Source of the DNA: Allostella sp. ATCC 35155
Lineage (GTDB): Bacteria; Pseudomonadota; Alphaproteobacteria; ATCC43930; Allostellaceae
Direction: 5' to 3'
Assembly: GCA_006738865.1 (NCBI GenBank)
Contig: AP019701.1
Coordinates: forward strand, 5,219,974-5,283,973
Length of the DNA stretch: 64,000 bases
Translations under genes and position numbers: made by a program
Part shown: piece after piece, positions 1-64,000 of the stretch
Numbering within the stretch: the stretch's first letter is position 1
Layout: the number at the start of each line of letters is the position of its first letter
Notes under the pieces: generated by a model
Told to the model about the DNA's origin: nothing
The model's database searches: none
What the model saw: only the letters and a program-made list of their open reading frames with translations

Positions 1-1
1 C

Positions 2-3000
2 ACCATCCAGGGCTTCTCGATCGACGAGGATCGGATCGTCATCGCCGGCGACGTGCAATTCGACGTGGCGTCCCTGATCGTCGCCAGCGCCGATACCAAC
101 GTCGGCCTGCTCGACGTCGACACCACCGGTGCGGGCGGTGAGATCTACATCACCAACCCGAACCTGATCGGCGAGGCGGTCACCACGTTCTACGACTCGA
201 TCAAGGACCAGACGATCATCCGCTGGGTCGGCGACGGGTTCTTCACGCCGGGCGACGACAGCGTGAAGCTCGAGGATGTCGACCCGCTCGTCGCCAACCG
301 CATCGACGCTCTGGAGGGCGACGACACGGTCCTGCTGTCCAGCTTCGCGGAGCTGGCCGAGGACTCCTTCACCGGCGGTGCCGGCAACGACAGCATCGTC
401 GGCAGCGTCTTCGACGACTACATCCTCGGCGACACGACCCTGTTCGGCTTCGGTGACACCATTGCCGGCAACAACACGCCGGGTGGCGACACCATTCTCG
501 CCGGCGAAGGCAACGACACCGTGCTCGGTGAGGACGGCAACGACTTCCTCAACGGCAACGGCGGCATCGACTCCGTCCTCGGCGGCAACGGCGACGACGA
601 GATGTATGGCGGCGGCGACGCCGACGAGATGGACGGCGGTGCCGGCGAGGACTCGATCAGCGGCGATGCCGGTGACGACCATCTCCATGGCGGTGACGAC
701 GACGACATCGTTCTCGGCGGCGACGACAACGACTTCGTCGGCGGCGACGACGGCAACGACAGCCTCGACGGCGGCAGCGGCAACGACACGGTCGATGGCT
801 GGACCGGCGACGACCTGGTCGTCGGCGGCGACGGCGACGACAGCGTCCTCGGCTATGACGGCGATGACGTGGTGGTCGGCGGTGCCGGCGACGACACGGT
901 GTACGGCGAGAATGGTGCCGACGAGATGTACGGCAGCGCCGGCACCGACCTGGTCGCAGGCGGCGCCGGTGCCGACACCGGCTATGGCGGCGGCGACAAC
1001 GACACCATGTTTGGTGGTGCCGACGGCGACCACCTCCATGGCGACACCGGTGACGATCTCGTCTATGGCGACGAAGGCGATGACGAGCTGTTCGGCGACG
1101 ACGGCGACGACACCGTCCTCGGTGGCAACGGCGACGACTTCATTGATGCCGGTCCCGGCAACGACAGCGCGCTCGGCGGCAACGGCGACGACACCATCGA
1201 CGGTGGCGGGCCGGGGTCGGACGACACGCTGCTCGGCGAAGCCGGTGCGGACTCGATCGTCGGCGGCGACGGCCAGGACTCGATCCTGGGCGGCGAAGGC
1301 AACGACACGGTCGACGGCGGCGACGGCGACGACACGGTGGTCGGCGGCAACGGTGCCGACCAGGTGCGCGGCGGCGACGGCAATGACGTGCTCGGCCTCT
1401 TCAACTCGCAGTCGGAGGACGGTAGCGACACCTTCCTCGGCGGTGGCGGCAGCGACACCATCTATGTCGGCCCGGGCACGGACTCGGTCGTCGGCGGCGA
1501 CGGTGCCGACTACCTCTTCGGCACGGCGGCGGAGCTGAACGGCGACACCTGGAGCGACTTCGATCCCTCGGTCGACCGCATCGTCATCACGGATGCGGCC
1601 GATCCGGCCGGGCTCGCGGCGGCGCTGCTCTTCAACGGCGGCACGCTGGTTCCGGGCTCGCTCACGATCCCGAACAGCAGCCAGACGCTGAACCTGCCGG
1701 GCTTCAACGGCCAGGTCTTCGACGCGACGGTCGACGGCGGAAACGTCGTCATCCAGCTGGCGGGCTCGGTCGTGCCGCCTCCGCCTCCGCCTCCGCCCCC
1801 GAGCGGCTTCGTCTCGATCACCGGCTTCACCGACGATACCGGGACGATCGGCGACGGCGTCACCACGGACACCACGCCGACCATCTTCGGCCTGGCGACG
1901 GTGGGCTCGACGGTCAACGTCATCCGCAACGGCGTGACCATCGCGACCAACGTTCCGGTCGACGGTGCCGGTGCCTGGAGCTACGCCAACGCCACGGTGC
2001 TGGCCGACGGGTTCTACACCTTCCAGGTGACGGGCTCGGACGGCGGCTCCGACTCCCTCGGCCTCACCATCGCGGCGGACGAACCGCCTCCGAGCGGTGC
2101 GACCGAAGGACCGGACCTGCTCAACGGCACGGAGGGTGACGACACCATCAGCGGCCTCGGTGGCGACGACACCATCAACGGCCTCGGTGGCGACGACATC
2201 CTCAACGGCAACGGCGGCAACGACGTCCTCAACGGCGGTTCGGGCAACGACACGCTGAACGGCGACGAAGGCAACGACACCGTCTATGGCGGTGACGGCG
2301 ACGACGTCATCAACGGCGGTGCCGACAACGACCACCTCAACGGCGACAGCGGCAACGACACCATCAACGGCGGGTCGGGCAACGACGTGATCTCCGGCGG
2401 TGACGGCAGCGACGTCATCAACGGCGACTCCGGCGCGGACACGATCAATGCCGGCAGCGGCAACGACACGGTCAACGGCGGTGACGGCGACGACCAGATC
2501 AGCGGTGACGACGGTGACGACCTCCTGAGCGGCGGGTTGGGCAACGACTTCATCCTGGGCATGGCCGGCAACGACACCGTCCATGGCGACGCCGGCAACG
2601 ACAACCTGAACGGCAACACCGGCAACGACAGCGTCTTCGGCGGCGACGGCGACGACACGGTCCGCGGCGGCCAGGACAACGACTCGGTGTTCGGCGATGC
2701 CGGCAACGACTGGGCGACCGGCGAGCTCGGCAACGACCAGGTCTTCGGCGGCGACGGCATCGACACGCTGCGCGGCGGCCAGGGCGACGACTCGCTCAGC
2801 GGCGACAATGGGGACGACTATCTCCTTGGCGACCGCGGCAACGACACCATGACCGGCGGCTCCGGGAGCGACTTCTTCATCTTCGAGCAGGGCAAGGAAG
2901 GCCACGACCTCGTCACGGACTTCGTGCAGGGGATCGACAAGCTCTCCTTCGACATCGACCTGCTCGGGCCGGTGAACGCGCCGACCGGTGGCACCTTCAA

Positions 3001-3172
3001 CGGGCTGTCGTTCTTCGACCTCGACGACATCCTGGCGCTCAGCACCAACGTCGATACCAACAACGACCTGAGCGTCGATGCGATGAAGATCACCTTCAGC
3101 GATCAGACCTCGATCACGGTCAAGAACGTCACGACGGACTCGGTGCTCTTCTCCGACTTCGTCCTCTACTGA
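2..3172 (+). CDS. RTX calcium-binding repeat protein, 5' end outside the window
   Basis: The frame is open from the first bases, so the real start lies upstream; about 1,056 residues are visible. Two long blocks of GGxGxDxux nonapeptides (roughly residues 100-500 and 690-960) would form calcium-binding parallel beta-rolls. A run of nine prolines near base 1774-1800 and an Ig-like domain (bases about 1801-2085) separate them. The C-terminus is a serralysin-type tail (SDFFIFEQGKEGHDLVTDF) ending in DFVLY, the usual form of a type I secretion signal. The protein is probably exported by an ABC-MFP-TolC system not present here and folds outside the cell in calcium. No catalytic domain is visible, so enzyme, adhesin or S-layer roles remain open. 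A strong terminator follows. Confidence 0.93.
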   Translation, partial: TIQGFSIDEDRIVIAGDVQFDVASLIVASADTNVGLLDVDTTGAGGEIYITNPNLIGEAVTTFYDSIKDQTIIRWVGDGFFTPGDDSVKLEDVDPLVANRIDALEGDDTVLLSSFAELAEDSFTGGAGNDSIVGSVFDDYILGDTTLFGFGDTIAGNNTPGGDTILAGEGNDTVLGEDGNDFLNGNGGIDSVLGGNGDDEMYGGGDADEMDGGAGEDSISGDAGDDHLHGGDDDDIVLGGDDNDFVGGDDGNDSLDGGSGNDTVDGWTGDDLVVGGDGDDSVLGYDGDDVVVGGAGDDTVYGENGADEMYGSAGTDLVAGGAGADTGYGGGDNDTMFGGADGDHLHGDTGDDLVYGDEGDDELFGDDGDDTVLGGNGDDFIDAGPGNDSALGGNGDDTIDGGGPGSDDTLLGEAGADSIVGGDGQDSILGGEGNDTVDGGDGDDTVVGGNGADQVRGGDGNDVLGLFNSQSEDGSDTFLGGGGSDTIYVGPGTDSVVGGDGADYLFGTAAELNGDTWSDFDPSVDRIVITDAADPAGLAAALLFNGGTLVPGSLTIPNSSQTLNLPGFNGQVFDATVDGGNVVIQLAGSVVPPPPPPPPPSGFVSITGFTDDTGTIGDGVTTDTTPTIFGLATVGSTVNVIRNGVTIATNVPVDGAGAWSYANATVLADGFYTFQVTGSDGGSDSLGLTIAADEPPPSGATEGPDLLNGTEGDDTISGLGGDDTINGLGGDDILNGNGGNDVLNGGSGNDTLNGDEGNDTVYGGDGDDVINGGADNDHLNGDSGNDTINGGSGNDVISGGDGSDVINGDSGADTINAGSGNDTVNGGDGDDQISGDDGDDLLSGGLGNDFILGMAGNDTVHGDAGNDNLNGNTGNDSVFGGDGDDTVRGGQDNDSVFGDAGNDWATGELGNDQVFGGDGIDTLRGGQGDDSLSGDNGDDYLLGDRGNDTMTGGSGSDFFIFEQGKEGHDLVTDFVQGIDKLSFDIDLLGPVNAPTGGTFNGLSFFDLDDILALSTNVDTNNDLSVDAMKITFSDQTSITVKNVTTDSVLFSDFVLY

Positions 3173-3220
3173 GAAGCCTGAGGTCCGGCAGCCCTGCGGG
3201 GCTGCCGGCCGCGGCAGTTC

Positions 3221-3254
3221 GGGGCCGGCGGGACACCGCCGGCCCCATTTCTTT
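3221..3254 (+). terminator. Rho-independent terminator after the RTX gene
   Basis: Perfect 11-bp stem (3221-3231 with 3236-3246), GACA loop, followed by ATTTCTTTG. Just before it, at 3185-3208, lies another perfect 10-bp hairpin with a TGCG loop. The tandem hairpins end the RTX transcript and protect the convergent glnB gene. Confidence 0.85.
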
Positions 3255-3349
3255 GTACTGAAAATGGACGCCCCGCCGTCCTTGCGGGCGGCGGGGCGTG
3301 GGATCGCCGCCCGACGCGTGCGCCAGGCGGCGAGGGATGCGGCAGGGGG

Positions 3350-3754
<405 letters not shown>

Positions 3755-3824
3755 TCATGCGTCGGACCGGGCGCGGCGATCAGCCTGCTGGACAGCGCCC
3801 CCCGGGCGCGCCACCTTCCCGGCC

Positions 3825-5057
3825 ATGACGGAGGATCGGCGGGTCGAGGCAATCATCGTCGGCGGCGGGCTGGTCGGGCTGACACTGGGTGCGGCGCTGG
3901 CCGGTGCCGGTATCGAGACGCTGGTCGTCGACCGCGGCCCCCCGCCCAAGGCACTGGCGCCGGAGTTCGACGGGCGCGCTTCGGCGATCGCGTTCGGTTC
4001 CCGCCGGATCCTGGAGGGCATCGGCCTCTGGCCCCTCCTCGCCCAAGGTGCCGCGCCCATCCGCGAGATCCGGGTCGTCGACGGCGGCTCCCCGCTCTTC
4101 CTGCACTACGACCATCGCGAGGTCGGTGACGAGCCGTTGGGCCACATTGTCGAGAACCGGCTGCTGCGCCTCGCCCTCCACCGTCTGGCCGGAACCCTGC
4201 CGCACCTGCACCACGCCGCCCCGGCGACCGTCGAGACGATGGAGCGGGATGCCGACGGCGTCGGCGTCCTCCTCGGCAACGGCAGCCGCTGGCGGGGGCA
4301 GCTTCTGATCGCCGCCGACGGCAAGGCATCGGCGACCCGGACCGCCTGCGGCATCGCCGTCCGCGCGCACCGCTATCCGCAGACGGCGATCGTCACCACC
4401 GCCGTTCACGAGGCGCCGCACCGCGACGTCGCCATCGAGCATTTCCTGCCGGCCGGGCCCTTCGCGATCCTGCCCCTGCCGCCGGCCCCCGGCGAGCCCA
4501 ACCGCTCGTCGCTCGTCTGGACCGAGCGGTCGGCGCTGGCCCCGGCGCTGCTGGCGCTGCCGGAGGCAGATTTTTCGGCGGAACTGGCGCGCCGCTTCGG
4601 CGACCATTGGGGACGGGTCGTGCCGTCCGGTCCGCGTTTCTCCTACCCGCTCGGCATCCAGTGGGCCGACCGCTTCGTCGACCATCGGCTCGCGCTCGTC
4701 GGCGACGCCGCCCATGTCATCCACCCGATCGCCGGCCAGGGCCTCAATCTCGGCATCCGCGATGTGGCCGCGCTGGCCGAGACGCTGGTCGACGCGCGGC
4801 GCCTCGGCCTCGATATCGGTGCACCGGTCGCCCTCCAACGCTATGCCGCATGGCGCCGCGCCGACACTGCGGCGCTCGGCATCGTCACCGACGCGCTGAA
4901 CCGGCTGTTCTCGAACGACCGGCCGCCGCTGCGCGCCGCGCGGCGGCTGGGCCTCGCGGCGGTCGAACGCCTGCCGCCACTCAAGCGGCTCTTCATGCGC
5001 CACGCCATGGGCGTCGTCGGCGATCAGCCCCGTCTCGCCCGCGGCCTGCCGCTGTGA
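3825..5057 (+). CDS. UbiH/UbiF/COQ6-family FAD-dependent hydroxylase
   Basis: A flavin monooxygenase of about 410 residues. The N-terminal Rossmann motif [20 protein letters not shown] binds the FAD ADP moiety. A DG-type segment ([10 protein letters not shown]) and the second FAD motif [21 protein letters not shown] define the UbiH/VisC/COQ6 family, whose members hydroxylate the ubiquinone ring. The ATG at 3825 gives the family start; upstream in-frame sequence is unrelated. The gene leads a plus-strand series with dapF, mtaB, ftsY and yciB. Which ring position it hydroxylates (UbiH, UbiI, UbiL, UbiM) cannot be decided by eye. Confidence 0.85.
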
Positions 5058-5130
5058 ATGGCCGCCTGCCGCTGTGGATGGCGGCCGGCCCGCCTTGAAC
5101 CGGCGGCCCCGCACCTCTAATAACAGCGCC

Positions 5131-5982
5131 ATGGACCAGCCGGCGGCAGCCTCCCTGCCCTTCCTCAAGATGCACGGGCTCGGCAACGACTTCGTGGTGA
5201 TCGATGCCCGCACGGGCGGGGTCGCCATCGATCCGGCGCGGGCGCGCGTGATCGCCGACCGGCACACCGGGGTCGGCTGCGACCAGCTCATCGTCATCGA
5301 GCCGGCCCTCAGCAGCCTTGCCGACGCCTTCATGCGCATCCGCAATCCCGACGGCAGCGAAGCGGAGGCCTGCGGCAACGCCACCCGCTGCGTCGCCAGC
5401 CTGTTGATGGGCGAGCGCGACGCCGACCATGCCGTGGTCGAGACGGTGGCCGGGCTGCTCGACGCCCAGCGCCTCGGCGACGGGCGGATCGCGGTCGACA
5501 TGGGCCCGGCCCGCCTCGACTGGCGCGAGATCCCGCTCGCCGAGGCCTGCGACACCCTGCATGTCCCCATCGCCCTCGGCCCGGTGTCGGATGCGGTCGC
5601 GACCAGCATGGGCAACCCGCATGCCACCTTCTTCGTGCCGAACCTGGCGGCCGTCGCGATCGCCGACATTGGCCCGGTGCTCGAACGGCATCCGATCTTT
5701 CCCGAGCGCGCGAACATCGGCTTCGCACAGCTGCTGGCACCCGGCCGCCTGCGCCTGCGCATGTGGGAGCGCGGCGCCGGCATCACGCTCGCCTGCGGGT
5801 CGGGCGCATGCGCCGCGCTCGTCGCCGCATCGCGCCGCGGCCTCGTCGAGCGCAAGGCCGAGATCGTGCTCGACGGCGGCACGCTCGAGATCGAATGGCT
5901 GCGCGACGGGCACGTCCTGATGACCGGTCCGGTCGCCACCGCCTTCCGCGGCAAGCTCGACCCGTCGCTGCTCGCCGCATGA
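5131..5982 (+). CDS. dapF: Diaminopimelate epimerase
   Basis: A cofactor-free epimerase converting LL- to meso-diaminopimelate for lysine and peptidoglycan synthesis. The 283-residue protein opens with the family signature [13 protein letters not shown] and has both catalytic cysteines in their motifs: Cys81 (EACGNATRC) and Cys222 (ACGSGACAA). The ATG at 5131 precedes a short leader [10 protein letters not shown]. Its stop overlaps the start of mtaB (ATGA), so the two genes are translationally coupled. Confidence 0.96.
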
Positions 5983-7220
5983 CGGTCGACGTCGTCACGT
6001 TCGGCTGCCGCCTCAACGCCTACGAGGCGACGGTGATGCGCGCCAATGCGGCTGCGGCGGGGGTGGCAGACACCATCATCGTCAACACCTGTGCGGTCAC
6101 GGCCGAGGCCGAGCGCCAGGCGCGGCAGGCGGTGCGCCGGCTGCGGCGCGAGCGGCCGGACTCGCAGATCGTCGTCACCGGCTGCGCGGCCCAGATCGCC
6201 CCCGACCGCTGGGCGGCGATGCCGGAGGTCGACCGCGTGCTCGGCAATGCCGACAAGCTGCGGCCGGACGCCTTCGCGCCCGGCGCACCCGCGCTCGCGG
6301 TGTCCGACATCATGCAGGTGCGCGAAACGGCGGGCCATCTCGTCGAGGGCTTCGACGGCCGCGCCCGCGCCTTCGTCGAGGTGCAGCAGGGCTGCGACCA
6401 TCGCTGCACCTTCTGCATCATTCCCTACGGCCGCGGCCCCAGCCGTTCGGTGCCTGTCGGTGCCATCGTCGAGCGGGTGCGGACGCTGGTCGCGGGCGGC
6501 ATCCGCGAGGTGGTGCTGACCGGCGTCGACCTGACGGCCTATGGTGCGGACCTGCCGGGCCGGCCGACGCTCGGCCAGATGACGCGGCGCCTGCTGGCCC
6601 TGGTGCCGGAACTGCCGCGGCTGCGCTTGTCCTCCCTCGATCCGGCGGAGATGGACGAGGACATCTTCCGTCTCATCGCCGACGAGCCGCGGCTCATGCC
6701 TCATCTCCATCTCAGCCTGCAGGCCGGCGACGACCTCGTGTTGAAGCGGATGAAGCGGCGCCATTCCCGCGCCACGGCGGTCGCGGTCGCCGAGCGCGCG
6801 CGCCGCCTGCGCCCCGACATCGTGCTGGGCGCCGATCTCATCGCCGGCTTCCCGACCGAGGACGCGGCGATGTTCGCCAATACGCTGGCCCATGTCGGTG
6901 AGATGGGGCTGACCTGGCTGCACGTCTTCCCCTATTCGCCGCGGCCCGGAACGCCGGCGGCGCGGATGCCGCAGGTGCCGGGCCCGGCGGTGCGCGAGCG
7001 CGCGGCCCGGCTGCGCCAGGCGGGCGCCGCCGCCGCCGCCGCCTATTTCGTGCGCCGCGTCGGCTCCGCGGCAAGCGTGCTCGTCGAAGCCGCCGGCCGC
7101 GGCCACGATGCGCACTTCGCCCCCGTGCTGATCCAGGGCCTCGACGCGCCCGCCGGCCGCGTCGTCGACGCCCGCGTCACCGCCGCCGGCCCCGACGCCC
7201 TCATCGCGGTCGCCGCATGA
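5979..7220 (+). CDS. mtaB: tRNA t6A37 methylthiotransferase
   Basis: A radical-SAM methylthiotransferase that converts t6A to ms2t6A at position 37 of ANN-decoding tRNAs. Of 413 residues, the N-terminal MTTase domain supplies Cys10, Cys38 and Cys69 for one 4Fe-4S cluster. The radical-SAM domain has CDHRCTFC (Cys139, 143, 146), and a C-terminal TRAM-like segment follows. The start [15 protein letters not shown] matches MtaB (YqeV) rather than MiaB. The ATG overlaps the dapF stop, and the gene overlaps ftsY by four bases. Confidence 0.93.
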
Positions 7221-8161
7221 GCGATACCGAACAGCCCGAAAAGCGCGGTTGGTTCCGCCGCCTCAAGGACGGACTCAGCCGCACCTCCTCGCGCATCGCC
7301 GAGGGCATCGGCGCGATCTTCACCAAGCGCAAGCTGGATGCCGCGACCCTCGAGGAGCTGGAGACGCTGCTGATCCAGGCCGACCTCGGCGTCGCGACGG
7401 CGGAGACGCTGGTCGAGGGCCTGCGGCGCGAGCGCTTCGGCCAGGAGGTCTCGCCCGAGGAGGTGCGCGAACATCTGGCGCGCGAGATCGCGAAGATCCT
7501 GCAGCCGGTCGCCCGGCCGATCGCGCTGGAGCGCCGGCCGCACGTCGTCCTCGTGGTCGGCGTCAACGGCAGCGGCAAGACCACGACGATCGGCAAGCTC
7601 GCCCGCAACTGGCGGGCCGAGGGCAAGCGCGTCGTCATCGCGGCCGGCGACACGTTCCGCGCCGCCGCGGTCGAGCAGCTCCAGGTCTGGGGCGAGCGCG
7701 CCGGCGTGCCGGTGATCGCCGGGGCGCCCGGGGCGGACGCGGCGGGCCTTGCCTTCGACGCCCTGCAGCGGGCGCGGGCCGATGGCGCCGACGTGCTCGT
7801 GATCGACACCGCCGGCCGCCTCCAGAACAAGGCCGGCCTGATGGAGGAGCTGCGCAAGATTGTGCGCGTCCTCAAGAAGCTCGACCCCGACGCGCCGCAC
7901 GACTGCGTCCTCGTGCTCGATGCGACGGTCGGCCAGAATGCCCATCAGCAGGTCGAGATCTTCAAGGACATGGTCGGCGTCACCGGCCTTGCGATGACCA
8001 AGCTGGACGGCACCGCCAAGGGCGGCGTCGTGGTCGCTCTGGCCGAACGCTTCGGCCTGCCGGTCTATGCCGTGGGCGTCGGCGAGACGGCCGACGACCT
8101 GCGCGCCTTCGACGCCACGGTCTTCGCCCGCAGCCTGATGGGGTTGGAGCCGATCCGATGA
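7217..8161 (+). CDS. ftsY: Signal recognition particle receptor FtsY
   Basis: The SRP receptor GTPase that docks ribosome-nascent chain complexes at the inner membrane. The 314-residue protein has a short basic N-terminal part (KRGWFRRLKDGLSR), the helical N domain, then the G domain. Motifs seen are G1 GVNGSGKTTTIGKLA (Lys121), DTFRAAAVEQL, DTAGR, TKLDGTAKGG and the closing GVGETADDL. It lacks the long acidic A domain of E. coli FtsY, as is usual in alphaproteobacteria. It overlaps mtaB by ATGA. Confidence 0.97.
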   Translation: MSDTEQPEKRGWFRRLKDGLSRTSSRIAEGIGAIFTKRKLDAATLEELETLLIQADLGVATAETLVEGLRRERFGQEVSPEEVREHLAREIAKILQPVARPIALERRPHVVLVVGVNGSGKTTTIGKLARNWRAEGKRVVIAAGDTFRAAAVEQLQVWGERAGVPVIAGAPGADAAGLAFDALQRARADGADVLVIDTAGRLQNKAGLMEELRKIVRVLKKLDPDAPHDCVLVLDATVGQNAHQQVEIFKDMVGVTGLAMTKLDGTAKGGVVVALAERFGLPVYAVGVGETADDLRAFDATVFARSLMGLEPIR

Positions 8162-8191
8162 TGGGGCCGCGTCGATGAAGGGTCCGGGCCG

Positions 8192-8734
8192 ATGAAGGCG
8201 ATCGTCGACTACGGGCCGCTCGCGGCCTTCCTCGTCGCCTACTATCTCGGCGGCATCATGGCGGCGACGGCGGCCGTGATGGTCGCGACGGTGGCCGTTC
8301 TGATCCTCGCCTGGGTCGTCGAGAAGCGGCTGGCGACCATGCCGCTCGTCACCGGCGGCCTCGTCCTCGTCTTCGGCGGCCTCACCCTGCTGCTCGAGGA
8401 CGAGACCTTCATCAAGATGAAGCCGACGCTCGTCTACCTGCTGTTCGCCGCCGTCCTGGTGATCGGCAGCATGCTCGGGCGGCACCCGCTCAAGCTGATC
8501 ATGGGCAGCTTCATGAACCTGACCGAGCCGGGCTGGCGCGGGCTTGCCCATCGCTGGGCCGGCTTCTTCCTCGCCATGGCGGCGCTGAACGAATTCGTCT
8601 GGCGCACCCAGTCGACCGAATTCTGGGTCAATTTCAAGGTCTTCGGCCTGATCGCCCTGACGGTGGCCTTCACCCTGACGCAGCTGCCCTACATGCGGCG
8701 GCATGCGGTGCCGGAGCCCGGGCAGCCCGGCTGA
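8192..8734 (+). CDS. yciB: Inner-membrane septation protein A (YciB/IspZ family)
   Basis: A 180-residue integral membrane protein with about five hydrophobic helices. The family signature is the stretch MGSFMNLTEPGWRGLAHRWA followed by LNEFVWR and WVNFKVFG. YciB/IspZ proteins affect cell-envelope integrity and septation; the biochemical role is unclear. Its position 30 bases after ftsY is common in alphaproteobacteria. The ATG at 8192 follows a purine-rich sequence (GGGTCCGGGCCG). Confidence 0.9.
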   Translation: MKAIVDYGPLAAFLVAYYLGGIMAATAAVMVATVAVLILAWVVEKRLATMPLVTGGLVLVFGGLTLLLEDETFIKMKPTLVYLLFAAVLVIGSMLGRHPLKLIMGSFMNLTEPGWRGLAHRWAGFFLAMAALNEFVWRTQSTEFWVNFKVFGLIALTVAFTLTQLPYMRRHAVPEPGQPG

Positions 8735-8737
8735 CCT

Positions 8738-9289
8738 TCAGGGGTGATCGACCGAGGCGGTCCCCGGCGGATTGTGCCGCGGCACCGGTACCGCCTCGCC
8801 GGCCGCCTCGCGGTGGTGGTGCAGGGCCCAGTGAACAGACGGGAAGGCCAGGCGATCCCACGGGATCTCGTCCCAGGCGAAGAGGCGCACCTCCAGGCTC
8901 TCGGGGCCGGCGGCGAAGTCCGGCTCGACCAGCCGGGCGCGGTAGATGAGCTGCACCTGGCTGATGCGCGGAATGTCGTAGACGGCCAGCAGGCCGTCGA
9001 TGGCGATGCGCGCGCAGGCCTCCTCCCACGCCTCGCGCATGGCGCCCTCGGCGGTCGTCTCGTTCAGCTCCATGTAGCCCGCGGGCAGCGTCCAGAAGTC
9101 CCGTCGCGGATTGATCGCCCGCCGGCAGAGCAGGAAGCGGTCCTCCCAGGTGACGACGGCACCGACGACCAGCTTCGGGTTCTCGTAATGGACGAAGCCG
9201 CAGCCGTCGCAGACCAAGCGCTCGATCGAGTCCCCGTCCGGCACGCGGCGCTGGAAGCTGCGGAAGGGATCGTCGTCGCTCATGGCCAT
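8738..9289 (-). CDS. NUDIX hydrolase with N-terminal zinc-ribbon half
   Basis: A 183-residue NUDIX protein. [19 protein letters not shown] near the N-terminus is the short metal-knuckle region typical of NudC-like zinc NUDIX proteins, here with a single CxxC. The NUDIX box spans [20 protein letters not shown], followed by AC where the consensus has xG, a change seen in several members of this subgroup. The substrate (nucleoside diphosphate derivative, NADH or ADP-ribose) cannot be assigned. It is the last gene of the thrB-rnhA-nudix series. A start at 9283 (MSDDD) is the alternative. Confidence 0.82.
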
Positions 9290-9333
9290 GCCTTCAGGAT
9301 GGCGGGGGCGGCGGGCCTCGGCAAGCCCGCCCG

Positions 9334-9816
9334 TCAGCGCCGCTGCCGCACGATGGCACCGCGGGCCAGGGCGTCGGCGCGCTCGTTCTCGGCATGGCCG
9401 TGATGGCCGCGGACCCAGTGCCAGGCGACGCGGTGCTGCCCGACCGCGGCCTCCAGCCGCTGCCACAGGTCGACGTTCTTCACCGGCTTGCGGTCGGCGG
9501 TCTTCCAGCCGTTCCGCTTCCAGCCGTGGATCCATTTCGTGATGCCGTCGCGCAGGTACATGCTGTCGGTGTGCAGCCTGACCTGCATCGGCCGGGACAG
9601 GGACTCCAGGCCGGCGATCGCCGCCATCAGCTCCATGCGGTTGTTGGTGGTGGCGGGATCGCCGCCCGCCAGTTCCTTCTCCGTGCCGCGCCAGCGCAGC
9701 ACCACGCCCCAGCCGCCGGGGCCGGGATTGCCGCTGCAGGCGCCGTCGGTGAAGAGGTCGACGGCGTCCTCCGCGCCCGCCTGGGCGGGCTCAGCCGAGC
9801 CCGTAGGAACCGACAT
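9334..9816 (-). CDS. rnhA: Ribonuclease HI
   Basis: Degrades the RNA strand of RNA-DNA hybrids. The 160-residue protein has the full metal-binding set: Asp24 ([12 protein letters not shown]), Glu62 (NNRMELMAA), Asp84 (HTDSMYL) and Asp148 (NERADALA), plus the basic handle [21 protein letters not shown]. The start overlaps the end of thrB by 26 bases, giving the thrB-rnhA pairing common in alphaproteobacteria. Confidence 0.96.
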
Positions 9817-10753
9817 CGCGGACTCCCTGATGAAAGCGCAGCTTGTGCAGGTACTCGAGCGGGTCCTTGGGCTTCACGAAGGCTCCGGGCGGGTGGTTCA
9901 GCCAGTCGTAGAGGCGAGTCAGCAGGAAGCGCAGTGCGCTGCCGCGGGCCAGCACCGGCAGTGCGGCGTACTCCGCCTGCGACAGCGGGCGCACCGCCTC
10001 GTAGCGGGTCAGCAGCGCGCGGGCCTTGGTGACGTTGAAGCTGCCGTCCGCCTCGAAGCACCAGGCGTTGAGGCAGATCGCGACGTCGTAGGCCAGCGCA
10101 TCGTCGCAGGCGAAATAGAAGTCGATGACGCCGGTCAGCCGCTCGCCCTGGAAGAAGACGTTGTCGGGAAAGAGGTCGGCATGGATCACCCCCTGCGGCA
10201 GGTCGGTCGGCCAGGCCCGTTCGAGGTGGGCGAACTCGGCCAGCAGCTCGTCCGCCAGACGCGCGCGAACCTCGTGCGCCCTGGGCGCGGCGGCATCGAG
10301 CAGCCGCCGCCAGCCAGCGACCGAAAGGTCGTTCGGCCGGCGCCGCCCGAACCCGTCGCCCGCCAGGTGCAGCCGGGCGAGCGCATCCCCGACTCCGGCG
10401 CAATGCGACGGCTGGATCCGCCTCGGCCACAGCCCGTCGAGGAAGGTGACGATGGCGGCCGGCCGGCCGCAGAGCTGGCGCAGCGCTGCACCGTCCCGGC
10501 CCTTGACCGGCGTCGGGCAGGAGAAGCCGCGCGCCGCCAGATGCTCCATCAGGCCCAGGAAGAACGGCAGATCCTCGGCTCGCACCCGCTTCTCGTAGAG
10601 GGTCAGGATGAAGCTGCCCCGCTCCGTGCGCAGCAGGAAGTTGGAGTTCTCGACCCCTTCGGCGATGCCCTTGAAGGCGGTGACGGCGCCGAGATCGTAC
10701 TCGGCGACGAACGCGGCCAGTTCCTCGTCGGGAACGTCGGTGTAGACGGCCAA
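9791..10753 (-). CDS. thrB: Homoserine kinase, ThrB2 (APH-fold) type
   Basis: Phosphorylates L-homoserine in threonine biosynthesis. The TTG start at 10753 is supported by a GGAGG site five bases upstream and by the family N-terminus [19 protein letters not shown]; it gives 320 residues, the normal length. Features seen are [20 protein letters not shown], the kinase loop [14 protein letters not shown] and the metal motif GVIDFYFAC. This is the aminoglycoside-phosphotransferase fold, not the GHMP-kinase ThrB of enterics. The 231 bases upstream to 10985 hold no gene. Confidence 0.94.
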
Positions 10754-10984
10754 ACCGCCTCCGATGCGGCTGTTGCGGGGCCGCGATGCGGGGGCGCCGT
10801 CCTCGGGCCTCCCCTTGCTCGCGCTTGTCCCGGCTCCGCCGGCTCGACTAAAGTCGCCGCCGCGGGCGCCCGGGCGGCGGAACTTAGACCATGGCCTTCC
10901 GGTTGCAAAGAAGCTCCGGCCGGCGATTGGGTACCTCTCGGGTGTGCCTCTGGAAAGAACCCTGACGGCGACGGAGAATAGGCG

Positions 10985-11224
10985 ATGGCCGATACGGTGC
11001 CGGCGCGGCTCGCGCCCTACGGTGTCACGGTGAAGGCGGGCCGGAAGTATTTCTGGTGCGCCTGCGGGCTGTCGCAGCGGCAGCCCTTCTGCGACGGTTC
11101 CCACTCCGGCACCGGCATCGCCCCCTTGCAATGGGAGGCGACGGCGTCGGAGGAAGTCTGGTTCTGCGGCTGCAAGCGGACGGCAGGCGCACCCATCTGC
11201 GACGGCAGCCACGAGAGGGCCTGA
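10985..11224 (+). CDS. Double CDGSH-type iron-sulfur protein
   Basis: A 79-residue protein with two CDGSH modules: [16 protein letters not shown] and [16 protein letters not shown]. Each has the C-x-C-x(n)-CDGSH spacing that binds a 2Fe-2S cluster through three cysteines and a histidine. Two-motif CDGSH proteins are small cytoplasmic redox or cluster-transfer proteins of unsettled function. Its stop overlaps the start of the lipoprotein gene (TGATG). Confidence 0.9.
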
Positions 11225-11784
11225 TGGCATATTCGCGTTCGAACTCGTCCTCCCTCCAGCGGTTCTCCGTCCTGGGGCTTGCCGCGGTGGCCCTCGCCGG
11301 CTGCGGCAGCTGGAATCTGTTCGGTGCCTCCGAGCCGCCGCCGGCCTGTCCGCGCGCGGTCGTCGTCAACGACCTCTCCCGTCTCACGGAGTTCCGCCCG
11401 GGCGCCGGCCGCGATCTCTCGGACGTCGTCTTCAGCGCCGGAATCGAGCGGGTGGACGCGAGCTGCGAGTATGACCGTCGCCGCAAGGTGACCATGCAGA
11501 CGGTGGTGAACGTCGTTGTCGAGCGCGGACCGGCCGACCGCTCCCGCCAGGCGCAGGTGACCTATTTCGTCGCCGTCGCCGATGCCGCGAACCAGATCCT
11601 GGCGCGCGAGACCTTCACGACGCCGGTGAAGTTCGAGGGCAACGTCACCCGGATGCAGGCGAGCGACGAGATCGAGCAGGTCATCCAGCTCGGCGGCGGC
11701 ACCGGCGCCGGCTACAAGATCTTCGTCGGCTTCCCGCTGTCCGAGGAGCAGCTCTCCTACAACCGCGCGCGCTCGGGCTCCTGA
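11224..11784 (+). CDS. Putative lipoprotein of unknown function
   Basis: A 186-residue protein not recognised beyond its export signal. The N-terminus ([18 protein letters not shown]) is a lipoprotein signal peptide with an LAGC lipobox, so the mature protein should be lipidated on that cysteine. The rest is a soluble domain with the conserved-looking segment [14 protein letters not shown]. It is coupled to the CDGSH gene by TGATG and is followed by a hairpin, so it ends that small operon. Confidence 0.75.
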
Positions 11785-11792
11785 CGCAGCGG

Positions 11793-11812
11793 TCGCGGAG
11801 CCGTCTCCGCGA
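11793..11812 (+). terminator. Hairpin after the lipoprotein gene
   Basis: Perfect 8-bp stem TCGCGGAG / CTCCGCGA with a CCGT loop, nine bases after the lipoprotein stop and directly followed by TTGACTTTG. It abuts the -35 element of the riboswitch promoter. Confidence 0.5.
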
Positions 11813-11840
11813 TTGACTTTGCCGCCACAGGGTCTAGCTT
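11813..11840 (+). promoter_or_regulatory. Sigma-70-type promoter of the glycine cleavage operon
   Basis: TTGACT (11813-11818), a 16-base spacer and TAGCTT (11835-11840). Predicted transcription start is near 11847, just before the riboswitch. Confidence 0.6.
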
Positions 11841-11860
11841 CGCCGACAGTCCGGTTTACC

Positions 11861-12070
11861 CCGCGCGGGAGAGATCGGCAGGTCGCTGCACCGAAGGGCG
11901 CAGCGGCATTGGCCGGAGCCGAAGGCGCAACCGCCCCGGAAACGCTCAGGCAAAAGGACCGCGTGGGGCAGGACGCTCTGGAAAGCGGACGGGCGACCGT
12001 CCCACCGACGAGGTAAGCCGCCGGCCCGGCCGGGGGTGAATCTTTCAGGTTCTCGGGACAGAGGGGGCGG
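11861..12070 (+). promoter_or_regulatory. Tandem glycine riboswitch
   Basis: Two consecutive glycine aptamers. The first (about 11861-11969) contains GCGGGAGAG, GCCGAAGGCGCAACCGCC, then GGAAACGCTCAGGCAAAAGG. The second (about 11970-12070) contains GACGCTCTGGAAAGCGG, CCCACCGACGAGG and GAATCTTTCAGG followed by GGGACAGAGG. These are the conserved cores of the gcvT motif, which activates glycine catabolism when glycine is abundant. A hairpin with an inner CTCGCGCGAG (12072-12097) follows and may be part of the expression platform. The GAGG site of gcvT is at 12119-12122. Confidence 0.95.
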
Positions 12071-12125
12071 CGGCCGGTGTCTCGCGCGAGGCCGGCCCTG
12101 GGAAAACTGTCGGGTTCCGAGGCCG

Positions 12126-13232
12126 ATGACCACATCAGGATTGCACGAGACCCCGCTCCACGCGCTCCACCTGGAGCTCGGCGGCCGCATGGTGGAATTC
12201 GCCGGATACGCGATGCCGGTCCAGTATCCGACCGGCATCCTGACCGAGCACCAGCACACCCGCGCCGCCGCCGGGCTCTTCGACGTCTCGCATATGGGGC
12301 AGATCCGGATTTCCGGCCCCGATGCGGCGGCCGTGCTGGAGACGCTGGTGCCGGGCGACATCAAGGGCCTCGCGCCGGGTCGCCAGCGCTACACCCTCCT
12401 CACCAACGAGGAGGCCGGCATCCTCGACGACCTCATGGTCACCAATGCCGGCGACCATCTCTTCGTCGTCGTCAATGCCGGCTGCAAGCATGACGACCTC
12501 GCCCATCTGCAGGCCCGCATCGGCGACCGCGTCACGATCGAGCCGCAGTTCGACCGCGCGCTGCTCGCGCTCCAGGGGCCGGCCGCGGCCGCGGTCCTCC
12601 AGCGCCTCGCCCCCGAGATCGCCGGCCAGGGCTTCATGACCGGCCGGGCGGTGGCGGTCGACGGCGTCCCCTGCTTCGTCACCCGCTCGGGCTATACCGG
12701 CGAGGACGGCTTCGAGATCGCGATTCCGGCCGAGCACGGCGAAGGCATCGCCCGCCGCCTGCTGGCCGAGCCGGAGGTGAAGCCGATCGGCCTCGGCGCC
12801 CGCGACTCGCTGCGCCTCGAGGCCGGGCTCTGCCTCTACGGGCACGATATCGACACCACGACGACGCCGATCGAGGCCGGGCTCAACTGGGTGATCGGGA
12901 AGCGTCGGCGGGCCGAAGGCGGCTATCCGGGCGCGGCCGTCGTTGCCGACCAGATCGCCAACGGCACGACGCGCCGCCGCGTCGGCATCCTGCCCGAGGG
13001 CCGCCAGCCGGCCCGCGAAGGCACCAGTCTCACCGATGCCGCCGGCAATCCCGTCGGCACCATCACCTCCGGCGGGTTCGGTCCCAGCTTCGGCGGGCCG
13101 GTCGCCATGGGCTATGTCGAGACCGCCCATGCCGGCGACGGCACCCCGCTGCAGGCGGTGGTGCGCGGCCAGCCGCGTCCGGCCCGCGTTGCCCCGATGC
13201 CCTTCGTTCCCCACCGCTACTACCGGCCATGA
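12126..13232 (+). CDS. gcvT: Glycine cleavage system T protein (aminomethyltransferase)
   Basis: Transfers the methylene group from the aminomethyl-lipoyl H protein to tetrahydrofolate and releases ammonia. The 368-residue protein starts [20 protein letters not shown] and shows family segments such as [37 protein letters not shown] and [20 protein letters not shown]. It is the first gene after the glycine riboswitch and is followed closely by gcvH, gcvPA and gcvPB. Confidence 0.97.
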
Positions 13233-13240
13233 GGAGCCCC

Positions 13241-13618
13241 ATGAGCGCCATCAAGTTCACCGAAGAGCACGAGTGGATCCGGGTCGAAGGCGACGTCGGC
13301 ACCGTCGGCATCACCGATTTCGCCCAGAGCCAGCTGGGCGACGTGGTGTTCGTGGAGCTGCCGGCCGTCGGCCGCCAGGTGACCAAGGGCGGGGATGCCG
13401 CGGTCGTCGAATCCGTGAAGGCGGCGAGCGAGGTCTATTCGCCGGTGACCGGCGAGATCGTCGCGGTCAACGAGGCGATCGTCGACGAGCCGGCCAAGGT
13501 CAATTCCGAGCCGATGGACGGCGCCTGGTTCTTCAAGGTGAAGCTGGCCAACCCCGCCGAGCTCGACGCCATGATGGACGAAGCCGGCTACGCCGCCTTC
13601 GTGGACGGGCAGCACTGA
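13241..13618 (+). CDS. gcvH: Glycine cleavage system H protein
   Basis: The lipoyl carrier protein that shuttles the aminomethyl group between the P, T and L proteins. It has 125 residues, with the lipoylated lysine at position 60 in [14 protein letters not shown] and the start [14 protein letters not shown] typical of GcvH. The ATG at 13241 has a GAGGAG site; an earlier ATG at 13229 overlaps the gcvT stop (ATGA) and would add four residues. Confidence 0.97.
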
Positions 13619-13619
13619 C

Positions 13620-14957
13620 ATGCGCTACCTGCCCCTGACGGAGGCCGACCGGCGGGACATGCTGGCCGCGATCGGGGTGCCCTCGGTCGATGCCCTCTTC
13701 CGCGACGTGCCGCAGCAGGCCCGCCAGACGACGGTCATCGACCTGCCGCCGCACCAGGGCGAGCTGGAGGTCGAGCGGGCCCTGTCGAGCATGGCGGCGA
13801 AGAACGTCGCGGCCGGCTCGGTGCCGTTCTTCCTCGGCGGCGGCGCCTATCGCCACCATGTGCCGGCGACCGTCGACCACATGATCCAGCGCGGCGAGTT
13901 CCTCACCTCCTACACTCCGTATCAGCCGGAGGTGACCCAGGGCACGCTGCAGTATCTCTTCGAATTCCAGACCCAGGTCGCGCTGCTGACCGGAATGGAT
14001 GTCGCCAACGCCTCGCTCTATGACGGCGCCACGGCGACCGCCGAAGCCGTGACGATGGCGAACCGCGTCACCGGTCGCCGGCGTGCGGTGCTGTCGGGCG
14101 GCCTCCATCCGCAGTATCGCGAGGTGGTGGAGACCCTGGCCCGCTTCGTCGGCTTCGGGGTCGACGCCCAGCCGCTCGACCCGGAGGGGACTGAGGATCT
14201 GGCTGCACTGGTCGATGGCGAGACGTCCTGCGTCGTCGTCCAGTATCCGAACTTCTTCGGCCGCGTGCGCGACCTGCGCGGGCTGGCGCAGGCCTGCCAC
14301 GCCAAGGGCGCGCTGCTCGTGGTCGTGGTGACGGAGGTGGTGTCGCTCGGTGCGCTGACGCCGCCGGGCGAGATGGGCGCGGACATCGTCGCGGCCGAGG
14401 GCCAGTCGATCGGCAACGGCCTCAATTTCGGCGGCCCCTATGTCGGGCTCTTCGCCACGCGCGACCGCTTCGTGCGCCAGATGCCGGGCCGCCTCGTCGG
14501 CCAGACCACCGACGCCGAGGGCCGCCGCGGCTGGGTGCTGACTCTCTCGACCCGCGAGCAGCACATCCGCCGCGAAAAGGCGACCAGCAACATCTGCACG
14601 AACTCGGGCCTCTGCACGCTGGCCTTCACCATCCACCTGTCGCTGCTGGGGGAAGCCGGGCTGACGCGGCTCGCCGCCATCAACCACGGCAAGGCGGTGC
14701 AGCTGGCCGAGCGGCTGGCGAAGGTGCCGGGCGTGACGGTGCTGAACGACAGCTTCTTCAACGAGTTCACGGTGCGGCTGGCCAAGCCGGCGGCGCCCGT
14801 CGTCGACCGGCTGGCCGAGCGGCCGATCATCGCCGGCGTGCCGGTGTCCCGCTTCGCGTCCGGCCATGACGATCTGCTGATCCTGGCCGCCACCGAAACC
14901 GTAACCGATGCCGACATCGAAGCGCTGGCGACGGCGCTCGAGGAGACCCTTCGATGA
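13620..14957 (+). CDS. gcvPA: Glycine dehydrogenase (decarboxylating) subunit 1
   Basis: N-terminal half of the P protein, encoded separately as in many bacteria with split GcvP. The 445-residue product begins [20 protein letters not shown] and contains [20 protein letters not shown] and [19 protein letters not shown], which are family signatures. It forms a heterotetramer with GcvPB and does not carry the PLP lysine. It overlaps gcvPB by ATGA, consistent with equal synthesis of the two subunits. Confidence 0.97.
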
Positions 14958-16516
14958 GCGACTGGAGCAAGGCCCTCTCGCGCTTTCAGGGCGGCGGTGC
15001 CGCCGACGGCGAGACGGCGAGCGGCAATCGCGGCCTGCAGATCGAGGAGCCGTTGATCTTCGAGCAGGGGGCCGACGGCCGTACCGGCGTCGACCTGCCG
15101 CAGCCGCCGGCCGGCGACCGGCTCGGCGGCCTCGCGCGCAAGGGGGGGATCGGCCTGCCCGGCCTGTCCGAGCCGCAGGTGGTCCGCCACTACACCCGCC
15201 TCAGCCAGAAGAACTTCGCCATCGACAGCGGCCTCTATCCCCTCGGCTCCTGCACGATGAAGCACAATCCGCGGCTGAACGAGCGCATGGCGCGCCTGCC
15301 GGGCTTCGGCGACCTCCATCCCCTGCAGCCGCGCTCGACGATCCAGGGCGCGCTCGAGCTGATGGACCGGCTCGCCCATTGGCTGAAGGAGCTGACCGGC
15401 ATGCCGGCCGTCGCCCTGTCGCCGGCCGCCGGCGCCCATGGCGAGCTTTGCGGCATCATGACGATCCGCGCCGCCCTCGAAGCCCGCGGCGACATGCGCC
15501 AGCGCATCCTGGTGCCGGAGTCCGCGCACGGCACCAACCCCGCGACCGCAGCCGCCTGCGGCTATGCGGTCGAGGCGATCCCGGCCAATGATCGCGGCCG
15601 CGTCGACCTGGCGGCTCTCAAGGCCAAGCTCGACGGCGGCGTCGCTGCCATCATGCTGACCAACCCCAACACCTGTGGGCTCTTCGAGGACGAGATCCTC
15701 GAGATCGCCGAGGCGGTGCATCGCGCCGGCGCCTTCTTCTACTGCGACGGCGCCAACTTCAACGCCATCGTCGGGCGGGTGCGGCCGGCCGACCTCGGCA
15801 TCGACTGCATGCACATCAACCTGCACAAGACCTTCTCGACGCCGCATGGCGGCGGCGGCCCCGGCTCCGGGCCGGTGGTGCTGGCGGATGCGCTGGCGCC
15901 GCACGCGCCACTGCCCTGGGTGGTGCATGGGCCGGACGGCTTCCGTCTCGTCGAGCAGGTGGATGCCGCCTCCGGCACCGAGGGTACGATCGGCCGGCTC
16001 AAGGGTTTCCACGGCCAGATGGGCATGTTCGTGCGCGCGCTCGCCTATATGATGAGCCATGGCGGCGACGGGCTGCGGCAGGTGGCGGAGGATGCGGTGC
16101 TCAACGCCAACTACCTGATGGCGGGCCTGAAGGACGTGCTGACGCCGTCCTTCCAGGGGCCGTGCATGCACGAGGCCCTGTTCGACGACCGCTTCCTCAA
16201 GGACACCGGCGTGACCACGCTCGACTTCGCCAAGGCGATGATCGACGAGGGCTACCACCCGATGACCATGTACTTCCCGCTGGTCGTCCATGGAGCGCTG
16301 CTGATGGAGCCGACCGAGACGGAGAGCAAGGAGAGCCTCGACCAGTTCATCGGGGTCATCCGTTCGCTGGCCGAACGAACGCGCCAGCAGGGGGCGGCGG
16401 AATGGTTCCGCCAGGCGCCCCGCTTCACTCCGCGACGGCGGCTCGACGAAACGGCGGCGGCGCGCAAGCCGCAGCTGCGCTGGCGTCCGCCGGCGACCGC
16501 AGAGGCGGCCGAGTGA
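14954..16516 (+). CDS. gcvPB: Glycine dehydrogenase (decarboxylating) subunit 2
   Basis: The PLP-binding half of the P protein, which decarboxylates glycine and passes the aminomethyl group to lipoyl-GcvH. The 520-residue protein has the substrate-side motif [13 protein letters not shown] and the PLP lysine in [20 protein letters not shown]. The last roughly 40 residues are a proline/alanine-rich extension. The dihydrolipoamide dehydrogenase (L protein) is not in the window. Confidence 0.97.
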
Positions 16517-16953
16517 TGGCCGGGCGCGGCGTCGCGGCGGCATTCGCCATCCTGCTGGTTCTCATGGGGGGCGTCCTGCCCGCCATGGCCCAGGGCTTCC
16601 CGCCGCGGGTCTTCCGCGACGCCCGCCTGAAGTCCGAGTTCCACATCCAGATCGCCATCGACAGCGTCCAGATCGTCGACAAGACGCCGGGCCTCTGCAC
16701 CGTCGCCGGCCGGATCGCGCGCGTCTTCCGGGGCAACATCGCGGTCGGGACGCCGATCTCGATCGATGTCGACTGCAAGAAGGAGAGCGAGACGGTCCGA
16801 GCCGGCCAGATCATCTGGACGGACGTCGACAAGCTGATGGCCGCCAAGTACATCGAAGCCTTCGTCAATCGCGGGCCGTACGGCTTCCAGCACTCGCTGT
16901 GGCAGTTCGCGATCATCCCCGAGCTGACCGAGAAGCCCACGATCCCGCTATGA
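16516..16953 (+). CDS. Exported protein of unknown function
   Basis: A 145-residue protein starting at the ATG that overlaps the gcvPB stop (TGATG). The first 25 residues (FAILLVLMGGVLPAMAQG) are a clear Sec signal peptide with an AMA-Q cleavage site. The mature part is a small beta-rich domain with two cysteines (GLCTVAGRIARVF and DVDCKKESE) that could form a disulfide. No family is recognised. It is coupled to the gcv operon and to the next gene by overlaps. Confidence 0.72.
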   Translation: MAGRGVAAAFAILLVLMGGVLPAMAQGFPPRVFRDARLKSEFHIQIAIDSVQIVDKTPGLCTVAGRIARVFRGNIAVGTPISIDVDCKKESETVRAGQIIWTDVDKLMAAKYIEAFVNRGPYGFQHSLWQFAIIPELTEKPTIPL

Positions 16954-17624
16954 CGGGGCGCGCGCTCGCGCTGCTGCTGCTCGCCTTTCTGCTCTGTGGG
17001 GAGGCGGCGCCGGCGGCGGCGCAGGCCCTGGTCCTGCCGCCCGACCGCCGCGAGGCGCTGCTGCGGCAGGTCGACGATGTCTGTCCGGATTGCCGCCGGG
17101 TGGGCTTCGTGCTCTGCGGCGGTCCGCGGGTCGGCCCGGGTCTGGCCTTCGCGCCGTCGGCCCTGCGCGGCACGCCGCCGCGAGGCTATCTCATCGGCTT
17201 CGTGATGAGCGGCGCGGAGTTGCGCGGCCTCATCCGCGGGTCGCGCCTCACGCCGCTGCTCGATGGGGTGGAGCAGCGGTTCGCCCGCACTCCCCTGCTG
17301 GTGCTGGAGGAGCGCTTCGCCCGCGTGCGGCGGGTGGAACAGTTCCCGCGGGTCACGGTCGAGGTTCCGGCACCGCTCCACGCCTGCGTCGCCAATCCGG
17401 CCAGGCCGTGGGGCTGCTGTACCGGGCGGGGCTGCGGCGCAGAGTGCTGCGAGAAATCGCTTGGCAGCCCGTCCGTCACGCTGACCTGGATCGACCCGCC
17501 GACGCGGGAGGAAATCCGTTTCGAGTTTCGCCACGGCGTCGGCGAATCCCGCCTCGTCCGCCGTTCCGGCGGGCGCCGCACCCTCTATCACTGCGCGACC
17601 GACCGGCGCTACAGCTTCCGCTGA
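16950..17624 (+). CDS. Cysteine-rich exported protein of unknown function
   Basis: A 224-residue protein with a signal peptide (MTGRALALLLLAFLLCGEAAPAAAQA). The mature part has a CPDCRR motif near the N-terminus and a striking cluster WGCCTGRGCGAECCEK, suggesting several disulfides or a metal site in the periplasm. No family is recognised. It overlaps the previous exported-protein gene by four bases, so the pair are co-translated. Its 3' end overlaps the convergent antiporter gene by 16 bases. Confidence 0.7.
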   Translation: MTGRALALLLLAFLLCGEAAPAAAQALVLPPDRREALLRQVDDVCPDCRRVGFVLCGGPRVGPGLAFAPSALRGTPPRGYLIGFVMSGAELRGLIRGSRLTPLLDGVEQRFARTPLLVLEERFARVRRVEQFPRVTVEVPAPLHACVANPARPWGCCTGRGCGAECCEKSLGSPSVTLTWIDPPTREEIRFEFRHGVGESRLVRRSGGRRTLYHCATDRRYSFR

Positions 17625-19432
17625 GCCCGCCGCCAGACGGCTGCCCGCCGCGCCGCCCTGCCGGCTGCGTGGCGGATGCGGCGGCCGAGCCGGGCGGCGG
17701 GCGAGCGCGCCGCTTCGGGATCGAGGCGCAGCCCGAGGCGTTCGATCCGCCCCTCCGCCGTCTCGCGCACGACCAGTTCGGCCGCGCCGATCGGCACCGC
17801 GTCGCCGGCCACCGCTTCCCGCCCGAGACGCTCCCGGACATAGGCTTCGGCCGTCCGGCCGCGAATCTGGATGCCGGCGGGAAGTCCGTAGAAGTCGACG
17901 ATCGCGCCGATGGTCGCCGCCGGATCGATCGGGAAATCGCCGAAGGCGTCGCTGGCCTCGCGATGGATCGGCCGGACCTGGGCCGCGAACAGCCGGTCGA
18001 GGCGGAACAGGGTTTCCGTGCGGCCGAGCGCCAGGACCAGATCGTCCGGCGCCAGGGGCTCTGCCGCCTCGGGGCGCAGGACGCGGTCGTCGCGCAGCAC
18101 GGTCACCACCGACGTTTCCGCCGGCAGGTGCAGTTCGGACGGCGCCATGCCGACGGCGGCGCTGCCGGCGGCGACGCGATAGCCGACCAGCTCCCGCGAT
18201 TGCCGATGCAGCGGGTCGAGATCGAGACGATCCTCGCTGCTGGTTTCGGGCGGCACCTCGATGCCGGTCAGGCGGGCGGCGACCGGCAATGTCCAGCCCT
18301 GCAGCACGAGCGAGACGATGACCACGACGAAGGCGATCGAGAACACCGCATCGGCCTGCGGCACCTCGTGCAGCATCGGGATCATCGCCAGGTAGATCGG
18401 CACCGCTCCGCGCAGCCCGACCCAGGCGACGAAGAGCTTCTCGGCCGGGGCGAAGCGGAAGGGCCAGAGGCTGATCCAGACCGCGAGCGGACGCGCGAGC
18501 AGAAGCAGCACGGCGGCGATGCCGATGGCGGGCCAGACGTACGGCAGCAGGGTCGAGGGCGTCACGAAGATGCCGAGCATCACGAAGAGTGCGATCTGGC
18601 TGAGCCAGCCGAGCGCGTCGGTGAAGCGGACGATGAGCTGATTGCCGCGGTGCCGGCGGTTTCCGAGCACGTAGCCGACCAGGAAGACCGCGAGGAAGCC
18701 GCTGGCATGGACGACCAGTGTGGCCCCGAAGACGAGCACGGCCCCCGCCAGGGCGAGGATGGGATAGAGCCCCGCCGCCAACTGCAGGCGGTTGATGAGC
18801 CAGACCAGCGCCAGGCCCCCGAGCCATCCCATCACGGCGCCCGCGCCCATCTCCCACAGGAACTGCAGCAGGGTGGCGAGGTCGGGGTAGAGGGCGTCCT
18901 GGTCGAGCAGGGTCGTTGCGCCGAGGACGAGGAAGATCGCCATCGGATCGTTGATGCCCGACTCCACCTCCAGCGTCGCGCCGACGCGGCGGTTGATGTC
19001 GAGCCCCCGCAGATGCAGCAGCATGAACACGGCGGCAGCGTCGGTCGACGCCACCACGGCGGCGACGAGGAACGCCTCCAGCGGCGGCAGGGCGATGAAA
19101 AGGGACACCGCAACGGCGGTGACGGCCGTGGTCATGACGACGCCCAGCGTCGCCAGCGAGATGGCCGGTCCGGAGGCGAGCCGCATGCTCGCCCGCGTCG
19201 TCCGCAGGCCGCCGTCGAACAGGATGACAGCCAGCGCGATGCTGCCGAAGAAGTAGGCGGCGGTCGGATCGGAGAACTGGATTCCTCCGGGCCCCTCGTC
19301 GCCGAGCAGCATGCCGATGCCGAGGAAGACGAGCAGGATCGGCGCCCCGAAGCGGGATGATAGCCGGCCGGCCAGGATGCTGAGCATCACGATCAGCGCG
19401 CCGGCGAAGATGATCTGATGAATGAGTTCCAT
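17609..19432 (-). CDS. K+/H+ (Na+/H+) antiporter, NhaP2/CvrA type with C-terminal TrkA-C domain
   Basis: A 607-residue membrane antiporter. About 12-13 hydrophobic helices occupy residues 5-400, with antiporter signatures ILFDGGLRT, VASTDAAAVF, ESGINDPMAIF and VGLRGAVPIYLA. A cytoplasmic regulatory part follows, with a TrkA-C/RCK-C-like segment (VVTVLRDDRVLRPEAAEPLAPDDLVLALG), then a CorC/HlyC-like tail (DPAATIGAIVDFYGLPAG). NhaP2/CvrA proteins exchange potassium for protons under ion or osmotic stress. The start MELIHQIIFAGALIVMLSIL is the natural family start. Confidence 0.9.
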   Translation of the reverse strand: MELIHQIIFAGALIVMLSILAGRLSSRFGAPILLVFLGIGMLLGDEGPGGIQFSDPTAAYFFGSIALAVILFDGGLRTTRASMRLASGPAISLATLGVVMTTAVTAVAVSLFIALPPLEAFLVAAVVASTDAAAVFMLLHLRGLDINRRVGATLEVESGINDPMAIFLVLGATTLLDQDALYPDLATLLQFLWEMGAGAVMGWLGGLALVWLINRLQLAAGLYPILALAGAVLVFGATLVVHASGFLAVFLVGYVLGNRRHRGNQLIVRFTDALGWLSQIALFVMLGIFVTPSTLLPYVWPAIGIAAVLLLLARPLAVWISLWPFRFAPAEKLFVAWVGLRGAVPIYLAMIPMLHEVPQADAVFSIAFVVVIVSLVLQGWTLPVAARLTGIEVPPETSSEDRLDLDPLHRQSRELVGYRVAAGSAAVGMAPSELHLPAETSVVTVLRDDRVLRPEAAEPLAPDDLVLALGRTETLFRLDRLFAAQVRPIHREASDAFGDFPIDPAATIGAIVDFYGLPAGIQIRGRTAEAYVRERLGREAVAGDAVPIGAAELVVRETAEGRIERLGLRLDPEAARSPAARLGRRIRHAAGRAARRAAVWRRAQRKL

Positions 19433-19501
19433 GGATCCCCGCTGCCCGCCAGGAATGCTATGAGCTTGTGTCGAATCGACGGCAATGGTGGCGCCGAGCG
19501 G

Positions 19502-21263
<1,762 letters not shown>

Positions 21264-21362
21264 CCAACCCGAAGCCGACCTGGGGCCAGCCCGGGCTTGA
21301 CGCGGCGGCCGATCCATGGTGTTCGGCGGCTATCCCGCTCTTCGATCCCCTGCAGGTGCGCC

Positions 21363-22982
<1,620 letters not shown>

Positions 22983-23002
22983 ACCGGTCGACAGGAGAGC
23001 CG

Positions 23003-23242
23003 GTGTTCGACCCCGATGCTGCAATCTTGCGGAAGCACTCGGTCATGATCGCCGGCCATCGGACCAGCATTTCCCTGGAGGCCGCCTTCTGGGAGGGGCT
23101 GCGCCGGATCGCGGTCGGTGACGGCCGTTCGGTTGCCTCCCTCGTGGCCGAGATCGATCGCCGGCGAACGGGGAACCTCTCCGGCGCGATCCGCGTCTTC
23201 GTCCTGCAGCGCGCGATCCGGGGCGCGCTCGCCGGCAACTGA
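23003..23242 (+). CDS. Ribbon-helix-helix domain protein
   Basis: A 79-residue small protein starting at GTG 23003 with an AGGAG site seven bases upstream. The sequence KHSVMIAGHRTSISLEAAFW followed by EGLRRIA is the pattern of the RHH_4 family: a beta strand with alternating residues (RTSISL), then the helices carrying SVASLVAEID. RHH_4 proteins are putative DNA-binding regulators common in alphaproteobacteria. It sits 20 bases after the fumarase stop and five bases before the next start, so it is probably co-transcribed with both. Confidence 0.8.
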   Translation: MFDPDAAILRKHSVMIAGHRTSISLEAAFWEGLRRIAVGDGRSVASLVAEIDRRRTGNLSGAIRVFVLQRAIRGALAGN

Positions 23243-23247
23243 GAGCG

Positions 23248-24234
23248 ATGATCGACGAATCCGCTGAGCGGCCTCCGTCCGCACGCCGCCCCATCCTTGC
23301 GCCCGCCGATGCGGAGATGATCCGTCAGGTTCGGGTGCTGATCGACGAAGATCGCTTCGACGAAGCCTTGACCGCGGTCGAGCGCATGTCGTCGCGCCCG
23401 CAGCTGCGCTGGGTGGGCCGCCGCCTCATCGCCGCGAGCCGTCATGCGGAGCGGCTCGGCTTCGCCCCGGCCGAGCAGACGCGCCGCGCCCTGGGCACGC
23501 TGCTGGCGGACATCCACAGCCAGGACCGGCCGGTGCCCCACAACGAAGGCGGGGCGATGATCGTGGAGCGGGCGGGGGCGGAGCAGGCGGTCATCGTCTT
23601 CTCCGGCAACGAGCATGTGCCGTTCGCCCACGTCATTCTCCAGAGCTATCTGCGACGCCGGCCGTGTCACTCGATCTATGTCACCGACCGACGCCAGCTG
23701 TTCGGCGTCGGCGGCCTGCCCGGCCTGGGGGCGGATTTCCCCGAGTCGGTTCGCAGCCTGCGTGCCGTCTGTGATCGCCTCGGTGCCAAACGGCGGTTCT
23801 GCTTCGGCTTTTCGGGGAACGGCTATGCCGCGATGCGCCATGCCGTGGAACTCGATGCCGATGGCGTTCTGGCCTTCTCGCCGCCGACCCGTCTCGACCT
23901 CGAGCCCGAGAAGGTCGCCGCCGTCGAGATGATCCGGCGCCTTCATGACCATGTGCCGCACATGGCCGAGGATCTGAAGCGCATCTACCTGGAGAGCCGG
24001 CGACTCCCCGCCACGACCATCGTCTATGGCGCGGCCAGCAATTCCGACACTCGATATGCCCTCCGGATGCGGTCGGTGCCCAACGTCCGGCTGATCCCGA
24101 TTCCGGGTTTCGCCAACCATGATTCGCTCAGCGTCTCGATCGTCTCGGGCAAGCTCGCTGGAATGCTCGACCTGATGCTCGCGGGCCGTGCCGTCGATCA
24201 CGCTCCGGTGGCCGGCGACGGGGCGGCCAACTAG
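23248..24234 (+). CDS. Alpha/beta-hydrolase-like protein of unknown function (paralogue of 47091-47960)
   Basis: A 328-residue cytoplasmic protein with no signal peptide. After a helical N-terminal segment (about 1-100) comes an alpha/beta-fold core: strand VIVFSGNEHVPF, a nucleophile-elbow-like CFGFSGNGYAAMRHAVEL and a C-terminal PIPGFANHDSLS that would supply the histidine. The same order of motifs is found in the protein at 47091-47960, so the two are paralogues within this window. Acyl- or ester-hydrolase activity is an inference only. It overlaps the convergent gene at 24231 by four bases. Confidence 0.6.
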   Translation: MIDESAERPPSARRPILAPADAEMIRQVRVLIDEDRFDEALTAVERMSSRPQLRWVGRRLIAASRHAERLGFAPAEQTRRALGTLLADIHSQDRPVPHNEGGAMIVERAGAEQAVIVFSGNEHVPFAHVILQSYLRRRPCHSIYVTDRRQLFGVGGLPGLGADFPESVRSLRAVCDRLGAKRRFCFGFSGNGYAAMRHAVELDADGVLAFSPPTRLDLEPEKVAAVEMIRRLHDHVPHMAEDLKRIYLESRRLPATTIVYGAASNSDTRYALRMRSVPNVRLIPIPGFANHDSLSVSIVSGKLAGMLDLMLAGRAVDHAPVAGDGAAN

Positions 24235-25127
24235 CGCAGTCGGGCCGGATCGATCCGGAAGAGCAGCGGGTAGAAGGTCGTCCAGGCCAGCCAGCGCCGG
24301 CTGCCGGCTTCGGACACCGACCAGAGGTGGCCGTCGGCATCGAACCCGATATCCTCGATCCCGACGGCGGTCGGATAGGTGGCCAGCACCCGGCCGTCCG
24401 CCGGATCCAGCTTCAGCAGTTCCCCGATGCGGCTGGAGGAGCGGGTGATCCACATGGCGCCCGCCGGATCGAACGCGGCGCCCTGGGCGCGCGACGGGAT
24501 GGGGAACGTCACCTCGACATGGCGCCCGTCGAGCGCGTCCGCGGCTTCGAGAGCATCCTCGCGCAGCGCGGACATCTGTCCCTCGCCATTGGGGTTCCAC
24601 GCACCGAGCCACAAGCGCCCGCCATGGTGGGACAGGAACGAGCCGCGCAGTGGTGCTCCCAGGGGCCAGGTCCGTTCGGCTGCGGCGGTGTCGCCCTCGG
24701 CGAGGGCGCGCGCGAGGTCGAACCGTCCGAGCAGCCGCGTATCGGCGACCCACAGCCGGCCGTCGGCGCCCATCGCGATGCCGCCGGCATGGGCGAAGCC
24801 TTCGGGCAGGTCGAAGCTGCCGCGGATGCTGCCGTTCCGGGGATCGATCGCCCAGATGCGCGCCGGCCCGCCGCCGACCTTGGGATCGGTCGAGCGATAG
24901 CCGCTGACCAGCACGGCGCCGTCGGGGGCCACGGTGATCCCCTGCGGCACATATCCCTCGTCGAGCCCCGGAGCCCAGAAGCGCCGGTCGATCGCCGTGG
25001 CGTTGGGAATCTCGCTCAGCGGCCGGTCGGCATAGGTGGGTGCGGCGCCGCCCGGCGGCTGGCCGGCTGCGGGCAGCGCCGCGGCCGGCAGCAGGGCGAC
25101 CAGCGCCGCGGCGAGGTGGCGCCTCAC
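24231..25127 (-). CDS. Exported SMP-30/NHL-like beta-propeller protein
   Basis: A 298-residue protein with an N-terminal signal peptide (RRHLAAALVALLPAAALPAAG). The rest has propeller-like repeats with the spacing of SMP-30/gluconolactonase or strictosidine synthase-like proteins: GYVPQGITVAPDGAVLVSGY, HAGGIAMGADGRLWVADT, QGAAFDPAGAMWITRS and EDIGFDADGHLWSVSE. The function (lactonase or ligand-binding propeller) is not fixed by sequence. The GTG start at 25127 overlaps the MaoC-gene stop (GTGA), so it belongs to the acyl-CoA operon and may act in the periplasm on the same substrate. Confidence 0.7.
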   Translation of the reverse strand: MRRHLAAALVALLPAAALPAAGQPPGGAAPTYADRPLSEIPNATAIDRRFWAPGLDEGYVPQGITVAPDGAVLVSGYRSTDPKVGGGPARIWAIDPRNGSIRGSFDLPEGFAHAGGIAMGADGRLWVADTRLLGRFDLARALAEGDTAAAERTWPLGAPLRGSFLSHHGGRLWLGAWNPNGEGQMSALREDALEAADALDGRHVEVTFPIPSRAQGAAFDPAGAMWITRSSSRIGELLKLDPADGRVLATYPTAVGIEDIGFDADGHLWSVSEAGSRRWLAWTTFYPLLFRIDPARLR

Positions 25128-25984
25128 CCGATGGTCGCCCGGCCGTTGTTGAGGACGACGCTGTCCCGTTCCAGCACCCTGGCGCGGAACGACACCGCGT
25201 CGCCCTGTCGCCACATCTCGGTCCGGACCGTTTCTCCTGGATAGACCGGTGCGGAGAAGCGCAGGTCGAAACTCCGCAGCCGTGCCGGGTCCATGTCGCA
25301 GAAGGTCTTCAGCACCGCATGCGCCGCCACGCCGTAGGTGGCGAGGCCGTGCAGGATCGGCCGCGGGAAGCCGGCGTCGCGGGCGACCTTCGGGTCCGAG
25401 TGCAGCGGGTTGTCGTCTCCGGACAGGCGATAGATCAGCGCCGCCTGCGGCAGGGTGGCGATGTCGCAATGGCAGTCCGGATCGCTGTCCGGCAGGCGGT
25501 GCGGCACCGGCGCCTCGACCTTCGGCCCGCCGAAGCCGCCGTCGGCCCGGCAGAAGGTCGTGTGGTCGATGGTGGCGATCAGGCGGCCGTCGGCGGCGTC
25601 CGTCACCGTGCGCTGCTGGATGACGAGGGCGCCGCGATCCTTGCCCTTGTCGACGAGGTGGGTGATTCGGGTCCGCCCGATCACCGTTCCCTCCGCGGGA
25701 ATCTCGCCATGCATGGTCAGCCGCTGCTCGCCATGGACGACGCGGACCCAGTCGATGCCGCAGTCGGGATCGTCGCGCATCCAGAAGCCCGGATAGCCCA
25801 GGACCACCGCCATGGTGGGAAAGGCCTTGAGCCCCGCCTCGTAGACGAACTGCAGCTCGCCCTCGTCTACCGGGTCGCCGCCGAGACCGATGCCGAGTGC
25901 GTAGAGGATGGAATCCCGCTTCGTGTAGCTGTGGCGCCGCTCCGGGAAGGGCTTGGCCATCAGCCGGTCATAGTCGATCGCCAT
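25124..25984 (-). CDS. MaoC-type (R)-specific enoyl-CoA hydratase (hydratase 2)
   Basis: A 286-residue double hot-dog protein. The hydratase-2 motif is in the C-terminal half: YRLSGDDNPLHSDPKVARDA followed by GFPRPILHGL, with the Asp/His dyad and the Gly-rich exit. The N-terminal half is the degenerate hot-dog (YALGIGLGGDP). Close relatives include hydratase 2 of MFE-2 and bacterial steroid or branched-acyl degradation. It would hydrate 2-enoyl-CoA to 3R-hydroxyacyl-CoA for the neighbouring SDR. The ATG start has 13 bases to the preceding SDR stop. Confidence 0.88.
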   Translation of the reverse strand: MAIDYDRLMAKPFPERRHSYTKRDSILYALGIGLGGDPVDEGELQFVYEAGLKAFPTMAVVLGYPGFWMRDDPDCGIDWVRVVHGEQRLTMHGEIPAEGTVIGRTRITHLVDKGKDRGALVIQQRTVTDAADGRLIATIDHTTFCRADGGFGGPKVEAPVPHRLPDSDPDCHCDIATLPQAALIYRLSGDDNPLHSDPKVARDAGFPRPILHGLATYGVAAHAVLKTFCDMDPARLRSFDLRFSAPVYPGETVRTEMWRQGDAVSFRARVLERDSVVLNNGRATIG

Positions 25985-25997
25985 CGGTGCGGCCTCC

Positions 25998-26912
25998 TCA
26001 GACCGGGTCCCAGGAGAAGACGTCGCCGGACCGCTCCAGCGGCACCAGCGAACTGCGGAATGCCGGGCCGACCTCTTCCGCCAGCGTCTCGGGCGTCCAG
26101 CCGCCGGAGCGGTGGAGGCCGCGGATCGGTCGCGGCTGGCTCATCAGGAAGACCTCGTTGTTGCGTACGGCGAAGATCTGCCCGGTGACGTCCTTCGCCG
26201 CGTCCGAGGCGAGATAGACGGCGACCGCCGCGATCTTGTCGGGCGTCATCTGCTTCAGCTTCTCGACCCGGGCCGCCTGCTCCGGCGTGTCGGTCGGGAT
26301 GGCCCCGATCATGCGACTCCAGGCGAAGGGCGAGATGCAGTTCGAGCGTACCCCGAAGCGGGACATGTCGAGCGCGATCGACCGCGACAGGCCGGCGATC
26401 CCCATCTTGGCCGCCGCATAGTTCGCCTGCCCGAAATTGCCGATCAGGCCGGAGGTCGAGGTCATGTGGACGAACGCCCCCGCCTCCTGCTCCTTGAAAT
26501 GGTTGGCGGCCGCCCGGCTGACGTTGAAGCTGCCCTTGAGGTGGACGGCGATCACCGCGTCCCACTCGTCCTCCGTCATGCGGTGGAAGATGCGGTCACG
26601 CAGGATGCCGGCATTGTTGACGACGATGTCGATGCGGCCATAGGCGTCGAGCGCGGTCTGCACCATCGTCTCGGCGCCGCGGCGGTCGGTCACGCTGTCG
26701 GTGTTGAGCACCGCCTGGCCGCCCGCCGCCCGGATCGCCTCCACCGTCTCGGCGCCGGGGCTCTGGTCCGCGCCCTCGCCGCCGACCGACGCGCCGACGT
26801 CGTTCACGACCACCCGGGCGCCGTGCTTCGCCAGCATGATCGCGATCTCGCGGCCGATGCCACGCCCGGCTCCGGTCACCAGCGCGACCTTGCCGTCCAC
26901 CATCCTCGTCAT
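25998..26912 (-). CDS. Short-chain dehydrogenase, MFE-2 (3R-hydroxyacyl-CoA dehydrogenase) like
   Basis: A 304-residue classical SDR. It has the cofactor motif VTGAGRGIGREIA with an Asp after beta2 (VVVNDVGASVGGEG), which favours NAD(H), then NNAGILRD and the catalytic NYAAAKMGIAGLSR (Tyr-x3-Lys). The VNDVGAS...GGEG and AGILRDRIFHRMTEDEWD segments closely resemble the dehydrogenase domain of peroxisomal multifunctional enzyme 2, as does the C-terminal extension. Together with the MaoC hydratase next to it, it reconstitutes MFE-2 activity as two proteins. GGGAGG site upstream. Confidence 0.87.
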   Translation of the reverse strand: MTRMVDGKVALVTGAGRGIGREIAIMLAKHGARVVVNDVGASVGGEGADQSPGAETVEAIRAAGGQAVLNTDSVTDRRGAETMVQTALDAYGRIDIVVNNAGILRDRIFHRMTEDEWDAVIAVHLKGSFNVSRAAANHFKEQEAGAFVHMTSTSGLIGNFGQANYAAAKMGIAGLSRSIALDMSRFGVRSNCISPFAWSRMIGAIPTDTPEQAARVEKLKQMTPDKIAAVAVYLASDAAKDVTGQIFAVRNNEVFLMSQPRPIRGLHRSGGWTPETLAEEVGPAFRSSLVPLERSGDVFSWDPV

Positions 26913-26938
26913 CGTCTTCGTTTCCTCCCGGAGGCTCG

Positions 26939-28096
26939 TCAGAGCGTGGCTTCGGTGCCGAAGATGCTGGTCACCTGGCTCGACAGGACGCCGCCGTTGC
27001 CATGGACCAATGCCGTCTCCGGGTTCTCGACCTGCCGGTCGCCGGCCTCGCCGCGCAGCTGCCGCACCGCCTCGACCAGGATGAAGGTGCCGTACATGCC
27101 GGGATGGACGCAGGACAGGCCGCCGCCGTTGGTGTTGACCGGCAGGCTGCCGCCGGGCGCGATCCGGCCGCCCTCGACGAAGCGTCCGCCCTCGCCCTTG
27201 GGGCAGAAGCCGAGATCCTCCAGGAACAGGATCGTGTTGATGGTGAAGGCGTCGTAGAGCTCGAGCACGTCGATGTCGGCCGGCTCCAGGCCCGCCATCT
27301 CGAAGGCGCGCGGCCCGGATTCCGAGGCGGCGCTGACCGTGATGTCCGGCATCTGCATGATCGAGCGATGCCAGTGCGCCATGCCGCCGCCGAGGAAATA
27401 GACGGGCTTCTTCGGGAAGTCCTTCGCCCGGTCCCGGGCGACGATCACGAGCGCGCCGGCGCCGTCGGTGACGAGGCAGCAGTCGAAGAGGCCGAACGGA
27501 TCGCAGACCATGCGGGCATTCAGCACGTCGTCCACCGAGAGGGGGCCGTGCATGTAGGCCTCGGGGTTGCGGTTCGCCCAGGCCCGCGCGGCGACCGCGA
27601 CCTCGGCCAGTTGCTGCCGCGTCGTGCCGAACTGGTGCATGTGGCGCGCGGCCGCCAGGGCATAGGCGGTGATGGGGAAGCGCGGCTTGTAGGGCTGCTC
27701 GTAGGGATTGAACTCTGCCGCAGAGGAGATGAGCCGGCCCGACGCGCTCTTCTGGTTCGAGCCGTAGCAGACGAGGGCGGTCGAGCAGAGGCCGGCCTTG
27801 ATCGCCATGGTCGCCTGCAGGATGTGGGCGACGTTCGACGAGCCGCCGATCATGCTGCCGTCGGAAAAGCGCGGCTTGATGCCGAGATACTCGGAGATCG
27901 TGACCGACGGCATGCCGTGTACCGCCGATACGCCGAATACCGCGTCGATCTCCGTCATCTTCAGGCCGGCGTCGGTGACGGCGTTCCACGCCGCCGCGCC
28001 GATCAGCTCCATCGCAGTCCGGCCGGGAGCCTCGCCGCAGCCGGCGAGGCCGACGCCGACGACGGCACTGGCGCCGCGCAGATCGTGGTGGGTCAT
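26939..28096 (-). CDS. SCP2-thiolase/lipid-transfer-like protein lacking the thiolase cysteines
   Basis: A 385-residue thiolase-fold protein (GASAVVGVGLAGCGEAPGRT start, family segment ELYDAFTINTILFLEDLGFC). At the position of the nucleophilic Cys the sequence reads MIGGSSNVAHI, and near the C-terminus CVHPGMYGTF and VHGNGG replace GHPxGxSG and the second Cys. It is therefore unlikely to be an ordinary thiolase and is closer to Ltp-type proteins, some of which (Ltp2) are retro-aldolases that need a DUF35 partner. A DUF35 gene lies five bases upstream. ATG 28096 is the start. Confidence 0.82.
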   Translation of the reverse strand: MTHHDLRGASAVVGVGLAGCGEAPGRTAMELIGAAAWNAVTDAGLKMTEIDAVFGVSAVHGMPSVTISEYLGIKPRFSDGSMIGGSSNVAHILQATMAIKAGLCSTALVCYGSNQKSASGRLISSAAEFNPYEQPYKPRFPITAYALAAARHMHQFGTTRQQLAEVAVAARAWANRNPEAYMHGPLSVDDVLNARMVCDPFGLFDCCLVTDGAGALVIVARDRAKDFPKKPVYFLGGGMAHWHRSIMQMPDITVSAASESGPRAFEMAGLEPADIDVLELYDAFTINTILFLEDLGFCPKGEGGRFVEGGRIAPGGSLPVNTNGGGLSCVHPGMYGTFILVEAVRQLRGEAGDRQVENPETALVHGNGGVLSSQVTSIFGTEATL

Positions 28097-28101
28097 CGCC
28101 G

Positions 28102-28485
28102 TCACTCCGTCACCAGGTCGAACACGACATGCGGCACGTCGCCCGTCACGATCCGCGCCTTGACCCGCGCGCCGATCGGCACCTCGGTCGGGGCCGCGCC
28201 GTCGACCCGGGTCAGCATCCGCACGCCCTCGGCGAGGTCGACGAGCGACACGTTGTGGTCGCCGCCCTTGTCCGGCCGATTGCGCACCGCGCTCGTCGAA
28301 TAGACGACGCCGTGGCCCGAGGCCTCGACGCGGGTCAGCGCATCCGAGCCGCAATGCCGGCAGAACACCCGGGGTGGAAAGCTCGCCAGACCGCAGTCGG
28401 CACAGGTCTGGATCGTGAAGCGCCCGGCCAGCAGCTCCTCGCGATAGACGGCATCGGGGCCCGGCCCACGATCTTCCAATGTCAT
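28102..28485 (-). CDS. Zn-ribbon/OB-fold DUF35 protein, partner of the thiolase-like protein
   Basis: A 127-residue protein with a rubredoxin-like zinc ribbon (CADCGLASFPPRVFCRHCGS) followed by an OB-fold (GHGVVYSTSAVRN, IGARVKARIVTGD). DUF35 proteins or domains bind thiolase-like partners and acyl-CoA and are needed by Ltp-type aldolases and acyl-CoA hydratases of steroid breakdown. The start at 28485 (MTLEDRG) follows GGGAGTGAGGGA; an ATG at 28512 would add nine residues. It is the first gene of the minus-strand operon. Confidence 0.88.
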   Translation of the reverse strand: MTLEDRGPGPDAVYREELLAGRFTIQTCADCGLASFPPRVFCRHCGSDALTRVEASGHGVVYSTSAVRNRPDKGGDHNVSLVDLAEGVRMLTRVDGAAPTEVPIGARVKARIVTGDVPHVVFDLVTE

Positions 28486-28533
28486 TCCCTCACTCCCGGA
28501 GATTGCGCGCACCTGTAGCGGGCGGGCATGATA

Positions 28534-28544
28534 CTACCCGGTAG
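28534..28544. promoter_or_regulatory. Palindrome between the divergent acyl-CoA operons
   Basis: CTACC-C-GGTAG is a perfect palindrome about a central base. It lies in the 88-base space between the DUF35 and acyl-CoA dehydrogenase starts and is flanked by GCACCT and AGGTGC. It could be the operator of the TetR regulator at 29742. Only one palindrome is seen, so this is tentative. Confidence 0.4.
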
Positions 28545-28573
28545 GTGCAAGACAAGCGACCGGGAGACAGGGC

Positions 28574-29740
28574 ATGGGCGTGATCTGGGAGCCGCGGCTC
28601 GATGCCGCCGCTGCGGAGTGGCTGGAGCGTGCGCGACGCGCGACGGACGCCCATTTCGCACCGCTGGCGGCCGAGATCGACCGTGACCAGCGCTATCCGC
28701 ACGAGTCGATCCCGGTCCTGGTCGAGACGGGCCTCAGCGGCATGTTCCTGCCGCGCGAGTTCGGCGGCAGCGGCTCGTCGCTGACGGCGCTGACGGCGGT
28801 CGCCGAGGCGGTGTCGGCCGGCTGCGCCACGACGGCCGCCATCATCTCGACCTATCAGCTCGGTGCCTTCCCGATCCTGCTCGAAGGGACCGCCGAGCAG
28901 AAGGCGAAGTACCTGGGCGAGCTCGCCCGCGGCAACTCGATCAGCTTCGCGCTCAGCGAGCAGGGTTCGGGCTCGGATGCCGCGTCCCTTGCGACGACGG
29001 CCGTGCGCGAGGGCTCCGGCTGGCGGCTGAAGGGCGAGAAGTACTGGATCGGCAACGGCGGCATCTCGCGCTACTACGTCGTCTTCGCGCGCACGGACCC
29101 TGGGGCCGGTGCGCGCGGCATCAGCGCCTTCGTCGTCGACAAGGAGCGGCCCGGCGTCGTCGTCGACCACTACTCGGACAAGATGGGCATCCGCGGCACG
29201 CGGACCAGCAACCTCAAGCTCGATACGGTGGTGGGGCCGGATGATCTGGTCGGCACGGAAGGACGCGCGCTGCGCCTCGCGTTCAAGACGCTCGACGTCG
29301 GCCGGGTCGTCGTCGCCGGGCAGTCGCTCGGCATCGCGCTGGCAGCCTACGCGGCCGCTCGCGACCGGTCGCTCGATCGCGTCGCGTTCGGCCAGCCGAT
29401 CGTCGATTTCCAGGGCATCTCGTTCCAGCTCGCGGACGTGGCGATGACGCTGTCGGCGGCGCGGATGATGATGTACGAGGCCGCGGCGGCCTATGACCGC
29501 GGCGAGAACATCTCGACCCTGGGCGCGATGGCGAAGCTCTACGCCACCGAGGTGGCGCACCGCGCCGTCGATGTCGCGGTGCAGGTCTGGGGCGGCGAGG
29601 GCTACTGCAAGCCGAACCTGGTCGAACGGCTCTACCGCGACCAGCGCATCACCGAGGTCTACGAGGGGACGTCGGAAATCCAGCGTCTCGTCATCGGCCG
29701 CGCCATCAAGGCCGAGGCCGAAGCCGTCCGGGCCGCGTGA
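28574..29740 (+). CDS. Acyl-CoA dehydrogenase
   Basis: FAD enzyme making the 2,3-trans double bond in acyl-CoA. The 388-residue protein has the standard fold: N-terminal helices, SFALSEQGSGSD and the beta-domain GEKYWIGNGG motif. The C-terminal helices include the catalytic Glu in ITEVYEGTSEIQRLVIGRAI. The length is normal. It starts the plus-strand operon and would provide the substrate for the MaoC hydratase of the divergent operon. Acyl-chain preference cannot be judged by eye. Confidence 0.93.
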   Translation: MGVIWEPRLDAAAAEWLERARRATDAHFAPLAAEIDRDQRYPHESIPVLVETGLSGMFLPREFGGSGSSLTALTAVAEAVSAGCATTAAIISTYQLGAFPILLEGTAEQKAKYLGELARGNSISFALSEQGSGSDAASLATTAVREGSGWRLKGEKYWIGNGGISRYYVVFARTDPGAGARGISAFVVDKERPGVVVDHYSDKMGIRGTRTSNLKLDTVVGPDDLVGTEGRALRLAFKTLDVGRVVVAGQSLGIALAAYAAARDRSLDRVAFGQPIVDFQGISFQLADVAMTLSAARMMMYEAAAAYDRGENISTLGAMAKLYATEVAHRAVDVAVQVWGGEGYCKPNLVERLYRDQRITEVYEGTSEIQRLVIGRAIKAEAEAVRAA

Positions 29741-29741
29741 C

Positions 29742-30395
29742 GTGACCGGCACGGAGCCCGTGGCCGAAGCCGAGAGCGGAGCCCGGCCGGCTGCCCGGGT
29801 GGAAGGGCGCGACGCGATCCTGGAGGCCGCGGCCGCCGCCTTCACCGAACGCGGCTATACCGCGACCACGATCGACGACATCGCCGATCGGCTCGGCGCC
29901 ACCAAGGGCCGCGTCTATCACTATTACCGCAGCAAGGCCGACATCTTCCTCGACATCCACCGCTATGCCATGCAGCGGATGCTGGATGTGGTGACGCCGC
30001 TCGCGCAAGGCGGCGACCCGCCGGAGGCGCGGATTGCCGCGATGGTGCGTGCGCATGCCATCCTTCTGATGACCAGCTTCCCCTTCCAGCGCGTCTCGGT
30101 CCAGGGGCTGGAGCGCCACCTGGCGGGCCGGGTGACGGAACGCCAGCGTGCGGCCCTCGACGGCGTCATCCGCATGCGCGACGCCTATGAGGGGCTGTTC
30201 GTCCGGGTGCTCGAGGAAGGCGTGGCAGCCGGCACGTTCCGTCCGCTGGTGCCGCGGCGCGCGGTCAAGCCGATCCTGGGATCGCTCAACTGGCTGACGG
30301 TGTGGTACCGGCCGCGTCCGCGCGAGGAAGCGGCGGCGCAGGCGCTGATCGCCGACGAGATGGTGGAGTTCGTGGTGCGGGGGCTGAGGCCGTGA
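29742..30395 (+). CDS. TetR-family transcriptional regulator
   Basis: A 217-residue regulator with the TetR helix-turn-helix TTIDDIADRLGATKGRVYHY followed by YRSKADIFLDI, and a C-terminal ligand-binding domain. It sits inside the catabolic cluster, immediately after the acyl-CoA dehydrogenase and overlapping the CoA-ligase start (GTGA). It probably represses the cluster and responds to an acyl-CoA intermediate. The start is uncertain: GTG 29742 is used here, and GTG 29760 with GGAG close upstream is the alternative. Confidence 0.88.
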   Translation: MTGTEPVAEAESGARPAARVEGRDAILEAAAAAFTERGYTATTIDDIADRLGATKGRVYHYYRSKADIFLDIHRYAMQRMLDVVTPLAQGGDPPEARIAAMVRAHAILLMTSFPFQRVSVQGLERHLAGRVTERQRAALDGVIRMRDAYEGLFVRVLEEGVAAGTFRPLVPRRAVKPILGSLNWLTVWYRPRPREEAAAQALIADEMVEFVVRGLRP

Positions 30396-31714
30396 CGAAG
30401 GCATTTTCGGCAGACCAGTGGGACGAGCGCGAGACCTGGTCGCGCGACCGGCTGGCCGCTTTCCAGACGGAGGCCCTCCGCCGCCAGCTCGCCTATGTCG
30501 AGGCGAACAGCGCCTGGTACCGCGCGCGCTTCGAGGTCGCCGGATTCCGCGCCGCCGACTTCCGCGGTCCGGCCGACCTTGCGCGGCTGCCGCTCACGAC
30601 CAAGCAGGACCACCTGGCGGCGCTCGAGGCCGCTCCGCCCTGGGGCACTGCCCTCGCCTGCGCGCCGTCGGCGGTCCGCCGGGTCCACTTCTCCTCCGGC
30701 ACGACCTCGCGGCCGACGCCCGATGCCTGGACCGCGGCCGACCTGGCGCGCTGGGCGGACCTCTATGCGCGTGCCGCCTACAGCCAGGGTGCGCGCGAGG
30801 GCGACGTCTTCCAGTGCCTCTTCTCCTATCCCTGGTTCGTCGGTGGCCTCGGCGCCACGGCGGCGTTCGAGCGGATCGGCTGCGCCGTCATCCCGGGCGG
30901 CAGCGGCGACACCGAGCGCCAGATCGAGACGCTCTTCGCCTACGGGACGACGGCCATCATGGCGACGCCGTCCTTCGCCGCGCACCTCGCCGAGGTCGCG
31001 CAGCGCATGGGACGCGACCTGCGGAAATCGAAGGTGCGCCACATCGGCGTCGGCGGCGAGCCCGGAGCCGGCGTGCCGGCGACGCGGGCCCGACTCGAAG
31101 ACCTGTGGGGGGCGAAGGTCTACGACTGCTATGGCAGCCTGGAGTTCCAGCCGATCGCCTGGGACTGCGCGGCCCAGGCGGGCGGCCACCTGATGGAGGA
31201 TTTCGCCTTCGCCGAGGTGATCGACCCGGAGACCGGCGCGGCCGTGCCGGACGGCACGCCGGGCATGCTGGTCCTGACCCATCTCGACAAGCAGGCCTTT
31301 CCGCTGGTGCGCTGGGCGACGGGGGATGTCGTCGTGCGCGACAGCCGGCCCTGCGCCTGCGGCCGCACCCACGCGCGTCTGCCGGGCGGCGTGCTCGGCC
31401 GGGCCGACGACATGATCGTCATCCGCGGCGTCAACCTGTTCCCGACCGCGGTCGAGGACGTGGTGCGCGCGATGCCGGGGCTGGCGGACGAGTACCGCAT
31501 CATCCTCGACGACAGCGTCCGCGATCCCGCGACGGGCTTTCCGACCGGCATCCACCTGCAGGTCGAGGCGGTGGGCGAGGCGCCGCCGGACATCGGCCAC
31601 CGGCTCGCGGACACGATCCGCACGAAGCTGCTGGTGCGCGCGATCGTCGAGGTGCTGCCGCCGATGACGCTCGAGCGCTTCACGCACAAGGCCAAGCGGC
31701 TGGTGAAGCGGTGA
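30392..31714 (+). CDS. Phenylacetate-CoA ligase-like acyl-CoA synthetase (PaaK family)
   Basis: A 440-residue adenylate-forming enzyme. The N-terminus (WDERETWSRDRLAAFQTEAL) and LPLTTKQDHLAAL are typical of PaaK-type ligases. The P-loop-like HFSSGTTSRPTP, the YGSLEFQP motif and the C-terminal GRADDMIVIRGVNLFPTAVE and HKAKRLV complete the ANL pattern. It probably activates the pathway's carboxylic acid with CoA and ATP. The substrate may be aromatic, alicyclic or branched and is not fixed by sequence. The GTG at 30392 overlaps the tetR stop. Confidence 0.87.
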   Translation: MTKAFSADQWDERETWSRDRLAAFQTEALRRQLAYVEANSAWYRARFEVAGFRAADFRGPADLARLPLTTKQDHLAALEAAPPWGTALACAPSAVRRVHFSSGTTSRPTPDAWTAADLARWADLYARAAYSQGAREGDVFQCLFSYPWFVGGLGATAAFERIGCAVIPGGSGDTERQIETLFAYGTTAIMATPSFAAHLAEVAQRMGRDLRKSKVRHIGVGGEPGAGVPATRARLEDLWGAKVYDCYGSLEFQPIAWDCAAQAGGHLMEDFAFAEVIDPETGAAVPDGTPGMLVLTHLDKQAFPLVRWATGDVVVRDSRPCACGRTHARLPGGVLGRADDMIVIRGVNLFPTAVEDVVRAMPGLADEYRIILDDSVRDPATGFPTGIHLQVEAVGEAPPDIGHRLADTIRTKLLVRAIVEVLPPMTLERFTHKAKRLVKR

Positions 31715-32508
31715 CGGCGGTACTCGCCCCGGGGGTGCTTGGCGGCCGGGTCGCCGTAGTTACCGGCGCCGGCAGCGGCATCGGCCGGGCGATCGCGCTG
31801 CGGCTCGCGGCGCTCGGCGCGGAAGTCGTCGGCTGCGGCCGCACGGGCGAACGGCTGGAGGAGACCGCCCGCCTCGTTGCGGCGGCGGGCGGCCGCTTCC
31901 GCCATGCCGTCGTCAACGTCCGCGACCAGGAGGCCACGGCGGCCTTCATCCGGTCGGCCGGGGAGCCGGCGGGCCGCATCGACCTGCTGGTCAACAACGC
32001 CGGCGGGCAGTTCTTTGCGCCCGCGACCGAGATTTCCGCCCGCGGCTGGGCGGCGGTGCTCGACCTCAACCTGACCGCCGTATTCGCGATCACGCGCGCC
32101 GCGCATCCCTTCCTGGCTGCCGCGCGCGGTGCGGTGGTGAATATCTCGCTCTCGGGTGTCGATCGTGGATCGATGGGGATGGCGCACTCGATCGCGGCCC
32201 GCGCCGGCGTCCTCGCCGTGACGCGGACGCTGGCGCTGGAATGGGCGCCGGTCGGCATCCGCCTCAACTGCATCGGCCCGGGCACGGTGGTGACGGGCGG
32301 CCTCGCGGGGGAGGCAGGGCAGGCCATCCTCGACCGGCTGATCGCGGCGACGCCGCTTGGCCGCGCGACCGTGCCGGAGGAGGTGGCGGAGCTGACCGCC
32401 TTCCTCGCGACGCCGGCGGCCGCGATGATCACCGGTCAGCTGCTGCAGATCGACGGCGGCGCCCATCTCGGGCCCGGACTGCACCTGATCGCCGCCCCCC
32501 GCCCCTGA
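31711..32508 (+). CDS. SDR-family protein of the PECR (2-enoyl-CoA reductase) type
   Basis: A 265-residue Rossmann-fold SDR (VVTGAGSGIGRAIALRLAALG, LLVNNAGGQFF). In place of the Tyr-x3-Lys dyad it reads MAHSIAARAGVLAVTR, so His and Arg take those places, followed by TLALEWAPVGIRLNCIGPG. This matches peroxisomal trans-2-enoyl-CoA reductase (PECR), which also has HSGAARAGV there. A reductase of an enoyl-CoA intermediate is therefore likelier than an alcohol dehydrogenase. GTG start overlapping the ligase stop (GTGA). Confidence 0.82.
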   Translation: MTAVLAPGVLGGRVAVVTGAGSGIGRAIALRLAALGAEVVGCGRTGERLEETARLVAAAGGRFRHAVVNVRDQEATAAFIRSAGEPAGRIDLLVNNAGGQFFAPATEISARGWAAVLDLNLTAVFAITRAAHPFLAAARGAVVNISLSGVDRGSMGMAHSIAARAGVLAVTRTLALEWAPVGIRLNCIGPGTVVTGGLAGEAGQAILDRLIAATPLGRATVPEEVAELTAFLATPAAAMITGQLLQIDGGAHLGPGLHLIAAPRP

Positions 32509-32517
32509 AGGCTGCCC

Positions 32518-33741
32518 ATGACGAATCCGCCGCCGCTCGCCGGCATCCGCGTCCTCGACCTCTCGCGGGTTCTGGCCGGCCCCTGGTGCACGATGACCCT
32601 GGCCGATCTCGGCGCCGAGGTGTGGAAGGTCGAGAATCCGGACGGCGGCGACGATACCCGCAAATGGGGACCGCCCTTCGCCGCCGGGGAGAGCGCCTAC
32701 TATCTGGCGGTCAACCGCAACAAGAAGGGTATCGCGGTCGATCTGCGCACGCCGGGCGGGCAGGCGGTCGTGCGGGCACTGGCCGAAAAGGCCGACGTGC
32801 TGGTCGAGAACTACCGCGCCGGCGCGCTCGCCAAGTATGGGCTCGACTGGGAGACGCTCGCCAAGGCCAATCCGCGCCTCGTCTATTGCTCGATCTCGGC
32901 CTATGGCCGCACCAGCCCGATGGCGGCCCGGCCCGGCTACGATTTCGTCGTCCAGGCGGAAGGCGGACTGATGGCGATCACCGGCGCGGCCGATGGCGAG
33001 CCGATGAAGGTCGGTGTCGCCATCTGTGACGTGCTGACCGGCAAGGACGCGACGCAGGCGATCCTGGCCGCGCTGATCGCCCGGGAACGCACCGGGCGTG
33101 GCCAGCTCATCGACGTGGCGCTGCTCGACTCGACGGTGGCGGCGCTGGTCAATGTCGGCAGCGCCTGGCTGGTCTCGGGCAAGACGCCGGGGCGGTGGGG
33201 CAACGCCCATCCGACGACGGTGCCCTACCAGATCTTCGCGACCGCCGACGGGATGTTGGCTCTGGCCTGCGGCAACGACCTCCAGTTCGCGGCGCTCTGT
33301 CGACGCGTCATCGGGCGACCGGAGCTCGCCGAGGATCCGCGCTTCGTCCGCAACGCGGAGCGGGTCCGGCACCGCGAGATCCTGATCCCATTGCTGGAGG
33401 GCATCTTCGCCGGCGGAACCACGGCCGAGTGGTTCGGGCGCATGGACGCGGCCGGGGTTCCGGCAGGCATCGTCCGCGACGTTCCGACGGCCCTTTCGGC
33501 GCCGGAGGTGCGGGCCCGCGGCATGATCGCGACCGTCGAGCATCCGACGATCGGGCGCCTGGAGCTGGTGGCGAGCGCGCTGCGGCTCTCGGATACGCCG
33601 GTGGTCCCGCCTACGCCGCCGCCGCTGCTCGGCCAGGACACCGACCTCGTCCTGGCGGAGGTCCTGGGCTGGGACGCGCAGCGGATCGCGGACCTGCATG
33701 CGACGGGTGCCGTTTCCCGTCCGGCGGCGGAGGGTCTATAA
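32518..33741 (+). CDS. Class III CoA-transferase (CaiB/BaiF/Frc family)
   Basis: A 407-residue family III CoA-transferase. Seen are the start LAGIRVLDLSRVLAGPWCTM followed by LADLGAEVWKVENPDGGDDTR, NRNKKGIAVDLRTPGGQ, and YDFVVQAEGGLMAITG with the catalytic aspartate region just before GVAICDVLTGKDA. It would move CoA between a product and the incoming acid, giving a second way to activate substrate besides the ATP-dependent ligase. It is the last gene of the plus-strand operon (9-base gap). Confidence 0.92.
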   Translation: MTNPPPLAGIRVLDLSRVLAGPWCTMTLADLGAEVWKVENPDGGDDTRKWGPPFAAGESAYYLAVNRNKKGIAVDLRTPGGQAVVRALAEKADVLVENYRAGALAKYGLDWETLAKANPRLVYCSISAYGRTSPMAARPGYDFVVQAEGGLMAITGAADGEPMKVGVAICDVLTGKDATQAILAALIARERTGRGQLIDVALLDSTVAALVNVGSAWLVSGKTPGRWGNAHPTTVPYQIFATADGMLALACGNDLQFAALCRRVIGRPELAEDPRFVRNAERVRHREILIPLLEGIFAGGTTAEWFGRMDAAGVPAGIVRDVPTALSAPEVRARGMIATVEHPTIGRLELVASALRLSDTPVVPPTPPPLLGQDTDLVLAEVLGWDAQRIADLHATGAVSRPAAEGL

Positions 33742-33772
33742 CCCGAGCCACATCCATCGAGAGCGGGCGGCG

Positions 33773-34105
33773 ATGTTCGGAATTTTCGGCGACAGCCTGG
33801 AGCGGCTGTTCATCAAGGAATCGCGCGGCCGCGGGATCAAGCTGCCCAAGGCTGCGACGAAGGAGTTGGTGGCGCTGGCTATCTCCTCGGTCGATCCGTC
33901 GCACCGCGCGCTCCCGGGCGACTACGGCCGCAACCTCGGCGAGGACGCGATCATCCACTTCGCGGGCTGGACTGCGCGTGTCGTCCACAAGGCCGCCGGT
34001 CGACCCGACCGCCGGACCGCGATCGACCAGGATCTCTACCCCGAGACGGCGGCGGCGATCCGCGCCATCCTCGTCAAGCACGGCGTGCTCGGGCCGGCCT
34101 CCTGA
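33773..34105 (+). CDS. Small conserved-looking protein of unknown function
   Basis: A 110-residue protein, mixed charged and hydrophobic, with no signal peptide or membrane helix (start MFGIFGDSLERLFIKESRGR). Segments such as KAATKELVALAISSVDPSHRA and DAIIHFAGWTARVVHKAAGR look like a compact helical domain. Not recognised. It lies 31 bases after the CoA-transferase and overlaps the convergent MFS gene by 32 bases. Confidence 0.6.
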   Translation: MFGIFGDSLERLFIKESRGRGIKLPKAATKELVALAISSVDPSHRALPGDYGRNLGEDAIIHFAGWTARVVHKAAGRPDRRTAIDQDLYPETAAAIRAILVKHGVLGPAS

Positions 34106-35327
34106 CGCCGGCGCCGACAAGGAACCACAGCAGCGCCAGCACCTGCAGCGCCAGCATGGCGGCGAAGGCCCAGCGATAGGCCTCCGGCGGGTAACGCCCG
34201 TCGACCGCCGGCCACCGATCGATGATCCAGCCGATCGCCGCCTGGGCGGCAAAGCCGATCCCGAAGTTCAGCAGGTTGGTTGCGGTGTTGACGCGTGCCA
34301 CCAGTTCCGGCGGGAAATGGCGGTTGAGGATCGGGAAGAAGACGATGGCGCCGTTCGAAAGCAGCCCGAACAGCACCCAGAGCAGGAGCGACGGCGCGGC
34401 GACCTGGAAGGTGATCAGCGCCTGGACCAGGATCAGCAGGACCAGGGCTCCGCCCATCACCCGCGTCAGCGCCACCCCGCGCCGCAACAGGAGGTCGGTG
34501 ACGACGCCGGAGAGCGCGAAGCCGGCCGTGAGGGCGGCCGCGATGGCGAAGAGATAGCCGGCCGCCGCCTCGCGGTCGAGGCCGCCGACGTCGCGCAGCC
34601 ATGGGCCGGCCCACAGGGTCTGGATCGCCATGGTGATGCCGAGCGAGGTGACGGCGGCCGGCGTGATGCGCCAGAAGTAGGGGTCGCGGTAGATGCGCCC
34701 GACGGCGGCGAACTGGTCGGCCAGCCGCCCCGGCGCCGCGGCGGCCGGCTTCTCCGGCACCAGCGTCACCACGAGGGCGGCCGCCGCGGCCGTCAGCGCG
34801 GCCAGCGCGACGAAGAGGCTACGCCAGTCGACGAACTGCAAGGCGGCCTCGGCCGGCGCCGTCGCCGCGAGTGCACCGAGCCCGCCGGTGGCCATGAAGA
34901 AGCCGTTCACGAGCGGCCAGCGCTCGCGGGGCACCCACAGCGTGATCGCCTTGAGCGAGGCCATCAGCCCGCCGGCCATCCCGAAGCCGATCACGGCGCG
35001 GGCGACGAACAGGCCGGTCCGGCTTTCCGCCTGCGAGAAGAGCAGGATGCCGGCGGCGGCGATCGCCAGCAGGATCGCCTGCACCCGGCGCGGTCCCCAG
35101 CGGTCGAGCGCGACGCCGAGCGGCACCTGGAGCAAGGCGAAGGAGAGGAAGTAGGCGGCCGTCAGGAGGCCGAGATCGCCCGCGGTAAGGCCGACCGCGG
35201 CGACGAGGTCCGGCGCGACCACCGCGTTCACCGCCCGCAGCAGGTAGGAGCAGAAATATCCGGCGGCGAACGGCAGCAGGACCGTGGCCAGCACCCGCAG
35301 CGGGCCAGGCGGTGCGGTGCCCGTCAT
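34074..35327 (-). CDS. Major facilitator superfamily transporter
   Basis: A 417-residue membrane protein with about 12 helices. The MFS signature between helices 2 and 3 is LGVALDRWGPRRVQA, and the N-terminal SYLLRAVNAVVAPDLVAAVG resembles the nitrate/nitrite and organic-anion branch. The substrate is unknown. The start overlaps the stop of the upstream HEXXH gene (ATGA), and that gene follows the MlrC peptidase, so the carrier may move the same compound or its breakdown product. Confidence 0.87.
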   Translation of the reverse strand: MTGTAPPGPLRVLATVLLPFAAGYFCSYLLRAVNAVVAPDLVAAVGLTAGDLGLLTAAYFLSFALLQVPLGVALDRWGPRRVQAILLAIAAAGILLFSQAESRTGLFVARAVIGFGMAGGLMASLKAITLWVPRERWPLVNGFFMATGGLGALAATAPAEAALQFVDWRSLFVALAALTAAAAALVVTLVPEKPAAAAPGRLADQFAAVGRIYRDPYFWRITPAAVTSLGITMAIQTLWAGPWLRDVGGLDREAAAGYLFAIAAALTAGFALSGVVTDLLLRRGVALTRVMGGALVLLILVQALITFQVAAPSLLLWVLFGLLSNGAIVFFPILNRHFPPELVARVNTATNLLNFGIGFAAQAAIGWIIDRWPAVDGRYPPEAYRWAFAAMLALQVLALLWFLVGAGVRRPARARRA

Positions 35328-35968
35328 GCGGCGCGGGCACCGGCGGACGGGAGGGTGCCCGGAACGAGCAGGATCGGACGGCCCTCGCCGTCGATCCGCC
35401 CCTGCGCGAGAAGGCGGTCGATCACCGCCGCGAAATATTCGGCCGCCGACGGCCGCTGCCAGCCCTCGAGCCAGTTCTGTTCCAGGAAGGCATGGATCGC
35501 CGGCTGCGCGAGCTCGACCTCGAGCAGGATGCCGAGCAGCGAGGCCTCTGCCTCTTCCGCGGCGAGCGCGGCCTCGTCCAGGCAGCGATCGGCGTCGGCA
35601 TCGGCTTTGCGGCCGGTCTCCGGCCCGGCGCCGAGGCCGAAGTCGCGGCGGTTCCGGCGCCAGTCCGGGCTGAGCAGCCAGTGGGCGATCTCGTGCAGGA
35701 CGACCCAGGCCTCGCTGCCAGTGCGCAGCACTGCGCCGTCCCAGGAGAAGGCCGCGGCCGGCGCCTCGTCGAGCGTCGGGATGCCCAGACGCCGGGCGAG
35801 GGCGATGGCCCCCGCCCGGCGCGCCGGGGAATCCTCCGGCCCGCCGAACGGCCCGCTGGCGGCGATGCGGGCGAACGCCTGCGCCGCCGCCGACCGTCCG
35901 TCGAGCATCGCCGCGAATCCGGACAGCGCTGCCGCCAGCTGCGCCGGGTCAAAGGCCGTGAGCGCCAA
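35324..35968 (-). CDS. Putative HEXXH metallopeptidase-like protein
   Basis: A 214-residue protein with VVLHEIAHWLL, an HEXXH zinc-binding motif, and an acidic region downstream (DADADRCLDEAALAAEEAEA) that could provide the third ligand. The family is not recognised. The TTG start at 35968 is chosen because it is 9 bases after the MlrC stop with GAGG six bases upstream; no ATG gives the full N-terminus. It lies between the MlrC peptidase and the MFS gene, all tightly packed. Confidence 0.62.
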   Translation of the reverse strand: MALTAFDPAQLAAALSGFAAMLDGRSAAAQAFARIAASGPFGGPEDSPARRAGAIALARRLGIPTLDEAPAAAFSWDGAVLRTGSEAWVVLHEIAHWLLSPDWRRNRRDFGLGAGPETGRKADADADRCLDEAALAAEEAEASLLGILLEVELAQPAIHAFLEQNWLEGWQRPSAAEYFAAVIDRLLAQGRIDGEGRPILLVPGTLPSAGARAA

Positions 35969-35976
35969 GCGCGGCC

Positions 35977-37488
35977 TCAGCGCCCCGTCGGGTCCGTCAC
36001 CGCGTCGAGCGGCCAGATCGGCCGTGGGACGTTCTTGAAGGTGAAGGTCTGGAAGTTCTCCGAGCACAGCGAGCCGGAATCGACGACGACCACCTCGCGG
36101 GAGATCGGCTGGAAGGCCGCCCGGAAATGGTGCATCGACTTGACCGCCAGGGTCGCCTTGCGGGTCGGCTCGATGCCGACCGCGGTGTACTGGGCGAGAT
36201 CGAGCGCCTGGCCGTTGTTGGTGATGAAGACGATGTCGATGCCGCCGACGCGGAAGACCATGCTGGGGCCGTATTCGCGGCGCACGCCGCCACCCATCGG
36301 CCCGTAGGCCCAGACCTCGCCGTCGGTCAGCACGCGCACCTTGCCGGTCAGGGTCAGCGGTCCGCCGCCCTTGGTCGGATCCCACTTGCCGCCGAAGGTC
36401 AGCGTGATGGTGCTGCCGACGCCGGCCTTGGCGCCCTCGGCGATCGCCTCGGGATCGCAGATGGCGTGGAAGGCGGCGTTCTGCAGGTCGGCGTCCACCA
36501 TCGCCTTCAGCAGCGCCGTGGTGTCGCCGTAGCCGCCGCCGCCGGGATTGTCGGTATAGTCGGCGATGACCAGCGGCGCCTTGGCGCCCTGCTCCTCGGC
36601 CTTGGCCTTCTTCGCCGCCTGCTCGGGCGTGAGGAAGGTGAGGGCGGCGTAGTCGCGCGTCTCCCAGCAGCGGTCCATGAAGCGCTCGGCCGTGGTGCGG
36701 GCCGAAGCTTCGGCACCCGGCTTCTTCGCGTCGTAGGCGATGGCGACGCTGGGGCCGACGTCGGCGATGTCGGCATGCGGGAAGCCCGCGAAGACGGAGA
36801 CGCTGAGCTGCTCGCCCTTCTCCTCCAGCGCGGTGCCCTCGTCGACCAGCTCCTTCATCGGCCCGCCCTGGGTGCGTCCCATGTCGAGCCCGGCCAGCAT
36901 CCGCCGACGGGCGAGGAGGACGCGCGGCTCGATTTCGCCGTTCATCGCCCGCTCCAGGATCTCGGCGCCCTGCCAGGCGCGCTCGTACTGGTCGATGTGC
37001 GGATAGGTCTTGAAGGCGATGAGGGCGTTGGCGTTCTCGGCCATCAGCGGCGTGATGTTGCCGTGCAGGTCGAGCGTCACGGCGATCGGCACCTTGGGGC
37101 CGACCTTGGCGCGCAGGCGGCGCAGCAGTTCGCCTTCGGCATCGTGATGGCTGTCGACCACCATCGCGCCGTGCAGATGCAGGAGCACGGCATCGACGCC
37201 GCCGGCCTGGTCGACGGCGTCGAGGATCTGGCCGCAGATGTACTCGAAGGCCTCGTCCGTCACGGTGCCGGAGGGATTGGCGTTGGCGATGATCGGGTGG
37301 ATGAGCTGCCAGCCGAACTTGTCCGCCGCCTCGAAGCTGCCGCCGAAGTTGGAGCGCGTGCCGCGCCGCACTTCGGCGATCTGGTTGCCGAGATAGAAGT
37401 CGCGACGCTTGAAGGTGTCGAGCGTCGTCAGATCCTTGCTGAACGTGTTGGTTTCGTGCGCCATCACTGCGCACAGAACGCGCCTCAT
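35977..37488 (-). CDS. M81-family metallopeptidase, MlrC (microcystinase C) like
   Basis: A 503-residue protein of the MlrC/M81 family: MRRVLCAVMAHETNTFSK at the start, VLLHLHGAMVVDSHHDAEGE, VTLDLHGNITPLM, FKTYPHIDQYERA and IADYTDNPGGGGYGDTTALL. The His and Asp residues in these motifs are the metal-binding set. MlrC opens the last linear peptide in microcystin breakdown, but most family members act on other small peptides or amides. The ABC amino-acid transporter that diverges from it fits a role in peptide or amino-acid use. Confidence 0.92.
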   Translation of the reverse strand: MRRVLCAVMAHETNTFSKDLTTLDTFKRRDFYLGNQIAEVRRGTRSNFGGSFEAADKFGWQLIHPIIANANPSGTVTDEAFEYICGQILDAVDQAGGVDAVLLHLHGAMVVDSHHDAEGELLRRLRAKVGPKVPIAVTLDLHGNITPLMAENANALIAFKTYPHIDQYERAWQGAEILERAMNGEIEPRVLLARRRMLAGLDMGRTQGGPMKELVDEGTALEEKGEQLSVSVFAGFPHADIADVGPSVAIAYDAKKPGAEASARTTAERFMDRCWETRDYAALTFLTPEQAAKKAKAEEQGAKAPLVIADYTDNPGGGGYGDTTALLKAMVDADLQNAAFHAICDPEAIAEGAKAGVGSTITLTFGGKWDPTKGGGPLTLTGKVRVLTDGEVWAYGPMGGGVRREYGPSMVFRVGGIDIVFITNNGQALDLAQYTAVGIEPTRKATLAVKSMHHFRAAFQPISREVVVVDSGSLCSENFQTFTFKNVPRPIWPLDAVTDPTGR

Positions 37489-37601
37489 GATCGATACCTC
37501 GGCAGTCGGGGGTCAGGGATCGGTGTGGGGTGCCCAAGATGTTGGCAGATCGGCGGCGCCCCGTCGAGCGTGCGGGCACTGGCGCGACGGTCCTGCGGCC
37601 A

Positions 37602-37632
37602 TTGACGCATCGCGAACCGCAACGCTAGCGTT
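37602..37632 (+). promoter_or_regulatory. Promoter with overlapping 12-bp palindrome, ABC transporter operon
   Basis: TTGACG (37602-37607), a 17-base spacer and CTAGCG (37625-37630). The perfect palindrome AACGCTAGCGTT (37621-37632) covers the -10 box. This looks like a repressible promoter for the permease operon starting at 37667. The 178-base space to the divergent MlrC gene shows nothing else. Confidence 0.5.
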
Positions 37633-37666
37633 CCCATCCTCATCCCCTGGGCACGAGGCGACCGCC

Positions 37667-38332
37667 TTGGCCTACCAGTTCCAGTTCGGATCGGTCTTCG
37701 CGGGCTTCGACCAGCTCCTCTGGGGGGCCTGGCTGACCGTCGTCCTGTCCGCGGCCGGCATCGCGCTCGGGCTCGCGCTCGGCATTCTCGGCGGCTGGGG
37801 CCGCGCGCAGGGACCGCGCTGGCTCGCCTGGACGATCGCCGTCTATGTCGAGCTCATCCGCAACACACCCTTCCTGGTCCAGCTCTTCCTCGTCTTCTTC
37901 GGGCTGCCCAGTCTCGGCATCCGGATGTCGGCGGGTTCGGCGGCGCTGCTGACGCTGACGATCAACACCGGCGCCTACTGCACCGAGATCATCCGCGCCG
38001 GCATCGAGGCGGTGCCGCGCGGCCAGATCGAGGCCGGGCGGGCGCTGGGGCTGACCCGCTTCCATGTCTTCCGCTTCCTCATCCTGTTCCCGGCCTTGCG
38101 CACCGTCTATCCCGCGCTCGCCAGCCAGTTCACCCTGATGATGCTGGCGACCAGCGTCGTCTCGCAGATCTCGGCCGAGGAGCTGACCTTCGCGGCCAAC
38201 TTCATGCAGTCGCGGACCTTCCGCAGCTTCGAGATCTACGCGGTGGTCACCGTGATGTACCTGGTATTGGCCCTGGCGTTCCGCGGCTTCTTCCGCGGCA
38301 TCCACTGGCTCGCCTTCGAGCGCGGCCGATGA
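37667..38332 (+). CDS. Polar amino-acid ABC transporter permease
   Basis: A 221-residue inner-membrane permease of the HisMQ/GlnP family, with about five helices. Segments include VELIRNTPFLVQLFLVFFGL, the ATPase-contact EAA loop AGIEAVPRGQIEAGRALGL, and the C-terminal RGIHWLA. The TTG start at 37667 has GAGG nine bases upstream and is supported by the hydrophilic FQFGSVFAGFDQ lead-in. It overlaps the second permease by ATGA. A promoter with a palindrome lies just upstream. Confidence 0.88.
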   Translation: MAYQFQFGSVFAGFDQLLWGAWLTVVLSAAGIALGLALGILGGWGRAQGPRWLAWTIAVYVELIRNTPFLVQLFLVFFGLPSLGIRMSAGSAALLTLTINTGAYCTEIIRAGIEAVPRGQIEAGRALGLTRFHVFRFLILFPALRTVYPALASQFTLMMLATSVVSQISAEELTFAANFMQSRTFRSFEIYAVVTVMYLVLALAFRGFFRGIHWLAFERGR

Positions 38333-39000
38333 TCCGCGAGTTCGGCACCGGCGACTTCCTCTACCTCGTCACCGCGATGCAGTGGACGGTGATGCTGTCG
38401 GCGATCGCCTTCGTCGGCGGCGGGCTGCTCGGGCTCGCGCTGACGATCCTGCGGGTTTCGCCGTGGCGGCCGGGGCAATGGCTGGTCACCGGCTATGTCC
38501 AGCTCTTCCAGGGCACGCCGCTGCTGATGCAGCTCTTCGTCTTCTATTTCGGCTTCGGCATCTTCGGCCTCGACGTGCCGGCGATCGTCGCCGCCTCGAC
38601 GGCGCTTGTCCTCTATGCCGCGGCCTTCCTCGCCGACATCTGGCGCGGCTGCATCCAGGCGATCCCGGCCGGGCAATGGGAGGCGGCGCGCGCGCTCGGA
38701 CTGCGCTTCGTGCTCTCGGTCTGGCTCGTCATCCTGCCGCAGGCGGTCCGGATCGCGGTGCCGCCCACGGTGGGCTTCCTGGTCCAGGTGGTGAAGAACA
38801 CCTCGCTTGCCTCGATCGTCGGCTATGTCGAGCTGACGCGCGCGGGCCAGATCATCAACAACGCCACCTTCCAGCCCTTCACCGTCTTCCTGGTTGTGGC
38901 GGGCCTCTATTTCGCGCTCTGCTTTCCCCTGTCGCTGCTCAGCCACCGCCTCGAGCGGCGGCTCCGCACGGGCGGCGTGCCGATGCGCGCGGTGCCCTGA
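38329..39000 (+). CDS. Polar amino-acid ABC transporter permease, second subunit
   Basis: A 223-residue permease of the same family, starting at ATGA with the previous gene. It carries YVQLFQGTPLLMQLFVFYFG, the EAA-type loop CIQAIPAGQWEAARALGL and VVKNTSLASIVGYVELT, with several hydrophobic helices. It forms the heterodimeric channel with the upstream permease. Confidence 0.9.
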   Translation: MIREFGTGDFLYLVTAMQWTVMLSAIAFVGGGLLGLALTILRVSPWRPGQWLVTGYVQLFQGTPLLMQLFVFYFGFGIFGLDVPAIVAASTALVLYAAAFLADIWRGCIQAIPAGQWEAARALGLRFVLSVWLVILPQAVRIAVPPTVGFLVQVVKNTSLASIVGYVELTRAGQIINNATFQPFTVFLVVAGLYFALCFPLSLLSHRLERRLRTGGVPMRAVP

Positions 39001-39051
39001 AGGATCCGAGGGTCGGCGGAGAACCGGCCCGCTGCTGCTGGAGGTCACGTC

Positions 39052-39840
39052 ATGGGTCGCATTCTCTCCCGCCTGCTGCTTCCGTTCCTCCTCTCGCTGC
39101 TGGCCGCGCTGCCGGCCGCGGCCGGCACGCTCGACGACGTCGTCAAGCGCGGCATCGTCAAGGTCGGCATCGACCTCGGCGTCCCGCCCTACGGGCTGAC
39201 CGATGCCAACCAGAAGCCGGCCGGCTACGACGTCGATGTCGCCGAACTCTTCGCCAAGGACCTCGGCGCCAAGCTCGAGATCGTGCCGCTGACCGGGCCC
39301 AACCGCATTCCGTTCCTGCTCACCAACAAGGTCGACGTGGTGATCGCCACCTTCGGCATCACGCCCCAGCGCGCGCTCTCCGTCGCCTTCTCCAACCCCT
39401 ATGTCGCGCTCAGCCTCGTCGTGCTCGGGCCCAAGGACAAGCCGATTGCCGACATGGCGGCGACCAAGGGCTACAAGGTCGGCGTCACCCGCGGCACGAC
39501 GCAGGATCTCGACTTCACGCGGCTGGCTCCCGCGGGCTCGCAGATCATCCGCTTCGAGGACGATGCGACGACCACCGCGGCGCTGTTGTCCGGCCAGGTC
39601 GACATCGTCGCCACCGCCGATCTGCTGGCGATCGAGATCGCCAAGCGCAACCCCCAGAAGAATCTCGACCTCAAGTTCACCATCCGCCTGTCGCCGGGCG
39701 CGATCGGCGTGCGCCGGGGCGACCCCGACTTCCTGCAGTGGGTCAACACCTTCGTCTATTTCCACAAGCTGAACGGCGACTTCGGGCGGCTGTTCGAGAA
39801 GTGGGCCGGCTACAAGATGCCGGAACTGCCGGTGTTCTGA
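39052..39840 (+). CDS. Polar amino-acid ABC transporter substrate-binding protein
   Basis: A 262-residue periplasmic protein. A signal peptide (LLLPFLLSLLAALPAAAG) is followed by the family-3 binding fold: VVKRGIVKVGIDLGVPPYG, AGYDVDVAELFAKDLGAKLE, FGITPQRALSVAFSNPY and VGVTRGTTQDLD. It delivers an amino acid or small derivative to the two permeases. No nucleotide-binding subunit accompanies the operon in this window, so the ATPase must be encoded elsewhere. Confidence 0.92.
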   Translation: MGRILSRLLLPFLLSLLAALPAAAGTLDDVVKRGIVKVGIDLGVPPYGLTDANQKPAGYDVDVAELFAKDLGAKLEIVPLTGPNRIPFLLTNKVDVVIATFGITPQRALSVAFSNPYVALSLVVLGPKDKPIADMAATKGYKVGVTRGTTQDLDFTRLAPAGSQIIRFEDDATTTAALLSGQVDIVATADLLAIEIAKRNPQKNLDLKFTIRLSPGAIGVRRGDPDFLQWVNTFVYFHKLNGDFGRLFEKWAGYKMPELPVF

Positions 39841-39850
39841 TTGTCGTGCG

Positions 39851-39880
39851 AAGGGCGGCCGCCAACCGGCGGCCGCCCTT
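39851..39880 (+). terminator. Hairpin between the ABC operon and the deacylase gene
   Basis: Perfect 13-bp stem (39851-39863 with 39868-39880) around AACC, eleven bases after the binding-protein stop. The following CCGCCCGTTG is not a strong U tract, so it may attenuate transcription into the deacylase gene rather than end it. Confidence 0.55.
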
Positions 39881-39901
39881 CCGCCCGTTGCGCCGGAGCC
39901 C

Positions 39902-40912
39902 ATGCCGATGGCCGTCTCGCCGATTTTCACCGACATCGACTATGACCGGGAAGGCCGCCAGGTCGGCTTCCTCAACCTGCCCTATTCGCCGCACAGCGAC
40001 GCCTGGGGCGTCATCCCGATCCCGATCGCCGTCATCCGCAACGGCGAGGGGCCGACCGTGCTGATGATGGGCGGCAACCACGGCGACGAGTACGAGGGGC
40101 CGATCGTGCTGGGTCGCCTGATCCGCGAACTCGACCCGCGCGCGGTCCGCGGCCGTCTGATCTTCGTGCCGGCGATCAACCTGCCGGCGGTCCGGGCCGG
40201 CAACCGCGTCTCGCCGGCCGACGGCAAGAACATGAACCGCACCTTCCCGGGCGATCCCCTCGGCACGCCGACCGAGCAGATCTCGCACTATGTCGACAGC
40301 GTGCTCTTCCCGATGGCCGACGTCTTCATGGACCTGCATTCGGGCGGCTCGTCGCTGGACCTCATTCCCTCGGTCATGATGCAGCGGCCGGACGACGCCG
40401 ACCTGCGGCGGCGCACGCTGGATGCCGTGCTCGCCTTCAATGCGCCGCTCACCGTCGTCATGGATACGCTCGGCGAGAAGCGCACGTCGTCGGCGGCCGC
40501 GCTCGCCCGCGGCCTCGTCGTGATCGGCTCGGAGCTGGGCAGCGCCGGGGCGGTATCGCTCGAGGGGCTGGCCGTATGCGAGCGCGGCGTGCGCAACGTG
40601 CTGCACCACCTCGGTGTCTTGGCCTGCGATCCGCCGCCGGAGCGCAGGCCGACGCAGCTCATGCAGATCGCAGGCGCCGAGAGCTATGTCTTCGCGCCGT
40701 CGGACGGGCTGTTCGAGCCGTACCACCCGCTCGGCTCCTGGGTCGAGAAAGGGCAGCCGGCCGGTCAGGTGAACTACCTCGACGATCCCGGCCGGCCGCC
40801 GCTGGTTGCCCGCTTCCGCAGCTCGGGCTTTCTCTTCTGCCGGCGCGCGCCGGGGCGGGTCGAGCGCGGCAACGGCGTCTGCGTGCTGCTGACCCCCTAT
40901 CGCGAAGGCTGA
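39902..40912 (+). CDS. Succinylglutamate desuccinylase/aspartoacylase-family zinc deacylase (DoeB-like)
   Basis: A 336-residue zinc carboxypeptidase-fold deacylase. It has GGNHGDEYEGPIVLGRL (His and Glu zinc ligands), the third ligand and substrate loop FMDLHSGGSSLDLIPS, and NMNRTFPGDP. The pattern fits the AstE/AspA family and especially DoeB, which deacetylates N-acetyl-diaminobutyrate in ectoine breakdown. Other ectoine genes are absent, so another N-acylated amino acid is equally possible. It follows an amino-acid ABC transporter and could act on what that imports. A second ATG at 39908 is possible. Confidence 0.85.
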   Translation: MPMAVSPIFTDIDYDREGRQVGFLNLPYSPHSDAWGVIPIPIAVIRNGEGPTVLMMGGNHGDEYEGPIVLGRLIRELDPRAVRGRLIFVPAINLPAVRAGNRVSPADGKNMNRTFPGDPLGTPTEQISHYVDSVLFPMADVFMDLHSGGSSLDLIPSVMMQRPDDADLRRRTLDAVLAFNAPLTVVMDTLGEKRTSSAAALARGLVVIGSELGSAGAVSLEGLAVCERGVRNVLHHLGVLACDPPPERRPTQLMQIAGAESYVFAPSDGLFEPYHPLGSWVEKGQPAGQVNYLDDPGRPPLVARFRSSGFLFCRRAPGRVERGNGVCVLLTPYREG

Positions 40913-40919
40913 CCGCCGC

Positions 40920-41777
40920 TCAGCCGCGGCAGCCGACCCGGGTGACGATGCGGGCATTCATGGCCCAGGCGCCGAATTGCTCGGCCCGGGAAGCGTCGAG
41001 GCGGATGTCGAGCGGATCGGCGGCGCCCGGGCGGTCGGATGGGCCGAGGCGGCCGATCATGTCGGCCAGGCTCTCCGGCGAGGCGGCATAGAAGCGGCCC
41101 CGGCGCGCGGTGGCGGCCACCGCCACCCCGATGATCCGGCCTTCGGCGTCGACCAGCGGCCCGCCGCTGATCCCGCTGAGCGGTCCGTCGCCGGGCGGGC
41201 TGCGCCGCCGCTCCGTCCAGACGGTGACGGCCGCCTCGCCCCGCATGCGGCCGGAGAATCCGAGCCGGGCCCGACCCAGAAGCTGGCCTTCGACCACCGA
41301 CGGGACGCTCTTGGGAAAGCCGAGCGCCCAGCCGGTCTGGCCGAGCCGGAGGGCGCCTTCACCGAGCGGCAGGGCCGGCGGCGCGCCGCGGGTGACCAGG
41401 ACCGCCAGGTCCGTCTGCGGATGGAGCGCCGCCACCCGTGTCCGGACCCACCGGTCCATCCCCTCCACCAGAACTTCGCGACAACCCTCGGCCACATGCC
41501 GCGCCGTCAGCCAGATGCCGCGCGGATCGATCACGGCGGCGGTGCCCTGGGCGTCGCCGCTGCGTCCCGGCACCTCGATGATCCCGCGCGGATCGCGGGC
41601 GGATGGCGGCGGCAGCGGCCGCAGTTGGAAGGCCTCCGGCGCCGCGGGAGCCCGGAACGCCTCCGGTACGCCCCGTCGCGGCGGCGCGAAGTCGGGAGAC
41701 CGCTCCTGGAAGAAGGTCGCATGCACGACCATCCCCGCAACGCCGAGGATCAGCAGGAAGCGGAACAGGCGGCCCAC
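40920..41777 (-). CDS. Trypsin-like serine protease, membrane-anchored
   Basis: A 285-residue protein. Residues 4-20 (LFRFLLILGVAGMVVHA) form an N-terminal membrane anchor or uncleaved signal. The chymotrypsin-fold domain carries His94 (TARHVAEGC), Asp123 (QTDLAVL) and Ser204 (GISGGPLVD), a complete triad. Only one disulfide-type cysteine pair is apparent. It lacks a PDZ domain, unlike DegP. The target is unknown. The GTG start is four bases from the DUF350 gene stop. Confidence 0.87.
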   Translation of the reverse strand: MGRLFRFLLILGVAGMVVHATFFQERSPDFAPPRRGVPEAFRAPAAPEAFQLRPLPPPSARDPRGIIEVPGRSGDAQGTAAVIDPRGIWLTARHVAEGCREVLVEGMDRWVRTRVAALHPQTDLAVLVTRGAPPALPLGEGALRLGQTGWALGFPKSVPSVVEGQLLGRARLGFSGRMRGEAAVTVWTERRRSPPGDGPLSGISGGPLVDAEGRIIGVAVAATARRGRFYAASPESLADMIGRLGPSDRPGAADPLDIRLDASRAEQFGAWAMNARIVTRVGCRG

Positions 41778-41781
41778 GGGA

Positions 41782-42195
41782 TCAGCCGCCGACGGCGGCC
41801 GCGATCACCAGCGCCACCGCCAGCTGGACGCTGGCCAGGACGCATGCCGCCCCCTTCTCGTCCTTGGCGATGGCGTCGGGAAGCCGCTTCAGGGCAATCG
41901 CCACGACGGCGAACGCGGCGAGCTGCAGGATGAGCGCCGCCACCCCCCAGACCACGATGTCCCAGACCGCCACCGATCGCGCCATGCAGGCGGCGAGCGG
42001 GATGGCGAGGCCGAGGATGGCGCTGCCGAGCGCGATTCCGGCCGCGCTGTTGCCCGCGCGCACCAGTTCCAGCTCGCGATAGGGTGTGATCGCCTCATAG
42101 GCGAGAACGCCGGCTGCCAGCATCGCCAGGGTCACGCCCACATGCGCGAGGAATACCGGCAGGCTGGACAGAAGATTGTCGAGAAACGGCATCAT
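41782..42195 (-). CDS. DUF350-family membrane protein
   Basis: A 137-residue integral membrane protein with four hydrophobic helices: VFLAHVGVTLAMLAAGVLAY, AAGIALGSAILGLAIPLAAC, DIVVWGVAALILQLAAFAVV and ASVQLAVALVIAAAVG. The AGNSAAGIALGSAILGLAIP block is typical of the YjfL/DUF350 family, whose function is unknown. It is probably co-transcribed with the serine protease (four-base gap). The start is 42195 or 42192. Confidence 0.78.
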   Translation of the reverse strand: MMPFLDNLLSSLPVFLAHVGVTLAMLAAGVLAYEAITPYRELELVRAGNSAAGIALGSAILGLAIPLAACMARSVAVWDIVVWGVAALILQLAAFAVVAIALKRLPDAIAKDEKGAACVLASVQLAVALVIAAAVGG

Positions 42196-42323
42196 GATCT
42201 CTGCGCGCTCCGGCTTCGCCTCTTGTCGGACTCGCGCGATGTTCGTCGGTCGCGGCAATCGCGGCAACCTTTCGCCGGTTTCCCGGTTGGTTGGGCGCAT
42301 CCATCGCAACGGGAGCGGCGATC

Positions 42324-43175
42324 ATGGCAACGTTCATCCTTACCAACGATGCGGACGTCCGGTTCGGCACCGGCGAACCCGACGGGATCTACGGCTTCGG
42401 CGGCGACGATCTGCTGGCCGGCCTCGGCGGCAACGACACGATCCAGGCCGGGGACGGCAACGACGCGGTCTTCGGGTCGGAAGGCAACGACGAACTCGAC
42501 GGCGGCAACGGCGACGACCTCGTTGCGGGCGGACCCGACAACGACACTCTGACCGGAGGAACCGGCACCGACGTGCTCTATGGCGAGAACGGGCTGGACC
42601 GCGTCTTCGGCGGCGAGGGCAACGACATCCTCGCCGGCAACCAGGGCAACGACCTGATCGGCGGCGGCAACGGCGACGACGCCGGGTTCGGTGGCCAGGG
42701 CGCGGACTCGGTCTATGGCGACGACGGCGCCGACACGCTGACCGGCGACCTCGACAATGACCTCGTCGATGGCGGCAATGGCAACGACATGCTGTTCGGC
42801 GGTGCCGGCGACGACATGGTCTATGGCAGTGCCGGAGCCGACACGATCTTCGCCGGCCAAGGCGCCGACACCGTGCATGGCGGCGAGGGCGACGACGTCA
42901 TTCGCGGCGACCTCGGCAATGATGTTCTGTTCGGAGGAGGCGGTGCGGACGTCTTCGTCATGATGCCGGGCAGCGGCCAGGATGTGGTTCGCGACTTCGA
43001 CGGCAGCCAGGACGACATCGACCTGACCATGTTCGGCTTCACGGACTACAACGACTTCATCTTCTCCAGCGACATCGCCTTCACCGCCACCGGAGCGGAG
43101 ATCGACCTCGGCGGCAATGCGGGCGTCACCATCGCCGGCGCGGGTTCGCTCTCGCAGGACTGGTTCCTGCTATAG
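42324..43175 (+). CDS. Small RTX calcium-binding protein
   Basis: A 283-residue protein made almost entirely of GGxGxD nonapeptides (residues about 20-215), without a recognisable catalytic domain. The C-terminal part (MMPGSGQDVVRDFDGSQDDI onward) and the ending DWFLL resemble a type I secretion signal. The start at 42324 (MATFILTNDADVRFG) follows GGGAG. It is likely secreted and folds on calcium binding. It stands alone between the DUF350 gene and a HAD phosphatase, without T1SS genes. Confidence 0.88.
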   Translation: MATFILTNDADVRFGTGEPDGIYGFGGDDLLAGLGGNDTIQAGDGNDAVFGSEGNDELDGGNGDDLVAGGPDNDTLTGGTGTDVLYGENGLDRVFGGEGNDILAGNQGNDLIGGGNGDDAGFGGQGADSVYGDDGADTLTGDLDNDLVDGGNGNDMLFGGAGDDMVYGSAGADTIFAGQGADTVHGGEGDDVIRGDLGNDVLFGGGGADVFVMMPGSGQDVVRDFDGSQDDIDLTMFGFTDYNDFIFSSDIAFTATGAEIDLGGNAGVTIAGAGSLSQDWFLL

Positions 43176-43185
43176 CCGGGCGCGT

Positions 43186-43229
43186 CCGCGTCCGGGTAGG
43201 TTGGGCGATCCCCGACCTCCCGGACGCGG
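43186..43229 (+). terminator. Inverted repeat after the small RTX gene
   Basis: Perfect 11-bp stem (43186-43196 with 43219-43229) with a 22-base loop, between the RTX stop and the HAD start. There is no T tract. It may stop RTX transcription or act in the HAD leader. Confidence 0.35.
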
Positions 43230-43236
43230 CCCGCCG

Positions 43237-43899
43237 ATGACATCGCACACGGTTCTCCTCGACCTCGACGGCACGCTCACCGATTCCCGGCCGGGAATCG
43301 TCGCATGCTACCACGCGGCATTGCGGTCGTTGGGCCATGAGCCGGACCCCGCCATCGACCTCACCTTCGTGATCGGGCCGCCGCCGGAAGAGATCATGCC
43401 GCAGGTTCTGGCCCGCTATGGCGACGACCGTTCGCTGGAGGCGGTCGCGCTCTACCGCGAGCACTACGCCCAGGGCGGGCTCTTCCAGAACTCCGTCTAT
43501 GACGGCATCCCCGAGGCGCTGGCGGCGCTGGCGGAGGCCGGGTGCGTGCTCTACGTCGCCACGGCCAAGCGGACGGTGTTCGCCCGCCGCATCCTCGACC
43601 ATTTCGGGCTCTCGCCCGCCTTCCGGCGGATCTACGGGTCGGAACCGGGCGGCGCGCTCGACCGCAAGGGCGATCTCATCGCGCACATCCTGGCGAACGA
43701 GCCGATCGCTCCGGAGGGGACGATCATGGTCGGCGATCGCCATCACGATATCTCCGGGGCGCGGCAGAACGGGTTGCCCGCGATCGGCGTCGCCTGGGGC
43801 TATGGCGGCCCCGAGGAGCTGGAACGCGCCGGCGCCGACCGCATCGCCGGATCGCCGGCCGACCTCGCGGCCGCGGTTTCCTATCTCCGGCGGACGTGA
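43237..43899 (+). CDS. HAD-family phosphatase, phosphoglycolate phosphatase-like
   Basis: A 220-residue HAD hydrolase. Motif I is LLDLDGTLTDSRPG, motif II lies in VLYVATAKRT, motif III is the conserved Lys in GALDRKGDLI, and motif IV is MVGDRHHDISGARQNG. The cap (residues about 18-80) is the alpha-helical C1 type of Gph/YjjG proteins. It removes phosphate from a small metabolite, possibly 2-phosphoglycolate. The 3' end overlaps the convergent binding-protein gene by 19 bases. Confidence 0.87.
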   Translation: MTSHTVLLDLDGTLTDSRPGIVACYHAALRSLGHEPDPAIDLTFVIGPPPEEIMPQVLARYGDDRSLEAVALYREHYAQGGLFQNSVYDGIPEALAALAEAGCVLYVATAKRTVFARRILDHFGLSPAFRRIYGSEPGGALDRKGDLIAHILANEPIAPEGTIMVGDRHHDISGARQNGLPAIGVAWGYGGPEELERAGADRIAGSPADLAAAVSYLRRT

Positions 43900-45488
43900 T
43901 GGGCGAGCGTGTACTCGTCGGTCCGCCCGGCATAGTCGATGTCGGGCCGCATCGCCCAGCTGTGGAGGTTGTGCAGCAGCGGCACGAAGCCGACATCCTC
44001 CACCACCTCCCGCGTCGCACGCCGCAGCACCTCCTCGGCGCGCGCGGGATCGGCCGTCGCCAGCGCCTCGTCGTAGAGAGCGTCGAGCCGCGGGTTGGAG
44101 TAGCGGCCGCGATTGCCGGCGCCGCGTCCACGGTCCTTGTCCCAGGTGAGCAGGCTGAACGTCATGAAGGATGACGGTTCGCCGGTCACGATCCCGTAGC
44201 CGGTCAGCAGGAAGCTGTATTCCAGCCGCCCGGAGGCGGGAAAGAAGGCCGCCGGCGGGACGGTCACCACATTGGTCTGGATGCCGATGCGGGCCAGCAT
44301 CTGGCCGATCGCCTGGGCGATCTGGGCGTCGTTCGGATAGCGGTTGCGCGGCCCGTGCAACGTCAGCCCGAACCCGTCGGGATATCCCGCCTCCGCCAGC
44401 AGTCGCCGCGCCGCGGCCGGATCGAACCGGTCGGCCGCCAGGTCCGCGATGTGGCCGACGAAGCCTTCCGGCATGATCTGGCCGGTGGCGGCGGCATGGC
44501 CCTCCATCACGTGATCGACGATGGCGCGCCGATCGATCGCCTTGGAGATCGCCTGCCGGACCCGGATGTCGTCGAAGGGGTTGCGGTCCAGCGGCCGCCC
44601 ATTCTTGTCTACGACCAGCAGCGGCTGGTCACGATGCCGATCCATCGCCAGGAAAATGATCCGGGTCGTCACCGAATCGCGCACCCGGACCTTCGGGTTC
44701 CGCTTCAGCCCGGCGACGTCCGCCAGCGGGACATAGTCGATCAGGTCGACATGGCCGGAGAGGAGCGCCGCCACCCGCGCGCTGTTGTTGGCGATCGGCA
44801 CGATCACCACCCGCCGCCAGGCCGGCTTCTCGCCGTGATAACCGTCGAACCGCTCGAGGACGAGCTGTTCGCCGCGCTTCCACTCGACGACCCGGAAGGG
44901 GCCGGTTCCGGCGGCGCCCTTGCCGGCGTTGATCTGCTCGGACGTCGCCAGGAGCGGGCCGGAACGGTTCTCCGGCAGCGCCGCCGATTCCAGCGCCGTC
45001 CTCGACATGATCGAGATGCCGGACAGGTAGGACGGCAGGAGCGTGAAGAGACCGTCGGTCCGCAGCCGGACGGTGTGCGGGTCGACGATCTCGATCGCGC
45101 GGATGCGGCGGGTATAGCCGGTCAGCGGCGACGGGCTGTTCGGCACCGCGGCGACCCGTTCGATCGACGCCTTGACGTCGGCCGCGGTCAGGGGGCTGCC
45201 GTCGTGGAAGCGCACGTCGCGGCGCAGCCGAAACTCCCAGGTCGAATCGTCGATCAATGCCCAGGATTCGGCGAGGCCGGGCCGGATCCGCAGCGTCTCG
45301 TCGCGCTCGACCAGCGCGCCGTAGACATGCATCGCCGTCGCCAGGTTGGCGCTGAGGCTGGCGAAGTGCGGGTCGAGCGAGGTGGTTTCGACCTGGACGC
45401 CGATGCGCAGTTCCTGGGCCCGCGCGGGCAATGCGGTCAGGATCAGCGCCAGCAGCAGGGCGCCGGCGCGAAACGCTGCAGTCGACAT
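43881..45488 (-). CDS. Peptide/nickel-type ABC transporter substrate-binding protein
   Basis: A 535-residue family-5 solute-binding protein. The signal peptide is FRAGALLLALILTALPARAQ. The mature protein has SLDPHFASLSANLATAMHVY and GLAESWALIDDSTWEFRLRR followed by DVRFHDGSPLTAADV, which are DppA/OppA signatures. The start at 45488 has AAGGA upstream; ATG 45497 would add three residues. No permease or ATPase gene adjoins it. It diverges from an amidohydrolase, so it may bind the compound that enzyme hydrolyses. Confidence 0.9.
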   Translation of the reverse strand: MSTAAFRAGALLLALILTALPARAQELRIGVQVETTSLDPHFASLSANLATAMHVYGALVERDETLRIRPGLAESWALIDDSTWEFRLRRDVRFHDGSPLTAADVKASIERVAAVPNSPSPLTGYTRRIRAIEIVDPHTVRLRTDGLFTLLPSYLSGISIMSRTALESAALPENRSGPLLATSEQINAGKGAAGTGPFRVVEWKRGEQLVLERFDGYHGEKPAWRRVVIVPIANNSARVAALLSGHVDLIDYVPLADVAGLKRNPKVRVRDSVTTRIIFLAMDRHRDQPLLVVDKNGRPLDRNPFDDIRVRQAISKAIDRRAIVDHVMEGHAAATGQIMPEGFVGHIADLAADRFDPAAARRLLAEAGYPDGFGLTLHGPRNRYPNDAQIAQAIGQMLARIGIQTNVVTVPPAAFFPASGRLEYSFLLTGYGIVTGEPSSFMTFSLLTWDKDRGRGAGNRGRYSNPRLDALYDEALATADPARAEEVLRRATREVVEDVGFVPLLHNLHSWAMRPDIDYAGRTDEYTLAHHVRRR

Positions 45489-45569
45489 GCGGAACATCCT
45501 TCGCCAGTTGTTCACGAAGCAGGCCGGCACGCCTATACGGTTCGTCTCCGCCTGTCCATGAGGGGCTCG

Positions 45570-47075
45570 ATGGCTCACCAGCATCTCGTCGTCCGCAACG
45601 GCCTCGTGGTCGACATCGCCGGGCATCGCGCGGAGGCGCGCGACATTCGCGTACTCGACGGGCGCATCGCCGAGATCGGCGCGCCGGGCATGGAAGCGCC
45701 GGCCGACGCCGATCGCATCGACGCCACCGACCGGTTGCTGATCCCGGGGCTCGTCAATGCCCACACGCACAGCCATGCGAACCTGCCGCGCAGCCCCGGC
45801 GACAAGTGGACCCTCGAACTGGCCCTCCATCTCAATCCCTCCATCCGCGGCAACCAGACCCTGGAGGACAAATACCTCTCGGCCCTGCTGGGCGCCGTCG
45901 AGATGCTGAGCAAGGGCTGTACCGCCTGCTACGATCTCTTCTACGAATTTCCCAGCCCGTCGCGCGAAGGGCTGGAGGCGGTGGCCCAGGCCTACAGCGA
46001 CGCCGGCATGCGCGCGGTGGTCGCGCCGCTGATGGCCTCGCGGTCCTTCTATGCCGCCATTCCGGGCCTGCTCGACGTATTGCCCGAGGAGGCGCGGCCG
46101 AGCGCGCGCGCCGGCGACGACGGCGCGGCCGCACTTGCCGAGGCCGAGTTGGCGTTGAAGGGCTGGCGCTTCGACCGGGACCGGGTGCGCATGGCCGTGG
46201 CGCCGACCATCCCGCTCCACTGCTCGGACGGATTCTGGCAGCGCGCGGCGGCGCTGGCCCGCGACCATGGCGTCGGCCTCCACACGCATCTCGCCGAGTC
46301 GAAGGTGCAGGCGGTTGCCGGCATGAAGCGCTACGGGCGCACGCTGACGCATCACCTCGATGGCCTCGGGATCCTCGGCCCGGACTTCACCGCGGCGCAC
46401 GGTGTCTGGCTCGATGACGAGGACATGAAGCGGCTGGCCGGCGCCGGGGCCGCGGTCGCCCACAATCCGGCCAGCAACATGCGCTACGGCTCCGGCATGG
46501 CCGCGGTGCGGCGCATGGTCGACCACGGGCTCACCGTCGGGATCGGCACGGATTCGCGCACTTGCTCCGACAATCTCAACATGTTCGAGGCGATGCGCCT
46601 CGCGTCCTTCACGTCGCGCGTGCGCGGCCCCGACTACGAGCGCTGGCTCGCGGCCGAGGACGTCTTCGCGATGGCGACCGAAGGGAGTGCTCGGGCGCTG
46701 GGGTTCGCCGGCCGCATCGGCCGCATCGCTCCCGGCTACGAGGCCGACATCGTCTTTCTCGACCGCAGGAACCTCAACTACGTCCCGCTCAACGATCCGA
46801 CCCTGCAGATCGTGAACGCCGAGGACGCGACCGGCGTCCATTCGGTGATGGTCGGCGGCCGCATGGTCGTGGAGGGCCGGCGGATGGTCGCGATCGACCT
46901 CGACCGCCTGATCGACCGCTGCGAGCAGGCGATGGATCGGCTGCGCGGCGCCAATGCCGATACCCATCGCACGGCCCGCGCCCTGGAGCGGCTCGTCGGG
47001 TCGTTCTGCGCGGCGATGGCGTCGGAGCCCTATCATGTCCACCGCTTCGTGGACGATCACGAGCATCCTCACTGA
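45570..47075 (+). CDS. Amidohydrolase of the ATZ/TRZ, cytosine-deaminase-like group
   Basis: A 501-residue metal-dependent amidohydrolase. Metal and catalytic residues are seen in NAHTHSHANLP, LHTHLAESK, AAHGVWLDDED and GTDSRTCSDNLNMFEAM. The N-terminal (VVRNGLVVDIAG) and C-terminal (GYEADIVFLDRR) beta-sandwich parts are present. The group includes chlorohydrolases and guanine, SAH and MTA deaminases; the substrate cannot be assigned. The ATG at 45570 has GAGGGG upstream. A CTATAC at 45533-45538 is a likely -10 box in the divergent space shared with the binding-protein gene. Confidence 0.88.
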   Translation: MAHQHLVVRNGLVVDIAGHRAEARDIRVLDGRIAEIGAPGMEAPADADRIDATDRLLIPGLVNAHTHSHANLPRSPGDKWTLELALHLNPSIRGNQTLEDKYLSALLGAVEMLSKGCTACYDLFYEFPSPSREGLEAVAQAYSDAGMRAVVAPLMASRSFYAAIPGLLDVLPEEARPSARAGDDGAAALAEAELALKGWRFDRDRVRMAVAPTIPLHCSDGFWQRAAALARDHGVGLHTHLAESKVQAVAGMKRYGRTLTHHLDGLGILGPDFTAAHGVWLDDEDMKRLAGAGAAVAHNPASNMRYGSGMAAVRRMVDHGLTVGIGTDSRTCSDNLNMFEAMRLASFTSRVRGPDYERWLAAEDVFAMATEGSARALGFAGRIGRIAPGYEADIVFLDRRNLNYVPLNDPTLQIVNAEDATGVHSVMVGGRMVVEGRRMVAIDLDRLIDRCEQAMDRLRGANADTHRTARALERLVGSFCAAMASEPYHVHRFVDDHEHPH

Positions 47076-47090
47076 GAATGCGCGCGGCCC

Positions 47091-47960
47091 TCAGGTGGCG
47101 GATTCGAGCAGGTCGGCAAGGAAGGACCGCAACCGGCCGGCGCGGCCCAGCTCGACCAGGAGGTTGTGTGCGGCGACCCCGGCGACAGGCTGCAACCGGG
47201 CCGGCACCAGGTCCGCCAGCGCGCAGGCCTTTTCGGCGTCACGATGGCAGTCCGCGCCATAGGTCAGCCGGATCTCCGGCAAGGGACGGGAGCGGCGGGC
47301 GAGCAGCGTCTCGAACGGCGCGAAGGTCAGGCCCTTCGGACCCATCCGCGGATCCTCGAGGGTGGGGCTGGTCGCGCAGATGCCGATCCCGACCTCGGCA
47401 TCCAGCCCGATCGCCGCGGCCACGGCGGCGAGCCCGCCGCCGCTGGTGCCCAGCACGATCGTCCGGCGAAAGCGGCTACGGTCGACGAGCCGGCCGAGGG
47501 CGGCCAGCAGCGACGGGAAATCCTCGGCCAGCGGCGCGATGCCCCGCAGGTAGTAGCAGCGCGAGAAATCCCGCAGGACGAGGAACGCGAAGCGGTCGGC
47601 CGGGCAATGCTGCAGGAAGACCGTGATCGGAAGCATCAGCCGCTGCGCGTCGCCGGCGAATGCCACGACGAGGGTGCGATCCTCGGGGGCGCTGGCATGA
47701 TCGCGATAGAGATGAACGCCGGGCGCCAGCTCCTCCTTGCCGTAGGGCTGGATCGGCAGGCCGCTGGCGGCGAGCATCGCCCGGGTCCGCGCAATCCAGC
47801 GCATGGCCTGGAAGGGCAGCGGCTCGCGCTCGGAATGGTCGGCGATCGCCGCGAACTCCGCCGGCGGAGAGAATGTCTCGATCGAGATGTGGAGGCGGTT
47901 GAAATCGTTCTCGGTCCGACACTCGGCGAGCGCGCGGAGATAGAGGTCGATCGGGCGCAC
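47091..47960 (-). CDS. Alpha/beta-hydrolase-like protein in the carrier-protein cluster
   Basis: A 289-residue protein, paralogue of the one at 23248-24234. Both share an N-terminal helical region, a strand of the form VVAFAGDAQRLMLPITVFLQ (here), the loop LVLRDFSRCYYLRGIAPLAE, a nucleophile-elbow TIVLGTSGGGLAAVAAAIGL and a late VAAHNLL that could give the histidine. GxSGGG with a preceding strand supports a hydrolase or acyl-transfer role. Placed 11 bases after the ACP gene, it may release or transfer the carrier-bound acyl group. The GTG start at 47960 is uncertain. Confidence 0.65.
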   Translation of the reverse strand: MRPIDLYLRALAECRTENDFNRLHISIETFSPPAEFAAIADHSEREPLPFQAMRWIARTRAMLAASGLPIQPYGKEELAPGVHLYRDHASAPEDRTLVVAFAGDAQRLMLPITVFLQHCPADRFAFLVLRDFSRCYYLRGIAPLAEDFPSLLAALGRLVDRSRFRRTIVLGTSGGGLAAVAAAIGLDAEVGIGICATSPTLEDPRMGPKGLTFAPFETLLARRSRPLPEIRLTYGADCHRDAEKACALADLVPARLQPVAGVAAHNLLVELGRAGRLRSFLADLLESAT

Positions 47961-47971
47961 CGAAAGCGGCT

Positions 47972-48238
47972 TCAGGCGTGGTCGGCGACGACCCGGCGCG
48001 CGAGGGCGCCCAGCGAGCGGAAGGAATCGAGATCGTCGGGTGTCAGCGACACGCCGGTCTCGACCTCGATCGCGATGCAGAGTTCCATCCGTGCGAGGCT
48101 GTCCATGTCGAGCCGGTCGAATGACAGGTCGTCCTCCCCCGACAGGAAGGGGCCGCGGATCGCCGGCTCGTAGATCGCGGCGACCGAGCCGATCTCCAGG
48201 GCGTCGACCAGAATCTGACGGACTCGCTCGATCTCCAT
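47972..48238 (-). CDS. Acyl carrier protein
   Basis: An 88-residue four-helix carrier protein. The phosphopantetheine site is Ser47 in FDRLDMDSLARMELCIAIE, the classic D-S-L motif. The protein has an unusually long loop before it (EPAIRGPFLSGEDDLSF), so it is not the housekeeping AcpP. It is encoded between a TauD-type dioxygenase gene (7-base gap) and the hydrolase-like gene and is probably loaded by the adenylating enzyme at 49380. Confidence 0.87.
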   Translation of the reverse strand: MEIERVRQILVDALEIGSVAAIYEPAIRGPFLSGEDDLSFDRLDMDSLARMELCIAIEVETGVSLTPDDLDSFRSLGALARRVVADHA

Positions 48239-48245
48239 TGCCTCG

Positions 48246-49289
48246 CTATCCCCGTGCGCGTTCGTCGAAATAGAAGCCGCGAATGCGCCCGGGGCGGCAG
48301 TCGCCGAAGGTGGCGGCGCGCTCCGGCGCAAGCGGCCGGCTGTCCGCCACCGCCAGCCAGGAGCGCAGCAACAGGCGTCCGCTGTCGGCACTGTCCTGGT
48401 ACGCCGTGCGGGCATGCAGCACGACGTGGTTGTTCACGAGCTGCAGGTCGCCCGGCTCCAGCCGGAGCGAGAAATGGAACTGCGGATCCTCGGCGAGGGT
48501 CTCGAACAGGTCGAGGGCCTCGCGCTCCATCGGCTGCAGCGGATGCGCTCCGGGATAGCGATGCCCGGCTTCGATCTGGAAGCGGTTGTAGCAGCAGGAG
48601 AGACGGCCACCCTCGACCGAGAACACCGGCTGGCGAAAGAACGGCGCCTGTCCCGGCACCGGCAGTTCCGGTACGCGCCAGGACAGGTCGCGATGGAGCA
48701 GCGCCAGCAGGTCCGGGCGCTCGCGGGCCATCGCGTCATGGATTGCGACGCTGCTCGCAATCTTGGTGATGCCGCCGGCCTCGGCCGGGCGGACCACCAG
48801 GAGCGCCAGCACATCGCAGCGGTCGGTGTGGAAGGTCAGGCGCTCGCGGCTGCCGTACCAGCGGCCGATCTGCTGCCGGGCGGCCGTTGCGTCGTGCGCC
48901 ACGGCCATCAGATGGTCGCGTTCCCGGGTCTGCGGCAGTGGCGTCCCCAGGCTGCGGCAGAAGGACCAGAAGCGCTGCCGCACGATCTCCGACCCGCCGT
49001 GCAACGGAAAGCCGCGCAGGATGACGAAGCCGGGACCGCGTTCCAGGCGGGCAGCCGCGGCAACGGCAAGGCCGCCCCGGGCGCCGTCGGCCGGTGCGCC
49101 GTAGAGTGCCCGGAACTGGTCGGGGTCGCCGCCGTCCCCGACCGGAAGTTCCCGCTCGTCCACGGCGAACGACCAGAAGTCGGGATCGTCGGCATCGCGG
49201 GCGAGCCAGGGACGGTCGTCGACGCGCGGCACGGCAGGCCGCGCAGGCGCTTCGGAAGCGGAAATCTGGGGCGTCGGCGCGGCGGTCAT
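48246..49289 (-). CDS. TauD/TfdA-family Fe(II)/2-oxoglutarate dioxygenase
   Basis: A 347-residue dioxygenase. The iron-binding triad is His154 and Asp156 in LTFHTDRCDVL and His292 in NNHVVLHARTAYQD; Arg309 (RLLLRSWLA) would bind 2-oxoglutarate. The body resembles clavaminate-synthase-like TauD proteins (GFVILRGFPL, RSLGTPLPQ). The first 19 residues (MTAAPTPQISASEAPARPA) are low-complexity and contain the inverted-repeat element, so GTG 49232 is an alternative start that would leave that element untranslated. It precedes an ACP gene and diverges from an adenylating enzyme, suggesting oxidation of a carrier-bound acyl group. Confidence 0.87.
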   Translation of the reverse strand: MTAAPTPQISASEAPARPAVPRVDDRPWLARDADDPDFWSFAVDERELPVGDGGDPDQFRALYGAPADGARGGLAVAAAARLERGPGFVILRGFPLHGGSEIVRQRFWSFCRSLGTPLPQTRERDHLMAVAHDATAARQQIGRWYGSRERLTFHTDRCDVLALLVVRPAEAGGITKIASSVAIHDAMARERPDLLALLHRDLSWRVPELPVPGQAPFFRQPVFSVEGGRLSCCYNRFQIEAGHRYPGAHPLQPMEREALDLFETLAEDPQFHFSLRLEPGDLQLVNNHVVLHARTAYQDSADSGRLLLRSWLAVADSRPLAPERAATFGDCRPGRIRGFYFDERARG

Positions 49290-49369
49290 GCTAGTCCCCG
49301 AAACTAGCGTCCGCGGCCGACCGGGCGCAATCGCCATCGACGACGCCCCAGATTTCCGCTCCCGAAGCG
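49248..49369. repeat. 29-nt inverted repeat bracketing the divergent promoter
   Basis: Arms 49248-49276 and 49341-49369 match as inverted copies at 28 of 29 positions, separated by 64 bases. The right arm lies 10 bases before the adenylating-enzyme ATG. The left arm lies within the first codons of the dioxygenase as annotated. A smaller palindrome GCTAGT-N7-ACTAGC (49290-49308) sits in the space between. The match is read base by base; its role is inferred to be regulatory. Confidence 0.85.
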
Positions 49370-49379
49370 AGGGTCCGCC

Positions 49380-50777
49380 ATGTTCATCGACCAGCTCCTC
49401 CGCCATGCCGGGCAGAGGCCGACGGCCGCCGCCCTGGTGCGGGGCGGGCAGACCGTCACTTACGCCGAACTCGCGGAGCGGGTCGAGGCCGATGCGGCAA
49501 GCCTCCGGCGCCAGGGCATCGCCCCCGGCGACGTCGCCGGACTGACCATCGGCGACGAGATCGCCCATCTCGTCGCCTGCCTCGCGCTGATGCGGCTGGG
49601 CGTGGTGCAGATCACGCTCGGGACGCAGGATCCGCCGGTGCTGCGCGATCGACTCTGCGCGCGGGTCGGCGTGACCTGCCATGTGACCGCCGGCCCGACG
49701 GTCGAACGGGCAGCACCGGCCGGCGCGCCGCCGCAGCTGCTCCCGAACGAGCGGCCGGCGATCATCCTGCCGGGCTCGGGCACCACCGGCGACGTCAAGC
49801 TGGTCTCGCTCAGCCTCGATCAGATCGCCATCCAGGCCGCGATCGCCTATGCCGACTATGGCGATGCCCGCATCCTCCAGCTCGCCCCGGTCGAGTTCAA
49901 CAACGGCAAGCGGCTGCGCCTCTATTGCCTCCACCATGGCGGCGCCTGCGTCTTCCGCGATGCGCAGGACCCACCGCTCGCGGTCCTCTGCGGCGAGCAG
50001 GGCGTCACCTGGTTCGACCTCAGCGCCTACCATGCCCGCGACCTGATCGCCGCCAGCGCGACCCATGGCGGTCTCCCGGACGGGACGTCGGTGCGCATCG
50101 GGGGATCGCGCGTCTCGACCGGACTGCGCGGGGATTTCCGCGAGCGCGTCACGCCGCGCCTGTTCATCTCCTATGGTGCGACCGAGATCGGCGGCATGCC
50201 CGGCATCTGCATGGCCGCGCCCGAGCAGCAGACGCCCGACGCCGAGCTGGTCGGGCGGCCGCTGGCGGGAATGGAGGTGGAGATCGTCGACGAGGCCGGC
50301 CGGCCGGTGCCGCCGGGCACCGTCGGCGAGGTCCGCATCCGCGCGCCTGGCATGGTCACGCATTATATTGGCGATGCGGAAGCGACGCGGCGCTGCTTCC
50401 GCGACGGCGGCTGGTTCCAGCCGGGCGACCTGATGTCGCTGTCGGCGGACCGGATGCTGACCTTCCACGGCCGCGTCGACGACATGATCATCCTCAACAG
50501 CATCAACATCTTTCCGGGCGAGATCGAGCGTGCGCTGGAGGGCCATCCGCTGGTCGCGGAAGCCGCCGCCTACCCCGTCGCGTCGGGCGTCCACGGGCAG
50601 ATCCCGGTGGCGGCCGTCGAACTCCGGCCGGGAGCGGCGATCGAAGCGCGGGCGCTGATGATCTATGCGCGCGAGCGTCTGGGCCTGCGGGCGCCGCGCC
50701 GGATCACCATCGTCCCGGAGCTGCCGCGCAGCGGCCAGGGCAAGGTCCTGAAGCGCGTGCTGGCCGGCCCTGCCTAG
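49380..50777 (+). CDS. ANL-superfamily acyl-adenylating enzyme
   Basis: A 465-residue AMP-forming ligase. Motifs seen are the P-loop ILPGSGTTGDVKLVS, YGATEIGGM, DGGWFQPGDLM, GRVDDMIILNSINIFPGEIE and the C-terminal PRSGQGKVLKR with the catalytic lysine. It has no terminal carrier or condensation domain, so it probably loads a carboxylic acid onto the stand-alone ACP encoded across the divergent promoter. GAGGG lies before the ATG. The stop abuts the convergent TPR gene directly. Confidence 0.9.
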   Translation: MFIDQLLRHAGQRPTAAALVRGGQTVTYAELAERVEADAASLRRQGIAPGDVAGLTIGDEIAHLVACLALMRLGVVQITLGTQDPPVLRDRLCARVGVTCHVTAGPTVERAAPAGAPPQLLPNERPAIILPGSGTTGDVKLVSLSLDQIAIQAAIAYADYGDARILQLAPVEFNNGKRLRLYCLHHGGACVFRDAQDPPLAVLCGEQGVTWFDLSAYHARDLIAASATHGGLPDGTSVRIGGSRVSTGLRGDFRERVTPRLFISYGATEIGGMPGICMAAPEQQTPDAELVGRPLAGMEVEIVDEAGRPVPPGTVGEVRIRAPGMVTHYIGDAEATRRCFRDGGWFQPGDLMSLSADRMLTFHGRVDDMIILNSINIFPGEIERALEGHPLVAEAAAYPVASGVHGQIPVAAVELRPGAAIEARALMIYARERLGLRAPRRITIVPELPRSGQGKVLKRVLAGPA

Positions 50778-52559
50778 TCAGTCGCGCTCCCTGTCGGCGC
50801 ACCAGCGACGCCAGAGGTCGCGCAGCGCCGCCTCGAATGCCGGCGTGAATCGGCGACCGTCGGCGAGCGGCGTCGCGGCCATCCGTGTGCGCTGGCCGGC
50901 GCGCAGCTGCGACAGCCGCTCGGGATCGGCGGCGAGCGCCGCGGCGACGGCGACATACGCGTCCTCGTCGCCGACGATCCATTCGGTCCGGCCGATCGTG
51001 GCAAGGAAGGCTGCGGTCTGCCGGGCCACCATCCGATCCCCCGCCAGGGTCACCACCGGAACGCCCATCCACAAGGCTTCGACGGAAGTCAGACCGCCGG
51101 AATAGGGGAAGGGGTCGAGCGCGACATCGACCGCGCCGTAACGCTCCAGCATCGTCCGGTGCGGGTCGCGCCCCTCCAGGATCAGGCGCTCGGCGGCGAT
51201 GCCGCGCGCGGCGAAGCGCGCCCGATGGCTGGCGGCGACGGCGGGATCGCCCAGCGTCTTGCTTTTGAGCAGGAGACGCGCATCGGGCACCGTCGCCAGC
51301 AGCCGGGACCACAGCGCGACCACGCGGTCGTTGATCTTCGACAGGTTGTTGAAGCAGCCGAAGGTGGGCGGTGCGCCGGCCGCGCTCGGCGGCGGCGCCG
51401 GCTCGGGCATGTCCGCCGGCGGCGCGTAGCACATGGCGCCCGCCGCCACGCGCACCACGGTCTCGGTGAAGTGGCGCTCCTCGCCCGGCGGCACCTCGGA
51501 GGCATCGGTCAGCAGATGTCCGATCGCCGGCAGGCCGGTGGTGTCGATCCAGCCGATCCAGCTTGCCTGCACCGGGGCCGGGCGGAGTGCGAAGGCGGCA
51601 AGGCGATTGCCGGTGGTGTGCCCCGCCAGGTCGATCAGGATGTCGATGCCGTCCGCGCGGATCTGGGCGGCCAGGTTCTGGTCCGACAGTCCGGCGACCG
51701 GGCGCCAGCGGTCGACCATGCCGCGGATGCGCGCCGTGACGTCGTCTTCGGCCCGGCGACTGGAGTAGGCGGTGACGTGGAAGCGGTCGCGGTCCCGCGA
51801 TGCCAGCGCCGGCATCAGGAACCAGCCGACCGGATGCCGGCAGAAGTCGGGGGAGACGTAGCCGAGGTTGAGACGGCGCTCCGGGTCGGCCGGGTTGGCG
51901 TAGGGGGCCGGCGATGCAGCACGCCCATGCTGCTCGCCCCAGCGCCGGTGGTCCCGCGCCAGTTCCTCCGGCGTCCGCTCCGGGTCGTAGTGCAGCGCGA
52001 GCAGGCGGTTGCTGGCGAGCGCGGCGTCGGCCGGCGCCAGACGTATCGCCGTGTCGAACGCGGCAAGCCCCTCCGCGATCTCCCCGACCGCGACCAGCGC
52101 CTGGGCGAGGTTGTTCCAGGCATCGACATGCCCGGGCGCCGATCGCGTCGCCCGCCGGTAGTGCCCGATCGCCTCTGCGAGCGCATTGGCGGCCTGGAGG
52201 TCGCAGGCGAGGTTGTAGTGGGCCTGGGCATGATCCGGGTCGAGGTCGAGCGCCCGGCGCTCGGCGGCGATCGCGCCGTCGCGATCGCCGGTGAGGCCGA
52301 GCGCCAGCCCGAGATCGACCAGCATGTCCGCCGTCGGCTGCAGGGCGGCGGCCCGCCGCAGCAGCGCGACCGCCGGTCCGGCATGGCCGGTCCGCAGCGC
52401 CACCGCGGCGAGCCCGTGCAGCGCCCGTGCATCGTCGCCGCGGCGGCCCAGCCGCGCACGGAAGAGCGCTTCCGCCTCCGCCAGGCGGCCGGCGCGCAGC
52501 GCCGCGTCGGCCTTGCGCAGGTCGGGCGGAAGGTCACCGGGGCGTGGCGGGCGGGCCAT
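50778..52559 (-). CDS. TPR-containing GT41 (O-GlcNAc transferase-like) glycosyltransferase
   Basis: A 593-residue protein. Residues about 15-215 hold five to six TPR repeats (e.g. AQAHYNLACDLQAANALAEA, VDAWNNLAQALVAVGEIAEG). The C-terminal half is the SPINDLY/OGT catalytic domain: GYVSPDFCRHPVGWFLMPAL, DILIDLAGHTTGNRL, FGCFNNLSKINDRVV and VALDPFPYSGGLTSVEALWM. Such enzymes add a sugar to Ser/Thr of target proteins such as flagellins or surface proteins. Donor and target are unknown. It sits 8 bases downstream of the MetX-like gene. Confidence 0.9.
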   Translation of the reverse strand: MARPPRPGDLPPDLRKADAALRAGRLAEAEALFRARLGRRGDDARALHGLAAVALRTGHAGPAVALLRRAAALQPTADMLVDLGLALGLTGDRDGAIAAERRALDLDPDHAQAHYNLACDLQAANALAEAIGHYRRATRSAPGHVDAWNNLAQALVAVGEIAEGLAAFDTAIRLAPADAALASNRLLALHYDPERTPEELARDHRRWGEQHGRAASPAPYANPADPERRLNLGYVSPDFCRHPVGWFLMPALASRDRDRFHVTAYSSRRAEDDVTARIRGMVDRWRPVAGLSDQNLAAQIRADGIDILIDLAGHTTGNRLAAFALRPAPVQASWIGWIDTTGLPAIGHLLTDASEVPPGEERHFTETVVRVAAGAMCYAPPADMPEPAPPPSAAGAPPTFGCFNNLSKINDRVVALWSRLLATVPDARLLLKSKTLGDPAVAASHRARFAARGIAAERLILEGRDPHRTMLERYGAVDVALDPFPYSGGLTSVEALWMGVPVVTLAGDRMVARQTAAFLATIGRTEWIVGDEDAYVAVAAALAADPERLSQLRAGQRTRMAATPLADGRRFTPAFEAALRDLWRRWCADRERD

Positions 52560-52567
52560 CCGCCGCG

Positions 52568-53614
52568 TCAGGGGACGAGCGGCTCCAGGAACCGGCGCAG
52601 CGGCGCCTCCCATTTCTGCCAGTCGGCGCCGCTCGCGGTATGGCCGTACTCGGTATCGATCTCGAAGTAGGCGGCGTCGACCCCGGCCGCCTTCAGCCGC
52701 GCCATGACGTCGGGCGCGATCGCCGGCGGGAACAGCACGTCGGTCCGGGCGATCACGTAGAGCACCTTGGCGCGGATGCGGTCGAACCTGCCGGTCGTGT
52801 CGAAGCGATCGGCCGCCTTGCGCAGGATCAGCAGCGAGTGGGCGTCGAAGCGATCGGCCCATGCCTCGGCCTGGGCTCGCATCCGCGCCTCGCGCGTGGT
52901 CGGGTCGAGGCCCTGATCGGCCAGCACCTCGTCGGCGCCGTAGCGCTTCAGGGTCTCGTAGCGGATCGCGCGCATCGTCGCCGTCACCCCGCCCGGCCGG
53001 TCGTAGTACCAGCCGCCGTTCCAGTTCGGATCGGCCGAGATGCGGGCCAGCAGCTCGGGATAGGCCTGCCGCGGGCTGGCCGGCGCCGTCACGACCGGCA
53101 CGATCGCGTCCATGAAGTCCGGGTGGTCGACCGCCCACTGGAAGGCCTGGAACCCGCCATAGGAATTGCCGGCGACGGCGGCCAGATGCTTCACCCCGAG
53201 ATGCTCCAGCATCCGGCGCTGCGCGCCGATGATGTCGGAGACGGTGATGTCGGGAAAGGTCGGCCCATAGGGCCGGCCGGTCGCCGGGTCGACGTCCCGG
53301 GCGTTGGTCGAGCCGTAGGACGAGCCCAGCATGTTGGAGGCGACGACGAAGAGGCGGTCGGTGTCGATCGCCTTGCCCGGACCGACCAACCCGTCCCACC
53401 AGCCGGGCTGGCCGCCGTTCTCGGGGTTGCGTCCGGCGGCATGGTGGCTGGACGTGAACCCGTGGGTCAGCAGCACGGCGTTGCGGCCGTCCGGCGCCAG
53501 CCTGCCATAGGCTTCGTAGGCGAGCCGTACCTTGGGGAGGTGGCCGCCCAGCTCCAGCGGGAAGTCCGAAGTCTCGAAATACTGCGTGCGCGTCGCGCCC
53601 TGGTGGCCTGGCAT
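52568..53614 (-). CDS. Alpha/beta-hydrolase of the homoserine O-acetyltransferase (MetX) family
   Basis: A 348-residue protein with the MetX layout: YETYG-like LAYEAYGRL, THGFTSSHHAAG, the oxyanion and ligand region DRLFVVASNMLGSSYGSTN, and a nucleophile elbow AGNSYGGFQAFQWA. An Asp follows in IARTDVLFPP, with a late His in EYGHTASG. Differences from true MetX (elbow GNSYGG in place of GGSMGG, and GHTAS where MetX has GHDAF) argue for another ester or acyl-transfer reaction. No other methionine genes are near. Confidence 0.8.
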   Translation of the reverse strand: MPGHQGATRTQYFETSDFPLELGGHLPKVRLAYEAYGRLAPDGRNAVLLTHGFTSSHHAAGRNPENGGQPGWWDGLVGPGKAIDTDRLFVVASNMLGSSYGSTNARDVDPATGRPYGPTFPDITVSDIIGAQRRMLEHLGVKHLAAVAGNSYGGFQAFQWAVDHPDFMDAIVPVVTAPASPRQAYPELLARISADPNWNGGWYYDRPGGVTATMRAIRYETLKRYGADEVLADQGLDPTTREARMRAQAEAWADRFDAHSLLILRKAADRFDTTGRFDRIRAKVLYVIARTDVLFPPAIAPDVMARLKAAGVDAAYFEIDTEYGHTASGADWQKWEAPLRRFLEPLVP

Positions 53615-53713
53615 GGGTGGTCCCGGAGAGTTGGAGTGAATGGTCGGCCACTATAGCGCCGATCGCCGCATCGGGCCGAGCGCGCGGACGTCATCGCCGA
53701 TAGGATCGGGGGG

Positions 53714-54379
53714 ATGAAACCGCCACGGCCATCCGAATTTCCGGAGTACTCGGCCGGCGAGCGCCGCGCCGACCGCTGGGTGCACGTCCTGGGTATCGCG
53801 GGCGCGCTGGCGGGAGCGGCCGTACTGCTTTCGTCGGGCGGAGCCGACAGGCCCCGCGCGGTGACCGCCAGCCTCGCCGTCTACTGCACCGGCCTCGTCC
53901 TCATGCTGGGCGCCTCGGCCGCCTACAACCTGACGCCGCCAGGGCGGGCCAAGGAACGCCTCCGCCGGCTCGACCATGCGGCGATCTACGCCATGATCGC
54001 CGGCAGCTACACGCCGTTCCTCGCAAACCTCGTCGCCTGGCCGTGGGGGCCGATACTCCTGGCGATGGTATGGGCGGCAGCCGCGATCGGCATCCTGCTC
54101 AAGCTGGCGGCTCCAAGGCGCTACGAGCGCCTCGGCACGGCGCTCTATCTCGTGCAGGGCTGGATTCTGCTGCCCGCCATCGGGCCGATCGGCGCGGCGC
54201 TGCCCGGCCTCGTGCTCGGCCTGCTGCTGGCCGGAGGCGCCGTCTACACGCTGGGCGTCTTCGTCCATTCGGCACGGCGCCTGCGGTACCACAATGCGAT
54301 CTGGCACGGCATGGTGCTGGCAGCGGCGGCGCTTCATTTCGGCGCCGTCGCTGTCGCATTCGCCGGACGGATCAGCTGA
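53714..54379 (+). CDS. Hemolysin III-family (TrhA/YqfA, PAQR-like) membrane protein
   Basis: A 221-residue protein with about seven membrane helices. Family signatures are ERRADRWVHVLGI, YNLTPPGRAKERLRRLDHAA, IYAMIAGSYTPF and the C-terminal RLRYHNAIWHGMVLAAAALH. The conserved His and Asp residues are those of the PAQR/hemolysin III zinc site. Bacterial members affect membrane lipid homeostasis rather than haemolysis. Its end overlaps the convergent SDR by eight bases. Confidence 0.87.
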   Translation: MKPPRPSEFPEYSAGERRADRWVHVLGIAGALAGAAVLLSSGGADRPRAVTASLAVYCTGLVLMLGASAAYNLTPPGRAKERLRRLDHAAIYAMIAGSYTPFLANLVAWPWGPILLAMVWAAAAIGILLKLAAPRRYERLGTALYLVQGWILLPAIGPIGAALPGLVLGLLLAGGAVYTLGVFVHSARRLRYHNAIWHGMVLAAAALHFGAVAVAFAGRIS

Positions 54380-55124
54380 GGAGCTGGCCGCCGTCGACGC
54401 AGATGGTCTGGCCGGTCACCCATCGGGCGAGCGGCGAGGCGAGGAACATCACGACGTTCGCCACCTCCTCCGGCCGGCCGAGCCGGCCGAACGGGATCTT
54501 GCCCAGCACGTTGGCATAGAGCTGCTCGCCGGCGAGCCGGCGTTGCTCCCAGGTGCCGCCGGGGAACTCGATCGAGCCCGGCGCCACGCAGTTCACCCGG
54601 ATGCATTTGGCCGCCAGCATCAGCGCCTGGCTGGTGGTGTACTGGATGACGGCAGCCTTGACCGCGGCATAGGGCGCCGAGCGCGTCGAGGCGTGGTAGC
54701 CGGAGATCGAGGAGATGTTGACGATCGCGCCGCCGCCGGCCTCGGCGATCAGCGGGATCGCCGCATGCGAGGCGCGGACCGTGGCCATCACGTCGACGGC
54801 CAGGCCCTTGGCCCAGCCCTCCTCGTCGTCCGTCGAGCCGAAGCCCGAGGCGTTGTTGACCAGGATGTCGACGCCGCCCAGCGCCGCGGCCGCCTCGGCG
54901 ACCCAGCGCTTGACGGCCGGTCCGTCGGCCAGATCGCAGGACGCGGCATGGGCCTTGTGGCCGTGGCCCGCGATCTCCTGGCGGGTCTGCTCCAGCGTCT
55001 CCGCGCCGCGGGCGCAGATGGCGACGTCGGCCCCGGCCGCTGCAAACCCGAGCGCGATCGATCGGCCGATGCCGCGGCTGCCGCCGGCCACCAGGACGCG
55101 CTTGCCGCCGAATTCCAGTTGCAT
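54372..55124 (-). CDS. Short-chain dehydrogenase/reductase
   Basis: A 250-residue classical SDR with LVAGGSRGIGRSIALGFAAA, DILVNNASGFG, NISSISGYH and the catalytic APYAAVKAAVIQYT (Tyr-x3-Lys). The segment VAICARGAETLEQT after beta2 suits NADPH. The substrate is unknown. The ATG at 55124 follows GAGGTG. It is 62 bases downstream of a methyltransferase gene on the same strand. Confidence 0.88.
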   Translation of the reverse strand: MQLEFGGKRVLVAGGSRGIGRSIALGFAAAGADVAICARGAETLEQTRQEIAGHGHKAHAASCDLADGPAVKRWVAEAAAALGGVDILVNNASGFGSTDDEEGWAKGLAVDVMATVRASHAAIPLIAEAGGGAIVNISSISGYHASTRSAPYAAVKAAVIQYTTSQALMLAAKCIRVNCVAPGSIEFPGGTWEQRRLAGEQLYANVLGKIPFGRLGRPEEVANVVMFLASPLARWVTGQTICVDGGQLLS

Positions 55125-55186
55125 GGTCACCTCGTTCTCCTCGTCTGGGCCGCGGTTGCGGCGCGAATGTACTGGTCTTGCGGGGA

Positions 55187-56017
55187 TCAGGCCGGCCGGC
55201 GCACCAGGATCTCGACCGGGACGGCTCGCCCCTCTTCCAGGCTGCGGATCGAATTGACCGTCAGATCCTGCATCCGGTCGCCCATCAGGACCCGCAGGCT
55301 GAGCGGCGGCATGCCCTCGGCCTCGATCTTGCGGCGAATGGCGCTCTGCTTCGGCACCGTCTCGGCCGCGGTGTCGCGGAAGGAGAGGATCTCGAACCCG
55401 GCCGTCAGGATGTCCGCGCGGGTCTCCTCCGCGGTCGATAGGAAGCTGGTGGCAGGGGTCTCGGCCCAGGGGACGGGGAAATGCGGCGGCCCGGCCGGGC
55501 CGGCCAGCAGGTTCGACAGGGCAGCGACACCGCCCGGCTTCAGCACCCGGAACAGCTCGGCATAGAAGCCGCGCTTGTCGGCGATGTTCATCACCACGTT
55601 CTGGGAGTAGGCGCGGTCGAAGGCGGCGTCGGGCAGCGGCAGGGCCAGCGCGTTGCCCTCCAGGATGCGGACCCGTTCCTCCATTCCGGTGGCCCGGTTC
55701 AGCTCGCGTGCCGCCTCGCAGAATGCCGGGGTCAGGTCGACGCCGGTGACGCGGCACCCGAACGTCCAGGCGATCCAGCGCGCCGGGCCGCCGATGCCGC
55801 AGCCGACATCGGCGATCTCCTCGTCCGCCTGCGGTTGCAGAAGCGCCACCAGCTCCCGTGTGGCCTGGATGCCGCGACCATGGAACTGGTCGAGCGGCGC
55901 CAGCGCGTCGGGCGTCGCCGGCGTGTCCGGCCCGCCGGCGGCGGCCAGCGCGTCCAGGATGCGCCGGGCAATGCCCGAACTCGAATAATGGTCCTCGACC
56001 CGCGGTCCTGTCGTCAT
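55187..56017 (-). CDS. SAM-dependent methyltransferase (class I)
   Basis: A 276-residue methyltransferase. Motif I is EEIADVGCGIGGPARWIA, preceded by LDQFHGRGIQATRELVALL, with the SAM-ribose acidic residue in VTGVDLTPAFCEAA and motif IV-like FDRAYSQNVVMNI. The layout resembles sarcosine/dimethylglycine-type N-methyltransferases and related small-molecule enzymes. The substrate is not known. It starts 31 bases after the preceding gene on this strand. Confidence 0.87.
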   Translation of the reverse strand: MTTGPRVEDHYSSSGIARRILDALAAAGGPDTPATPDALAPLDQFHGRGIQATRELVALLQPQADEEIADVGCGIGGPARWIAWTFGCRVTGVDLTPAFCEAARELNRATGMEERVRILEGNALALPLPDAAFDRAYSQNVVMNIADKRGFYAELFRVLKPGGVAALSNLLAGPAGPPHFPVPWAETPATSFLSTAEETRADILTAGFEILSFRDTAAETVPKQSAIRRKIEAEGMPPLSLRVLMGDRMQDLTVNSIRSLEEGRAVPVEILVRRPA

Positions 56018-56048
56018 GCGCTTCTCCGTCCCCGACCCGTTCCTGCGA

Positions 56049-56759
56049 TCACCGGCGGCCGGTGCGCCGGCCGCCCGGGCGACCGCGACCTGCAGCGGAA
56101 TCCCGCGGCGTCATGCGCTCCGGCGCTCCGGCGGCTCTCGGGCCCTGGCCGGACGGCCGTCCCGGTCTCGCTGCCTGGGTTGGCCGTTCGCCGGGCGTTC
56201 GTTCGGGGGTCGGGCGTTCGGGGGCCGGGCGATCGGCAGCCGATCGGCTTCGCGCCGGTTTCCCGGGCGTGGCGGCGGTGCGGCCAGGGGCTGACCCGGC
56301 GCCGGGCCGCGCCTTGTCCCGGCGGGAGGTCCGCTCCGGCCGCTCGTCGGAACGCGTTGCGGCCTTGGCTTCGGCCCGCCGCTCGCGGTTCCGCCGCGCT
56401 TCGCGCTCCCGGACGGTCGCCGCATGGACCTGCCACGGTGCCTCGCCGGCGGCCGCACAGGCCTCCTGCCAGATGCGCTCGAGGTCGGCCTTGCCGCGAT
56501 GCTGCCGCACGGGCTCGTCGGGCGGCAGGCCGGAGGCGAGCGCCGCATAGAAATGCGCGCGGCAATGGGTGCGCCAGGCGGTCTCACAAGCCTCCGGCGG
56601 GACGGCGATGCCGGCCCGGGCGGCGCGGGCGATCGCGTCGGCATGCAGCTGTTCGATCGCGCGCTGATGCTCGCTGGTCGCGAGCAGCTCCTCGCGGGTG
56701 CATTCCGCGACCTTGCGCTTGAGGCCGGGCACGATGGAATCGAGGGTGATGCGGCGCAT
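56049..56759 (-). CDS. Protein of unknown function with a basic Pro/Arg-rich tail
   Basis: A 236-residue protein. Residues 1-110 form a folded-looking helical domain (RRITLDSIVPGLKRKVAECT, then EELLATSEHQRAIEQLHADA). The rest is low-complexity and strongly basic, with repeats such as RPAPERPTPERTPGERP. Such tails often bind nucleic acid or ribosomes, but no family is recognised. The ATG at 56759 has GAAGG eight bases upstream. Confidence 0.6.
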   Translation of the reverse strand: MRRITLDSIVPGLKRKVAECTREELLATSEHQRAIEQLHADAIARAARAGIAVPPEACETAWRTHCRAHFYAALASGLPPDEPVRQHRGKADLERIWQEACAAAGEAPWQVHAATVREREARRNRERRAEAKAATRSDERPERTSRRDKARPGAGSAPGRTAATPGKPARSRSAADRPAPERPTPERTPGERPTQAARPGRPSGQGPRAAGAPERMTPRDSAAGRGRPGGRRTGRR

Positions 56760-56785
56760 CGGGCAGACCTTCGCTCGGGAGGTGT

Positions 56786-57703
56786 TCAGGCGAGCCAGGC
56801 GGCGACAGCGGCGAACTGCGCCTTCCGGCTGCCCTTGAGGTGCAGGATGAAGCGCCCATCCAGCATGTCCATGGAGAATCGGCCGCCGGACGGCGAATAG
56901 TTCCATGCCGCCGACGGCAGCAGGCGGACGCGGGCGCCGGCGACCTCGCAGTCCTCTCGCAGGGTTCCGAACAGGTTCGCCGACAGGAGCGAGGTCAAGG
57001 CGAACTGGCCGCCGCCCCAGGTCCGCACGTCGCCGATGCGGAACTGGGCGTCGCCGCCCGATGCCGCGGCGCGGAAGCTGTTGCGCCGGGTTCCGAGGAA
57101 GTCACCGCCCTCGGCCGCGATGGCGTCGAACCGCGCCAGCGCGGCGTCGAAGAATCCGACGGCGGCCGGCGTGAAGCGCGCCGCCATCACGCCGAAATTG
57201 ATCGCGCTCAGCCGGCCGTCATCGGGCAGGCCCCAATGGTCGAGGCCGGCCGGCGGTGGCGTCAGTGCCTCTTCGAGATAGGTGAGGGCGACGTCGAACG
57301 ACTGGTCGAACAGCGGCGCGAGCTCGCGCAGCGCCAGCGCGTCGGTGTCGAGGAAGATGACGCCGCGGCGGTCGCTCTGCCCGACGCGGGCGGCGATGTA
57401 GTCGCGGTAGCTGCGGGTGCGGTCGTATTGCAGCGCAGCCGGATCGGCGAGTTCGCGATGCTCGATCGTGATGTCGGAACGATGGGCGAAGCTGGCCCCG
57501 GCATTGGTGACGAGCACGATCCGACCCGCCGGCGCGCGGCGCCCGGCGATGGCGGTGGCGAGGTCGATCATCATCCGCGGGTCCATCGCCGCCTCGGCCG
57601 CCGACTGCGACGGCCGCATCGGATGGGCGTCCAGGAACTGGTGGTAGAAGACGATGTCGTAGCTTGCGTCAGGCGAAGGAGCGGGCATGGTCGGCGCCAT
57701 CAT
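56786..57703 (-). CDS. Putative nucleotide-diphospho-sugar transferase-like protein
   Basis: A 305-residue protein with no signal peptide. It starts with a strand DIVFYHQFLDAHPMRPS and contains RIVLVTNAGASFAHRSD and RRGVIFLDTDALALRELAPL, a DxD-type strand seen in GT-A glycosyltransferases. SAINFGVMAARF and the late FILHLKG also fit that fold. Family and substrate are not recognised. Several starts are possible (57727, 57703, 57700, 57688); 57703 is used without strong ribosome binding site support. Confidence 0.6.
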   Translation of the reverse strand: MMAPTMPAPSPDASYDIVFYHQFLDAHPMRPSQSAAEAAMDPRMMIDLATAIAGRRAPAGRIVLVTNAGASFAHRSDITIEHRELADPAALQYDRTRSYRDYIAARVGQSDRRGVIFLDTDALALRELAPLFDQSFDVALTYLEEALTPPPAGLDHWGLPDDGRLSAINFGVMAARFTPAAVGFFDAALARFDAIAAEGGDFLGTRRNSFRAAASGGDAQFRIGDVRTWGGGQFALTSLLSANLFGTLREDCEVAGARVRLLPSAAWNYSPSGGRFSMDMLDGRFILHLKGSRKAQFAAVAAWLA

Positions 57704-57905
57704 AGTGACCGCCGGCCGGGATGCCATCCTCTGCCGCCGGCATCATCTCAGTCGCGAAGCCCGCGAGGATCGCCGCGATCGGGATGTTGACGGAGACCGG
57801 GCCAGGATAGCCCGCCGGGCGCCATGCCGCGCAGGCCCTGGCCGCCTTCGCCGCCACGGCCAGCGTCAGGCGGGTCAGCATTTCTGGCAGGTGCAGTGGC
57901 GCCAT
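57669..57905 (-). CDS. Doubtful small reading frame
   Basis: A 78-codon frame (MAPLHLPEMLTRLTLAVAAK start) in the 276-base space between the divergent genes at 57703 and 57980. It overlaps the start of the glycosyltransferase-like gene and has no clear ribosome binding site. The C-terminal part includes one possible membrane helix (VNIPIAAILAGFATEMMPAA). If it is not real, this space holds only the divergent promoters; the stretch 57905-57975 is locally AT-rich. Confidence 0.25.
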   Translation of the reverse strand: MAPLHLPEMLTRLTLAVAAKAARACAAWRPAGYPGPVSVNIPIAAILAGFATEMMPAAEDGIPAGGHYDGADHARSFA

Positions 57906-57979
57906 CTTGCTAGAAATAGGGGAGCGGGATGGTCTAATGAAAATCCCAAATTGTTCCTTCATCGGTTGAGGCAGACTCC

Positions 57980-60490
57980 ATGTCGTTCCCCGCCGCGATC
58001 CAGCTCTCCGATCTCAACGGGACCAACGGGTTCCGCATCGCCGGCGCCTCGGCCGGTGACCTGAGCGGCTTTTCGGTTTCGTCGGCCGGGGACGTCAACG
58101 ACGACGGCATCGACGACATCGTCGTCGGCTCCTACAGAGCCGACCCGAACGGCGAGGCCTCGGGTGCCAGCTACGTGGTGTTCGGCGGCACGGGCGGCTT
58201 CCCCGCGACCCTGGAACTCTCGGACCTCGACGGGACCAACGGCTTCCGCATCGACGGCATCACGAACAGCGACCGCAGCGGCAGGTCGGTGAGTGCCGCC
58301 GGGGACGTGAACGGCGACGACATCGACGACCTCATCGTCGCGGCCGAAGGAGCCGACCCAAACGGCAACGGGTCCGGCGCGAGCTACGTGGTGTTCGGCG
58401 GCACGGGCGGTTTCGCCGCGACGCTGCAGCTTTCGGACCTCGACGGGACCAACGGGTTCCGCATCGCCGGCGTCACGAACTACGATGCAAGCGGAGAGTC
58501 GGTGAGTGCCGCCGGGGACGTGAACGGCGACGGCATCGACGACGTCATCGTCGGGGCCCACCAAGCCGACCCGAACGGCTCATACTCCGGTGCCAGTTAC
58601 GTGGTGTTCGGCGGCACGGGCGGCTTCCCCGCGACCCTGGAACTCTCGGACCTCGACGGGACCAACGGGTTCCGCATCGACGGCGTCTCGGCCAACGACT
58701 ACAGCGGCCGGTCGGTGAGCGCCGCTGGGGACGTCAACGGCGACGACATCGACGACATCATCGTCGGGGCGAGGGACGCCGACCCAAACGGCAACGGGTC
58801 CGGCTCCAGCTACGTGGTGTTCGGCGGCACGGACGGTTTCGCCGCGACGCTGCAGCTCTCTGCGCTGAACGGGACCAACGGGTTCCGCATCGACGGCGTC
58901 ACGACCGACGACGCTAGCGGCCATTCGGTAAGTGCCGCCGGGGACGTGAACGGCGACGGCATCGACGACGTCATCGTCGGGGCCAAGTACGCTGACCCGA
59001 ACGACGGGAATTCCGGCTCCAGCTACGTGGTGTTCGGCGGCACGGGCGGTTTCGGCGCGACGGTGCAGCTTTCGGACCTCGACGGGACCAACGGGTTCCG
59101 GATCGACGGCGTCGCGAGCTATGACCAGAGCGGCATCTCGGTGAGTGCCGCCGGGGACGTGAACGGCGACGGCATCGACGACGTCATCGTCGGGGCCAGC
59201 ACAGCCGACCCAAACGGCAACGGGTCCGGCTCCAGCTACGTGGTGTTCGGCGGCACTGGCGGTTTCGCCGCGACGCTGCAGCTTTCGGCGCTGGACGGGA
59301 CCGACGGGTTCCGCATCGACGGCGTCACGTCTGACGACCGAAGCGGAATTTCGGTTTCGACCGCCGGGGACGTGAACGGCGACGGCATCGACGACGTCGT
59401 CGTCGGGGCCTATTACGCTGACCCGAACGGCTCAAACTCCGGTGCCAGCTACGTCCTGTTCGGCTTCCGTCCGACGCCCCAGCCGACCCCGCCGCCGGCA
59501 GGTGGAAACCGCGCGCCGGAGGCTGCGGACGACGCCTGGTCGGTCGTCTGGAACAATCCCCTGACGATCCCGGCGCCGGGGGTGCTGGGCAACGACACGG
59601 ACGCGGACGGGGATCCCCTGTCGGTTGCGGGCGTGGTGACGGCGCCGGGCCATGGCGTGCTGTCCTGGAGTGCCGAGGGCGGCTTCACCTACATGCCGAA
59701 CGCGGCCTATGTCGGGGATGATTCCTTCGTCTACCGGGTGACGGACGGCCAGGGCGGGGCGGACGAGGCGACGGTGGCGATCACGGTGCTGCCCGACCCG
59801 ACGGAGGCGCCGCGCCTGCCGGTGTGGGGCGGGTTCGGGGACGAGCGCTTCTGGGGGACGTACCAGGCCGACACGGCCTATGGCGGCGACGGGGCGGACA
59901 CGATCTGGGGCGGGTCGGGCCGCGACCAGCTGAACGGCAACACCGGCAACGACCGGGTGCTGGGGGAGGGGGACGAGGACGTGGTCTGGGGCGGCCAGGG
60001 CAACGACCTCGTCGATGGCGGGCACGGCAACGACTGGGTGCTGGGCGACCGGGGCGACGACACGGTGCTGGGCGGGACCGGCAACGACCATGCCTGGGGC
60101 GGCCAGGGCGACGACTTGGTGCTGGGCGGGGCCGGCCACGACGTGCTGCATGGCGGGCTCGGAGCCGACACGCTGGACGGCGGGATGGGCCTGGACCTGC
60201 TGACGGGCGGTGCGGACGCCGACGCCTTCGTCTTCGCGGAGGGCTGCGGGCTCGACCGGGTGACGGACTTCTCCCTCCCAGCCGGCGACCGGATCGTCAT
60301 CGACACGGGCGGCGACGGGGTGCTGAACGGCATCGCCTTCGCCAGTTTCGTGGACATCCAGGAGCGCTTGGTGGACGGTCCGGACGGGGTGTTCCTGTGG
60401 CTGGGCGCGGGGCCGGAGCCGGTGCATGGGGTGACGATCCAGGGCGTGACGCGCGCGCAGCTGACGGCGGACGACTTCCTCATCCTCTAG
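57980..60490 (+). CDS. FG-GAP beta-propeller / cadherin-like / RTX secreted protein
   Basis: An 836-residue protein. Residues 9-496 are seven tandem 71-residue FG-GAP repeats, each with a calcium loop of the form DVNGDGIDDVIVGA, predicted to close a seven-bladed propeller like integrin alpha. A proline-rich linker and a cadherin/Ig-like domain (about 510-600: GVLGNDTDADGDPLS, YMPNAAYVGDDSFVYRVTDG) follow. RTX nonapeptides (about 625-755) and a C-terminal tail ending DFLIL come last. There is no N-terminal signal peptide, so type I secretion is likely. An adhesive or surface role is inferred. Confidence 0.93.
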   Translation: MSFPAAIQLSDLNGTNGFRIAGASAGDLSGFSVSSAGDVNDDGIDDIVVGSYRADPNGEASGASYVVFGGTGGFPATLELSDLDGTNGFRIDGITNSDRSGRSVSAAGDVNGDDIDDLIVAAEGADPNGNGSGASYVVFGGTGGFAATLQLSDLDGTNGFRIAGVTNYDASGESVSAAGDVNGDGIDDVIVGAHQADPNGSYSGASYVVFGGTGGFPATLELSDLDGTNGFRIDGVSANDYSGRSVSAAGDVNGDDIDDIIVGARDADPNGNGSGSSYVVFGGTDGFAATLQLSALNGTNGFRIDGVTTDDASGHSVSAAGDVNGDGIDDVIVGAKYADPNDGNSGSSYVVFGGTGGFGATVQLSDLDGTNGFRIDGVASYDQSGISVSAAGDVNGDGIDDVIVGASTADPNGNGSGSSYVVFGGTGGFAATLQLSALDGTDGFRIDGVTSDDRSGISVSTAGDVNGDGIDDVVVGAYYADPNGSNSGASYVLFGFRPTPQPTPPPAGGNRAPEAADDAWSVVWNNPLTIPAPGVLGNDTDADGDPLSVAGVVTAPGHGVLSWSAEGGFTYMPNAAYVGDDSFVYRVTDGQGGADEATVAITVLPDPTEAPRLPVWGGFGDERFWGTYQADTAYGGDGADTIWGGSGRDQLNGNTGNDRVLGEGDEDVVWGGQGNDLVDGGHGNDWVLGDRGDDTVLGGTGNDHAWGGQGDDLVLGGAGHDVLHGGLGADTLDGGMGLDLLTGGADADAFVFAEGCGLDRVTDFSLPAGDRIVIDTGGDGVLNGIAFASFVDIQERLVDGPDGVFLWLGAGPEPVHGVTIQGVTRAQLTADDFLIL
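58004..59467 (+). repeat. Seven tandem 213-bp repeats encoding FG-GAP blades
   Basis: In-frame tandem copies with a 213-base period (for example GACCAAC at 58021 and 58234). The last copy is shortened by nine codons. Between-copy similarity is very high at the DNA level in the LSDLDGTNGFRIDG and SYVVFGGTGGF parts, while the segments after FRIDG and after IVGA vary. Confidence 0.9.
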
Positions 60491-60532
60491 AGCGGCGGAC
60501 GGGGCAGCCGGCGGGCGCAAGCATGCAAATGC

Positions 60533-60846
60533 ATGATGACCTGGCATGAGCGCCCCATCGGCTCGGCCGGCGACCATGAGGGCGCGCGGGCGCGCATCCT
60601 CGACCTCTTCCGTCACTGGGAGGCGCCGGCCGAACTGCGCATCGAAAGCTTCCTGGTGCGCCTCGGCGAGGCCGGTAGCCTCATGATCGTGGAGACCGAA
60701 GACCTGCTGGCACCGCACCGTATGACCGCGACCGTCTCCGCCTTCCGCTTCGCGGTCGACCCGGTCTGGACATCGAGCCCGCCCTCGGCGCAGAACTGGA
60801 GGCGGTCGCCTGGCGGGCCATGCTGCCTGCGATGACCGGCCGCTGA
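60533..60846 (+). pseudogene. DUF3303-like gene with a single-base frameshift
   Basis: The first 78 codons (MMTWHERPIGSAGDHEGARA onward, with GSLMIVETEDL and FRFAVDPV) resemble the DUF3303 family. After VDPV the frame continues as WTSSPPSAQNW and stops at 60835. Moving to the -1 frame at 60766 gives LDIEPALGAELEAVAWRAML and stops at 60846, which continues the family pattern. One base appears missing near 60764-60768, either as a real mutation or a sequencing error. Confidence 0.6.
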
Positions 60847-60902
60847 ACGGCCGTGCCGGCCCCGGCCCGACGCTTCCCCGACAGCCCGAGAGCCCAGGGA
60901 CC

Positions 60903-61964
60903 ATGACCGATACCTCCACATCCGCGCCGCGCCTGGAACTGGCGGGCACGCGGCTGTTCCTGCCATGGCTGGCCCAGGCGCGCGCCAGCCTCGCCTTCAC
61001 CACCTACCAGGCCGGCAAGGTCTTCCTGATCGGCATGCGGCCCGACGGGTCGCTGTCGGTCTTCGAGCGCACCTTCCCGCGCTCGATGGGCCTGGGCGTC
61101 GCCGGGCGCTCGCTGTGGCTCGCCTCGCTCTACCAGCTCTGGCGGTTCGAGGATTTCCTCGATCCCGGCACCGTCACCCCGGACGGGCACGATGCGCTCT
61201 ACGTGCCGGTCAACGGACACACGACCGGCGACATCGACATCCACGACATCCATGCCGGCCCCGGCGGCCGGCCGATCTTCGCCGTCACGCTGTTCAACTG
61301 CATCGCCACCATCGACGACCGCAACAGCTTCGTGCCGCTGTGGCGGCCGCCCTTCATCGACCGCCTCGCGGCCGAGGATCGCTGCCACCTGAACGGGCTG
61401 GCGGTGGACGGCGAGCGGCCGGCCTACGTCACCTGCGTCGGCACCGGCAACGTCGCCGAGAGCTGGCGGCAGCGCCGCCGCGATGGCGGCGTCGTGATCG
61501 ACGTCGCCTCCGGGGAGGTCGCGGCGGCCGGTCTGTCGATGCCGCACTCGCCGCGTCTCCATGACGGCGTGCTGTGGCTGATCCAGACGGGGACGGGAGA
61601 GTTCGGGCGCGTCGATCTCGCGACCGGCCGCTTCGAGCCGGTCTGCTTCCTGCCGGGATTCGCGCGGGGCCTCGCTTTCGTCGGCCATCATGCGGTCATC
61701 GGCGTCTCGCGCCCGCGCGAGAACCGCACCTTCGAGGGGCTGGCGTTGAACGAGCGGCTGGCGGCGGCCGGCGCCGACCCGCGCTGCTGCATCGCCGTCG
61801 TCGACCTGCGTACGGGCGACCTCGTGCACCAGCTGATGATCGAGGGCATCGTGCAGGAGCTCTACGACGTCGCGGTGCTGCCGGGCGTGCTCCGCCCCAA
61901 GATGCTGGGCTTTCGCACCGACGAGATCCGCTTCGCGATCCGTCCGGGCGAGCTTTCCGGCTGA
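60903..61964 (+). CDS. TIGR03032 (DUF4915)-like protein
   Basis: A 353-residue protein. Its start (LELAGTRLFLPWLAQARASL) and FTTYQAGKVFLIG, GLGVAGRSLWLASLYQLWRF, HDALYVPVNGHTTGDIDIHD and LCHLNGLAV-like RCHLNGLAVDG are hallmarks of the uncharacterised TIGR03032 family. The repeated strand pattern suggests a beta-propeller. No catalytic motif is known for the family. It precedes a TPR-GT41 enzyme by 17 bases, so the two are probably co-transcribed. Confidence 0.82.
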   Translation: MTDTSTSAPRLELAGTRLFLPWLAQARASLAFTTYQAGKVFLIGMRPDGSLSVFERTFPRSMGLGVAGRSLWLASLYQLWRFEDFLDPGTVTPDGHDALYVPVNGHTTGDIDIHDIHAGPGGRPIFAVTLFNCIATIDDRNSFVPLWRPPFIDRLAAEDRCHLNGLAVDGERPAYVTCVGTGNVAESWRQRRRDGGVVIDVASGEVAAAGLSMPHSPRLHDGVLWLIQTGTGEFGRVDLATGRFEPVCFLPGFARGLAFVGHHAVIGVSRPRENRTFEGLALNERLAAAGADPRCCIAVVDLRTGDLVHQLMIEGIVQELYDVAVLPGVLRPKMLGFRTDEIRFAIRPGELSG

Positions 61965-61981
61965 GCGGACCGGAGCAGGGG

Positions 61982-64000
61982 ATGGCGCGAACCCACCGGC
62001 CGCCGCGCTGGGAGACGCTCGCCGCCGAAGGGCTGGCCCGGCGTCGGGCGGGGGACGGAGCGGGAGCGATCGAGGCCTATCGGCGTGCGGCCGCGGTGGC
62101 GGGCGCGCCGGCTGCCGTCTTCTTCAACCTCGGCAACGCGCTGTTCGATGCCGGCTGCTGGGCCGATGCGGAGGGGCCGCTGTCGCGCGCTGTCGCGCTC
62201 GACCCGGCGATGGCGGCCGCGCGCATGCAGCGCGCCCGCTGCCATGCGCGGCAGGGGCGCTACGAAGAGGCGATCGGCGAATTCGCCGAGGTCCTGCGGC
62301 GGGAGCCCGCCAACTTCACCGCCTGCCTGGAGGGGGGGCACGCGCTGCGGCAGCTGGGGCGCCTCGACGCGGCGATCGATCGGTATCGGGCGGCCGCTGC
62401 GGCCGCCCCTGCGCGGTTCGAGGCGCAACTGGCGCTGGCCCGGGCGCTGGAGGAGGCCGGACGACCCGACGAGGCGGCGCGTCACTATCATCGCGCGCTG
62501 CCGCCGGCCGAGGCGGCCGGCGCCGGCGCCTGGCAGGTCCACTGGCACATGGCGCGCTATCGCCGCGAGCGGGGCGCCAACGCGCCGGCGCTGGAGGCGC
62601 TGCGGCAGGCCCTGCTGGCGGCGGACGCGTCGGCCACGGGCGCGGATGCGGACAGCCGCGCGCGGATGACCATCGACCTCGCCGACCTTCTGCTGCGCCT
62701 GGGACTGCGGCCGGAGGGGCTGGAGGCGGCACAGGCCGCGGCGACCTCCGAGGCGACGCTGACGCTGCTCTCCGACATGCTGTTCCGCCACAACCTCTGG
62801 CAGGAGGCTCAGGCGGTGCTGGAGGAGAACCTGCGCCGGCATCCCGACAGCGCCACCGCCTGCTGGAACCTCGCCCATCTCCTGGCCGAGAGCTGGCAAC
62901 TGCAGCCCGCACTGCGGCTGCTCGACCGCGCCGAGGCGCTGGGGCCCCAGCCCGGCGCGCGCGCGATGCGGGCCTCGCTCGCCGCGCGCGGCGGCGAGGC
63001 CGAGGAGGCGCTCCGGCTCTATCGCGAACTGGCGGAGGCCGAGGGCGGACATTCGAGCATGGCCTCCAGCGCCGCCATGGCGTCGCTCTACAGCGACCGG
63101 CTGTCGGCGGCGGATGTGGCCGCGCTGCACCGCCGCCTCTTCGCGCCGCTCGGTCATGACGCGCGGCCGCGGGAGAGCTTTCCGAACCCGCGGGTGCCCG
63201 ACCGGCCGCTGCGGATCGGCTTCGTGACGCCGGACCTGCACGCCCAGCACCCGGTCGCGGTCTTCCTGCTGCCGGTACTCGGGCGGCTCGACCGCACCCG
63301 GTACGCCGCCACGATCTACTGCACCGGCACGATCCAGGACGAGGAGACGCGCAAGGCGCGCGAGCGGGTTGCCCGCTGGGTTCAGGCCGATGCCTGGACC
63401 GACATCCGGCTCGCCGCGCAGATCGCGGCCGACGGGATCGACCTGCTGGTCGACCTCAGCGGCCATACCGCCCGCAACCGCAAGGGCCTGTTCGGGCAGC
63501 GGGCGGCGCCGGTGCAGGCGACCTTCCTCGGCTATCCCGGCTCGACCGGCATCCCCAACATGGACTGGATCGTGGCCGACCCCGTCGTGGTGCCGGAGCA
63601 CGATGCGGCATTGTGCAGCGAGCGGGTGCTGCGCCTGCCGCACGCGGTCTTCTGCTTCGCGCCCGAGGACGATTATCCGCTGCCCGATTTCGGGCGCCCC
63701 GCGGCGGTGGCGCGGCCGCTGACCTTCGGATCCTTCAACAACCTGCCGAAGCTGACGCCGACCACCGTGCGGCTATGGGCGGCGGTGCTGGCCGCGCTGC
63801 CCGAGGCGCGCCTGCTGCTGAAGGCGCCGAGCTTCCAGGATGGCGGCGCGGCCGAGCATGTGCGCGGACGCTTCTGGGCGGCCGGCGTCGCGCCGGAGCG
63901 GATCGAGTGCCGCGGCCCGACGGGTCTTGAGCAGATGATGGCGGAGTATGCCGACGTCGACATCGCGCTCGATCCGGTCCCCTACAATGGCGGCACCACG
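61982..64000 (+). CDS. TPR-containing GT41 glycosyltransferase, 3' end outside the window
   Basis: 673 residues are visible and the frame is open at the window end. TPR repeats fill about residues 10-390 (VFFNLGNALFDAGCWADAEG, AMQRARCHARQGRYEEAI-like copies). The SPINDLY/OGT domain starts about residue 405: LRIGFVTPDLHAQHPVAVFL, DLLVDLSGHTARNRKG, FGSFNNLPKLTPTTV and VDIALDPVPYNGGTT. It is the second GT41 enzyme in the window and is longer in TPRs than the one at 50778. The start ATG 61982 follows GGGGAT; the preceding TIGR03032-like gene ends 17 bases upstream. Confidence 0.9.
   Translation, partial: MARTHRPPRWETLAAEGLARRRAGDGAGAIEAYRRAAAVAGAPAAVFFNLGNALFDAGCWADAEGPLSRAVALDPAMAAARMQRARCHARQGRYEEAIGEFAEVLRREPANFTACLEGGHALRQLGRLDAAIDRYRAAAAAAPARFEAQLALARALEEAGRPDEAARHYHRALPPAEAAGAGAWQVHWHMARYRRERGANAPALEALRQALLAADASATGADADSRARMTIDLADLLLRLGLRPEGLEAAQAAATSEATLTLLSDMLFRHNLWQEAQAVLEENLRRHPDSATACWNLAHLLAESWQLQPALRLLDRAEALGPQPGARAMRASLAARGGEAEEALRLYRELAEAEGGHSSMASSAAMASLYSDRLSAADVAALHRRLFAPLGHDARPRESFPNPRVPDRPLRIGFVTPDLHAQHPVAVFLLPVLGRLDRTRYAATIYCTGTIQDEETRKARERVARWVQADAWTDIRLAAQIAADGIDLLVDLSGHTARNRKGLFGQRAAPVQATFLGYPGSTGIPNMDWIVADPVVVPEHDAALCSERVLRLPHAVFCFAPEDDYPLPDFGRPAAVARPLTFGSFNNLPKLTPTTVRLWAAVLAALPEARLLLKAPSFQDGGAAEHVRGRFWAAGVAPERIECRGPTGLEQMMAEYADVDIALDPVPYNGGTT

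Follow-up and report, generated by a model that had tools for sequence, protein, structure and literature searches.

A conserved ANL-ACP-hydrolase gene set with an added TauD dioxygenase in Allostella: a possible minimal carrier-protein module for one acid

The nikkomycin beta-hydroxyhistidine module is one in which an acid is oxidized by a P450, NikQ. Release by a discrete thioesterase has been described for NikP2 and Bhp (PMC4147253), and 2OG enzymes that act on tethered substrates have precedents in SyrB2, CytC3 and the TauD domains of NRPSs (PMC8407142, PMC8949500), with KtzD named as a cryptic halogenase (PMC8407142) and SyrC shuttling chlorothreonine between carriers (PMC8949500). ScoE and BesD are 2OG enzymes that work on untethered substrates (PMC7949033, PMC8407142), the substrate of ScoE being untethered CABA (PMC7949033). 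An earlier note on the DNA analyzed here had cited isonitrile lipopeptide clusters as an example of a TauD-type enzyme acting on a carrier-bound chain, and that analogy needs correction in this detail, since ScoE does not take CABA in carrier-bound form (PMC7949033).

Here, we describe four genes at 47091-50777 of the window, by which we mean the whole 64,000-nucleotide stretch of contig AP019701.1 that was analyzed, from Allostella sp. ATCC 35155 (Table 1). The host genome consists of one contig of 5.34 Mb and has three relatives in its genus. We hypothesize, with a probability of roughly 0.45, that the genes encode a minimal thiotemplate module for one acid, in which the ANL enzyme loads the ACP, the TauD enzyme oxidizes the acid on the carrier and the hydrolase releases it. 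A small polar carboxylic acid would be adenylated by the ANL enzyme, which would pass the acyl group from the acyl-AMP to the phosphopantetheine arm of the ACP at Ser47; the dioxygenase, using Fe(II), O2 and 2-oxoglutarate, would hydroxylate or otherwise oxidize it there; and the serine hydrolase, as a thioesterase, would cleave the thioester and free the oxidized acid, which would be the product or pass to enzymes encoded elsewhere. Each of these reactions is an inference, as are the type of substrate and whether oxidation precedes release, and this last order is the weakest step of the mechanism. No published description of this gene set was found in the part of the literature covered by our search.

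Table 1. Features of the cassette and of its left flank, in window coordinates.
Feature	Position	Strand	Remarks
Family-5 extracellular solute-binding protein, flanking	43881-45515	-	missing together with the cassette in G003
Amidohydrolase (PF01979), flanking	45555-47075	+	missing together with the cassette in G003; kin alone elsewhere
Alpha/beta-hydrolase-fold serine hydrolase, probable thioesterase or acyltransferase	47091-47960	-	Ser172-Asp240-His264; GTG start, 288-289 aa
Stand-alone ACP	47972-48238	-	88 aa; PF00550, E 1.6e-9; phosphopantetheine site Ser47
TauD-family Fe(II)/2-oxoglutarate dioxygenase	48246-49289	-	347 aa; PF02668, E 5.8e-31
Gap between the divergent TauD and ANL starts, 90 bp	49290-49379		promoter(s) expected, none recognized
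Stand-alone AMP-forming acid ligase (ANL superfamily)	49380-50777	+	465 aa; PF00501, E 1.1e-43; PF13193, E 1.6e-12

The four genes of the earlier note, and the residues it named in the ACP, the dioxygenase and the ANL enzyme, were confirmed by Pfam matches for these three proteins, by motifs and by a codon-position G+C like that of real genes (third-position G+C of 0.86-0.90); the catalytic residues of all four proteins are intact. The TauD, ACP and hydrolase genes are co-directional, with intergenic gaps of 7 and ~11 bp, and the ANL gene diverges from them. The further claim that one divergent promoter serves all four was not borne out: the scan of the 90 bp between the divergent starts found no sigma-70-like site, and a shared promoter is possible. 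The base composition of the block resembles that of its flanks (G+C 70.4% vs. 69.5 and 72.1%) and thus gives no sign of recent import. A plasmid origin was rejected, neither the hydrolase nor the ANL enzyme having a match among 72,556 plasmids.

The sister species G001 has the complete cassette in unchanged order, with the same left flank on one side and the MetX-like gene on the other, at identities of 74% (ANL), 62% (TauD), 64% (ACP) and 50% (hydrolase). In a class-wide sample of 337 genomes, a close ANL was found in only one other genus, a distant alphaproteobacterial one, where G208 and G304 have an ANL-ACP-hydrolase operon whose neighboring genes overlap by 4 nt. The same trio appeared at L039, L040 and L041 in a scan of 85,000 species genomes, and in these three and in G208 and G304 the ANL is 39-42% and the hydrolase about 31-34% identical to the window proteins; with the same length and the same identities, L041 looks like the G304 contig itself. 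L041 and L040 were deposited as Kuenenia and Rhizobium MAGs and look mislabeled, their trio and flanks being as in genus g51. No TauD or other oxygenase was seen beside the trio in the distant genus. In G081 the gene after the same ANL-ACP pair encodes an FSH1-type serine hydrolase with no detectable similarity to that of the window, which indicates that the hydrolase step was kept while the protein was replaced. A serine hydrolase, together with ANL and ACP, therefore makes up the conserved core, and the TauD enzyme is lineage-specific.

The cassette is missing in G002, where no close hydrolase or ANL was found, and in G003, and the TauD gene lies outside the distant clusters, all of which would fit unrelated genes that are neighbors by chance. 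Synteny that persists in two genera despite low sequence identity makes such a coincidence hardly credible, and for ANL, ACP and hydrolase it was rejected on the recurrence of the trio in the distant genus. Since three of the four genes occur together in distant relatives, the gene set is real, and we conclude that it is a conserved, uncharacterized small module. The scattering of homologs that the earlier note named as counter-evidence was thus not what a search for this neighborhood in other alphaproteobacteria returned, and the conserved synteny it called for exists, complete in G001 and as the ANL-ACP-hydrolase trio in the distant genus.

The genome of G003 lacks the whole 43881-50777 block, and its HAD-phosphatase gene is directly followed by glycosyltransferase and MetX-like genes, so that within the genus the presence of the amidohydrolase and of the solute-binding protein follows that of the cassette. 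Of 289 class genomes, 17 contain close kin of the amidohydrolase, and none of the eleven inspected has a cassette gene or a matching binding protein within 1.5 kb. It is doubtful that either flanking protein belongs to the pathway. On the other side, next to the ANL gene, 50778-52559 encodes a TPR protein with a family-41 glycosyltransferase (OGT/SPINDLY-like); such a gene lies beside MetX in G003 and was not seen between ANL and MetX in G001, and a second one starts near 63128 of the window.

The carrier scored 38.3 bits against PF00550 (cut-off 20.8), which together with Ser47 in an MDSL motif identifies it as an ACP, and the host genome carries a PPTase gene (PF01648). The ANL protein has SGTTG at 133-137, YGATE at 265-269, GD at 349-350, GR at 364-365 and the C-terminal Lys455; with motifs A3, A5, A7, A8 and A10 intact it is a member of the ANL superfamily. 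It might nevertheless be an acyl-CoA ligase, the ACP belonging to another process, as would be in line with its best NCBIfam matches, which are mostly CoA ligases and all far below cut-off, and with the 15 ANL matches in the host genome at E 1e-30 or better, of which one is the window protein itself and the remaining ones are 29-37% identical to it and partly arranged in tandem arrays, with no ACP seen beside related ANLs of the genus among the neighborhoods read. Many of these ACP-less ANLs probably use CoA. However, overlapping ANL and ACP genes have been kept at 40% identity, and in a maximum-likelihood tree of 35 ANLs, including seven ACP-linked ones and 19 paralogs of the genus, the seven form one clade with support of 100/98, apart from the 19. 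The ANL-ACP link is thus phylogenetically coherent, which supports the earlier note's pairing of the two proteins, and ACP linkage as a trait of a single clade across two distant genera argues for the ACP as acceptor. We are fairly confident that the ANL enzyme loads the ACP, and we regard the CoA-ligase alternative as improbable.

Several loci with ANLs of this broad family were seen elsewhere. Four tandem stand-alone ANL genes with no ACP nearby lie at L136:6221-12245 in the same genome and at L042:7941-13862 in Marinimicrococcus flavescens; similar tandem pairs occur at L138, L143 and L145, some of them adjoining genes that resemble tripartite-tricarboxylate-type binding proteins. In G685 (L037:1-2931) an ANL is fused to a C-terminal ATP-grasp-like region of the cyanophycin-synthetase type and adjoins another gene of that kind.

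As for the acid that is activated, the position of PheA D235 (motif A4) is occupied by Asn174 here and in G001 and by Leu in the distant genus, according to an alignment with LgrA and 8xjz that is uncertain in this variable stretch. E172 had been taken for the D235 equivalent by eye and was dropped, because the profile alignment places N174 there. The protein therefore does not have the Asp of an alpha-amino-acid-activating NRPS adenylation domain, and a standard amino acid is not favored. FAALs are large proteins (over 550 aa) with a FAAL-specific insertion, whereas this ANL, at 465 aa, is about as short as the MenE-type ligases with which it aligns and is not a FAAL. Hence the suggestion that the product is a modified amino or fatty acid is not favored on either count. 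The other pocket positions are polar or charged (N175, R178, D213, R239 and S264), with Tyr, Lys, Arg, Tyr and Glu in their places in the distant genus. Judged from these residues, the pocket points to a small polar acid as substrate, not to a fatty acid or an ordinary alpha-amino acid, and suggests that the ANLs of the two genera would have different acid substrates.

The dioxygenase belongs to the TauD family, its His154-x-Asp156, His292 and Arg309 aligning with those of its nearest solved structures, 7n7v ("Predicted hydroxylase") and 5eqn (FrbJ), at E about 1e-44. Asp156 is present where SyrB2-type halogenases have Ala or Gly, and an Asp in the facial triad marks a hydroxylase-type rather than a halogenase-type TauD. 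FrbJ acts on a free phosphonate, and we know of no ACP partner for FrbJ or 7n7v. Related TauDs are common in the class (64 of 337 genomes with a two-sequence profile), and the eleven best outside the window, about 40% identical, all stand alone with no ACP beside them; a scan of genome contigs with TauD alone gave no match. TauD was accordingly discarded as an anchor of the system. The earlier note had counted the dioxygenase as a full part of the set, a view that its absence from the distant ANL-ACP-hydrolase clusters does not allow: it is an add-on outside the conserved core, probably recruited from the pool of stand-alone TauDs of the class, as its nearest kin stand alone.

Because these kin occur away from any ACP, the TauD enzyme may take the acid in free form, either ahead of loading or once it is released, with the ACP activating the acid for another purpose. 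This would also agree with FrbJ, the nearest named structure, and with ScoE and BesD, small-acid 2OG enzymes whose substrates are untethered. Nevertheless, the TauD gene lies just upstream of the ACP gene in the same direction, an order kept in G001, and carrier-bound Asp is the substrate of NRPS TauD domains (PMC8949500). We thus consider oxidation of a free acid rather unlikely and lean slightly towards the ACP-bound form as the substrate.

The hydrolase has no Pfam match over cut-off (best 12.2 bits) and none to the Pfam Thioesterase family (PF00975) up to E 1. An AF2 model from a four-sequence alignment (pLDDT 75, pTM 0.79) has an alpha/beta-hydrolase arrangement, and its structural neighbors (Foldseek, VIA-align) are mostly esterases with Z of 13-14, the best at Z 14.2 and rmsd 3.2 over 177 aligned residues. 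An alignment of seven family members, with identities as low as 23%, shows no variation at Ser172 (in GTSGGG), Asp240 or His264, which fit a putative Ser-Asp-His triad, and the predicted fold and the invariant residues would suit a type II thioesterase. A distant paralog (27% identity) lies at 23122-24231 of the window, not beside a recognized ACP.

With no oxygenase beside the distant trio, loading and release would be futile there unless the genome encodes a modifying enzyme at another site or the hydrolase works as a transferase. Transfer of the (oxidized) acyl group from the ACP to an alcohol, an amine or a second carrier, as by SyrC (PMC8949500), is for this reason the main rival for the last step: the distant genus keeps the genes for loading and release with no visible modifier. 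It would also be consistent with the occurrence of ACP-hydrolase pairs with other partners and with the fact that the alpha/beta-hydrolase fold also hosts acyltransferases. The Ser nucleophile, the listed structural neighbors, which are mostly esterases, and the FSH1-type serine hydrolase in its place in G081 nonetheless point the other way, and no acceptor is known. We therefore judge transfer unlikely, and conclude that the hydrolase probably releases the acyl group.

The hydrolase family was detected in 7 of 385 genomes at E 1e-15, several having an ACP before it and varying further genes. A second ACP with a directly adjacent hydrolase paralog (23-25% identity) was found at L025:9376-10685 in the host's own genome, L028:9423-10741, L130:3937-5273 and L126:6974-8247; this arrangement of ACP followed by hydrolase is a second copy in the host (G000), G001 and G002 and a copy in G319. 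Upstream of the pair in G000, G001 and G319 lies a gene for a ~200-aa protein with the motif TGxRxYxHGxDI and no Pfam family, and neither ANL nor TauD was found near these second pairs. In G739 (L127:6662-8847), a P450-like sequence (FGTGAHTCLG) stands just upstream of an ACP and a hydrolase relative; with a weak match (Pfam E 0.13, PDB P450s E 0.013) and an apparent split by a frameshift, it is a lead only. From these few loci one might speculate that minimal thiotemplate systems of a new class are built on ACP and serine hydrolase as a portable chassis with lineage-specific front ends, namely ANL and TauD here, ANL alone in the distant genus, a P450-like protein in G739 and the uncharacterized protein in the second copy of the genus and in G319. 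If so, each front end would make a different small oxidized or conjugated acid with no condensing enzyme.

Should the proposed mechanism hold, this would be among the smallest carrier-protein pathways, made of four discrete proteins, each of a size that allows it to be expressed and assayed alone, with neither a megasynthase nor a condensing enzyme beside them. The distant ANL-ACP-hydrolase operons offer natural comparisons with and without an oxygenase, which make it testable what purpose the carrier serves and how an oxygenase gets recruited to it.

Isonitrile clusters with ScoE share with the cassette an ANL, an ACP, a thioesterase and a TauD-like enzyme, but the thioesterase there is of the CmiS1/SAV606 type instead of an alpha/beta-hydrolase, and an NRPS follows; neither an NRPS nor a CmiS1/SAV606-type (hotdog) thioesterase is present among the neighbors at 43-54 kb of the window, so the locus is not an isonitrile (Sco) cluster. 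FrbJ and 7n7v, which have the His-x-Asp...His and Arg of the cassette TauD, are distant relatives only. SyrB1/SyrB2/SyrC of syringomycin and the TauD domains of siderophore NRPSs involve 2OG enzymes on a carrier-bound acid, as proposed here (PMC8949500, PMC8407142), although SyrB2 is a halogenase and the siderophore domains sit within megasynthases beside Asp-specific A domains. In kutzneride biosynthesis, KtzB/KtzN (A), KtzC (T) and KtzF (TEII) are discrete adenylating, carrier and release proteins like those of the cassette (PMC4147253), and KtzD is a 2OG-type enzyme like its TauD (PMC8407142); however, the kutzneride enzymes feed an NRPS, which the cassette does not have next door, and the cassette has Asn for the A4 Asp and keeps the facial-triad Asp in its TauD. 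Nikkomycin NikP1 (A-T)/NikQ/NikP2 and balhimycin Bhp follow the proposed course, the acid being adenylated, tethered to a carrier, oxidized and then released by a discrete thioesterase, the release by NikP2 and Bhp being the part described in PMC4147253, whereas the cassette has a separate ANL and ACP, a 2OG dioxygenase as oxidant, a hydrolase outside the named thioesterase families and no larger biosynthetic cluster around it. Thus the design of the cassette appears by analogy to resemble those of NikP1/NikP2 and KtzB/N/C/F (PMC4147253), from which it departs in that its four proteins are discrete, its hydrolase family is unassigned, its pocket does not resemble those of amino-acid-activating domains and no assembly line lies nearby.
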